A stretch of 36,223 nt of DNA, from the NCBI GenBank assembly GCA_025355165.1, contig JANYAD010000063.1, forward strand, positions 1 through 36,223, read 5' to 3'. Position 1 is the first letter of the stretch, and every line of letters starts with the position of its first letter. Made by a program: the position numbers and the translations under genes. This document shows, piece after piece, positions 1 through 36,223 of this stretch. Below the pieces are notes generated by a model. It ran no database searches. It was not told where the DNA came from and was given only the letters and a program-made list of their open reading frames with translations. The DNA comes from Gammaproteobacteria bacterium (GTDB lineage: Bacteria > Pseudomonadota > Gammaproteobacteria > Steroidobacterales > Steroidobacteraceae).

Positions 1-95
1 TTACGCTTCAACTGTGAAGCGTTGCCGGCTTCACGCATCAAATCCAGCTCATCCGTGACGGTCTTGCGATATTCCTGTACTACTTCGATGGGCCG
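1..95. repeat. 95-bp inverted copy of ubiB segment 823-917
   Basis: Bases 1-95 are the exact reverse complement of 823-917, which lies inside ubiB. Identity stops abruptly at 96 (paired with 822), where the ubiJ reading frame takes over. A perfect, boundary-sharp inverted copy of nearby sequence at a sequence end is typical of a fold-back chimera or misassembly rather than a gene. The copy therefore should not be translated as part of ubiJ. Confidence 0.9.
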
Positions 96-264
96 CACCG
101 CCGGGGAAAATATCGCGGAATATTTGCAAGAAGAAGGGCGCGACTTGGTGACCAAAACAGAGGTGGAGGAGTTCTTGCGCGGTGTCGATAGCGTACGCGA
201 CGCGGTGGACCGCATCGAAGCGAGGCTCAAGGGCTTGGAACAGCGCTTAAAGGGCAACTCTTAA
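96..264 (+). CDS. ubiJ: UbiJ, ubiquinone biosynthesis accessory factor (3' fragment)
   Basis: This is the C-terminal end of a gene whose 5' part is missing. From codon 97-99 it reads about 55 residues to a TAA at 262-264. The tail is an amphipathic, charged helix (EFLRGVDSVRDAVDRIEARL, then KGLEQRL), like the coiled-coil C-terminus that follows the SCP2 lipid-binding domain in UbiJ. UbiJ is known to help organise the aerobic coenzyme Q biosynthesis complex. Its stop codon directly abuts the GTG start of ubiB, reproducing the conserved ubiJ-ubiB order. The sequence before base 96 is an inverted copy of ubiB and not true ubiJ. The identification rests on the short tail plus context. Confidence 0.75.
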
Positions 265-1914
265 GTGCGCCTGCGCGTCGTCGCAAGACTGCTGCAAATA
301 CAGCGGGCGCTGGTGAGGCACCGGCTGGACGAGTTCGTTCGGGCAACCCACATATATCGGCCGTTGCGTTATCTCTATTATTTTTCCCCCTGGACTTGGT
401 TCGAGCGCAGCAGCGGCGGCTCGCGCGGCGAACGATTGCGTCTCGCACTCGAGGAGCTGGGACCGATATTCGTGAAGTTCGGCCAGGCGCTGTCGACGCG
501 CCGCGATCTGCTCCCGCTCGATGTGGCCGACGAATTGGCGAAACTTCAGGACAGCGTGCCGCCTTTCCCCGCCGACATCGCCATCGGCATGATTGAAGTG
601 ACCTTCGGCAGGCCGCTTAAGGAAATTTTCGCCGATTTTGAATCCACCCCGCTCGCCGCGGCCTCCATCGCGCAAGTTCACGCGGCCACCTTGAACGACG
701 GTGCTGAGGTGGTGGTCAAGGTCCTGCGTCCGGGCATGCGAGCCGTGATCGATCTGGATTTGGATGTGCTGGATGCGTTGGCCGCACTCGCGGATAGGCA
801 TTGGGTGGAAGCACGGCAGGTCCGGCCCATCGAAGTAGTACAGGAATATCGCAAGACCGTCACGGATGAGCTGGATTTGATGCGTGAAGCCGGCAACGCT
901 TCACAGTTGAAGCGTAACTTCGCGGGCTCCCAGCTGCTCTATGTGCCGCAAGTTTATTGGGACTATTGCCGCCAAAATGTCATGGTGATGGAGCGCATTC
1001 ACGGCATCGTGGTGAGCCAAGTCGAGGAATTGCGGGCACGCGGCGCGGATATCGCCAAGCTTGCAGAAAACGGCGTGGAAATTTTCTTCACGCAGGTCTT
1101 CCGCCACAATTTTTTTCATGCCGATATGCATCCCGGCAATATATTCGTGCAGCTCGACGATCCGAAGAATCCCCGTTATGCGGCGGTGGATTTTGGCATC
1201 GTCGGCACCTTGCAGCCCCGCGACCAGCACTACCTCGCGGAAAATTTCATGGCCTTTTTCAACCGCGACTACGGCCGCATAGCGCGACTGCACATCGAGA
1301 GCGGCTGGGTGCCCAAGGGCACTCGGGTGGATGAACTCGAATCGGCGGTGCGTACCGTATGCGAGCCCATTTACAACAAACCGTTGAAGGAAATTTCCTT
1401 TGCCGTCGTCTTGTTGCGGTTGTTCGAGACGGCGCGCCGCTTCGACATGCGCGTTCAGCCGCAACTGATTCTCCTGCAAAAGACCCTTTTCAATATAGAA
1501 GGACTCGGCAGGCAGCTGTACCCGGAGTTGGATTTATGGAAGACGGCGCAACCGGTGCTGGCGCAATGGATGCGCGAACGCACCAGTCCATTCACCATCT
1601 TGCGCGAAATCCGCACTCATCTGCCCGACGCGCTGGTTGCCCTGCGGCAGGTGCCGCAAATCGTGCAAACTGCGCTGCGCGAGGCGGCCCAAGGTACGCC
1701 TCCGGCCGTCGATGCCGGGGCGGCACAATTGCGTGTCGAGATGCGGTGGCTTAGCGCTCGGCGCGATGTAAGCGCAGCCGCCGGCATTTTGTGGTTATGC
1801 GGGTTGATTTGGCTGCTTCAAACCACGCAACATCGCTGGTTTGGCGTGTTACAAATGATCGTTGCCATCGTGCTCTTCGTTAGACTGCGATCGACCAGGC
1901 GCCGTGTCGAATGA
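265..1914 (+). CDS. ubiB: UbiB, ADCK/ABC1-family protein kinase-like ubiquinone biosynthesis factor
   Basis: A 549-residue protein of normal length for UbiB, the atypical kinase/ATPase that supports ubiquinone biosynthesis at the inner membrane. Family motifs visible in order are the KxGQ-type motif in FVKFGQALSTRRDLLP (about residues 69-84), the alanine-rich loop AAASIAQVHAA, the lysine in VVVKVLRPG, ELDLMREAGNA, the catalytic-loop equivalent HADMHPGNIF and the metal-binding DFG in AAVDFGIVG. Two hydrophobic segments at the C-terminus (about residues 504-540) form the expected membrane anchor. The GTG start sits immediately after the ubiJ stop with no gap, and the 3' end overlaps tspO by ATGA. 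Residues encoded by 823-917 are also present inverted at the window start. Confidence 0.95.
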   Translation: MRLRVVARLLQIQRALVRHRLDEFVRATHIYRPLRYLYYFSPWTWFERSSGGSRGERLRLALEELGPIFVKFGQALSTRRDLLPLDVADELAKLQDSVPPFPADIAIGMIEVTFGRPLKEIFADFESTPLAAASIAQVHAATLNDGAEVVVKVLRPGMRAVIDLDLDVLDALAALADRHWVEARQVRPIEVVQEYRKTVTDELDLMREAGNASQLKRNFAGSQLLYVPQVYWDYCRQNVMVMERIHGIVVSQVEELRARGADIAKLAENGVEIFFTQVFRHNFFHADMHPGNIFVQLDDPKNPRYAAVDFGIVGTLQPRDQHYLAENFMAFFNRDYGRIARLHIESGWVPKGTRVDELESAVRTVCEPIYNKPLKEISFAVVLLRLFETARRFDMRVQPQLILLQKTLFNIEGLGRQLYPELDLWKTAQPVLAQWMRERTSPFTILREIRTHLPDALVALRQVPQIVQTALREAAQGTPPAVDAGAAQLRVEMRWLSARRDVSAAAGILWLCGLIWLLQTTQHRWFGVLQMIVAIVLFVRLRSTRRRVE

Positions 1915-2438
1915 GAATTCCGATAGAGAGTTCGACCAGTTATCGCGGCCGCAATTCGCGGCCTAATCTGCCGGCGCTCGCGGTATCGGTCTTGCTGGCC
2001 TTGGGTGTGGGGGCCTTGGGCGCGATATTTTCGCCCGCCCTGTCGACATCAGCCAGACAGTGGTATGCCGGGGTTTCGAAACCTGAATGGCTGCCGCCGC
2101 AACACTGGTTTCTTTCTGTATGGCTAATGCTTTACATAACGATGGGGACTGCCGCCTGGCTCATCTGGCGCGAGCGTTATCACCGCGGCCGCAGCGCGGC
2201 GATTGCTGCCTACGCCATTCAGCTCTTGCTTAACGCGCTTTGGCCGCCGCTGTTTTTCGGTTTGCGCAATATGGATGCCGGTCTTTTCGTCATCATTGCA
2301 TTGTGGCTGACGATCGGCTGGACGCTGCGGGAATTCGCGCGGGTGCGTGCCGCCGCGACCCTGCTCATGCTGCCGTATTTCCTGTGGGTCACGTTTGCGG
2401 CGGCCATGAATCTGGCGGTTTGGAAATTGAATCCATGA
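1911..2438 (+). CDS. tspO: TspO/MBR family tryptophan-rich sensory protein
   Basis: A 175-residue, five-helix membrane protein. TspO/MBR hallmarks are WYAGVSKPEWLPP after the first helix, a tryptophan-rich helix (VWLMLYITMGTAAWLIW), NALWPPLFFGL, and a final helix LPYFLWVTFAAAMNLAVW ending WKLN. Family members bind porphyrins and other hydrophobic ligands and act in tetrapyrrole handling or stress regulation. The specific role here is unknown. The first 20-25 residues are a longer, hydrophilic extension than usual, so a later start is possible. However, the ATG overlaps the ubiB stop as ATGA, which supports translational coupling. It is followed by about 230 bases without a convincing gene. 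Confidence 0.92.
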   Translation: MRIPIESSTSYRGRNSRPNLPALAVSVLLALGVGALGAIFSPALSTSARQWYAGVSKPEWLPPQHWFLSVWLMLYITMGTAAWLIWRERYHRGRSAAIAAYAIQLLLNALWPPLFFGLRNMDAGLFVIIALWLTIGWTLREFARVRAAATLLMLPYFLWVTFAAAMNLAVWKLNP

Positions 2439-2666
2439 GCCAATTGTGACGAGGAACCATCATGATTGCATTTTGTAGGTACAGGATTACGCGCCATCGG
2501 GTCCGTGCACCGATCGCGGCCCGCGGATTTTTTCGGCAATCTAACTGCGCTGCGTCGGATACATCGTCGCGAAATGCCGGGGCTAAAGTAAACATTGATA
2601 AGCCCACCGCGCGCACCTTTTGCGCCGGCCGGGATTAGCACCGCACCCCGTGTCACATCTAGCGCA
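2439..2666. other. Intergenic region with no convincing gene
   Basis: These 228 bases separate tspO from the large GH94 gene. A 58-codon open frame (2462-2638) has a GAGGA ribosome-site-like sequence, but its cysteine- and arginine-rich translation resembles no family I recognise. The frame of the downstream GH94 gene is closed by a stop at 2589-2591. No NdvB-like glycosyltransferase sequence is visible in any forward frame here. I see no clear promoter. Confidence 0.5.
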
Positions 2667-5600
2667 ATGTATTCGACTGCAGCATCCTCAATCCCGGTGG
2701 AGCGGCACCTTATGCCGGTAGAGCCACCCCGCGTGCGCACGCACCTGTTGTCGAACGGCAACTATTCGGCCATGGTAACCGCGGCAGGTTCCGGCTACAG
2801 CCGCTGGCGCGATATCGCACTGACACGTTGGCGTGAAGACCCCACCTGCGATCCATGGGGCTCCTATATCTTCTTGCGCGATGTATTCAACGGTCACGTG
2901 TGGTCCGCGGGTTATCAGCCCATAGGCAGGGAATCCGAGAACTACGAGGCAGCCTTTTTCGAGGATCGCGTCGAAATCAGCCGCAAGGACGGCCCTATCC
3001 GCATGCGCATGGAAATCCTCGTTTCGAGCGAGGATGACGCCGAAGTGCGGCAGCTAACCCTCACCAACGAGGGCCGGGGCGCCCGGGAGCTTGAACTCAC
3101 TTCATACTCCGAAGTGGTGTTGAGTCAGCCCGCGGCCGACTCTGCACATCCGGCATTCTCAAAGATGTTTGTTCAGACCGAGTTCGAGCCCGAGCGCGGT
3201 GCGCTTTTGGCAACGCGGCGGCCGCGAGAGGCCAATCAACCGCAACTTTGGATGGCGCATTTTTGCTCCTTGGCGGGCGAAGCGGTGGGGGGGCTGCAAT
3301 TCGAAACCGATCGGGCTCGCTTTATTGGACGCGGCCATGATGTGCGCAGCGCCATCTCCATCATGGACGCCAGACCGCTGTCGAACACGGTGGGCACGGT
3401 GCTCGATCCGGTCCTTGCGCTCAGGCGGCGAGTGCGCATCGATCCTGGTCAAACGGTGCGCATGGCTTTCTGGACGGGCGTCGGCGCCGATCGTCAGCAG
3501 GTACTGCGCTTGGCCGAGAAGCTGAGCGATGCGGCCGCCTTCGAGCGGGCGAAAACTCAGGCCAAAGATAAGGCAGCGTCGCAGCTGCGCGAATTGGGGG
3601 CTGAGCTCAATGATGCGCAGCTTTTTCAAGAAATGGCGGCGTCGGTGTTGTACTCGGATGTCTCGATGCGCGCGCCTCGCGATCTGCTCGACCGCAATCA
3701 ATTCGGGCAGCCCACCTTGTGGAAGCACGGCGTGTCGGGCGATCGGCCGCTGGTGTTGGGTGTGGCCGAGAGCGAGCCTGACCTCGATGTGATCAAGCAA
3801 CTGCTGCGCGCGCAGGCCTATTGGCGCGTGAAAGGTCTGGCGGTAGATCTTGTGATCTTGAATGCGGCTGACTCGAACGCCGTCGAGGCTATGCAAACGA
3901 GCCTGGATAACGCCATCAAGAACGCGCAACCGCGCGACGCGGTCGTGCTGCTACGCGCTGACAGGATGCCGGCCGAGCATCGGGATTTTATGAATTCCGC
4001 CGCGCGCGCGATTTTCGGTGCGGGCCGGGGAAGCTTGCGCGAGCAACTCCCCAAGCGACACGAGGCAGAGCTGCCGGCGCGTCTGCGCCGGGAGAACAGC
4101 GGTCAGGCGGTGAGCGCGCATGCGCCGCGGTCGGTGCCCTCGCTCGAATACTTCAATGGCCTTGGCGGCTTTGACAGCGAGGCGCGCGAGTATGTCGTGG
4201 TGCTCGACGACGCCCAATGGACACCGGCGCCCTGGATTAATGTCATCGCCAATCCTCAGTTTGGCTTTCTCGCATCCGCAGACGGCTCCGGCAGCACCTG
4301 GTCGCTTAACGCTCAGCAAAATCAGATCACGCCCTGGTCGAACGATCCTGTGAGCGATACGCCGGCCGAATCAATCTATATTCGCGACGAGACCTCCGGA
4401 GATCTGTGGAGCGCGACGCCGTTGCCCATCCGGGAACGGTCCGTGGAATACGTGGTTCGACACGGATTCGGCTATACCCGGTACGAGCATACCTGCCACG
4501 GCATCGCCCTGTCGCTAACCCAATTTGTGCCGCTGGAAGACTCGATCAAGTATTCGCGCTTGAAGATAACCAATGTCACGGGCGAAACACGCCAGCTCTC
4601 GATCACTCATTATCTCGATTGGGTGTTGGGCAACCAGAACAACCGATCGGCTCCTTTCATTGTTACCACCGTTGACCCGCGGACCGGCGCGTTGCTGGCC
4701 CGCAATCCTTGGACTGCGGATTTCCAAGGTCGAGTCGCGTTCATGGACATGGCGGGACGGCAAGAGAGCTTCACGGCGGACCGCACCGAGTTTCTCGGTC
4801 GATATGGATCGCTCGCCGAGCCGGCCGCACTCTTAGGACCGCAACCGCTTGCCAATCGGGCCGGGGGCGGGCTCGATCCCTGCGGCGCGATGCAAACCAA
4901 GATCGCCTTGAATCCCGGCGAGACGGCGGAGATCACGCTGCTGCTGGGGGAGGAGAGTTCGGAAGCCGCCGCTGTCGGTCTCATCGAGCGCTACCGGTCC
5001 TTGAATTTTGACGAGGCGTTGAAGCGCGTGATGGATTTTTGGGACCGCACCTTGAACGTCATCCAGGTGAAAACGCCGGATCGGTCGCTGGATATCGTTG
5101 TGAACGGCTGGTTGCTGTACCAGACGCTGGCGTGCCGCGTGTGGGCACGCACGGCTTTCTATCAATCGAGCGGCGCATACGGATTCCGCGATCAATTGCA
5201 GGATGTGATGGCACTTTGCGTATCCGCCCCAGCCATTACGCGGGAACACATCTTGAGGGCGGCCGCGCGCCAGTTCACGGAGGGCGACGTTCAGCATTGG
5301 TGGCTGCCCACTTCCGGTCAGGGAATACGGAATAGGGTCTCGGATAGCCGCCTGTGGCTGCCTTTCGTCGTTGCTCATTATCTCGAGGTGACGGGGGATG
5401 TCGCCATCCTCGATGAACAAGTTCCGTTCCTGGGTGGAGATCCGCTGGCGGTCGGAGAAATGGAACGGTTTTCGGCCCCTCCCATCGCGGAGTCGGGTTC
5501 ATTGTTCGAACATTGTGTTCGAGCGCTCGACTCGAGCTTGAGTATTGGATCCCATGGATTGCCGTTGTTCGGCACCGGGGATTGGAACGACGGCATGAAT

Positions 5601-6548
5601 CGCGTCGGGATCGCGGGCCGCGGCGAAAGCGTTTGGATGGGTTGGTTCCTTAATGCCACGCTGAGGCGCTTTGCCTCCGTCGCGGACGCACGCGACGAGC
5701 CGGCGAAGGCCGCAAATTGGCGCAAGCACGCGTTCGCCCTTCAGCAGGCCATCGAGCGAGAGGCCTGGGATGGAGACTGGTACCGGCGCGGCTATTATGA
5801 TGATGGCACCGTGTTAGGTTCTGTCACCGGCGATGAATGCAAGATTGATTCCATCGCGCAATCATGGGCAGTGATCTCCGGCGCGGGGGAGCCCGGCCGC
5901 GCGATTCGCGCCATGGCTGCGGTCAACACCCAGCTGGTCAGCCGCAGCGACGGGCTGGTGAAGCTGTTCGCGCCGCCGTTCGATCACACGCTGAAGGATC
6001 CCGGCTATATCAAGGCGTATCCACCGGGCCTTCGCGAGAACGGCGGCCAGTACACCCACGCTGCCATGTGGACCACCTTGGCCTTCGCACTGATGGGCGA
6101 GGGGGACAGAGCGGGTGAACTGTTCTCGCTGTTGAACCCGATCAATCACGCCAGCACCCGTGCCGGCATTCACCGCTACAAGGTCGAACCTTATGTGGTT
6201 TGCGCCGACGTGTATTCTGCTCCGCAGCACGTCGGCCGGGGGGGATGGACTTGGTACACCGGATCGGCTGGCTGGATGTACCGCACGGCCGTGGAAGGAA
6301 TCTTAGGCATCAATCTGCGCGGCTCGACATTGTTGATCGAACCGTGCATTGCCCGTGCCTGGCCATTTTTTGAATTTACCTACAAATTCGGCTCATCGCG
6401 CTATCGCATCACGGTGAAAAATCCGCGGCGAGTGAGCCGAGGAATCATCCAGGCTACTTTGGACGGCAAGTCCTTGAACGGCACGCCGTGCGAGATCAAT
6501 CTGGTGGACGATGGCCGCTACCACTACGGCGAAATTACCCTCGGCTAG
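2667..6548 (+). CDS. Stand-alone GH94 (glycosyltransferase-36) protein like the C-terminal half of cyclic beta-1,2-glucan synthase NdvB
   Basis: About 1,293 residues with two GH94 units. The first beta-sandwich begins near THLLSNGNYSAMVTAAGSGY, and a second begins near residue 494 (YFNGLGGF, QNQITPWSNDPVSD). An (alpha/alpha)6 barrel follows from about residue 790, with SGAYGFRDQLQD, QHWWLPTSGQGIR and the catalytic-acid motif GTGDWNDGMNRVG (about residue 970). This arrangement matches the C-terminal half of NdvB/Cgs cyclic glucan synthases. The GT84 and glucoamylase-like N-terminal half is absent. GH94 enzymes phosphorolyse beta-glucosidic bonds, so a cytosolic beta-1,2-glucan or oligosaccharide phosphorylase is plausible but inferred. 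No signal peptide is seen. The start is uncertain: TTG 2595, ATG 2667 and ATG 2712 are in frame. ATG 2712 has a GGAG 9 nt upstream. Confidence 0.85.
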   Translation: MYSTAASSIPVERHLMPVEPPRVRTHLLSNGNYSAMVTAAGSGYSRWRDIALTRWREDPTCDPWGSYIFLRDVFNGHVWSAGYQPIGRESENYEAAFFEDRVEISRKDGPIRMRMEILVSSEDDAEVRQLTLTNEGRGARELELTSYSEVVLSQPAADSAHPAFSKMFVQTEFEPERGALLATRRPREANQPQLWMAHFCSLAGEAVGGLQFETDRARFIGRGHDVRSAISIMDARPLSNTVGTVLDPVLALRRRVRIDPGQTVRMAFWTGVGADRQQVLRLAEKLSDAAAFERAKTQAKDKAASQLRELGAELNDAQLFQEMAASVLYSDVSMRAPRDLLDRNQFGQPTLWKHGVSGDRPLVLGVAESEPDLDVIKQLLRAQAYWRVKGLAVDLVILNAADSNAVEAMQTSLDNAIKNAQPRDAVVLLRADRMPAEHRDFMNSAARAIFGAGRGSLREQLPKRHEAELPARLRRENSGQAVSAHAPRSVPSLEYFNGLGGFDSEAREYVVVLDDAQWTPAPWINVIANPQFGFLASADGSGSTWSLNAQQNQITPWSNDPVSDTPAESIYIRDETSGDLWSATPLPIRERSVEYVVRHGFGYTRYEHTCHGIALSLTQFVPLEDSIKYSRLKITNVTGETRQLSITHYLDWVLGNQNNRSAPFIVTTVDPRTGALLARNPWTADFQGRVAFMDMAGRQESFTADRTEFLGRYGSLAEPAALLGPQPLANRAGGGLDPCGAMQTKIALNPGETAEITLLLGEESSEAAAVGLIERYRSLNFDEALKRVMDFWDRTLNVIQVKTPDRSLDIVVNGWLLYQTLACRVWARTAFYQSSGAYGFRDQLQDVMALCVSAPAITREHILRAAARQFTEGDVQHWWLPTSGQGIRNRVSDSRLWLPFVVAHYLEVTGDVAILDEQVPFLGGDPLAVGEMERFSAPPIAESGSLFEHCVRALDSSLSIGSHGLPLFGTGDWNDGMNRVGIAGRGESVWMGWFLNATLRRFASVADARDEPAKAANWRKHAFALQQAIEREAWDGDWYRRGYYDDGTVLGSVTGDECKIDSIAQSWAVISGAGEPGRAIRAMAAVNTQLVSRSDGLVKLFAPPFDHTLKDPGYIKAYPPGLRENGGQYTHAAMWTTLAFALMGEGDRAGELFSLLNPINHASTRAGIHRYKVEPYVVCADVYSAPQHVGRGGWTWYTGSAGWMYRTAVEGILGINLRGSTLLIEPCIARAWPFFEFTYKFGSSRYRITVKNPRRVSRGIIQATLDGKSLNGTPCEINLVDDGRYHYGEITLG

Positions 6549-6550
6549 AG

Positions 6551-6568
6551 TAGGCCAGGCGCGGCCTA
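6551..6568. terminator. Short hairpin between convergent genes
   Basis: TAGGCC and GGCCTA form a perfect 6-bp stem around a 6-nt loop, between the GH94 stop (6546-6548) and the stop of the convergent yqjK-like gene (6566-6568). It could slow or end transcription in both directions. There is no T-run, so an intrinsic terminator is only a weak inference. Confidence 0.3.
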
Positions 6569-6904
6569 GCGGCCGGAACCAGCGGTGTTCTTAGATTTGA
6601 GTGAGCCCAAGGCTTTGGACAAGAGCATCTTCGCCACCGTGCTCGCCGGCACCAAACGCAGTAAGCGCAGCGCCAACATGGGGCGGGCTATCAACAGGCC
6701 GCCCGCCAGCGCACCAAGGGTTCCAAGGCCCTTGCCGCTCAGCAACATCTGCATGGTACGGCTGCGAGGAAATCCGACAATTCCTGCGGCCTGGTTGACC
6801 GAGCGCGGCGGAGGAGGCGGGTCGAGAATGGCGCGCACTTCCTCCCGCGTTTGCGCGAGTTTCGCGTGCACCAATTTCCTTGCGTCGGTGTCCTGGATCG
6901 CCAT
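6566..6904 (-). CDS. Small membrane-associated protein in the YqjK position
   Basis: A 112-residue protein of unassigned function. The N-terminal half is charged and helical, with a proline run (DPPPPPRS) near residue 30. The second half has two hydrophobic stretches (TLGALAGGLLIARPMLALRL, then LVPASTVAKMLL). It starts one base after the stop of the yqjE-like gene and is the third gene of the group. This matches the position of YqjK in the enterobacterial yqjD-yqjE-yqjK cluster. Sequence similarity to YqjK is not obvious by eye, so the name is contextual only. It probably sits at the inner membrane with its neighbours. Confidence 0.7.
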   Translation of the reverse strand: MAIQDTDARKLVHAKLAQTREEVRAILDPPPPPRSVNQAAGIVGFPRSRTMQMLLSGKGLGTLGALAGGLLIARPMLALRLLRLVPASTVAKMLLSKALGSLKSKNTAGSGR

Positions 6905-6905
6905 G

Positions 6906-7289
6906 TCACTGCTCGTCCGGAGAGAGAAGGTGCTCGAGAATGACCCGGTCTTGCGCCCATTCTCGCTTCAAGTCGGTGAACAAGGGAGAGTGGGCACGTG
7001 CCGCCCGAGCTTGATAGATGGCCAAAATGATGGCAATAAGTGCGAAAGCACCGCCCATTGCGACGATCGCGGTCACCCGATAGTCGGTATCCCAGGTATA
7101 GGCCACCACCCCCAGGCACAGCATCAAAAGGGCAAACATGATGCAGATGCCCATCACCGCCGCGGCGATGACCTGCGCTTTCAGCTCACGCTGTGCACGG
7201 ACGAGATCGAGACTCACCAACTCAGCATAAGCACCGATGTGGCGCATCAGCGCGGGACCTGCCTTCGGCAGTGACCATAAGCCTCGCAC
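6906..7289 (-). CDS. Phage-holin-superfamily (DUF1469/YqjE-like) membrane protein
   Basis: A 127-residue protein. An amphipathic N-terminal helix (LMRHIGAYAELVSLDLVRAQ) precedes two transmembrane helices, AAAVMGICIMFALLMLCLGV and VTAIVAMGGAFALIAIILAI. A charged tail (FTDLKREWAQDRVILEHLL) follows. This is the layout of the YqjE/holin_3_6 family, membrane proteins usually paired with DUF883 proteins and not proven lytic holins. I chose GTG 7289-7287, which has GAAGG 7 nt upstream and begins 17 nt after the upstream stop. A longer frame to 7376 would overlap the DUF883 gene. The group is probably co-transcribed from upstream of yqjD. Confidence 0.85.
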   Translation of the reverse strand: MRGLWSLPKAGPALMRHIGAYAELVSLDLVRAQRELKAQVIAAAVMGICIMFALLMLCLGVVAYTWDTDYRVTAIVAMGGAFALIAIILAIYQARAARAHSPLFTDLKREWAQDRVILEHLLSPDEQ

Positions 7290-7306
7290 TGTTACGCCTT
7301 CAATCC

Positions 7307-7687
7307 CTACGAGCGCCGGGTCGCCAAGATACCCGCCACCGCGCCCACCAACGCCGCAATGCCGACCGCCTGCCAAGGACTATCCCGGACATAATCGTCG
7401 GCCGTACCGGCCACCGTCTGCGCGCGGCGGCGCAAGGAGTCCGCACTGTCCGCCAGGCTCTGTTTCGTGGCCTCGACGGCGCGCTGCACTTTCCCGCGCA
7501 CTCGCACGACATCTACGTCTTTGAGATCGGCGATGCGTGCCATTAAATCTTCCACATCGGAAATGAGATTTTTTATCTCACCGGACGCGGCTGTTTTGAT
7601 GTCGCTGACACCGTCGCTGAGGTCGTTTTTCACGCGCCGGCCGGTGGTCCGGGCTGCATCCGCGGTGTTGTCAAAATTCGCTTCCAT
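7307..7687 (-). CDS. DUF883 (YqjD/ElaB-like) membrane-anchored protein
   Basis: A 126-residue protein with a hydrophilic helical body and one C-terminal transmembrane segment, SPWQAVGIAALVGAVAGILA, ending TRRS. The WQAVG...G..LG-type tail anchor is the signature of the DUF883 family. E. coli YqjD and ElaB of this family are known as inner-membrane proteins that associate with ribosomes in stationary phase. Whether this copy does so is inference. The ATG is preceded by AGGAGAAGGG, a strong ribosome site. It is first of three same-strand genes (yqjD, yqjE and yqjK-like) and is transcribed divergently from the histidine kinase. Confidence 0.9.
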   Translation of the reverse strand: MEANFDNTADAARTTGRRVKNDLSDGVSDIKTAASGEIKNLISDVEDLMARIADLKDVDVVRVRGKVQRAVEATKQSLADSADSLRRRAQTVAGTADDYVRDSPWQAVGIAALVGAVAGILATRRS

Positions 7688-7720
7688 TACCCTTCTCCTG
7701 TTGTCGAATCAAGTCGCGTG

Positions 7721-7760
7721 AATGCTAAGCATTGGCACTATGCCGGGAGAGAGTGCACTG
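7721..7760. promoter_or_regulatory. Cluster of three small palindromes in the yqjD / kinase divergent intergenic region
   Basis: Three perfect inverted repeats lie within 40 bases: AATGCT-A-AGCATT (7721-7733), GGCA-CTA-TGCC (7734-7744) and AGTGCACT (7753-7760). They sit between the divergent DUF883 gene (start 7687) and the kinase gene (start 7805), where promoters must lie. Binding sites for a dimeric regulator are one reading. No confident -35/-10 pair was found. Confidence 0.35.
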
Positions 7761-7804
7761 CAACTATCGGTTCGCCCCTGCGCTCGCTGTAGGATTACCC
7801 CCAC

Positions 7805-9286
7805 ATGTTAGACTTGTGGGCTGAAACAGGGCAGCTCTGCATGAAAATTCTGGGTGAAGATGTCGGCGGTATGGGTCGGTGGTACATCGCATTGCCGCCC
7901 GTTCTGGTCATTGCCTTTCTGGTGGGCCTTTTTTTCCTGGCGGCTGCCGGGCAATCGCGCCTCAATTTAGCCAACGAGCACATGCACCGCTCGCAGTTGC
8001 GCGAGCAAGCGCTTAGCGAGTTCGCGGCGCTGATGACCGACGCCGAATCGGCGCAACGGGGCTACTTGCTCACGGGCGAAGGCGCCTATCTCATACCGTA
8101 CGCCGCGGCGGCGGCCAAAGTGAGCAGCGCGCTCGACCGCCTGCATGCCGTCTACGGCAGCGCCGACCAAGTCGGCAGCGAGTTTCAGCAGCTGCGCTCA
8201 TTAGCCAATAAAGAGCTCGCCGAACTGCAAGACGGTGTGGCGCTCTACAAGAAGCGCGGCACTGTGCCGGCGGCCACCATCGTGGGCACCGATACGGGCA
8301 AGCGCACCATGGATGCTATCGACGGCATCATCGCCACCATGCGTAAAGAGGAAGCTGCCCAAGCGGCAGCGGCCGATACCGAGTGGCAGCGTGATTTTCG
8401 CCTCTCCCGCTGGTTGTCGACCGCCGGGGTCATTTTGAACATCGGTCTGGTTTTGCTGGCGATACGGTTGGTATATGGCGAGATGCGCCGCCGCGCCCGG
8501 CAATCGGCCGCTTTGCGCGAACAGAAACTGCAGTTGGAAATGGAGGTCGCCGCCCGTACCCGCGAATTGACGGCACTTTCGACGCACTTGCAGGGCGTAT
8601 CGGAACAGGAAAAATCCGCTCTATCGCGCGAACTTCACGATGAGTTAGGCGGGCTATTGGTGGCGGCGCGCATGGACTTGTCGTGGCTTCAACAGCGCAT
8701 GCCGACGGCCGATCAGGCCATCGAACAACGCTTCAAACGCATTCATGATTCCTTGAGCGCCGGTGTGGATTTGAAACGCCGCGTGGTTGAGGAGCTTCGT
8801 CCGACCTTGCTCGACAACATGGGGTTGTTTACGGCACTGCGGTGGCAGTTCAAGGAGACTTGCCGCCGAACCGGGCTGCGATGCACCGAAATCATTCCAG
8901 AATTGGAGATGAATTTCAGCCCCGATGCTTCCATCGGCGTTTTTCGCATCGCGCAGGAGGCGCTCACCAACATCTTAAAGCACGCCGAGGCGAGGTCCGC
9001 TGATTTGTCCATCACCCTCGCGGCCGACACCTTCACGATGCGGATCTCGGATGACGGAAGGGGTATCCCCATCGACGCCCCCGCCACCAGCACATCCCAC
9101 GGCCTGGCCTCCATGCGTCATCGAATTGCCGGTTTAGGGGGTATGGGAAATGTCCGAAGAGGTGATTTGGGCGGCACCGTCGTCATGGTGACCATACCCT
9201 TGAGCCGAATGATGGCCTCCGAAAGCGAAGGAGGCGGGCCGGTGCCCGCCTCTCGCGTTCCTGCCCTTAAGCAGGCTCAGGCCTAG
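7805..9286 (+). CDS. CHASE3-domain sensor histidine kinase (HisKA_3 / NarX-like)
   Basis: A 493-residue membrane sensor kinase. It has a first transmembrane helix (about residues 26-48), a periplasmic CHASE3-type four-helix sensor with the typical MTDAESAQRGYLLTGE motif, and a second helix near residues 204-222. A coiled coil leads to a HisKA_3 dimerisation domain with the phospho-acceptor in SRELHDELGG (about residues 275-284). The HATPase has FRIAQEALTNILKHA (N-box) and ISDDGRGI (G-box). Kinases of this class phosphorylate NarL-type regulators, and one is encoded across the convergent row at 11118-11750. Start alternatives are ATG 7841 and ATG 7871. Its stop overlaps the stop of the convergent OmpA gene, and the last 20 codons contain a strong hairpin. 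Confidence 0.92.
   Translation: MLDLWAETGQLCMKILGEDVGGMGRWYIALPPVLVIAFLVGLFFLAAAGQSRLNLANEHMHRSQLREQALSEFAALMTDAESAQRGYLLTGEGAYLIPYAAAAAKVSSALDRLHAVYGSADQVGSEFQQLRSLANKELAELQDGVALYKKRGTVPAATIVGTDTGKRTMDAIDGIIATMRKEEAAQAAAADTEWQRDFRLSRWLSTAGVILNIGLVLLAIRLVYGEMRRRARQSAALREQKLQLEMEVAARTRELTALSTHLQGVSEQEKSALSRELHDELGGLLVAARMDLSWLQQRMPTADQAIEQRFKRIHDSLSAGVDLKRRVVEELRPTLLDNMGLFTALRWQFKETCRRTGLRCTEIIPELEMNFSPDASIGVFRIAQEALTNILKHAEARSADLSITLAADTFTMRISDDGRGIPIDAPATSTSHGLASMRHRIAGLGGMGNVRRGDLGGTVVMVTIPLSRMMASESEGGGPVPASRVPALKQAQA
9231..9252 (-). terminator. Perfect 9-bp GC hairpin, candidate terminator of the OmpA operon
   Basis: GAGGCGGGC-CGGT-GCCCGCCTC forms a perfect 9-bp stem with a tetraloop. It lies about 30 nt past the OmpA stop (9283) on the minus strand. 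In that direction the stem is followed by CTTCGCTTTC, a modest pyrimidine tract. It lies inside the extreme 3' end of the kinase gene, encoding its GGGPVPAS tail. Terminator function is inferred. Confidence 0.5.
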
Positions 9287-10239
9287 GAGCCACTGCGCGG
9301 CGCAATGGCAGTTCCATTGTCCCCGCCGATCACCACTTCCACGCGGCGGTTCAATTGCCGGCCGCCCGAGTCACTGTTGCTGCCGACAGGATATGCCTTG
9401 CCGTACCCCTCGGTGCCAATCCGCGACGGCTGCACGCCGCGGTTTACGAGCGCAGACTTCACGGCGTCCGCACGACGTTGCGACAAATCTGTGTTGTACG
9501 CATCGGTACCGACGCTATCGGTGAAGCCGTCGATTTGTACCCGCCGTTCCGGATGCTCCACCAGGAATTGCGCAAGCTGGTCCATCTTGCGGCCGGCTCC
9601 TGGTTTCAGTTCCGATCTACCGCTATCGAACAGCACATCTCCCAGAGTCATGACCAACCCGCGCGGGGTCGGAGTCGCCTTCAAGGCATCGAGTTCCGCC
9701 TGTACACGAGCCTTCTCTTCATTAGCGCGCGCCGCTTCCTCACCGGCGCGCGATGCTGCCTCAGTGGCGCGCGATGCTTCTTCATTAGCGCGCGATGCTT
9801 CCTCCTTGGCTTGGTCCCGTTGGCTCAAAGCCGCCGTCGCGAGCGCCCTGGAGTTCGCGGCCGAAGCCTTCGCGTTCTCAGCCTCGCGCGTGCGCGCGGC
9901 GAGCATAATCTGGTCGCGCTCGATCTGGCCGGCCGCCACCCGAGCATCGTCCGCTTTGGCGGCGGCGTGCGCCTGCGCCAGGCGCGCATTCTGAGTCGCC
10001 ATATAAGCGGGCTGGTCCACTAGTGCATCCCTATGATGCAGCTGCGCCTCTTCGGCGATGCTCAATTCCTTTCTCGCTCGATCTAAATCCAATGCCGCAT
10101 ACTTGTTGACGTTGGGATCCGCTTCGGCGGTCCGCACGGCAGAGCGGGCCGACTCGAGCGCTGCGTTGGGCTGCGGCATCGAGGCACAGGCCCCGAGTGC
10201 CAGTGCCAAGCCAACACCTGAGAATAGTTTTGCATTCAT
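9283..10239 (-). CDS. OmpA-family lipoprotein with N-terminal DUF4398-like domain
   Basis: About 318 residues. A lipoprotein signal peptide ends in the lipobox LALGAC. A DUF4398-like helical domain follows, then a long alanine/glutamate coiled coil with repeated EEASRA(N/T) heptads. The C-terminal OmpA-like peptidoglycan-binding domain has FDSGRSELKPGA, QIDGFTDSVGTDAYN, LSQRRADAVKSAL and RQLNRRVEVVI. The protein should be tethered to a membrane by lipid and bind peptidoglycan non-covalently. I chose ATG 10239-10237, which has AAGGA 8 nt upstream and lies 13 nt after the DUF4398 gene stop. ATG 10248 is too close to that site. The stop codon overlaps the convergent kinase stop within CTAG (9283-9286). 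Confidence 0.93.
   Translation of the reverse strand: MNAKLFSGVGLALALGACASMPQPNAALESARSAVRTAEADPNVNKYAALDLDRARKELSIAEEAQLHHRDALVDQPAYMATQNARLAQAHAAAKADDARVAAGQIERDQIMLAARTREAENAKASAANSRALATAALSQRDQAKEEASRANEEASRATEAASRAGEEAARANEEKARVQAELDALKATPTPRGLVMTLGDVLFDSGRSELKPGAGRKMDQLAQFLVEHPERRVQIDGFTDSVGTDAYNTDLSQRRADAVKSALVNRGVQPSRIGTEGYGKAYPVGSNSDSGGRQLNRRVEVVIGGDNGTAIAPRSGS
9722..9805. repeat. Four tandem 21-nt units in the OmpA coiled coil
   Basis: Four direct copies of a 21-base unit built on GGCGCGCGATGCTTCCTCA run at 9722-9742, 9743-9763, 9764-9784 and 9785-9805. Each encodes seven residues on the minus strand (EEASRA plus N, T or G), so each is exactly one coiled-coil heptad. The array is in frame and could vary in copy number by slippage. 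Confidence 0.8.
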
Positions 10240-10252
10240 GACTGACATCCTT

Positions 10253-10633
10253 TTAATTGATACTGCGCTGCGATTCTTGGCGCAGCGCTTGCAGACTTGC
10301 GTCAAACTCCGTGGCCGCCTTGTGCGATCTTTGCCGTTGCGCCGTCGCTTCAGCGAGCTGCGCGTCTACATCCGCCTGTTCGGCCAGCTGAATTGCCATC
10401 AGCTTGTTGTGATCGGAAAGCGCCTTCTCCGCGCGCACCAACTTGTCGCGTGCCGCGGCCATTTCCACGGGCGCTACTTCCGGCGCGCCGGCTTGCTCAG
10501 CACGCTGCAACGAGTTCTTGGCAACCGCGATCTTCTCGTTGGGAATCGGATCAGCTGCCCAGACGGCAGCGCTTAAGCCCAGCATCGCGCACAGGCTCGC
10601 GCCCTTGGCTAACAGTGATAACCCTATCTTCAT
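10253..10633 (-). CDS. DUF4398 domain periplasmic protein
   Basis: A 126-residue exported protein. A signal peptide (MKIGLSLLAKGASLCAMLGL, then SAAVWA) precedes an all-helical domain typical of DUF4398: AKNSLQRAEQAGA, MAAARDKLVRAEKAL, AIQLAEQADVDAQLAEA. The same kind of domain begins the downstream OmpA-type lipoprotein, so the two may interact or share an origin. The start ATG 10633 has a strong GGAGGAG site upstream. A longer frame to 10783 runs back over the receiver gene and is not credible. It sits 40 nt after the receiver-domain gene and 13 nt before the lipoprotein gene, which suggests one transcript. Molecular function is unknown. Confidence 0.88.
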   Translation of the reverse strand: MKIGLSLLAKGASLCAMLGLSAAVWAADPIPNEKIAVAKNSLQRAEQAGAPEVAPVEMAAARDKLVRAEKALSDHNKLMAIQLAEQADVDAQLAEATAQRQRSHKAATEFDASLQALRQESQRSIN

Positions 10634-10673
10634 GTCTACTCCTCCAGATGTCGGTATATGTGTACGGTGAGCA

Positions 10674-11069
10674 CTAATGCTTGGCAAGATGCGCTTCGCA
10701 TATTTCATGGAGGACTTCGGGAAGCCGACCGTAGTCGCGGGCCTTGTCCAAAAAATGTGTTGCGCCGAGTGCGATTGCCGCATTTTTGTACTCCGGCAAA
10801 TCGTAGTTGGTCAGCACAATGATGCGCGGCTTTTGCGCGGCCGTCGCGAGCGCACGCATCACGCCGAATCCAGTGCCCTGCTTAAGGTGCAGATCCAAGA
10901 TGATGACGTCGACCGAATCGCGCTTGACAGCCGCCAGCGCGGCGGCCTCGGTGTCCGCCGTGCCGATCAGTTCAACGTCTGAAATCTGACGGATCGCCTC
11001 GGTCAATCGTTCGGTCAACACTTTAGAGTCTTCAACCAGCAAGACCCGCAATGAGCGCACCATCAACAT
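10674..11069 (-). CDS. Receiver-only response regulator
   Basis: A 131-residue single receiver (CheY-like) domain without an output domain. Conserved acidic residues lie in LLVEDSKV, the phospho-acceptor Asp in DVIILDLHLKQGTG (about residue 56), and the switch residues in IIVLTNYD and FLDKARD. It is flanked by a full NarL-type regulator upstream and envelope genes downstream on the same strand. It could act as a phosphate sink for the nearby kinase or signal by protein contact. The start may be ATG 11063, which has GAGCGA about 7 nt upstream. Confidence 0.9.
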   Translation of the reverse strand: MLMVRSLRVLLVEDSKVLTERLTEAIRQISDVELIGTADTEAAALAAVKRDSVDVIILDLHLKQGTGFGVMRALATAAQKPRIIVLTNYDLPEYKNAAIALGATHFLDKARDYGRLPEVLHEICEAHLAKH

Positions 11070-11117
11070 TTCGCTCTAATAATTTGCAAGTCGAGTGGAG
11101 TACGCACTGTGAACCAC

Positions 11118-11750
11118 TTACTGAATCAGCCCATTTCGCAGGGCATAGGAGGTGATGTCGGCGTTCGCGGTGAAGCTCATTTTTTCCAAGATTCGGCTTC
11201 GATAGGTGCTCACGGTTTTTACGCTCAAGCTCAGTTCATTGGCGATGTCGGACACGCCGCGACCAGCCGCGAGCTTGCAGAAGATTTGGAATTCGCGGGT
11301 CGACAGCCGCGCGTGCAGCGGTTTATCCGGATCGCCGTCAAGGTCGGCCACTAAAATTTCCGCCAGCGCCGCGCTCACGTAACGCCGCCCGGACAACACG
11401 GTGCGCACCGCTTTCATGAGTTCTTCCGGAGCGCTATCTTTGGACAGGTAGCCGCTTGCCCCGGCACGCAGCACGTTCACCGCGTATTGCTGCTCGGGCA
11501 GGCCGCTCATGACCAGCACCCTGACATTCGGATGCCCGGTTTGAATATGCCGCAAGATATCGAGCCCGCTGCGATCCGGCATGTGAATATCAAGCAGCAC
11601 CAAATCCCACTCGGATTCGCGCAGCGCGTCGAGGGTCTCATTGCCGCTGGCGGCCTCACCCACGGCGTTGATGGTCGAATCTGCTTCCAGAAACTGCTTG
11701 AATCCGGCTCGGACTACCGCATGATCGTCTGCGATCAGTACTCTTGACAC
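11118..11750 (-). CDS. NarL/FixJ-family response regulator (receiver + LuxR HTH)
   Basis: A 210-residue two-domain regulator. The receiver (residues 1-120) has ADDHAVVRAG, the phospho-acceptor in LVLLDIHMPDRSG (about residue 55), VMSG and YLSKDS. The LuxR-type helix-turn-helix (about residues 145-210) has LSTREFQIFCKLAAGRG, SDIANELSLSVKTVSTYRSR and the family ending. It is the natural partner of the HisKA_3 kinase at 7805-9286. It lies 28 nt after the sigma54 activator and 48 nt before the receiver-only gene. Target genes are not visible, but the DUF4398 and OmpA genes at the end of the row are candidates. Confidence 0.93.
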   Translation of the reverse strand: MSRVLIADDHAVVRAGFKQFLEADSTINAVGEAASGNETLDALRESEWDLVLLDIHMPDRSGLDILRHIQTGHPNVRVLVMSGLPEQQYAVNVLRAGASGYLSKDSAPEELMKAVRTVLSGRRYVSAALAEILVADLDGDPDKPLHARLSTREFQIFCKLAAGRGVSDIANELSLSVKTVSTYRSRILEKMSFTANADITSYALRNGLIQ

Positions 11751-11778
11751 TTTTGGTTCCCCTTGCGAGGCGCGTAAC

Positions 11779-12831
11779 TTAAGAGTTCGCGCATTCTTGG
11801 CTTTGTGAATATCCGTTGAGCTTGTTATACAGAGTCTTGAGGCTGCAGCCCAGCGCGTCGGCGGCGCGGCGTTTATTGCCCTTGAAGTAGTCCAGCGTCG
11901 CCTCGATCAGCGAGCGTTCCATGTCATGGATTCGTGAACCTACGCGAATGTCCAAGCGCGCTCGATCTGCCGGGTAACCGATGTCGGCGGAGTCCGGGCT
12001 GCCCGATACGGACTCGCCGCCGCGAGCACTGCCGTTTTGAATCAGGGGTGCGAGCTCCAAAACACCGTCGCCCAGAATGAAGGCCCGCTCGATGCTGTTC
12101 TTGAGTTCGCGCACATTGCCCGGCCAGGAATGCTGCTTGAGCATCATGCGCGCGTGCGCGGACAAGCGCTTCTGAGTCATCGCCTGCGCATTGAGCTGCG
12201 AGAGGAAATGATTCGCCAACAGTTCGACGTCATCGCCGCGGCTGCGCAGAGGCGGCATGTCGATCGGAAATACAGCCAGACGGTATAATAGGTCCTCGCG
12301 CAGCTGACCCGCTTGTACCGCGGTTAGGGGGCAGCGGTTGGTGGCCGCAATAACACGCACATCACAGGTATGTTCGAGGCTCGCTCCGACTCGGTAGAAT
12401 TTGCGCGATTCGAGCACCCGCAGCAATCGGGTTTGCATCTCCAGCGGCATCTCGGTGACTTCGTCCAACAATAAGGTACCGCCATGGGCGCGTTCGAACA
12501 CGCCGGCATGGGCGCGTACGGCACCCGTGAAGCTGCCTTTTTCGTAGCCGAATAATTCCGCTTCAATCAACCCTGCCGGGATGGCACCGCAGTTGAAAGC
12601 GATGAACGGTTTGGCGCGACGGGCGCTGCATTCGTGGATCATCCGCGCTGCCAGTTCTTTGCCGGAGCCACTCTCCCCGGTCAATAGCACGCCCGCCTCC
12701 GTCGGACCGACCCGCTCGATCAGCCGAAATACCTCTTGCATGGCTGCCGAGTCTCCCAACAAGGAAACTGCCTCGGTTGCAACGGGAGGCGGAGCGGGAC
12801 GCTGAGAAAATTCATAGCCGACTCGGTTCAT
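11779..12831 (-). CDS. Sigma54-dependent activator lacking a sensor domain (AAA+ and Fis HTH)
   Basis: A 350-residue bacterial enhancer-binding protein. About 25 non-conserved residues lead straight into the AAA+ domain: LLGDSAAMQEVFRLIERV, Walker A GESGSGKE, GSFTGA in the position of the GAFTGA sigma54-contact loop, and Walker B GGTLLLDEVTEMP. Arginine-finger regions and SWPGNVRELKN follow. A Fis-type helix-turn-helix closes the protein (LIEATLDYFKGNKRRAADAL). There is no receiver, GAF or PAS domain, as in PspF, so activity may be set by a partner or by expression. The loop has Ser where most members have Ala. I chose ATG 12831, with TAGGAG upstream. A perfect palindrome lies 24-44 nt before it. 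Confidence 0.93.
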   Translation of the reverse strand: MNRVGYEFSQRPAPPPVATEAVSLLGDSAAMQEVFRLIERVGPTEAGVLLTGESGSGKELAARMIHECSARRAKPFIAFNCGAIPAGLIEAELFGYEKGSFTGAVRAHAGVFERAHGGTLLLDEVTEMPLEMQTRLLRVLESRKFYRVGASLEHTCDVRVIAATNRCPLTAVQAGQLREDLLYRLAVFPIDMPPLRSRGDDVELLANHFLSQLNAQAMTQKRLSAHARMMLKQHSWPGNVRELKNSIERAFILGDGVLELAPLIQNGSARGGESVSGSPDSADIGYPADRARLDIRVGSRIHDMERSLIEATLDYFKGNKRRAADALGCSLKTLYNKLNGYSQSQECANS

Positions 12832-12854
12832 CTTAGACTCTCCTACTGGACGCG

Positions 12855-12875
12855 CTCGTGTAATCGTTACACGAG
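12855..12875. promoter_or_regulatory. Perfect 9+9 palindrome upstream of the sigma54 activator gene
   Basis: CTCGTGTAA-TCG-TTACACGAG is a perfect inverted repeat with a 3-base centre. It ends 24 nt before the activator start codon, in its promoter or leader. No T-run follows on either strand, so a protein-binding operator is more likely than a terminator. It resembles a TGTAA...TTACA half-site pair but its spacing is too short for a TyrR box. Autoregulation by the activator or control by the adjacent NarL-type regulator are guesses. Confidence 0.6.
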
Positions 12876-13066
12876 GCACCAAGCAATTTGTAACCTGTGC
12901 AGCCTGGTGCCGCCATGGCTGGGGGCTGATCCTCAGCTCGGACTTCGCGCTGCCTGGTGTAGGAATTTGTCTTACAAACGTGCTACGTTATTGAAAATAA
13001 AGGTCTTTCAGAGACTCGTTGCGATTAACGCGGCGCAGATTCTAGCCTCGAGCGACCTATGGCACC

Positions 13067-13375
13067 CTATGCACTCTGAAATGCTGCGCCGCAGCGCCAA
13101 CAACTGGTGAACTGAGGCTCTAATTGCTCTGCGCACTGAGTGCAGGTCCAACAGGGGCCCGTCGGCGCCGTGGCAGCTCCGGCGAGTGCACGAAGCGCCG
13201 CGGTCTCGAAGGTGTCCTCTACCAGTAGCTGCGGCCACGCTTCCAGAATGGGAAGTTCCCCCAAGGCGCCGGCGAGATATTGGTTGCGCAGTTCGCTTTC
13301 GATGCCCGCGGCGATCAGCACATTACGCGCATGCGCGACCTGCAAAAGCGATGCTGCTCGAAATACCCGTTTCAC
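13067..13375 (-). CDS. DUF2007 protein with C-terminal zinc ribbon
   Basis: A 102-residue protein. The first two-thirds match the DUF2007 (putative signal-transducing) fold: RAASLLQVAHARNVLIAAGI, ESELRNQYLAGALGELP, then WPQLLVED. The last third is a four-cysteine zinc ribbon (CWTCTQC...CWRCG), a common companion of this domain. It lies 15 nt after the trpA stop on the same strand, so it is probably transcribed at the end of the trp operon. No function in tryptophan synthesis is known to me. No strong intrinsic terminator was found after it, only a weak stem near 13000-13020. Confidence 0.88.
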   Translation of the reverse strand: MKRVFRAASLLQVAHARNVLIAAGIESELRNQYLAGALGELPILEAWPQLLVEDTFETAALRALAGAATAPTGPCWTCTQCAEQLEPQFTSCWRCGAAFQSA

Positions 13376-13390
13376 GTTGCGCCCGGCCTC

Positions 13391-14182
13391 TTATCGCAAT
13401 GATTTCAAAAACGCGCCCACATTCTCGCCTCGCTCCATCACCTCGACCAAGGCGGAGCCTACCACCACGCCGTCCACATGCGGCGCCAGGCGAGCGACTT
13501 GTCGAGCGGAACGAATGCCGAAGCCAGCGCACACCGGCACGGTGGACAAATTTTTCACCCGGTCCAGGTAATCCAATACGTCCGTAGGGACATCGGCAAA
13601 TCTCCCATCGGCGGATTTTCCCGTAGTCCCTGTCATGGTGACGGCATAGACAAATCCCCGGGCGTGTCGACACAGCATGGCTAAACGCTCCGGCGGGGTC
13701 ACGGGCGTGACCATTTGCACCAGCGCCAATCCTTCTGCCTCGAGTGCTCGATTCCAATCGCCGCTCTCCTCGTACGGCAAGTCAGGCACGATGAAGCCGG
13801 CGACGCCGGCTTGAGCGGCGGTGCGCGGCAGCCTCTCGATGCCAAATGCCAATAGCGGATTCAAATAACTCATCAGCACAATGGGCGCCGCGTGGCGCGG
13901 CTCAATGGACTGAAGCTCCTCTAGGATCCACGGCAGCGTTACGCCGCCGGCGAGGGCCGCAAAACTGGCGCGTTGGATGGTGGTGCCATCGGCCATGGGG
14001 TCGGTGAATGGGACCCCGATCTCGACCACGTCGCAGATGCCGGCGACGACCTTTAAGTTATCTTTGAATTGACGCCGGTTCGGGAAGCCCGCCGTCACAT
14101 ATCCCACCAGGGCAGGGCGGCCCTTCGCCACGGTTTCTTCAATGGCGTGAGATATGCGCTCGCTGGGCGCGACCGCGGGCAT
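13391..14182 (-). CDS. trpA: Tryptophan synthase alpha subunit
   Basis: 263 residues, normal length. It cleaves indole-3-glycerol phosphate to indole and glyceraldehyde 3-phosphate and passes indole through a tunnel to TrpB. TIM-barrel motifs are LVGYVTAGFPN, the catalytic Glu in VVEIGVPFTDPMADG together with the catalytic Asp of the same segment, MSYLNPLLAFG, FIVPDLPYEES and VCAGFGIRSA. I chose ATG 14182-14180 because it shares one base with the trpB stop (TGATG), implying coupled translation. A longer frame to 14248 would overlap trpB by 67 nt. Confidence 0.97.
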   Translation of the reverse strand: MPAVAPSERISHAIEETVAKGRPALVGYVTAGFPNRRQFKDNLKVVAGICDVVEIGVPFTDPMADGTTIQRASFAALAGGVTLPWILEELQSIEPRHAAPIVLMSYLNPLLAFGIERLPRTAAQAGVAGFIVPDLPYEESGDWNRALEAEGLALVQMVTPVTPPERLAMLCRHARGFVYAVTMTGTTGKSADGRFADVPTDVLDYLDRVKNLSTVPVCAGFGIRSARQVARLAPHVDGVVVGSALVEVMERGENVGAFLKSLR

Positions 14183-15369
14183 CAGCGCATCTCTCTCAGG
14201 AGCGTGTGCTGCAAAATCGGCATGTCTTTGTCGCCTCTCCCTGAGCAACCGATGAGAATTTGCGCCCCCGGATTTTTCCGCGCGAAGCGGCGGGCGCCAA
14301 AGAATGCGTGCGCACTCTCAATCGCCGGCAGAATGCCCTCGTACTTGGCGCATTCGGCGAGCGCGTCCAAGGTCTCCGAATCCGTCGCCGACTCATAAGC
14401 GACTCGCCCGGTCTTCATCAGGTACGCATGCTCGGGACCGACGCCGGAATAATCGAGTCCGGCGGACACCGAGTGGGTTTCGCGCACCTGGCCGAAAGTA
14501 TCTTGCAGGATCAGCGTGTAACTGCCCTGCAACACGCCGGGGGTGCCGAATGTCAGCGAGGCCGCATTGTCGCCCAAGCCGGCGCCGCGACCGCCGGCCT
14601 CTACACCCAGCAATTTCACGGCCAAATCGCTCAAAAAGGCATGAAATAAACCGATGGCATTCGAGCCGCCCCCGACGCACGCCACCACGACATCGGGCAA
14701 GCGACCGCTTGAGGCAAGCAATTGCTCACGCGCCTCGCGGCCGATCACCGATTGCAATTCGCGCACCAAATAAGGATAAGGATGCGGGCCCACCGCCGAT
14801 CCTAATGAATAATACGTGCCGTCGGGATCGGAGACCCAATCGCGCAATGCCTCGTCGATGGCCGCGCGCAAGGTTTTATCCCCGCCGGTCACCGGCACCA
14901 CGGTCGCGCCCAACAATTTCATGCGATCGACATTGGGAGCTTGCCGCTCGACATCAACGGCACCCATGTACACCACGCATGGCATGCCAAGCCTCGCGGC
15001 AGCGGCGGCGCTGGCCACACCATGCTGGCCGGCACCGGTTTCGGCAATGATGCGCTTGGCACCTAAGCGCTTGGCGAGCAATGTTTGGCCCACCGCGTTG
15101 TTGATTTTGTGCGCACCCGTGTGCGCAAGATCCTCGCGCTTGAGGTAAACATCCGCGCCCCAGCGCTTGCTCAAGGTGGGCGCATGCGACAAAGCGGTGG
15201 GACGGCCGACCCAGGTACGAAGCTCATTGATGAACTCGGCTTGAAAATCCGCGTCATGCAAGTAACGCTCGATACCGGCTTGCAGCCGGTCGAGCGCCGG
15301 TACCAATGTCTCCGGGACGTAACGCCCGCCGAACGCACCATAGCGGCCCTTGATATCGGGCAAATCCAT
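14182..15369 (-). CDS. trpB: Tryptophan synthase beta subunit
   Basis: 395 residues, the classic TrpB1 length. This PLP enzyme condenses indole with serine to give tryptophan. It shows the PLP lysine in HTGAHKINNAVGQ, ETGAGQHGVASA, MGAVDVERQAPNV, the phosphate-binding GGGSNAIG and the C-terminal GCSGRGDKD. The ATG follows the trpF stop with no gap, and the stop shares a base with the trpA start. Confidence 0.98.
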   Translation of the reverse strand: MDLPDIKGRYGAFGGRYVPETLVPALDRLQAGIERYLHDADFQAEFINELRTWVGRPTALSHAPTLSKRWGADVYLKREDLAHTGAHKINNAVGQTLLAKRLGAKRIIAETGAGQHGVASAAAAARLGMPCVVYMGAVDVERQAPNVDRMKLLGATVVPVTGGDKTLRAAIDEALRDWVSDPDGTYYSLGSAVGPHPYPYLVRELQSVIGREAREQLLASSGRLPDVVVACVGGGSNAIGLFHAFLSDLAVKLLGVEAGGRGAGLGDNAASLTFGTPGVLQGSYTLILQDTFGQVRETHSVSAGLDYSGVGPEHAYLMKTGRVAYESATDSETLDALAECAKYEGILPAIESAHAFFGARRFARKNPGAQILIGCSGRGDKDMPILQHTLLREMR

Positions 15370-15987
15370 TTAATCGCTCTCCAAACTCGCGGCTGCAGCG
15401 CGTGCAGCACGCACGAACTGAAGAATCTTCGCAGGGTCCTTCACGCCCGGCTCGGATTCCACACCGCTGCTGACATCCACGCCAAAAGGCCGTACGGCCT
15501 GGATGGCTTCTGCAACGTTTTGCGCGGACAAGCCGCCGGCGAGAATGACCTCGGTCTGTCGCGCGAGCTCCGCGGCGCGGCCCCAATCGGCAAGCTCGCC
15601 GATGCCGCTGGAAGGACCCTCGAACAGCATGCGTCCGGGCAACGGGTTAGGCGTTTTTCGACCGAATCGCACCACCGGAAGCACCTTGATATGCGCCGGA
15701 ATTTTAAGCTCGCGCAAATCCTCCACGTCGGTTTGGAAATAATCCGGTTTGAGTATCCTGCAAATCTCGTCGACTTTCATTTGCAAGGGATGCTGCGCAA
15801 CGGCGATGCGCAGTATGCCCTTCGGCGCCAGCGCAGCCAGTTGTGCGGCCTGCCCGGGAGTGACCTGCCGCGGGCTCGGCGCAAACACGAACCCGATCGC
15901 ATCAACGTTGGCATCCGCCGCCGCGCTGACTGCGTCGGCCCCGGTAATACCGCATATTTTGATCCACATGGCGGGAAGTGTAGCCAT
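15370..15987 (-). CDS. trpF: Phosphoribosylanthranilate isomerase
   Basis: 205 residues. It catalyses the Amadori rearrangement of phosphoribosylanthranilate. Motifs are WIKICGIT near the start with the catalytic Cys, FVFAPSPRQVT, YFQTDVEDL, ILAGGLSAQNV and the catalytic Asp region GVDVSSGVE. It is a separate gene rather than fused to trpC as in E. coli. The start used abuts the trpC stop. ATG 15969, just before WIKICGIT, is an alternative that would give a more typical N-terminus. Its stop abuts the trpB start. Confidence 0.97.
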   Translation of the reverse strand: MATLPAMWIKICGITGADAVSAAADANVDAIGFVFAPSPRQVTPGQAAQLAALAPKGILRIAVAQHPLQMKVDEICRILKPDYFQTDVEDLRELKIPAHIKVLPVVRFGRKTPNPLPGRMLFEGPSSGIGELADWGRAAELARQTEVILAGGLSAQNVAEAIQAVRPFGVDVSSGVESEPGVKDPAKILQFVRAARAAAASLESD

Positions 15988-16809
15988 TTAACTTTGCACT
16001 GTCCGCGCCGTTGCCAAAATTTCGCTCAGCAATTGCGTCGGGTCCTCACAGCTCATCAGCGCCGTGCCGATCAATGCCAGGCGAAACCCCATGCGTCTCA
16101 TTTGCACGGCATCGGCGGCGCAGGTGACGCCGCTTTCCGCCACGGCGGGCCACTTTTGCGGCAGGTGCGATGTAAGTGCGGCGAATCGCTGCGGCATGAT
16201 TTCCAGGGTCTTGAGGTCGCGGCAATTGACTCCAATAAGAATATTGTCCCCGCTGCGCGCCGCAGTGAGATCTTGCGCGGCTGACAAGTCCGCGGCGTCG
16301 AAAGCCTCGAGCAGCACGAACATGCCGTGCTCGGCCGCCGCATCCAGCAAGTGAGTCATCTGCGATGCCGTGAGCATCCTCACTATCACCAGCACACCGC
16401 CCGCGCCTGCCGCCCGCGCCTCCAACACCTGGTAAGGATCGATGAGAAAATCTTTGCGCATGACCGGCACGGCCAGCGGCGCAAGCACTCGCGCGGCGTG
16501 GCGCAAATGCTGTAGCGATCCATCGAAACGGGTTGGCTCGGTCAGCACTGACACGGCGGCAGCGCCGGCCAGTCCGTATTGCGCCACCCGGCCGAGCCAA
16601 GCCTCGCTTTGCCCGCCCAATCGTCCGGCCGCCGGAGAGCGAAACTTGAGTTCCGCAATGACATCGAATCCCTGTTCCGACAAGCGCAGCGGCGGGCTTC
16701 GTGGCGCCGCCTTGGCACGCTTCTGAAGTGCCGCAAGCGGCTCGCGCGCCATCGCCTCGCCGACGCGGGCCGCGCTGGTTCGGGCCATCTCATCGAGAAA
16801 GCCGCTCAT
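15988..16809 (-). CDS. trpC: Indole-3-glycerol phosphate synthase
   Basis: 273 residues, monofunctional. It closes the indole ring from carboxyphenylamino-deoxyribulose phosphate. TIM-barrel motifs are VIAELKFRSPAAG (the E-x-K-x-x-S-P signature), VPVMRKDFLIDPYQV with the catalytic Lys, GVNCRDLKTLEI, and AVAESGV. I chose ATG 16809-16807, which overlaps the trpD stop as ATGA. A longer frame to 16866 would lie inside trpD. Confidence 0.97.
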   Translation of the reverse strand: MSGFLDEMARTSAARVGEAMAREPLAALQKRAKAAPRSPPLRLSEQGFDVIAELKFRSPAAGRLGGQSEAWLGRVAQYGLAGAAAVSVLTEPTRFDGSLQHLRHAARVLAPLAVPVMRKDFLIDPYQVLEARAAGAGGVLVIVRMLTASQMTHLLDAAAEHGMFVLLEAFDAADLSAAQDLTAARSGDNILIGVNCRDLKTLEIMPQRFAALTSHLPQKWPAVAESGVTCAADAVQMRRMGFRLALIGTALMSCEDPTQLLSEILATARTVQS

Positions 16810-17852
16810 GATGCGGCCTTCACATCGGCGCAGTGCATCGCAAAGACTTTTAGTTTCTGCAGCCACGCTTGAGCCTTGCCGCTATCGAGTACAGCTCGGG
16901 CCAGCGCGATGCCTCCAGCGATGGATTGCGAGCGCCCCGCGATGTTGAGCGCAAGTCCGCACTGCAAAACCAGGGTGTCGCGATGCGGCCCTTGATCCCG
17001 TCCTTCGAAAACGTCGAGCAGGGCTTTCAAGTTGGCCCTGACATCGCCGCCTTTAAGATCCTGCGCGGCGCAGCGCGGGATGCCGAATTCTTCGGGATTG
17101 ATCTCCCGCCGGGTGATTTTGGCTCCTTGCACGTCGAATGCGACGAACGAACCGATCGGGGTGGCCTCGTCCCATCCGCCGGCGCCATGCAACACCCAGC
17201 CGCGCTCCATCGGCATGCCGGCAAGAGTTCCCGCCATGAGCTCTGCCGTGGGCGCATCGTAGGTACCGATCAACAAGAAGCGCGGCGCAGCTGGATTGGT
17301 CAGAGGTCCCAGTAAATTGAACACCGTGCGGATGCCGAGCGCGCTGCGAATCGGGGCAACGGCCTTCATGGCGGGGTGGAAATAGGGTGCGAACAGAAAG
17401 GTGAATCCGGTGGCGACGAAACATTCTGCGGCGCGATTTTCATCCAACGGCAACTTGAACCCCAGCGCTTCGATCAGATCGGCACTGCCGCAGCGGCTCG
17501 AGATCGAGCGATTACCATGCTTGACGACGGGCAGTCCGCAAGCGGCGGCAAGAAGAGCGGCGCCGGTTGACAGGTTCACGCTGCCCGAGCCGTCGCCGCC
17601 CGTGCCCACGATGTCGATGGCATCGAGTCCCTGGGGGAGTGCCGGCTTCAGCGCGAGGGCTCGCATGGCTGCCGCGAAGCCGCGCACCTCATCTGCCGTA
17701 ACGCCTTTGGTGCGCAGCGCCGTCAGCAAGGCGCCCGCCATGGCAGGTGCAAGATCTGGAGCCGTCAGAGCTCGCAGCAGCGATGCTGACTGCGCCTCGC
17801 TCAAATTGCGATTTTCAAGCAGCCGCTCCAAGGTGTGGCGTGGATTGTCCAT
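16806..17852 (-). CDS. trpD: Anthranilate phosphoribosyltransferase
   Basis: 348 residues, monofunctional and not fused to trpG. It transfers phosphoribose from PRPP to anthranilate. Motifs are the glycine-rich PRPP loop DIVGTGGDGSGSVNLSTGAA, the anthranilate-side KHGNRSISSRCGSADLIEAL, and FLFAPYFHPAMK followed by RTVFNLLGPLTNPA. The gene starts 10 nt after the trpG stop and its stop overlaps the trpC start. Confidence 0.97.
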   Translation of the reverse strand: MDNPRHTLERLLENRNLSEAQSASLLRALTAPDLAPAMAGALLTALRTKGVTADEVRGFAAAMRALALKPALPQGLDAIDIVGTGGDGSGSVNLSTGAALLAAACGLPVVKHGNRSISSRCGSADLIEALGFKLPLDENRAAECFVATGFTFLFAPYFHPAMKAVAPIRSALGIRTVFNLLGPLTNPAAPRFLLIGTYDAPTAELMAGTLAGMPMERGWVLHGAGGWDEATPIGSFVAFDVQGAKITRREINPEEFGIPRCAAQDLKGGDVRANLKALLDVFEGRDQGPHRDTLVLQCGLALNIAGRSQSIAGGIALARAVLDSGKAQAWLQKLKVFAMHCADVKAAS

Positions 17853-17862
17853 GCAGCGCGGA

Positions 17863-18435
17863 TTAGTTCTTGAGGAAATTGTTCATGAGTATCGGACCGT
17901 CGGGCGTCAATACGCTTTCCGGATGAAACTGGACACCTTCGATCGGCAAAGTCCGATGGCGCACGCCCATAATTTCGCCTTCCGGGGTGCGCGAGGTGAC
18001 TTCCAGTATCGACGGAACGCTATCGGCATCGGCAATCAGCGAGTGATAGCGTCCGGCCTCGAAGTCCTGGCGCATGCCAGCATACAACCCCTTGCCGTCA
18101 TGCCGCACAGTTGAGACCTTGCCGTGCATCAACCGCGCCGCGCGGACCACCTTGCCGCCGAATACCTCGACCAAGGATTGGTGACCCAGGCACACGCCGA
18201 AAATCGGAATGCGTCCGGCAAAGGCTTCTATCATGGTTTTGGAAACCCCTGCTGCGTGCGGCGTGCCTGGGCCGGGGGAAATGACCAGATGCGTGTGATT
18301 CTGCGACAGAGCTTGCTGCACGCTGATGGCATCGTTGCGATGCACGGCGACTTGCGCGCCGAAGCCACGGAAAGCCTGCACCAAGTTGTATGTGAACGAA
18401 TCGTAGTTGTCGATGAGCAATATTCTGGCCTGCAT
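17863..18435 (-). CDS. trpG: Anthranilate synthase glutamine amidotransferase subunit
   Basis: 190 residues. A class I glutamine amidotransferase that supplies ammonia to TrpE. It shows LLIDNYDSFTYNLVQ, SPGPGTP, the nucleophile Cys in GVCLGHQSL and the catalytic His-Glu pair in VQFHPESVLT. The ATG directly abuts the trpE stop. Such TrpG proteins sometimes also serve p-aminobenzoate synthase (PabA role). No separate pabA is seen in this window. Confidence 0.97.
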   Translation of the reverse strand: MQARILLIDNYDSFTYNLVQAFRGFGAQVAVHRNDAISVQQALSQNHTHLVISPGPGTPHAAGVSKTMIEAFAGRIPIFGVCLGHQSLVEVFGGKVVRAARLMHGKVSTVRHDGKGLYAGMRQDFEAGRYHSLIADADSVPSILEVTSRTPEGEIMGVRHRTLPIEGVQFHPESVLTPDGPILMNNFLKN

Positions 18436-19821
18436 CTAAAGCCCCTCGGCCGCAAGTTCGAGTGCGCGCCGCAGCACGGCGCTCTTCGCCATCAACTCTT
18501 CGTACTCCAGCACAGCAGAACTGTCTGCGACGATGCCGCCCCCGGCCTGATAACTGTAAGTATCGCCGCGAAATACCAGCGTGCGGATGGTGATGGCCTG
18601 GTCCATGTCGCCCCGCTGGCCGAAATAGCCCACGGTGCCGCCGTAGAGCTGCCGCCCCGCCGGCTCGAGCTCATCGATCAATTCCATGGCGCGCACCTTC
18701 GGAGCGCCCACCAGCGTCCCGGCGGGAAAAGTGGCCGCGAACAAGTCGAATGCGTCTTGGGCAGGCGCCAGGCGCCCCTTCACGCCGCTAACGATGTGCA
18801 TAATGTGGCTGTAGCGTTCGATCACTCGATAAGGATCCACCGACACCGAGCCGGCTACGGCGACCCTCCCCAAGTCGTTGCGGGCCAGGTCCACCAACAT
18901 CACATGTTCGGCGTTTTCCTTCGGATCCGCGAGCAGTTCGAGTGCGAGCGCGGCGTCGCGTACCTCATCGGCGCCCCGTGGACGCGATCCTGCGATGGGC
19001 CGAAGTTGGGCATGTCCGCCGTGACACTTCACCAACGCTTCCGGAGACGAACCTACCACGGTGATGTCGCCGAGCTCGGCGAAGAACATGTAAGGCGATG
19101 GATTCAAAAGACGCAATGCCCGGTAAGCCTGGAACGGCTGCAGCGCATGGCGTCCTTCGAACCGCGATGCCAGCACCAGCTGATAGACATCGCCCGACGC
19201 GATATATTCCTGCGCCTGTCGCACCCGCAATGCGTGCCTCTGTTCGGTCAACGATGGAATGGCCAGCGAGAATTTACCCGGCGCGAGAATCATCGGCACG
19301 GCGCCGCGCAGCGCCCTCATGACCTCGCGTCGCAGGCTTTGGCGTTCGTGCTCGCTGCCATCATGCAAAAGTGCGACGCCGCGAGTCAGATGATCGAATA
19401 CCAACAGCGATTGCGGCGCCAGGTAATGCGCATGCGGCGTTACCGTCTGATCGAGACTGCGCCCCGGCAAACGCTCGAAATAGCGCACGGCATCGTAGGC
19501 TGTGTATCCCACCAAGCCGCCGAGCAGCGGCACGCCGGCGATTTGTGGACTGGGCTTGGGTGCCCGCGCCAAGCCGGCGCGCAAGACATCCAGGAACTCG
19601 TGGCGGTTTTGCGGCCGCGGCCCGATGGCACCGCCAATACTCGCTCCCGCGGCGTCAATTTTAACCTCCAAACAGTCGCCGAAGCCGATGAACGAATAAC
19701 GTGCCAGGCGCTCGCCGCCCTCGACGCTCTCGAGCAGAAATCGCGGCCGAAAAGGCGCAAGCTTCAAGTACGCCGAAACCGGCGTGTCTAAATCGGCAGC
19801 AATGTCAAAAGGCGGTTTCAT
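18436..19821 (-). CDS. trpE: Anthranilate synthase component I
   Basis: 461 residues. It converts chorismate to anthranilate with TrpG and is the first committed enzyme of the pathway. Near the start, ADLDTPVSAYLKLA and FLLESVEGGERLARYSFIG include the LLES element that forms part of the tryptophan feedback site in this family. Chorismate-domain motifs are VYQLVLASRF, SPEALVKC, IAGSRPRGADE, LVDLARNDLGRV and TFPAGTLVGAPKVRAME. I chose ATG 19821. An in-frame TTG at 19839 is less likely because it lies right at the end of the attenuator T-run. The gene is first in the trp operon and sits 20 nt below the terminator hairpin. Confidence 0.97.
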   Translation of the reverse strand: MKPPFDIAADLDTPVSAYLKLAPFRPRFLLESVEGGERLARYSFIGFGDCLEVKIDAAGASIGGAIGPRPQNRHEFLDVLRAGLARAPKPSPQIAGVPLLGGLVGYTAYDAVRYFERLPGRSLDQTVTPHAHYLAPQSLLVFDHLTRGVALLHDGSEHERQSLRREVMRALRGAVPMILAPGKFSLAIPSLTEQRHALRVRQAQEYIASGDVYQLVLASRFEGRHALQPFQAYRALRLLNPSPYMFFAELGDITVVGSSPEALVKCHGGHAQLRPIAGSRPRGADEVRDAALALELLADPKENAEHVMLVDLARNDLGRVAVAGSVSVDPYRVIERYSHIMHIVSGVKGRLAPAQDAFDLFAATFPAGTLVGAPKVRAMELIDELEPAGRQLYGGTVGYFGQRGDMDQAITIRTLVFRGDTYSYQAGGGIVADSSAVLEYEELMAKSAVLRRALELAAEGL

Positions 19822-19840
19822 CGCACATTCCACGGGCAAT

Positions 19841-19877
19841 AAAAAAACCCACCACCACTTGTCAGCGGAGATGGGTT
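19841..19877 (-). terminator. trp attenuator terminator hairpin (regions 3:4)
   Basis: On the minus strand AACCCATCTCC (19877-19867) and GGTGGTGGGTT (19856-19846) form an 11-position stem with one G-U pair and one U-U mismatch, around a 10-nt loop. A run of seven T follows at once. This is a canonical intrinsic terminator placed just before trpE, where no terminator would be expected unless it is regulated. Confidence 0.8.
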
Positions 19878-19910
19878 CTGGATTAACGAAAAGATCAAAA
19901 GCTAAACGGC

Positions 19911-19949
19911 CAGCCCACTCCTCAAGAAAAACGCCACCAGCGGGTGCTG
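19911..19949 (-). promoter_or_regulatory. trp attenuator regions 1 and 2 (pause hairpin and antiterminator arm)
   Basis: Region 2, GAGGAGTGGGCT (19923-19912), can pair with terminator region 3 through GGAG and TGGG against CCCAxCTCC, with one bulged base. That pairing would exclude the terminator. Region 1, CAGCACCC (19949-19942) inside the leader reading frame, can pair with GGGCTG (19916-19911) of region 2, giving the alternative pause hairpin. The order fits ribosome-controlled attenuation. Pairings were worked out by eye, without energies. Confidence 0.65.
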
Positions 19950-19972
19950 CGAAGGATGGGAGCGGTCGACAT
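19922..19972 (-). CDS. trpL: trp operon leader peptide
   Basis: A 16-codon reading frame, MSTAPILRSTRWWRFS then TGA, with tandem Trp codons at 19939-19934. The WWR followed by a short tail and stop is the same design as the E. coli leader (GWWRTS). The stop overlaps the start of antiterminator region 2, as expected for a sensor of charged tRNA-Trp. There is no Shine-Dalgarno sequence, and the start lies about 7 nt past a -10 element. The mRNA may therefore be leaderless, as reported for trpL of Sinorhizobium meliloti. The peptide is inferred, but the frame, codons and hairpins agree. Confidence 0.85.
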   Translation of the reverse strand: MSTAPILRSTRWWRFS

Positions 19973-19978
19973 ACGGTC

Positions 19979-20008
19979 AGTATCGCCGTAGGGGATTGGC
20001 AGCGTCAA
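19979..20008 (-). promoter_or_regulatory. trp operon promoter
   Basis: On the minus strand TTGACG (20008-20003) and GATACT (19984-19979) are separated by 18 nt. They match the sigma70 -35 box at five of six positions and the -10 box at four of six. The predicted transcription start falls on or within a base or two of the trpL AUG (19972). No E. coli-type TrpR operator is apparent. The promoter lies just after the stop of the small upstream gene (20021). Confidence 0.6.
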
Positions 20009-20020
20009 CTGCCAGGTGCA

Positions 20021-20362
20021 TCAATGCTGGCTTTTTCCTGCGGTTTCAAGGACTTTCTTGCATTTACGGGTCAATTCCACGAATCGGGGAGTCAGGCCGA
20101 TGTCTTCATAGACCGGATCGCCGTGATCATCGCGCGAAATCACCTTAGGTCCCTTTTCGTACGGCATGGCGGCCTCGAGCTCATCAAGCGCTGCCCCCAG
20201 CAGATCGGTCACCATTTCTTCGATGGATTGCCCGGCAAAAAGCGTGGCGAGGGCTTCAAGCCTCGCGGCATCATCCAGCGGCAAGCGCACGGCATACTCC
20301 TTGGCCGTCCTTGCAGGTGCCGCCGCCGTCTTCCATCGATCGAGCAAGGGCTTGAATTTCAC
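20021..20362 (-). CDS. Small conserved protein of the 'type 1 pili tip component' annotation family
   Basis: A 113-residue soluble protein. MKFKPLLDRW, then AKEYAVRLPLDDAARLEALA, IEEMVTDLLGAALDELE and GDPVYEDIGLTPRFVELTRK resemble a gammaproteobacterial family often labelled pilin assembly or type 1 pili tip component. That label has little experimental support to my knowledge. I chose GTG 20362-20360, with GGAG about 6 nt upstream and a typical MKF start. A longer frame to 20419 adds an unlikely hydrophobic extension. It lies upstream of the trp promoter on the same strand and divergently from the ABC transporter. Function unknown. Confidence 0.75.
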   Translation of the reverse strand: MKFKPLLDRWKTAAAPARTAKEYAVRLPLDDAARLEALATLFAGQSIEEMVTDLLGAALDELEAAMPYEKGPKVISRDDHGDPVYEDIGLTPRFVELTRKCKKVLETAGKSQH

Positions 20363-20507
20363 GACTACTCCGCCATAGCAGACTACTGCAAATGACATTA
20401 TAGCCGCGGGGATCCTCATCAGCGCTCAATCCACTCCGAAATCCGACAATCGCAGCGGCGGTTGGCGGCTCAATCTTGCAGGCGTTTTTGCCTATACCAG
20501 CCGGGCT

Positions 20508-22274
20508 ATGAAGCTGGTGTGGAGCACTAACAAGGCGTTGAGCATCGGACTGGCCGTGCTCACGCTGATCGCGGGCGTGCTGCCCGCGGGCGTTGCCTAC
20601 GTCGGCGCTCAAATCGTCGATGCCGTCATTCACGCCGCGGAATTGCATCGGCGCACCGGCACCACCTTTCTCACCGATGTGGTGCGCTATGTAGCGCTCG
20701 AGGCATTGCTGGTCGCCGCGACCTCCATGGCGCAGCGGGGAATTTCCCTGGCGCAGTCTTTGCTACGCGCGCAACTGGGCCAGCGCGTCAATGTGATGAT
20801 TTTGGAAAAAGCATTGACGCTGGATTTGACCCAGTTCGAGGATTCCGAGTTCTACGACAAACTGACGCGCGCGCGCCGCGAAGCTTCCAGCCGGCCCTTA
20901 AGCCTGGTTATGCGAACCTTTGCCTTGGCGCAAAATGCGGTGTCGCTGATTTCCTTTGGCGGCTTGCTCTTTAGGTTCTCTCCATGGGCGGTGGTGCTGT
21001 TGCTGTTGGCAGGCTTGCCGGCGTTTCTCGCGGAAGCGAAGTTCTCGGGCGAAGCGTTCAGGCTTTTCCGCTGGCGAGCGCCCGAGTCGCGCATGCAGAT
21101 CTATCTGGAATCGGTGCTGGCGCGGGAAGATTACGCCAAGGAAGTCAAACTGTTTGGCCTAGGGCAGCGATTTCTCGATCGCTACCGCGAAATTTTTACC
21201 CGGCTGTATCGCGAAGATAGGGACCTGACTTTGCGGCGCGACGCCTGGGGCTTTGGCTTGGGATTGCTCGGCATCGCCGCGCTATATGGCGGCTATGTGT
21301 GGATTGCCGCGGAAACGGTGCTCGGCGCCATGACGGTGGGACAAATGACCATGTACCTGATGCTGTTTCGTCAGGGCCAATCGGCAGTGACCGCGGCGCT
21401 GTCGGCCATCGGCGGTCTGTACGAGGATAATCTGTATCTGTCCAATTTATTCGAATACTTGGAGCAGCCGGTGGGCCGCGGCCATACCGCCGGTCACAAA
21501 CTCGCCGGGCCTAATCCGCAAGACGGCATTCGTTTCGAGGACGTAGAATTTCTCTACCCCGGCGCGACCCTGCCGGCGCTGTCCGGCATCGACCTGCACG
21601 TACGTCCTGGCGAGAGCTTGGCCCTGGTGGGACAGAACGGCTCGGGCAAGACCACTTTGATCAAACTGCTGACGCGCCTCTACGAGCCCACACGCGGCCG
21701 AGTCATGCTCGATGGACTCGATCTGAAGGAATGGGATGAGAACACGCTGCGCCAACGCATCGGCGTCATTTTTCAGGACTTCGCGCGCTATCAGCTGATC
21801 GTGGGCGAAAATATCGGTGCCGGGGATGCGCGGGCCTTCGATGATGAGACCCGCTGGCATAGCGCGGCCGCCAAAGGCCTTGCCGCGGAGTTCGTAGAGC
21901 AGCTTCCCGCCGCCTATCACACCCAACTCGGCAAGTGGTTCAAAGACGGGCGGGAACTGTCGGGCGGCCAGTGGCAGAAAATCGCGCTGGCCCGCGCTTT
22001 CATGCGCAGCGAAGCCGATATTTTGGTGCTGGACGAGCCCACCGCCGCGATCGATGCGGGCGCGGAAGCCGAGGTTTTCGAGCATTTCCGCGAGCTGACC
22101 CGCAATCGCATTGCCATCGTCATTTCCCACCGTTTTTCGACGGTGCGAATGACCGATCAAATATTGGTGCTGGAGGAAGGGCGCATCGTCGAGCGCGGCA
22201 GTCACGAGTCTTTAATGGCGGCCGACGGGCAATACGCCAAACTATTCACTTTACAGGCGCGCGGCTATCGTTAA
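20508..22274 (+). CDS. ABC exporter half-transporter (permease fused to ATPase)
   Basis: A 588-residue type I exporter subunit. About five or six membrane helices (residues 10-310) are followed by a nucleotide-binding domain with Walker A LVGQNGSGKTT, Q-loop IGVIFQDFARY, signature ELSGGQWQKIALARAF, Walker B ADILVLDEPTAA and the switch His in IVISHRFST. Such half-transporters dimerise to export lipids, peptides or drugs. The substrate is unknown. The start is uncertain. ATG 20508 lacks a ribosome site and falls inside what looks like a cytosolic lead-in (WRLNLAGVFAYTSRA). The frame is open back to 20379 with no ATG, GTG or TTG. An ATC at 20418 preceded by GGGGA is a speculative alternative. 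A thioredoxin-like gene follows 31 nt later. Confidence 0.9.
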   Translation: MKLVWSTNKALSIGLAVLTLIAGVLPAGVAYVGAQIVDAVIHAAELHRRTGTTFLTDVVRYVALEALLVAATSMAQRGISLAQSLLRAQLGQRVNVMILEKALTLDLTQFEDSEFYDKLTRARREASSRPLSLVMRTFALAQNAVSLISFGGLLFRFSPWAVVLLLLAGLPAFLAEAKFSGEAFRLFRWRAPESRMQIYLESVLAREDYAKEVKLFGLGQRFLDRYREIFTRLYREDRDLTLRRDAWGFGLGLLGIAALYGGYVWIAAETVLGAMTVGQMTMYLMLFRQGQSAVTAALSAIGGLYEDNLYLSNLFEYLEQPVGRGHTAGHKLAGPNPQDGIRFEDVEFLYPGATLPALSGIDLHVRPGESLALVGQNGSGKTTLIKLLTRLYEPTRGRVMLDGLDLKEWDENTLRQRIGVIFQDFARYQLIVGENIGAGDARAFDDETRWHSAAAKGLAAEFVEQLPAAYHTQLGKWFKDGRELSGGQWQKIALARAFMRSEADILVLDEPTAAIDAGAEAEVFEHFRELTRNRIAIVISHRFSTVRMTDQILVLEEGRIVERGSHESLMAADGQYAKLFTLQARGYR

Positions 22275-22305
22275 GGCTTTGCGATTGGGGGCCCCCCGAG
22301 TGATT

Positions 22306-23580
22306 ATGAAAAAGAAATTGCAATCAATGACCGCAATAATTTTCGGCGCATTGGGACTAGGCGCTTGGAGTGTCGCGCAAACTGAGGCCTCCTCAGGCGC
22401 GGCCGCCGGCGCTCCAGCCGGCGTCAAAATGGGCACGTACCGCGCCGTTCTGGAAACGCCGGGCGGCGAGCTGCCGTTCGGTCTGCAGCTGGTGCGCAAA
22501 GGCTCGCAGGTAGTGGGCTATCTCTTGAATGGCGAGGAGCGGCTGCCGTTGCGCGAGGTGAAGATCGCCGGCTCTCATTTGGAGATTAAAATGCCGGGAT
22601 ACGAAAACGTTCTGCAGGCCGATGCCGCCGGCAATCGGTTGACGGGCGAGGTGTTCTTGGTGAAACTCGCCGGCAAGAATCAACATGTGCCGCTGCATGC
22701 TACCTTGGGCGAGCAGTATCGCTTCTTCGCGAAACCGATCAAGAACAGCGCGGATCTTTCCGGCAAATGGGCGGTGAACTTCACCGACGACAGCGGCGTT
22801 GCGGAAGCGGCGGTCGGCGAGTTCAAACAGTCGCGCGACGCCGTGAGCGGCACATTCCTGACCCCGAGCGGCGATCATCGGTTTCTTGCCGGGCAGGTAC
22901 GAGGCGAGGAACTCTATTTGTCGACCTTCGATGGTGCGCACGTGTTCTTGTACAAGGCCAAGATCGCAAGCGACGGCACGCTCGCCGGTGATTTTTGGTC
23001 CGGTCTGAGATCCCACGAGAAATGGTCCGCCAGGCGCGATTCCGCGGCGCGGCTTCCGGATGCCTACCAGATCACGGCATTGCGTCCCGGCACCCATCAA
23101 TTCGATTTCGCGTTTCCCGATCTCGACGGCAAAACCATTTCGTCCGCCGATGCTCAGTTTCGCGGCAAAGTGCTGATTGTGGCGTTGGCGGGCAGCTGGT
23201 GCCCCAATTGCCATGATGAAGCGGCGTTTCTCGCCCCTCTCTATAAGGAGTATCGCGGCAGGGGATTGGAAATCGTGTCTTTGATGTTCGAACATTTTGG
23301 CGATTTTCCCCGCGCCGCCGAGGCTACGCAGCGATTCCGCCGGCACTACGGCATAGAATACACGACGCTGATCGCCGGTATTTCAGACAAGGACGAAGCC
23401 GCCAAGACGCTGCCGATGCTGCAGAGTTTCGTGGCGTTTCCGACGACGATTTTCGTCGACCGTAAAGGCCGGGTACGCAAGATTCACACCGGTTTCACGG
23501 GTCCCGCCACCGGCCAACACTACCTTGAATTCGTAACCGAGGTAAAACGCACACTTGATCAATTGCTGGCGGAGTCCTAG
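22306..23580 (+). CDS. Exported TlpA/ResA-like thioredoxin-domain protein
   Basis: About 424 residues. An N-terminal signal sequence (MKKKLQSMTAIIFGALGLGA) leads to roughly 240 residues of beta-rich sequence with repeated GxYRAVLETPGGELPF-like strands that I do not recognise. A C-terminal thioredoxin-fold domain (about residues 270-420) follows, with the redox motif in GSWCPNCHDEA and the cis-Pro region FVAFPTTIFVDRKGRVRK. It probably acts in the periplasm in disulfide exchange or redox sensing. I chose ATG 22306. TTG 22279 and GTG 22300 are in frame but less likely. It lies between an ABC exporter and yajQ, whose ATG begins 2 nt after this stop. Confidence 0.85.
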   Translation: MKKKLQSMTAIIFGALGLGAWSVAQTEASSGAAAGAPAGVKMGTYRAVLETPGGELPFGLQLVRKGSQVVGYLLNGEERLPLREVKIAGSHLEIKMPGYENVLQADAAGNRLTGEVFLVKLAGKNQHVPLHATLGEQYRFFAKPIKNSADLSGKWAVNFTDDSGVAEAAVGEFKQSRDAVSGTFLTPSGDHRFLAGQVRGEELYLSTFDGAHVFLYKAKIASDGTLAGDFWSGLRSHEKWSARRDSAARLPDAYQITALRPGTHQFDFAFPDLDGKTISSADAQFRGKVLIVALAGSWCPNCHDEAAFLAPLYKEYRGRGLEIVSLMFEHFGDFPRAAEATQRFRRHYGIEYTTLIAGISDKDEAAKTLPMLQSFVAFPTTIFVDRKGRVRKIHTGFTGPATGQHYLEFVTEVKRTLDQLLAES

Positions 23581-23582
23581 AG

Positions 23583-24065
23583 ATGCCCTCCTTCGACGTG
23601 GTGTCGGAAATCGATACGCATGAGCTGACCAACGCAGTCGACCAAGCGGTGCGCGAACTGACGCAACGATTCGATTTCAAGGGCACCGACGCCACCTTCG
23701 AGCTCGAGGAAACCACGGTAACCATGACAGCGCCGGCGGATTTTCAGTTGAAGCAAATGCTCGACATCTTGAAGCTGCGCATCGCCAAACGGGGCATCGA
23801 CGTCGGCTGCCTGGAAGTGAAAGATCCGGAAGTGAATCTGGCCAGAGCCAAGCAGCTGGTTATATTGAAGCACGGCATTGACGCCGACGCCGGACGGAAG
23901 GTATCGCGTCTGATCAAGGATTCGAAACTAAAAGTGCAGGCGCAGATTCAAGGCGACAAGGTGAGGATCATCGGCAAAAAGCGCGATGATTTGCAAGACG
24001 CCATCGCGTTGTTGCGCAAGAGCGAGGTCGGTGTGCCATTGCAATTTAGTAACTTTCGCGACTAG
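23583..24065 (+). CDS. yajQ: YajQ-family nucleotide-binding protein
   Basis: 160 residues, full length for the family. MPSFDVVSEIDTHELTNAVD, then RFDFKGTDA, VKDPEVNLARAKQLVILK, HGIDADAGRKVSRLIKDSKL, KVRIIGKKRDDLQ and the ending VPLQFSNFRD are diagnostic. YajQ proteins bind nucleotides and, in Xanthomonas, cyclic di-GMP, linking it to gene regulation. The ATG lies 2 nt after the stop of the thioredoxin-like gene, so the two are probably co-translated. It is convergent with the cupredoxin gene 24 nt away. Confidence 0.96.
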   Translation: MPSFDVVSEIDTHELTNAVDQAVRELTQRFDFKGTDATFELEETTVTMTAPADFQLKQMLDILKLRIAKRGIDVGCLEVKDPEVNLARAKQLVILKHGIDADAGRKVSRLIKDSKLKVQAQIQGDKVRIIGKKRDDLQDAIALLRKSEVGVPLQFSNFRD

Positions 24066-24089
24066 CACTTCGCCGGTTTGAGCATCGCT

Positions 24090-24425
24090 TTAGCGCACGA
24101 TGATGGTGCCGGCCATGTACGGATGGATCGAACAGTTAAAGCGATAGGTGCCTGGCTTGCCGAACTTGAACGAAAAACCGTCGTTGGTGTCCAGCGCTGC
24201 GGAACGGAACATGCCTGAATCGCTGACCACCGTGTGGGGCTCATCGTCCTTGTTCACCCATGTGACCTGCGCTCCCGCGCTCACCGTCAAGGTGGAGGGC
24301 ATGAACATGAAATTCCTCACCTCGATTCGCACCGGGTCCGCCGCCCGGGCCCCCGTCCACAGCAGCGCAAAGGCAGCCAGGCTCCAAGCAGCGGTGCATG
24401 GCGGCCTCAATCTTGGGTCAGTCAT
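24090..24425 (-). CDS. Periplasmic cupredoxin (plastocyanin/amicyanin-like)
   Basis: 111 residues. A signal peptide ends near ALLWTGARAA, followed by a compact type-1 copper domain. The four ligands are visible: His in VNKDDEPHTVV and the Cys-x-x-His-x-x-Met set in RFNCSIHPYMAG. The short loop (C-S-I-H-P-Y-M) resembles amicyanin. It should act as a periplasmic electron carrier. It starts 34 nt after the stop of the metallophosphoesterase gene on the same strand, suggesting one transcript. Confidence 0.92.
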   Translation of the reverse strand: MTDPRLRPPCTAAWSLAAFALLWTGARAADPVRIEVRNFMFMPSTLTVSAGAQVTWVNKDDEPHTVVSDSGMFRSAALDTNDGFSFKFGKPGTYRFNCSIHPYMAGTIIVR

Positions 24426-24459
24426 GTTCGACTTCCTCGATATCCAAAAATATTCCTGT

Positions 24460-25401
24460 TCAGGCCAAAGTCGCGTCTTTTAACCAAAGTGACGAGGGAT
24501 GCTTGACCAGCGACACGCTAGTGATGCCCAGCATTTTGCTCAGTTGATCGGCAGGCACCTTGAGCGGCCCAGGTCCGGGACCTTCACCTGAGACCGGCTG
24601 CGGATAGGCAGTTGAGCGGGCCGTATGGAAAGTCACGCTGCCCTCGGTTTTCTGCACGATCTGGTGTATGTGCCCGTTTAGAACGGTGACCGAACCGAAG
24701 CGCCGCAATACCCTCATCAGTTGATCGGCATCGCCGGTGCCCCAACCCCAGGGTTCGTAGATGGTCCACAAAGGCATGTGCGCGAATACCACGATCGGGG
24801 TGCTCGCCGAGCGGCCCTGAAGATCGGCCGTTGCCCAAGCGAGCTGATCAGATCCCAAGGTGCCCAGACCGCCCGGCTTGAACTGCAATACATTGATCAG
24901 CCCGATAAAGTGCACGCCGGCGTGATCGAAGCTGTAGTAGCCCTTGTTGCCGGACGCCTTACCGAACCGATTGAAGTACTCGGTGACGGTGGGATCGGAG
25001 GTGTCATGCTCACCGGGCACCGTGTGCAGTTCGGTGGCGCGCAATTTCGAGAGCATCTGCTGCGCCGTATCGAATTCCACCGCTTTGGACAAATGCGTGA
25101 TGTCGCCGGTGTGAATGATGAGTGCAGGCTGCTCCGGCATCCCGTTGACCAGATCGATAGTGCGGGCCAGCGTTCCGTTGACGTCGGGATTGGCTTCTTT
25201 GTTGAAACCGATATGCGTGTCGCTGATCTGGACGAACAAGGGCTTGCCCAGCTTGAGGGTGGCTGCGTTGTCATCGGCCGCCTGCGCCAAGCTCAAAGGG
25301 GTGAAGACACCGCCGGACAGCCCGAATAGGGTCCCGGCCCCTCCATATGCCATGCATTTCAATGCGTTACGACGCGATAGCCTCGATCGATCATCCGACA
25401 T
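24460..25401 (-). CDS. Tat-exported calcineurin-like metallophosphoesterase
   Basis: 313 residues. A twin-arginine signal (SRRNALKCMAYGG) indicates export of a folded, metal-loaded enzyme. The two-metal phosphoesterase motifs are all present: VQISDTHIGF, IIHTGDITH, VPGEHDTS (His in place of the usual Asn of the GNHD motif), VFAHMP and LNGHIHQ. The substrate is unknown. The Asn-to-His change in the third motif is seen in some metallophosphoesterase subfamilies and is the oddest residue here. The downstream cupredoxin gene is 34 nt away and probably co-expressed. Confidence 0.92.
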   Translation of the reverse strand: MSDDRSRLSRRNALKCMAYGGAGTLFGLSGGVFTPLSLAQAADDNAATLKLGKPLFVQISDTHIGFNKEANPDVNGTLARTIDLVNGMPEQPALIIHTGDITHLSKAVEFDTAQQMLSKLRATELHTVPGEHDTSDPTVTEYFNRFGKASGNKGYYSFDHAGVHFIGLINVLQFKPGGLGTLGSDQLAWATADLQGRSASTPIVVFAHMPLWTIYEPWGWGTGDADQLMRVLRRFGSVTVLNGHIHQIVQKTEGSVTFHTARSTAYPQPVSGEGPGPGPLKVPADQLSKMLGITSVSLVKHPSSLWLKDATLA

Positions 25402-25529
25402 GGCGGCACTCCTACAGTTGCGGTTCTAAAGAGAAGACTGCGCCACGCCTCGATTTATTCCGGCTTGGGCCGATGGCGTCGGCGGCGCGGGCAGGGTAAC
25501 GTTCAAGGATGAAAACCGAGGGAACATCC

Positions 25530-26024
25530 ATGGGCAGAGGAAATTTGGCCGGTGCCGCGCGCGCGCGTCTGGTCTTGATCGGGCTCGCAGCCTTAGGGTT
25601 AGGCGCCTGCGCTTCGGATTCAGTCGTGGTCACAGGGAGCGCGCGTCCGCCCATATCACCGGCCGAGGTGAGAATTTATTCGCGTCCGCCGGCGGTGTTC
25701 CAGGAAATAGCCATTCTCAACGCCTCAAAGAACAGCGCATTCACTACCGGCGGCCAGAAAACGGTCGACAAAGTGATCGCGGGTCTCAAAGAACAAGCGG
25801 CCAAGCTGGGCGCCAACGGCGTCATCCTGGAGGGCTTTTCGGATCAGCAAACCGGAGCCGTGGGATCAGGGGTGGGATCCGACTCCTATTCCCGCAATTC
25901 CTCAGTGGGCGTGGGCGTGGGGGGATCCTTGGGTCTATATAAAAAGACCGGTCATGGCATCGCCATTTTCGTGGCGCCCGGCTCACCGGAATTAAACCTC
26001 CCCCCAGAGGCAGGACGCCCTTAA
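25530..26024 (+). CDS. Putative lipoprotein of unknown function
   Basis: 164 residues. A basic N-terminus (RGNLAGAARARLVL) is followed by a hydrophobic stretch and the lipobox LGLGAC, then ASDSVVVTGSARPPISPAEV. The folded part includes AVFQEIAILNASKNSAFTTG and KVIAGLKEQAAKLGANGVIL, reminiscent of small envelope proteins of the DUF4156 or RcsF-like kind. This is a loose impression. A glycine- and serine-rich stretch (about residues 110-140) follows. ATG 25530 has GAGGG upstream; ATG 25509 is also possible. Its stop overlaps the stop of the convergent anti-sigma gene within TTAA. Confidence 0.75.
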   Translation: MGRGNLAGAARARLVLIGLAALGLGACASDSVVVTGSARPPISPAEVRIYSRPPAVFQEIAILNASKNSAFTTGGQKTVDKVIAGLKEQAAKLGANGVILEGFSDQQTGAVGSGVGSDSYSRNSSVGVGVGGSLGLYKKTGHGIAIFVAPGSPELNLPPEAGRP

Positions 26025-26803
26025 GCTTGTTCGCGCAGCAGCCGCACAAGTTCCAGCAATTCATCCCAGCTGGTATCGGATACGGCGCAGTACTCAACAT
26101 CGCCTTGGCTCCAGAAGGCGAGGTGATAACCGTTACGCGTGGCATTGCTGGGCAGCCGGTGGGTGCCGACCCAGCTGAATAGATTGATGACGTGGGGGCC
26201 ATGCTGGTAGACCACCACAGCGGAGCGTTGATGGTCGATGTAATCGGCGCGCCCGCCGATCAACTTAAACCCTTGCGAGTCAAAGTCGGCGACCACGGGG
26301 GAAACATCCGCATGTCCCGCAAACCAGGGCTTGACCGTGTGTTTGTCGGCCGACACCACGTCAATCAAATGCGAAGGCATCAGCGATCGCACATGGGCGC
26401 TCACGATTTCGCCGCTTAAGGGGCTGTCCACGCGCGGTATGAATAACAATGCGCCGACGACCGCAGCCAGCGCGGCGCCTCCGATACCGCCGCCGATGGC
26501 GCTCCAAAATACGCGTCCGCGGCCCAAGGCGGAGCCGCGCGCAATCCGACGCGGCGCTGCAGCGATGTCGCGCACTGCACCCACTTCCAGATCAAGGGCG
26601 CACATGATCTGCGAGCGCAGCTCAGGCGGCGCACCTTCGTAGCTCACGTCCCGCCGCAGCCTCGTGCGCACTTCTTCTAAGTTCTGGAGCAGCGCACGGC
26701 ATTCGGCGCAATGTTCAAGGTGGCGCTCGATCTCCGCGGCGCAAAGCGCATCGACCTGGCCGTCGAAATGAGCCTGTACCCTTAAAGACTCAGCGCACTG
26801 CAC
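26021..26803 (-). CDS. Anti-sigma factor with N-terminal zinc finger (zf-HC2)
   Basis: About 260 residues. The cytoplasmic N-terminus carries the zinc-binding anti-sigma motif H-x3-C-x2-C in RHLEHCAECRALL. A single membrane helix (GGGIGGAALAAVVGALLFIP) precedes a periplasmic domain with VRSLMPSHLIDVVS, AVVVYQHGPHVINLFSW and DVEYCAVSD. It should sequester the ECF sigma factor encoded just upstream until an envelope signal releases it. I chose GTG 26803-26801, with AAGGAA about 7 nt upstream. A TTG at 26818 is also in frame. Either start lies inside the end of the sigma gene, so translation is coupled. Confidence 0.9.
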   Translation of the reverse strand: MQCAESLRVQAHFDGQVDALCAAEIERHLEHCAECRALLQNLEEVRTRLRRDVSYEGAPPELRSQIMCALDLEVGAVRDIAAAPRRIARGSALGRGRVFWSAIGGGIGGAALAAVVGALLFIPRVDSPLSGEIVSAHVRSLMPSHLIDVVSADKHTVKPWFAGHADVSPVVADFDSQGFKLIGGRADYIDHQRSAVVVYQHGPHVINLFSWVGTHRLPSNATRNGYHLAFWSQGDVEYCAVSDTSWDELLELVRLLREQA

Positions 26804-27338
26804 GCGGCTTTCCTTCAACTTCTTTCAGCCATTTGCTCTTCAGCGCGGCGCGCGATCGCGCCAAGCGCGACATGACCGTGCCGATCGGCACCCCCGTGAC
26901 CGCCGCAATTTGCGCATAGTCCATTTCTTCAATTTCACGCAAAATCAATACCATGCGGTGCTCTTGCGGCAACGAAGCCATGAGCCGCTCGAGCACCTGC
27001 TTCTGATCCGACAGAATCGAATCGCTCTCAGGATTAGGCGTGGTCGCAATCATCGCGTGCCCGTCAACCGCATCGCTTTCCTCCGGCAGCGGCACAAAGG
27101 CACGCCGCTGTTGCTGCTTGGCAGCCGTCAAATGACAATTGCGCACGATGCTTAAGAACCACGCTTTCGCCTCGGAGCCCCGCAGGCCATCGAAGCCCCG
27201 AAAAGCCCGCAAGATCGCGTCCTGCACGACGTCGTCCGCCTCGCCCGCGGCAGGGCATAGCCACCGAGCGAAGCGATATGCAGCGTCGAGATGAGGCAAA
27301 ACTTGCGCCTCGAATCGAGCGCGTTTGTCATCCATCAT
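26790..27338 (-). CDS. ECF-family RNA polymerase sigma factor
   Basis: 182 residues with the two ECF domains. Region 2 shows AYRFARWLCPAAGEADDVVQ, AILRAFRGFDG and AWFLSIVRNCHL. Region 4 shows LPQEHRMVLILREIEEMDYA, QIAAVTGVPIGTVMSRLARS and RAALK. It directs RNA polymerase to a small stress regulon. Its ATG overlaps the NYN gene stop as ATGA, and its 3' end overlaps the anti-sigma gene. I did not find a clear copy of an autoregulated ECF promoter. Confidence 0.95.
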   Translation of the reverse strand: MMDDKRARFEAQVLPHLDAAYRFARWLCPAAGEADDVVQDAILRAFRGFDGLRGSEAKAWFLSIVRNCHLTAAKQQQRRAFVPLPEESDAVDGHAMIATTPNPESDSILSDQKQVLERLMASLPQEHRMVLILREIEEMDYAQIAAVTGVPIGTVMSRLARSRAALKSKWLKEVEGKPRAVR

Positions 27339-27841
27339 TCTAAGACCCGCGGCACGGCTATTTTATTCCCAAGGAGTAGGGGATCCCCGATGGGTATGAA
27401 GCGATTCGCGGCGCGGATCAAGGTTCCCGCCGATAGCTCCGGCACACCGTAGACCTCGACCGACACCGAATCCCGTTCGCGAATTTTGTGCACCAGCAAG
27501 TCGAAGTCGCCATCGCCGGTGGCCAGCACCACCACATCAGCCCGCGGAGCAAACTCGAGCACTTCCAAGGTGATGCCGACGTCCCAGTCCCCTTTCGTCG
27601 ATCCGTCCATCCTCCGGATAAAGGGCTTGAGCCTCACTTCAAAGCCAATGCCACGGAGGATGGCCTGAAACTGCTTCTGCTTCTCATCGTCGCGGTCAAT
27701 GGCAAATGCCACCGCCTTCACAACCTTTCTGCCGTGCGTCGCTTGCGCCCAGAACTTGTTGTAATCGAAATGCCGCGAGAAGCGCTGGCGCGTCGTGTAG
27801 TAAATGTTCTGAACGTCGACGAAAATCGCCACGGCTTCCAA
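27335..27841 (-). CDS. NYN-domain (LabA/DUF88-like) putative ribonuclease
   Basis: 168 residues. The PIN-like NYN fold is recognised by VAIFVDVQNIYYTTRQRF, STKGDWDVGITLEVLEFAP and ADVVVLATGDGDFDLLVHKI. The acidic residues (Asp in FVDVQN, DWD and GDGDFD) form the presumed metal centre for RNA cleavage. Start candidates are TTG 27841 and GTG 27832. Its stop overlaps the sigma factor start, making a three-gene coupled unit. It is divergent from the M28 peptidase gene across about 83 bases. A -10-like TATACT lies in that gap on the minus strand without a good -35. Confidence 0.9.
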   Translation of the reverse strand: MEAVAIFVDVQNIYYTTRQRFSRHFDYNKFWAQATHGRKVVKAVAFAIDRDDEKQKQFQAILRGIGFEVRLKPFIRRMDGSTKGDWDVGITLEVLEFAPRADVVVLATGDGDFDLLVHKIRERDSVSVEVYGVPELSAGTLIRAANRFIPIGDPLLLGNKIAVPRVLE

Positions 27842-27924
27842 TTCGCCCTCGCTTAGAGTTCTGCAATCACAGGTCAGTATAACGCCGCACTCGCGTATCC
27901 TAATGCCATAACAAGGGGTGGCTC

Positions 27925-30039
27925 GTGACTCGAATACTGCTCATCAAGGCGGCCATCGTAGCTCTGGCGTTGCAAACTTTCCCCTCGTGGGCGCAGGCGC
28001 CTTTCCTTTCGCAGTCGCAATGGTCAGCCCTGCGTCAGGAGGCCAGCGGCTCGGCCCCCTATGAAAACCTGCGCGCCTTGACGCGCCTGCACCGCATTCC
28101 CGCAACACCGGAATTCGATGCCGCCGCGCAATTCATTCTGCAGCGAGCCAAAGAATATGGCCTCGAGGATGTGCACGCCGAGCAATATCCCATCGATGCG
28201 AAAATTCATTACGGACTCATGCGCTCGCATGTGGGCTGGAGCGTGGACAGTGCCCGGCTTTGGCAGATCGAACCGGTGCACACCGTGCTCGGCGATTGGG
28301 CCACCGATCCCATCAAGCTGGCGGACTACAGCCACAGCGCAGACGTGGAAGCGCCGCTGGTGGACGTGGGCGCCGGAACGGCGGAGAGCGATTATGCCGG
28401 CAAGGATGTGCGCGGTAACATCGTCCTCGCCGATGGAGTGCTGGCCCTGGTGCAGCGTCTGGCAGTGCTGAAATACGGCGCCGCCGGCATCGTCAGCGAC
28501 ATGCCCAATCAAACCACGGCCTGGTCCGGGCTCGACCCCACCCTTGTGCGGTGGGGACATCTGGACGCTTCAGTGCCGGGCGGGTTCGCCTTCATGGTGT
28601 CGCGCAGTACCGCCGCCGATCTACGCGCGCAAATGCTCAAGGGCCCTGCCGTCCTGCTCGCAGCCCACGTAAAGGCGCAGGTGGGACCCGGCCAGTGGAC
28701 GGTGGTGACCGGCACGATCCGCGGTACCGACACGGGAGCCGGCGAGATCGTTTATAGCTGCCACCTCGACCACCAACGGCCCGGTGCGAATGATAATGCC
28801 AGCGGTTGTGTGAGCATTCTCGAATCGGCGCGCGTTCTGAAACACCTGATCGGCAGCGGCAGACTGAACCGCCCTCAGCGCACCTTACGCTTCATCTGGG
28901 GTCCGGAGGTCGAGGGCACCATGGCTTTCTTGAGCACGCACCCCGACATCATGCGATCTATGCGGGCCGATGTTCACATGGACATGGTAGGCGGAGATCC
29001 CTTCAAAAACAAATCCGTGCTGCATGTCACCGAAACGCCCTGGTCCTTGCCCACGTTCATCACTGATATCGGCGATCTGTTTGCTGAAAGCATTCGTGAT
29101 TCTGCGGCCCTTTACACCGAGGATGGCAGTCACGAGGAGGAGGCCGTAATCGAGGATCGCGACGGCGCCGGCGGCACACGCAATGCATTCTTCGTCGACG
29201 AGACGCCGTATGCCGAGGGCAGCGATCACGACGACTACGATTCATCGACCATCGCCGTACCATCGCTGTACCTACGGGACTGGCCGGATATCTACATTCA
29301 TACGGATCACGACACCCTGCAACAGATCGACGCCACCAAGCTGCGCCGGGTCGCCCTCTTGGGGGCTGCGTCGGGCTATAGCTTTGCTACTTTAAGCGCA
29401 GCGCAGTCCTCCGAGGTACTGCCTTTCCTCGCGGTGCGCGCTGAAAGCCGGATGGCGCACGGTTTCGAGCGAGCGCAGAAGCTCCTGGGCGATACCAGCC
29501 TGCCACCCGGCCAGGCGTTATTCGAAGCTCGCAACCTCATGGCGCAAATGCTCAAGAGAGATGAGGCCGCATTGAAAAGTTTCGCGGCCTTTACGCAAAG
29601 CGATCCGCCAGAGCTGGCGGCCTCCGTCGGCGCTGTCAAAGCGCAAGCCGCGGCCTTGAACGGTTGGCTTGATCGCCTTGCTGCGAAACGCGGCCTGACA
29701 GCCGCCGATGCACCCGCGGAACGGGCCGGCTCGCGTATTCCGCGGCGTATCGGCGAGTTCGGCCCGCTGACTTTTCAGAACGACGACGTGTTGGTCGACC
29801 GACTGGGCAGGGATCGAGTGCACAAGATCCGATTGCTGAACGCCGATTCGAGCCGTCTGCTCCATGTCGGGGACCGCGGCGCGCTCTACGCCTATGAGAT
29901 CGTCAATTTCGTCGACGGCCGCAAATCGGTGCAGGAAATTCGAAACGCGGTGGCCGCGGAATTCGGACCCATTCCAACGGCGTTAGTCAGCGATTATCTC
30001 AACGCCTGCGAAGAAGCCAAAATCGTCACGTTTCGCTAG
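27925..30039 (+). CDS. Exported M28-family metallopeptidase with C-terminal PqqD-like domain
   Basis: 704 residues. A signal peptide (IVALALQTFPSWAQA) is followed by an N-terminal region, a PA-type insert (about residues 100-250, with GKDVRGNIVLADG) and the zinc peptidase domain. Likely zinc ligands are in SCHLDHQRPGANDNASG, WGPEVEGT, HMDMVGGD and IHTDHDT. The C-terminal 90 residues look like a small winged-helix domain related to PqqD-type peptide-binding modules (VDGRKSVQEIRNAVAAEFG). The protein is probably a periplasmic aminopeptidase. The start is GTG 27925 with a GGGG-rich site 5-9 nt upstream. It is convergent with apbE. Confidence 0.88.
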   Translation: MTRILLIKAAIVALALQTFPSWAQAPFLSQSQWSALRQEASGSAPYENLRALTRLHRIPATPEFDAAAQFILQRAKEYGLEDVHAEQYPIDAKIHYGLMRSHVGWSVDSARLWQIEPVHTVLGDWATDPIKLADYSHSADVEAPLVDVGAGTAESDYAGKDVRGNIVLADGVLALVQRLAVLKYGAAGIVSDMPNQTTAWSGLDPTLVRWGHLDASVPGGFAFMVSRSTAADLRAQMLKGPAVLLAAHVKAQVGPGQWTVVTGTIRGTDTGAGEIVYSCHLDHQRPGANDNASGCVSILESARVLKHLIGSGRLNRPQRTLRFIWGPEVEGTMAFLSTHPDIMRSMRADVHMDMVGGDPFKNKSVLHVTETPWSLPTFITDIGDLFAESIRDSAALYTEDGSHEEEAVIEDRDGAGGTRNAFFVDETPYAEGSDHDDYDSSTIAVPSLYLRDWPDIYIHTDHDTLQQIDATKLRRVALLGAASGYSFATLSAAQSSEVLPFLAVRAESRMAHGFERAQKLLGDTSLPPGQALFEARNLMAQMLKRDEAALKSFAAFTQSDPPELAASVGAVKAQAAALNGWLDRLAAKRGLTAADAPAERAGSRIPRRIGEFGPLTFQNDDVLVDRLGRDRVHKIRLLNADSSRLLHVGDRGALYAYEIVNFVDGRKSVQEIRNAVAAEFGPIPTALVSDYLNACEEAKIVTFR

Positions 30040-30051
30040 GCGCGCCCTCTT

Positions 30052-31071
30052 TTATTGCGGCGACGGACCGGGAGGCGGGGTTGCCTTGCCGCGCTGCATT
30101 CCCTTGGAGTAAATCACCGTACCGTCGAGTTTGACGATGATGGCGTCGATGTCATCGATGCGGTTGTAAATCTCCATCGCCTTTTCAGGGCCTAGCACGA
30201 AAGCGGTCTTGGACAGGCCGTCGGTTCGGGTCGCATACGGCCCGATGATGGTTGCGCTGCGCACTTTGCTGGCGGAATGTCCGGTGCGCGGATCGATGAT
30301 GTGATGGTAACGCACGCCGCCCTCATCGAAGAACCGCTCGTAATCACCCGAAGTGGAGATCGCCGCATCCACGAGAGGAACGCTCGCAATCAACTCACCT
30401 TCCCCCTTGCGCGGGTCGCGGATGCCCACCATCCAGGGCTTGCCGAAGCGGTCGCCGATGATGCGGCTGTCGCCGCCCGCCGAAACGTAGGCGCGCGTAA
30501 ATCCGTGCGCCTTCAACACATCGATCCCGCAGTCCACCGAATAACCCTTGGCGATGCCACCCAAATCGATGCGCACGCCCTTCTGGGTGAACTGCACGGT
30601 TTGGCTTTTCGGATCGAGAATGACATGTCGGTAATCCACTGCCGGCAGCGCCTTGGCAATCTGCATCTCGTTGGGACGGACATGTTTGGGAAAATTGTAC
30701 AGGTAGCCGACGCTGGCATAGGTGATGTCGAAGGCCCCGTCGGTGATGACTGAATACTCTTTCGCCTTGATGAGAAGATTGAACAGTTCCTTTGAAATCA
30801 TCATGGGCCCGTCGGCCGCCCTGGCATTGACTTGGGACACTTCGCTGGTGGGCTTGTAGGTGCTCATCGACTCATCGATGTGGCGCATTCCATCGAGTAC
30901 CGCATCGATAGCGGCCTCGGCACTGGCCTTGTCCTCCGTCCACAGCTCCACTGTGATGCGCGTGCCCATGATGCCGTCGGTGACGCGGGTTATCCATTCG
31001 GCATGCGCGGGAAACGCCGCCGTTGCGAACGCCGAGATGCATGCAAATGTTGCCAACGCTTTAAATTTCAT
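30052..31071 (-). CDS. apbE: FAD:protein FMN transferase ApbE
   Basis: 339 residues. A signal peptide (AFATAAFPAHA) indicates a periplasmic enzyme. ApbE links FMN to threonine in target flavoproteins such as NqrB/NqrC and RnfG. Motifs are MGTRITVELW, DESMSTYKPTSEVSQ, GAFDITYASVG, VRIDLGGIAKGYSVD, AYVSAGGDSRI, HIIDPRTGHSAS and TDGLSKTAFVLG. No recognisable flavinylation target is seen in this window. It begins 9 nt after the rhomboid gene stop and probably shares its transcript. Confidence 0.95.
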   Translation of the reverse strand: MKFKALATFACISAFATAAFPAHAEWITRVTDGIMGTRITVELWTEDKASAEAAIDAVLDGMRHIDESMSTYKPTSEVSQVNARAADGPMMISKELFNLLIKAKEYSVITDGAFDITYASVGYLYNFPKHVRPNEMQIAKALPAVDYRHVILDPKSQTVQFTQKGVRIDLGGIAKGYSVDCGIDVLKAHGFTRAYVSAGGDSRIIGDRFGKPWMVGIRDPRKGEGELIASVPLVDAAISTSGDYERFFDEGGVRYHHIIDPRTGHSASKVRSATIIGPYATRTDGLSKTAFVLGPEKAMEIYNRIDDIDAIIVKLDGTVIYSKGMQRGKATPPPGPSPQ

Positions 31072-31080
31072 GCTGCAAGA

Positions 31081-31686
31081 CTAACGAGTTCTGCGCAAGC
31101 TTGCGCGCCATTGCGTGAGCACCAATGCGCTGCCGACCATGCCGCCCAAGTGGGCGAAGTGCGCGATGCCGGACATCGATCCGGTGACGCCCAGAAAAAG
31201 CTCGATACCTGCATAAATGGTCGCGAACAGCCATGCCGGCATGGGAATGGGTGGAATCAGCGGCACCACCTTGCGTTTCGGAAACATGACCGCGTATGCG
31301 AGCAGCAAGCCGAACACGCCGCCCGAAGCGCCCAGCGTAATGCCTGCGGGCGCCCCAAACAGGCTCGGTATCAATAATTGCGTCACCGCGGCGGTGATCA
31401 CCGAGGCGAAGTAGCACACCAGTAATCGCCGCGGTCCGACATAGCGCTCGATTTCCGTGCCGAACATCCACAGCCCGAGCATGTTGAACAAAATATGCGA
31501 GATGTTGTGCGTATCATGCAAAAAGGCGTAAGTAATGATTTGCCAGAAGCGAAAGTACACGTTGCCTTCGACGGGCTGCAGCGGCCATAACGCAAAATAT
31601 TGCTCCATCAAGTCGTTTGACACGCCCTGCAGGAGGAACACGACGACGTTGGCGGCGATGAGGACTTTGACGGCGGTAACTTTCAT
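31081..31686 (-). CDS. Rhomboid-family intramembrane serine protease
   Basis: 201 residues, six predicted membrane helices. The catalytic pair is visible: Ser in ITLGASGGVFG (helix 4) and His in FAHLGGM (helix 6). The oxyanion-side motif is HNISHILFNMLGLWMFG in helix 2. These enzymes cleave transmembrane substrates in the inner membrane. The substrate is unknown. The gene is divergent from the 2-hydroxyacid dehydrogenase gene with only 39 bases between start codons. A TAGAAT -10-like element there would leave only about 10 nt of leader. Confidence 0.94.
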   Translation of the reverse strand: MKVTAVKVLIAANVVVFLLQGVSNDLMEQYFALWPLQPVEGNVYFRFWQIITYAFLHDTHNISHILFNMLGLWMFGTEIERYVGPRRLLVCYFASVITAAVTQLLIPSLFGAPAGITLGASGGVFGLLLAYAVMFPKRKVVPLIPPIPMPAWLFATIYAGIELFLGVTGSMSGIAHFAHLGGMVGSALVLTQWRASLRRTR

Positions 31687-31725
31687 GGTGGTCGCATATT
31701 CTAGCGCTTCACGAAGGAGCCGCCG

Positions 31726-32676
31726 ATGAAAACCATTTTCTTGGACTACGACACCGTTTCAAACGGCGATCTGGATACGACTCGCTTGACCGAGGCGGCC
31801 GCAGATCTCACCCTTTACGCATCGGACGCATCGAAAACCTCCGAGCGCCTTCAGGATGCCGATGTGGCGCTGATCAATAAGCTTGAACTGAATCGCGAGT
31901 TGCTGCGAGGCGCCGCGAATTTGAAATTGGTCGCGTTAGCCGCCACCGGGACTAATAATGTCGACTTGGTTGCCGCGCGGGAACAAGGCATCGCAGTTTG
32001 CAATGTGCGCGCCTATTGCACCGCCTCGGTCGCTCAGCACGTGTGGGGGTTGATATTGAGCCTCACCCAGCACGTCGAAGATTTTTCCCGCCTCTCGAAA
32101 AGCGGCTCTTGGGCACGGGATGAAGCCGGTGCCGCATGGTCCTATCCCATCCGTGAACTGCAGGGCCGAATCTTCGGCGTGGTCGGCTGGGGCGAACTGG
32201 GGCGCGCAAGCGCACGCATCGCCGCTGCTTTCGGCATGCGAGTGCTTATTGCCAACCGCGGCGGCGCAGCTGCGGCGGCGGGCCGGGTGGACCTCGATGA
32301 ATTGCTCGCGCAGGCGGACATCATCTCCTTGCACTGCCCGCTGACCGACTCGACTCGCGGCCTCATCGGCGCGCGGGAACTCAAGCTGATGAAGAGCGAT
32401 GCACTGTTAATCAATACCGCGCGCGGGGCATTGGTGGACGGCGAGGCTCTCGCCGCTGCGCTCAAGGCAGGCGAGCTCGGGGGTGCCGGGATCGATGTCC
32501 TTCCGCAAGAGCCGCCTGCGAAGGACGACCCGCTACTGCGCAGCCCTGTGCCTAATTTATTGGTGACGCCTCACATCGCCTGGGCAGCGCGCGAAGCGCG
32601 CCAGCGCTGCATAGATGAAATGGCCGCCAATATTCGAGACTTTCTCCAAGGAGGCCGGCGCGGGCGGGTCGTCTGA
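31726..32676 (+). CDS. D-2-hydroxyacid dehydrogenase, glycerate dehydrogenase/hydroxypyruvate reductase-like
   Basis: 316 residues. The substrate domain has KLVALAATGTNNVD. The NAD domain has the dinucleotide-binding GVVGWGELGRASARIA. The catalytic set is Arg in LINTARGALVDG, Glu in IDVLPQEPP and His in VTPHIAWAA. The N-terminus FLDYDTVSNGDLDT and the absence of regulatory domains resemble HprA-type glycerate dehydrogenases, so hydroxypyruvate or glyoxylate reduction is the best guess. The ATG has GAAGGAG 5 nt upstream. An intrinsic terminator follows at 32682-32706. Confidence 0.93.
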   Translation: MKTIFLDYDTVSNGDLDTTRLTEAAADLTLYASDASKTSERLQDADVALINKLELNRELLRGAANLKLVALAATGTNNVDLVAAREQGIAVCNVRAYCTASVAQHVWGLILSLTQHVEDFSRLSKSGSWARDEAGAAWSYPIRELQGRIFGVVGWGELGRASARIAAAFGMRVLIANRGGAAAAAGRVDLDELLAQADIISLHCPLTDSTRGLIGARELKLMKSDALLINTARGALVDGEALAAALKAGELGGAGIDVLPQEPPAKDDPLLRSPVPNLLVTPHIAWAAREARQRCIDEMAANIRDFLQGGRRGRVV

Positions 32677-32681
32677 CTTGA

Positions 32682-32706
32682 AGGCTAACCCCGGTTGGCC
32701 TTTTTC
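32682..32706 (+). terminator. Intrinsic terminator of the hydroxyacid dehydrogenase gene
   Basis: AGGCTAAC (32682-32689) pairs with GTTGGCCT (32694-32701) with one G-U pair around a CCCG loop, followed by TTTTTC. It lies 6 nt past the dehydrogenase stop. Its bases also encode the last few codons of the 34-residue gene on the opposite strand. Confidence 0.75.
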
Positions 32707-32789
32707 TCTCGCTTGGCTGCACGCTTCTCTTCCAATGTCTTCGTCGGCTTTTTCTTGTCTTCTTTCTTTCGTTCCATACCCTTGCCCAT
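32685..32789 (-). CDS. 34-residue lysine-rich small protein
   Basis: A very small gene, M-GKGMERKKEDKKKP, then TKTLEEKRAAKREKKANRG, with about half its residues charged and a strong lysine excess. A good ribosome site (GAGGAG) lies 7 nt before the ATG. It resembles short basic hypothetical proteins (MGKGM...KKK...KRAAK pattern) that recur in proteobacterial genomes, often unannotated. RNA or ribosome binding is a guess from charge only. It starts 27 nt after the deaD stop on the same strand and could be its last cistron. Confidence 0.7.
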   Translation of the reverse strand: MGKGMERKKEDKKKPTKTLEEKRAAKREKKANRG

Positions 32790-32815
32790 GATCCACTCCT
32801 CTATTTGACGAACGA

Positions 32816-34645
32816 TTAATCTTTCGCGCGACGCCGGGCCATGATCTTAGGCTTTGCAGGCTTCGCCTCTCGGGAGCTTAGCCCAGGATGCCGGCCGATC
32901 GTAGCGCGCGGCGGCTTCGGTGGCTTCTCACTGACGCTGCTGATACGCAGCTCCCGCCCCGCTACTCGCACTTTCTGCAAGTCTTTAAATATGTTCTTGG
33001 GCATGCCTTCTGGCAAGTCCACATAGCTATGGTCCTCGCGAATATCAACGCGCCCGATGTGCACGCCCTCGATGCCGGATTCGTTGGCAATGGCGCCGAC
33101 GATGTTGCCCGGCTTGATCCCATGCACGGACCCCACTTCGATGCGGAAAGTTTCCATTTGTCCGGGGCCAGATCGGCGTGGCCGCTCAGATACCGGCTCT
33201 TCTCGCGCCGAGGGCCGCACCCGCTCTGATGGCCGTTCGCGCTCTTCGCGATGTGCATGCACCTCCGGCTCCCGCACCGGAGATCTGACCGGTTCTCGTT
33301 CCGCCTTTGCAGCCAGCAGCAGCGGCGTATTTCCTTGAGAAAGACTGGCGAGGGCCGCGGCGATGTCGATGAGCGGCACGCCGGACTCGGCTTCCAGCTG
33401 CTCCAATACGGGCCGGTAAATAATTGCATCGCCCGCGGCGATGATGTCAGTGACGCGTTGCTTGAACTTGGCAATCCGCAGTGTGTTGACGGCATCGACA
33501 CTCGGAAGGTTCATGGGTTCGATAACCTGCCGGGTGGCTCGCTCGATGGCGCGCAGCATATTGCGCTCGCGTGGAGCAATGAAGAGGATGGCCTCCCCCT
33601 TGCGCCCCGCCCTCCCCGTGCGGCCGATACGATGAACGTAGGATTCGGTGTCGTACGGGACGTCGTAATTCACGACGTGCCCGATGCGTTCTACATCCAG
33701 TCCGCGGGCGGCCACATCGGTGGCAACCACGATGTCGATCTGACCCGCTTTGAGCCGCGCCACGGTGCGTTCGCGCAGCGGCTGCGCAATGTCGCCGTTT
33801 AGCGGCGCGGCCGCGAAACCGCGGGCTTCGAGTTTTTCGGCCAGCTCCACCGTGGACTGCTTGGTGCGGGTAAAGACCAGCATGCCGTCGAACGGTTCGG
33901 CCTCGAGAATCCGCGTCAGGGCGTCGAGCTTGTGCATGCCGCTGACCATCCAATACCGCTGCCGGATATTGGTCGCGGTGCTGGTCTTGCTCTTGATGGT
34001 GACTTCGACCGGCGTAGTTAAGTGCTTGGCCGCGATGCGCCGGATCGGCGCGGGAATGGTCGCGGAGAAAAGGGCGACTTGGCGCTGCGGCGGAGTTTGT
34101 TCCAGGATGCTTTCGACTGCATCGATAAAGCCCATGCGCAGCATTTCATCGGCTTCATCGAGCACCAGCAGGGTCAGGCCCGTGAGCTTCAAGGTGCCGC
34201 GGTTCATGTGATCGATAACCCGTCCCGGTGTACCCACCACCACATGCACGCCGCGCCGCAGGGCATTGAGCTGAGGCTGGTAGCTTTGGCCGCCGTAAAT
34301 GGGCAACACATGGAATCCTTTCAGGTGGGCGGCGTAGCGCAGAAACGCCTCGGACACCTGCAGCGCCAATTCGCGCGTCGGAACCAGTACCAAAACCTGC
34401 GGCTCGTGCCGACTCAGGTCAATTTTGGTGAGCGCAGGCAGGGCGAAAGCGGCGGTCTTGCCTGTGCCGGTTTGCGCCTGGCCCAGCATGTCCATGCCCG
34501 ACAACAGCACGGGGATGGTCTGGGCTTGGATGGGTGAAGGCGACTCATAGCCCACATCGGCCAGCGCCTTTAACACCGGCTCCGACAGCTTGAGGTCTCG
34601 GAAACTCGCGGAACTTTCAATCGAGTCTGCCGGAACTGCGCTCAT
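32816..34645 (-). CDS. deaD: DEAD-box RNA helicase DeaD/CsdA with C-terminal RNA-binding domain
   Basis: 609 residues. Helicase core motifs in order are FRDLKLSEPVLKAL, the Q motif PSPIQAQTIP, AQTGTGKTAAF (motif I), VPTRELALQ, TPGRVIDHM, VLDEADEML (motif II), FSATIP (III), VATDVAARGLDV (V) and YVHRIGRTGRAGR (VI). A charged Arg/Glu/Pro linker (about residues 455-495) leads to a DbpA-type RNA-binding domain (FRIEVGSVHGIKPGNIVGAI) and a basic tail. DeaD proteins unwind RNA in ribosome assembly and in cold adaptation. ATG 34645 has AAGG 8 nt upstream. Confidence 0.96.
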   Translation of the reverse strand: MSAVPADSIESSASFRDLKLSEPVLKALADVGYESPSPIQAQTIPVLLSGMDMLGQAQTGTGKTAAFALPALTKIDLSRHEPQVLVLVPTRELALQVSEAFLRYAAHLKGFHVLPIYGGQSYQPQLNALRRGVHVVVGTPGRVIDHMNRGTLKLTGLTLLVLDEADEMLRMGFIDAVESILEQTPPQRQVALFSATIPAPIRRIAAKHLTTPVEVTIKSKTSTATNIRQRYWMVSGMHKLDALTRILEAEPFDGMLVFTRTKQSTVELAEKLEARGFAAAPLNGDIAQPLRERTVARLKAGQIDIVVATDVAARGLDVERIGHVVNYDVPYDTESYVHRIGRTGRAGRKGEAILFIAPRERNMLRAIERATRQVIEPMNLPSVDAVNTLRIAKFKQRVTDIIAAGDAIIYRPVLEQLEAESGVPLIDIAAALASLSQGNTPLLLAAKAEREPVRSPVREPEVHAHREERERPSERVRPSAREEPVSERPRRSGPGQMETFRIEVGSVHGIKPGNIVGAIANESGIEGVHIGRVDIREDHSYVDLPEGMPKNIFKDLQKVRVAGRELRISSVSEKPPKPPRATIGRHPGLSSREAKPAKPKIMARRRAKD

Positions 34646-34710
34646 AGGAGATGCCTTGCAAAGGATTGCGCAAGTCTAGCGGTTTGACTGGGTATTGCTA
34701 CCATATCGCT

Positions 34711-35436
34711 ATGGGACGCATATTCGAAGTCAGAAAACACGCCATGTTCGCCCGCTGGAACCGCATGGCCAAGCAATTCACGCGGGTTGCGAAGGACATC
34801 GCCATCGCGGTCCATGCCGGCGGCGCGGATCCCGCGTCGAACCCGACGCTGCGCCGTGTGCTGCAGAACGCACGGGCCGTCAACATGCCCAAAGACAAGA
34901 CCGACGCTGCGATCCGGCGCGCCTCGGGCAAAGATGCAGCCAACTATTCAGAGATTTTGTACGAAGCTTATGCCCCCCACGGTGTTGCACTGCTGGTCGA
35001 AACGGCCACAGACAATCCCACCCGCACGGTGGCGAGCCTGCGCAACATTTTCATGAAGGGCGCTGGCAATCTGGGTACCACCGGCAGCGTCAGCTTTCTG
35101 TTCAAGAAAATGGGCGTTTTCCGCTTGGATCCCTCCAAGGTCAGTGATCAGGATGAGCTGGAGCTCGATCTGATCGATTACGGCCTGGAAGAAATGGGCG
35201 ACAGCACCGGTGACAAAGGTGAGCCGCAAATCGTGATCCGCGGTGCCTTTAATGATTTCGGCAAGTTGCAGGAAGCCTTGGAGCGGCGCGGCATTACCCC
35301 GCTTTCCGCCGAGCATGAGTACATCTGCTCGGTGCCGATCGAATTGCCTGAGGATCAAGCCAAAGAAGTGTTGGAATTGATCGACAAGCTGGAACAGGAC
35401 GACGACGTGCAGAAGGTCTTCCACACCCTCGCCTAG
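34711..35436 (+). CDS. YebC/TACO1-family protein of the MGRxFEVRK subtype
   Basis: 241 residues. [65 protein letters not shown] and [19 protein letters not shown] place it in the YebC family, which acts in translation and, in some reports, gene regulation. The N-terminus [20 protein letters not shown] differs from the canonical MAGHSKWA(N)I.HRK of E. coli YebC. By eye it is closer to the version common in Bacteroidetes. I chose ATG 34711 by homology, although there is no Shine-Dalgarno sequence. An upstream in-frame ATG at 34651 would add 20 non-conserved residues. It is divergent from deaD. Confidence 0.92.
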
Positions 35437-35568
35437 CCCGTTCGCACCGCTGTGACCAATCTAATTTAAGTTAAGGCGTCGACGTTAAGCCTGCTTCATC
35501 CTGTGTCATCGAATCCGCGGCTCGCACGTTTGAATAGGTGAGAGCAAGAAGTCCCTTAGGAGAATGTT

Positions 35569-35736
35569 GTGCACAGGTTATTTAAGTTCCTGATTCCTAT
35601 AAGTATCTTGGCGATGACTGGCTGTGTGGTAGCGCCATACGGCTATCACCCCGGATACTATGGGCGGTACTACGGTCCGGGCGTAGGGGTGGTGGTTCAG
35701 CCCCCGGTCGTGGTCGTTCGCCCCTATCGCTGGTAG
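35569..35736 (+). CDS. 55-residue Gly/Tyr/Val-rich small lipoprotein
   Basis: A GTG-initiated small gene with AGGAG 6 nt upstream. The signal peptide MHRLFKFLIPISILAMTGC ends in a lipobox (MTGC), and the mature part is YGYHPGYYGRYYGPGVG followed by VVVQPPVVVVRPYRW. Short Tyr/Gly-Pro/Val lipoproteins of this style are common and uncharacterised in proteobacteria. A surface or envelope location is inferred from the lipobox. It lies 26 nt before the PhzF gene. Confidence 0.75.
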   Translation: MHRLFKFLIPISILAMTGCVVAPYGYHPGYYGRYYGPGVGVVVQPPVVVVRPYRW

Positions 35737-35762
35737 GCGCGGGCGGGTGAGATAATTGCGCT

Positions 35763-36223
35763 GTGGCAACTCACCCGTTCCGAATCGTCAATGTATTCAC
35801 CGCAGGGCGAGCTCCCTTCACCGGCAATCCTCTGTGCGTATTCGAGAATGGAGCGCCCTTCAGCAGCGAGCAAATGCAGGCGCTGGCCCGCCAATTCAAC
35901 TTATCGGAAACCACATTTCTGCTGCCCTCCTCGCGCGCGGATGCACGAGTCCGGATTTTTACGCCGAGCTACGAAATGGCCTTCGCCGGACATCCCACAC
36001 TGGGCAGCGCCTATGTTTGCCGGGCGCTAACCGCAGGCGCAGCCTCATTAACACTGGAAATGGAAGCGGGACTCATTCCGGTGAGCGCCGCGGGGCACTG
36101 CTGGACCTTGTCGGCGCTGCCCGCCTCTTCCCGCGAGATCGACTTCTCCGTTGATGTGTTAGCCGAGGCGCTCGGGCTTGAATTGAGCGACTTGGCCGAC
36201 AGACCCTTGTGGGTCAAAGCCGG
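35763..36223 (+). CDS. PhzF-family isomerase-like protein (5' part, cut by window end)
   Basis: The first 153 residues of a PhzF-type protein, normally about 260-300 residues. FRIVNVFTAGRAPFTGNPLC, FNLSETTFLLP with the family's catalytic Glu, and YEMAFAGHPTLGSAYV are diagnostic. Most members are isomerases of unknown substrate and are not evidence for phenazine production. The start is GTG 35763. No ATG lies nearby. The frame is open to the last base of the window. Confidence 0.92.
   Translation, partial: MATHPFRIVNVFTAGRAPFTGNPLCVFENGAPFSSEQMQALARQFNLSETTFLLPSSRADARVRIFTPSYEMAFAGHPTLGSAYVCRALTAGAASLTLEMEAGLIPVSAAGHCWTLSALPASSREIDFSVDVLAEALGLELSDLADRPLWVKA

Follow-up and report, generated by a model that had tools for sequence, protein, structure and literature searches.

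A predicted leaderless trpL in a conserved trp attenuator of Steroidobacterales (Gammaproteobacteria)

In the trp attenuator of Escherichia coli, pairing of region 2 with region 3 of the leader RNA competes with pairing of region 3 with region 4, and the 3:4 hairpin is a T-run terminator lying before trpE. Its trpL has 33 nt between the -10 hexamer TTAACT and the ATG, with AAGG upstream of the start codon. Leaderless trp leaders have been published for Sinorhizobium meliloti (PMC7298713) and Streptomyces lividans (PMC8079986). In the former, a member of the Alphaproteobacteria with a 14-aa leader peptide and a trpE(G) gene, the 5' end of rnTrpL is given as the ATG of trpL (PMC7298713). In the latter, a member of the Actinobacteria, both trpL1, which carries three Trp codons, and trpL2 are transcribed leaderless, the leaders leuL, ilvL, thrL and metL are grouped with them, and trpE and trpS are monocistronic (PMC8079986). 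Corynebacterium glutamicum, also of the Actinobacteria, has leaders before trpE, leuA and ilvB, with three Trp residues in the trpE leader peptide (PMC4046766), and a reference title in that paper concerns an ilvB leader peptide that is made with no ribosome binding site. Leaderless polycysteine short ORFs serve as attenuators in mycobacteria, according to a title cited in PMC13236596. Translated LeuL, TrpL and MetL leaders are described for Campylobacter jejuni in PMC11955535, which is not cited here for a leaderless trpL. In Salmonella Typhimurium, 33 genes have leaderless mRNAs, defined by a 5' UTR of 0-6 nt, and the main text makes no mention of trpL (PMC3293720). A literature search whose coverage left out most subscription journals recognised no leaderless trp leader for the Gammaproteobacteria.

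The window analysed here, a stretch of 36,223 nt from a bacterium of the Steroidobacteraceae, carries on its minus strand the following features of a trp operon and its leader.

20008-20003, minus strand: -35 hexamer TTGACG of the trp promoter, read directly and found by a promoter scan
19984-19979, minus strand: -10 hexamer GATACT, 18 nt from the -35 hexamer; its last base lies 6 nt 5' of the AUG, with GACCGT between
19972-19922, minus strand: trpL leader ORF, MSTAPILRSTRWWRFS plus stop, 16 codons from the ATG at 19972; predicted leaderless
19939-19934, minus strand: tandem Trp codons UGG UGG, read directly
19924-19922, minus strand: trpL stop codon TGA, read directly
19921-19910, minus strand: region 2, the 5' arm of the antiterminator, GGAGTGGGCTGG, directly 3' of the leader stop
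19881-19867, minus strand: region 3, the 3' arm of the antiterminator and 5' arm of the terminator, CCAGAACCCATCTCC
19878-19845, minus strand: 3:4 terminator hairpin, from folding and terminator evidence
19847-19841, minus strand: run of seven T after the terminator stem, read directly
19821-18436, minus strand: trpE, anthranilate synthase component I, first gene after the attenuator; TIGR00564 is the best match (467 bits, below the cut-off of 517.7)
18435-17863, minus strand: trpG; TIGR00566 above cut-off
17852-16806, minus strand: trpD; TIGR01245 above cut-off
16866-15988, minus strand: trpC; TrpC models below their cut-offs; start uncertain, overlaps trpD
15987-15370, minus strand: trpF; TrpF models below their cut-offs
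15369-14182, minus strand: trpB; TIGR00263 above cut-off
14248-13391, minus strand: trpA; TIGR00262 above cut-off; start uncertain, overlaps trpB

The genes thus form one run in the order trpEGDCFBA, in which trpG, trpD, trpB and trpA pass the curated NCBIfam cut-offs and trpE, trpC and trpF are identified by best matches below them. We consider it highly probable that a ribosome-mediated transcription attenuator controls this operon and that the transcript encoding its leader peptide is leaderless when translated; the transcription start, the leaderless initiation and the tryptophan response are parts of the model that we infer from sequence. RNA polymerase would begin transcription on the trpL AUG or no more than about 4 nt away from it, and a ribosome would load on the 5'-terminal AUG without a Shine-Dalgarno (SD) site. 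When tRNA-Trp is charged, the ribosome would reach the stop codon and cover region 2, upon which 3:4 would form and transcription would terminate before trpE. When charged tRNA-Trp is short, the ribosome would stall at the Trp codons; these lie 14-20 nt ahead of region 2, which would stay free and pair with region 3, allowing transcription to continue.

The leader shares with E. coli trpL the peptide motif WWR, and the two attenuators have in common a stop codon beside region 2, the competition of 2:3 with 3:4, and a T-run terminator followed by trpE. However, the 33-nt interval of E. coli is reduced to 6 nt in the window, and the SD site is missing. Like the S. meliloti rnTrpL/peTrpL system, the window combines trp attenuation with a short trpL RNA that is predicted to start at the AUG, but its trpE and trpG are separate genes in a seven-gene trp cluster. 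It differs from S. lividans in having trpE within an operon. The likeness to C. glutamicum lies in a Trp-rich leader before trpE and covers the Trp codons, not leaderlessness, whereas that to the mycobacterial attenuators, which respond to cysteine and are compared here by title, lies in an amino-acid-responsive leaderless short ORF. An earlier note on this DNA had described a 16-codon leader with tandem Trp codons, a stop at the antiterminator arm and a seven-T hairpin before trpE, and all of these read at the positions it gave. Its remark that the arrangement is atypical of enteric operons agrees with the E. coli spacing and upstream AAGG, and its mention of a leaderless trpL in S. meliloti agrees with the statement in PMC7298713 that rnTrpL starts with ATG.

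The sequence family is not recognised by the Rfam model Trp_leader (RF00513), with which the window scored 16.2 bits against a threshold of 41 and none of 19 loci of the order passed, while the E. coli control reached 93.1. Relatives were therefore anchored on TrpE. Sixty genomes of the order were searched, the window's own included; eight had no intact TrpE start and were left out (G012, G014, G023, G043, G045, G049, G053 and G054), giving 52 loci (L001-L030, L153 and L335-L355, again with the window). The best promoter was called blind to start codons, with at least four of six matches in the -35 hexamer, and the leader start was taken to be the earliest in-frame start codon of a W-containing ORF lying 3 nt or more beyond the -10. 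By this rule the gap between -10 and start is 6-10 nt in 48 of the 52 loci, with 13, 15, 10, 7 and 3 loci at 6, 7, 8, 9 and 10 nt, and TTGAC is present in the -35 of all 48. Two further loci, L345 and L348, have a leader whose promoter was missed by the rule and whose gaps by eye are 9 and 6 nt, bringing the count to 50 of 52. A short W-rich ORF (WW or W.W) precedes trpE in 50 of the 52 loci, and the remaining two (L351 and L355, from G041 and G047, respectively) have trpE without a W-containing leader. In L351 the stretch is AT-rich and the genome measures 1.6 Mb, for which reason the attenuator may have been lost there.

These results bear on a different reading, in which the trp attenuator has an ordinary 5' UTR, transcription begins at a promoter farther upstream and GATACT is not the main -10 box. 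A 132-codon ORF on the same strand (20021-20419), without an NCBIfam match, ends 12 nt before the -35 hexamer and could feed read-through transcripts into the leader. Nevertheless, the GATACT promoter is the sole sigma-70-like site found in a scan of positions 19500-20500 (shuffle mean 0.3), no SD site precedes the AUG, and in 48 of 52 loci the same box is found 6-10 nt ahead of the start codon even though the sequence farther upstream differs between genera, as judged by eye. We regard an ordinary 5' UTR as quite unlikely, and some leadered transcripts could still arise by read-through from the upstream ORF. Within the genus, most loci have a similar upstream sequence before the leader, again by eye.

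A scan of a public genome collection with the pattern of region 2, region 3 and terminator, which is biased to the exact terminator, returned at least 116 loci. Among the matches listed, 109 of 116 have the family promoter and a W-containing ORF starting 6-10 nt after the -10 box, under a rule that demanded the family promoter form and could report only gaps of about 3-13 nt. The leader start in these 109 (among the matches listed) is ATG in 107 and GTG in two, and their Trp codons are WW or WWW in 103, W.W in five and a single W in one. The other seven of the 116 listed fail the promoter form and show the same layout by eye: six (L034, L037, L047, L098, L128 and L140) have TTGTAT-17/18-TAGGCT or TAGTCT followed by 6-7 nt to the ATG, and L134 has TTGCGC-17-CATACT-6. 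In the six TTGTAT loci, inspection by eye suggests that the promoter sequence was replaced and the spacing kept. An earlier rule, applied to 80 of the at least 116 loci, chose the highest-scoring promoter whatever its form and gave ATG priority as the start; it left three loci without a promoter call and six without TGGTGG, and placed three more differently: L042 at a gap of 25 nt, where an ATG took precedence over a GTG at 7 nt, and L070 and L091 at 46 nt, where a different promoter had the higher score. The same terminator is found, among others, in loci of Steroidobacter gossypii, S. agaridevorans, Peristeroidobacter soli, P. agariperforans, Povalibacter uvarum and Woeseia MAGs; Povalibacter is placed in the Steroidobacterales and Woeseia in the Woeseiales, both of the Gammaproteobacteria. 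The family's leader was also seen in records titled Klebsiella pneumoniae, Terrabacteria ANGP1 and Candidatus Planktophila lacus (L082, L064 and L136), which are probably mislabelled or contaminated MAGs. The two sets overlap and together gave 124 distinct leaders, nine from the order genomes and 115 from the pattern scan; this set admits only gaps of 6-10 nt by construction, so that its gap counts are not independent evidence.

The close placement of promoter and start codon could be a habit of these genomes. The window's genome contains the string TTGAC-N19/20-ATACT-N6/10-ATG a single time, at trpL. Across 21 genomes it gave 21 matches, 16 at trpL and five elsewhere, with no match in four genomes, and the reversed control also gave five matches. 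Since most matches fall at trpL and those elsewhere equal the control, the juxtaposition belongs to trpL and is not a genome-wide habit for this promoter form, the one form that the test covers and beyond which leaderless genes with other promoters are invisible to it.

Leaders of other gammaproteobacterial orders provided a contrast. A class-wide TrpE search returned 5 of 150 at a strict threshold and 165 of 206 at a looser one, and the upstream regions of 107 of the 165 were examined (80 plus 27 loci). Among the matches listed, TrpE of other orders is at most 51% identical, so that their leaders serve as contrast and not as homologues. Among 31 scored W-leaders, one of them that of E. coli, the gap is 6-10 nt in three, at most 5 nt in four, 11-25 nt in one and more than 25 nt in 23, under a looser rule (-35 with three of six matches, most upstream ATG) that is not strictly comparable to the rule for the order loci; five further rows with W-containing ORFs carried no promoter score. 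The rarity of short gaps there indicates that the method does not by itself produce them, and the gaps are to be read as a contrast and not as proof of a 5' UTR in those leaders, many of the promoter calls being poor. The E. coli promoter itself was miscalled in this scoring, as TTAACT fails the rule of A at position 2, and its 33-nt gap was read directly. One locus of another order, L174, has a WRW-type trpE leader, MNTFFQILAANARWRWFA, in the arrangement TTGATT-18-TATACT-6-ATG, and is a possible independent leaderless case. A class-wide census with the covariance model R1, run with stricter filters, matched only 6 of 276 genomes and was therefore set aside as a means of delimiting the family.

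The usual discriminator between -10 box and transcription start is about 6 nt long, so with gaps of 6-10 nt the RNA would be expected to begin either on the AUG itself or 1-4 nt upstream of it, inside the 0-6 nt by which PMC3293720 defines leaderless mRNAs; at the longest gaps, 9-10 nt, a 5' UTR of 2-4 nt could remain. SD-like strings, defined as GGAG, AGGA or GAGG within a 17-nt segment that stops 3 nt short of the start, occur at 5 of 124 trpL starts. Three of these lie wholly upstream of the -10 box, two overlap its first base and none lies downstream of it, so that they would not be transcribed. In the same loci, counting the starts that could be placed by script, such strings precede 28 of 105 trpE and 48 of 59 trpG starts. 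No other in-frame ATG, GTG or TTG lies between the start and the first Trp codon in 99 of the 124 leaders, 23 have one and two have two. The short gap between -10 box and AUG that the earlier note read in the window recurs, at 6-10 nt, in 48 of the 52 order loci, and its suggestion of a possibly leaderless trpL gains support from this gap together with the lack of a usable SD site: the trpL transcript of the window is very probably leaderless, with its start predicted from promoter spacing.

The 132-nt leader has a predicted folding energy of -45.5 kcal/mol (z -2.42; 4 of 200 dinucleotide shuffles equally stable), and the predicted structure consists of a 5' stem that takes up region 2, plus the terminator. 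The pairing of region 2 with region 3 is predicted at -15.0 kcal/mol and the terminator at -20.9 kcal/mol. Of the three foldings that the earlier note had proposed to check, 2:3 and 3:4 stood. The 1:2 pairing was the weakest part of its description: region 2 of the window is predicted to pair with leader nt 3-16 and not with the Trp-codon stretch, and covariation for 1:2 among relatives is weak, being reached by 3, 36, 7 and 22 of 500 shuffles for sets of 124, 85, 68 and 42 leaders.

Among the relatives, the core of region 2, GGAGNGGG, and that of region 3, ACCCATCTCC, are nearly invariant, and no covariation can therefore show there; the GGAG of region 2 is identical in all 29 aligned loci (L028, which has no terminator pattern, was left out of alignments A1 and A2). 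For the same reason, RNAalifold on 29 loci found ten terminator pairs and none with both sides changed, and a shuffle test on the 124 leaders was used instead. Beyond the invariant arms lies a third 2:3 helix, CTGG with CCAG in the window, which among the 124 leaders changes on both sides, as in CGGG:CCCG, CCGG:CCGG, TCAG:CTGA and GCTGGCT:AGCCAGC. The mean length of this inner helix exceeds that of all 500 shuffles for 124, 85, 68 and 42 leaders, a progressive dereplication that left the outcome unchanged in a test that itself ignores the relatedness of the leaders. With a control slid by 8 nt, the helix length was not above the shuffles. At best 2-3 inner pairs form in 29 of the 124 leaders.

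In 123 of the 124 leaders, 14-20 nt separate the first base of the final Trp codon from GGAG, the exception (L048) being a start mis-picked by the script. A distance of 14-20 nt corresponds approximately to how far a ribosome extends downstream of its A site. The stop codons of the 123 leaders fall into two classes: in 69 leaders the stop begins 2-5 nt ahead of GGAG, in 54 it begins 10-30 nt past the point where GGAG starts, and in no leader does the stop lie less than 24 nt before ACCC. In both classes a finishing ribosome would cross region 2 and, by that distance, fall short of region 3. Judged by spacing (the 14-20 nt and the stop classes), the geometry of stalled and finished ribosomes would fit the masking of region 2.

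The hairpin and T run might instead be a terminator or the 3' end of a small RNA, with no translation-dependent control and an incidental W-rich ORF. The terminator fold is stable on its own, at -20.9 kcal/mol as given above; however, the Trp codons, their spacing to region 2 and the compensatory changes in 2:3 are kept while the N-termini of the leaders diverge, which makes this explanation very improbable. A translation-dependent attenuator remains the preferred reading, and the earlier note's description of a complete trp attenuator is upheld by the conservation of Trp codons, stop, 2:3 complementarity and terminator in relatives, while the comparison of related genomes that it had proposed yielded conserved WW codons and stems, with compensatory changes in the inner 2:3 helix.

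By analogy with rnTrpL and peTrpL of S. meliloti, the terminated leader RNA and its peptide might act in trans as well, which would be compatible with the attenuator. The layout is the same, with a trpL RNA of about 132 nt from the predicted start at the AUG to the terminator. The N-terminal residues of the leader vary across relatives, which argues against a conserved peptide partner, although in Alphaproteobacteria a conserved role of the peptide is described despite low sequence conservation (PMC7298713). An additional function in trans appears unlikely, albeit less so than the two alternatives considered above.

A broader interpretation, which we advance tentatively and hold to be somewhat short of an even chance, is that an order-level lineage has kept a leaderless trp attenuator whose placement of the promoter directly at the AUG is, for this promoter type, nearly unique in its genomes, and in which the promoter-AUG and ribosome-to-region-2 spacings are selected, whereas the N-terminal residues of the peptide drift, as does the position of the stop before or after region 2. 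On this view, initiation at the 5' terminus would be the designed loading step by which the first ribosome is brought into step with RNA polymerase, and proper attenuation would be confined to transcripts that arise from the trp promoter itself. A leaderless trp leader across most of an order belonging to the class of E. coli would show that SD loading is not needed there for trp attenuation, and would offer a natural comparison for the synchrony of ribosome and RNA polymerase at the first codon, and the cultured carriers among the Steroidobacter, Peristeroidobacter and Povalibacter loci make the leaderless reading testable. The family is, as far as its sequences predict, a gammaproteobacterial (Steroidobacterales-like) case of leaderless trpL that Rfam misses; the kind is known, and the lineage, the Rfam-missed sequence family and the two stop-codon classes appear to be new within the literature searched.

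A short, unexplained motif follows the T run in the loci of L001-L030 that have one, GTTGTC or GTTGCC in 18 of 29 and ATTGCC, ATTGTC or CTTGTC in six. Leaders of other amino acid operons were also sought in the lineage. Upstream of 18 hisG and 16 ilvB loci no His-run or Ile/Val/Leu-run leader was seen, and Leu-rich leader ORFs were present at two of seven leuA loci (L311 and L316), both with a T-run hairpin downstream. In L316, GATACT lies 6 nt before the leader ATG, and this leuL may be leaderless too.
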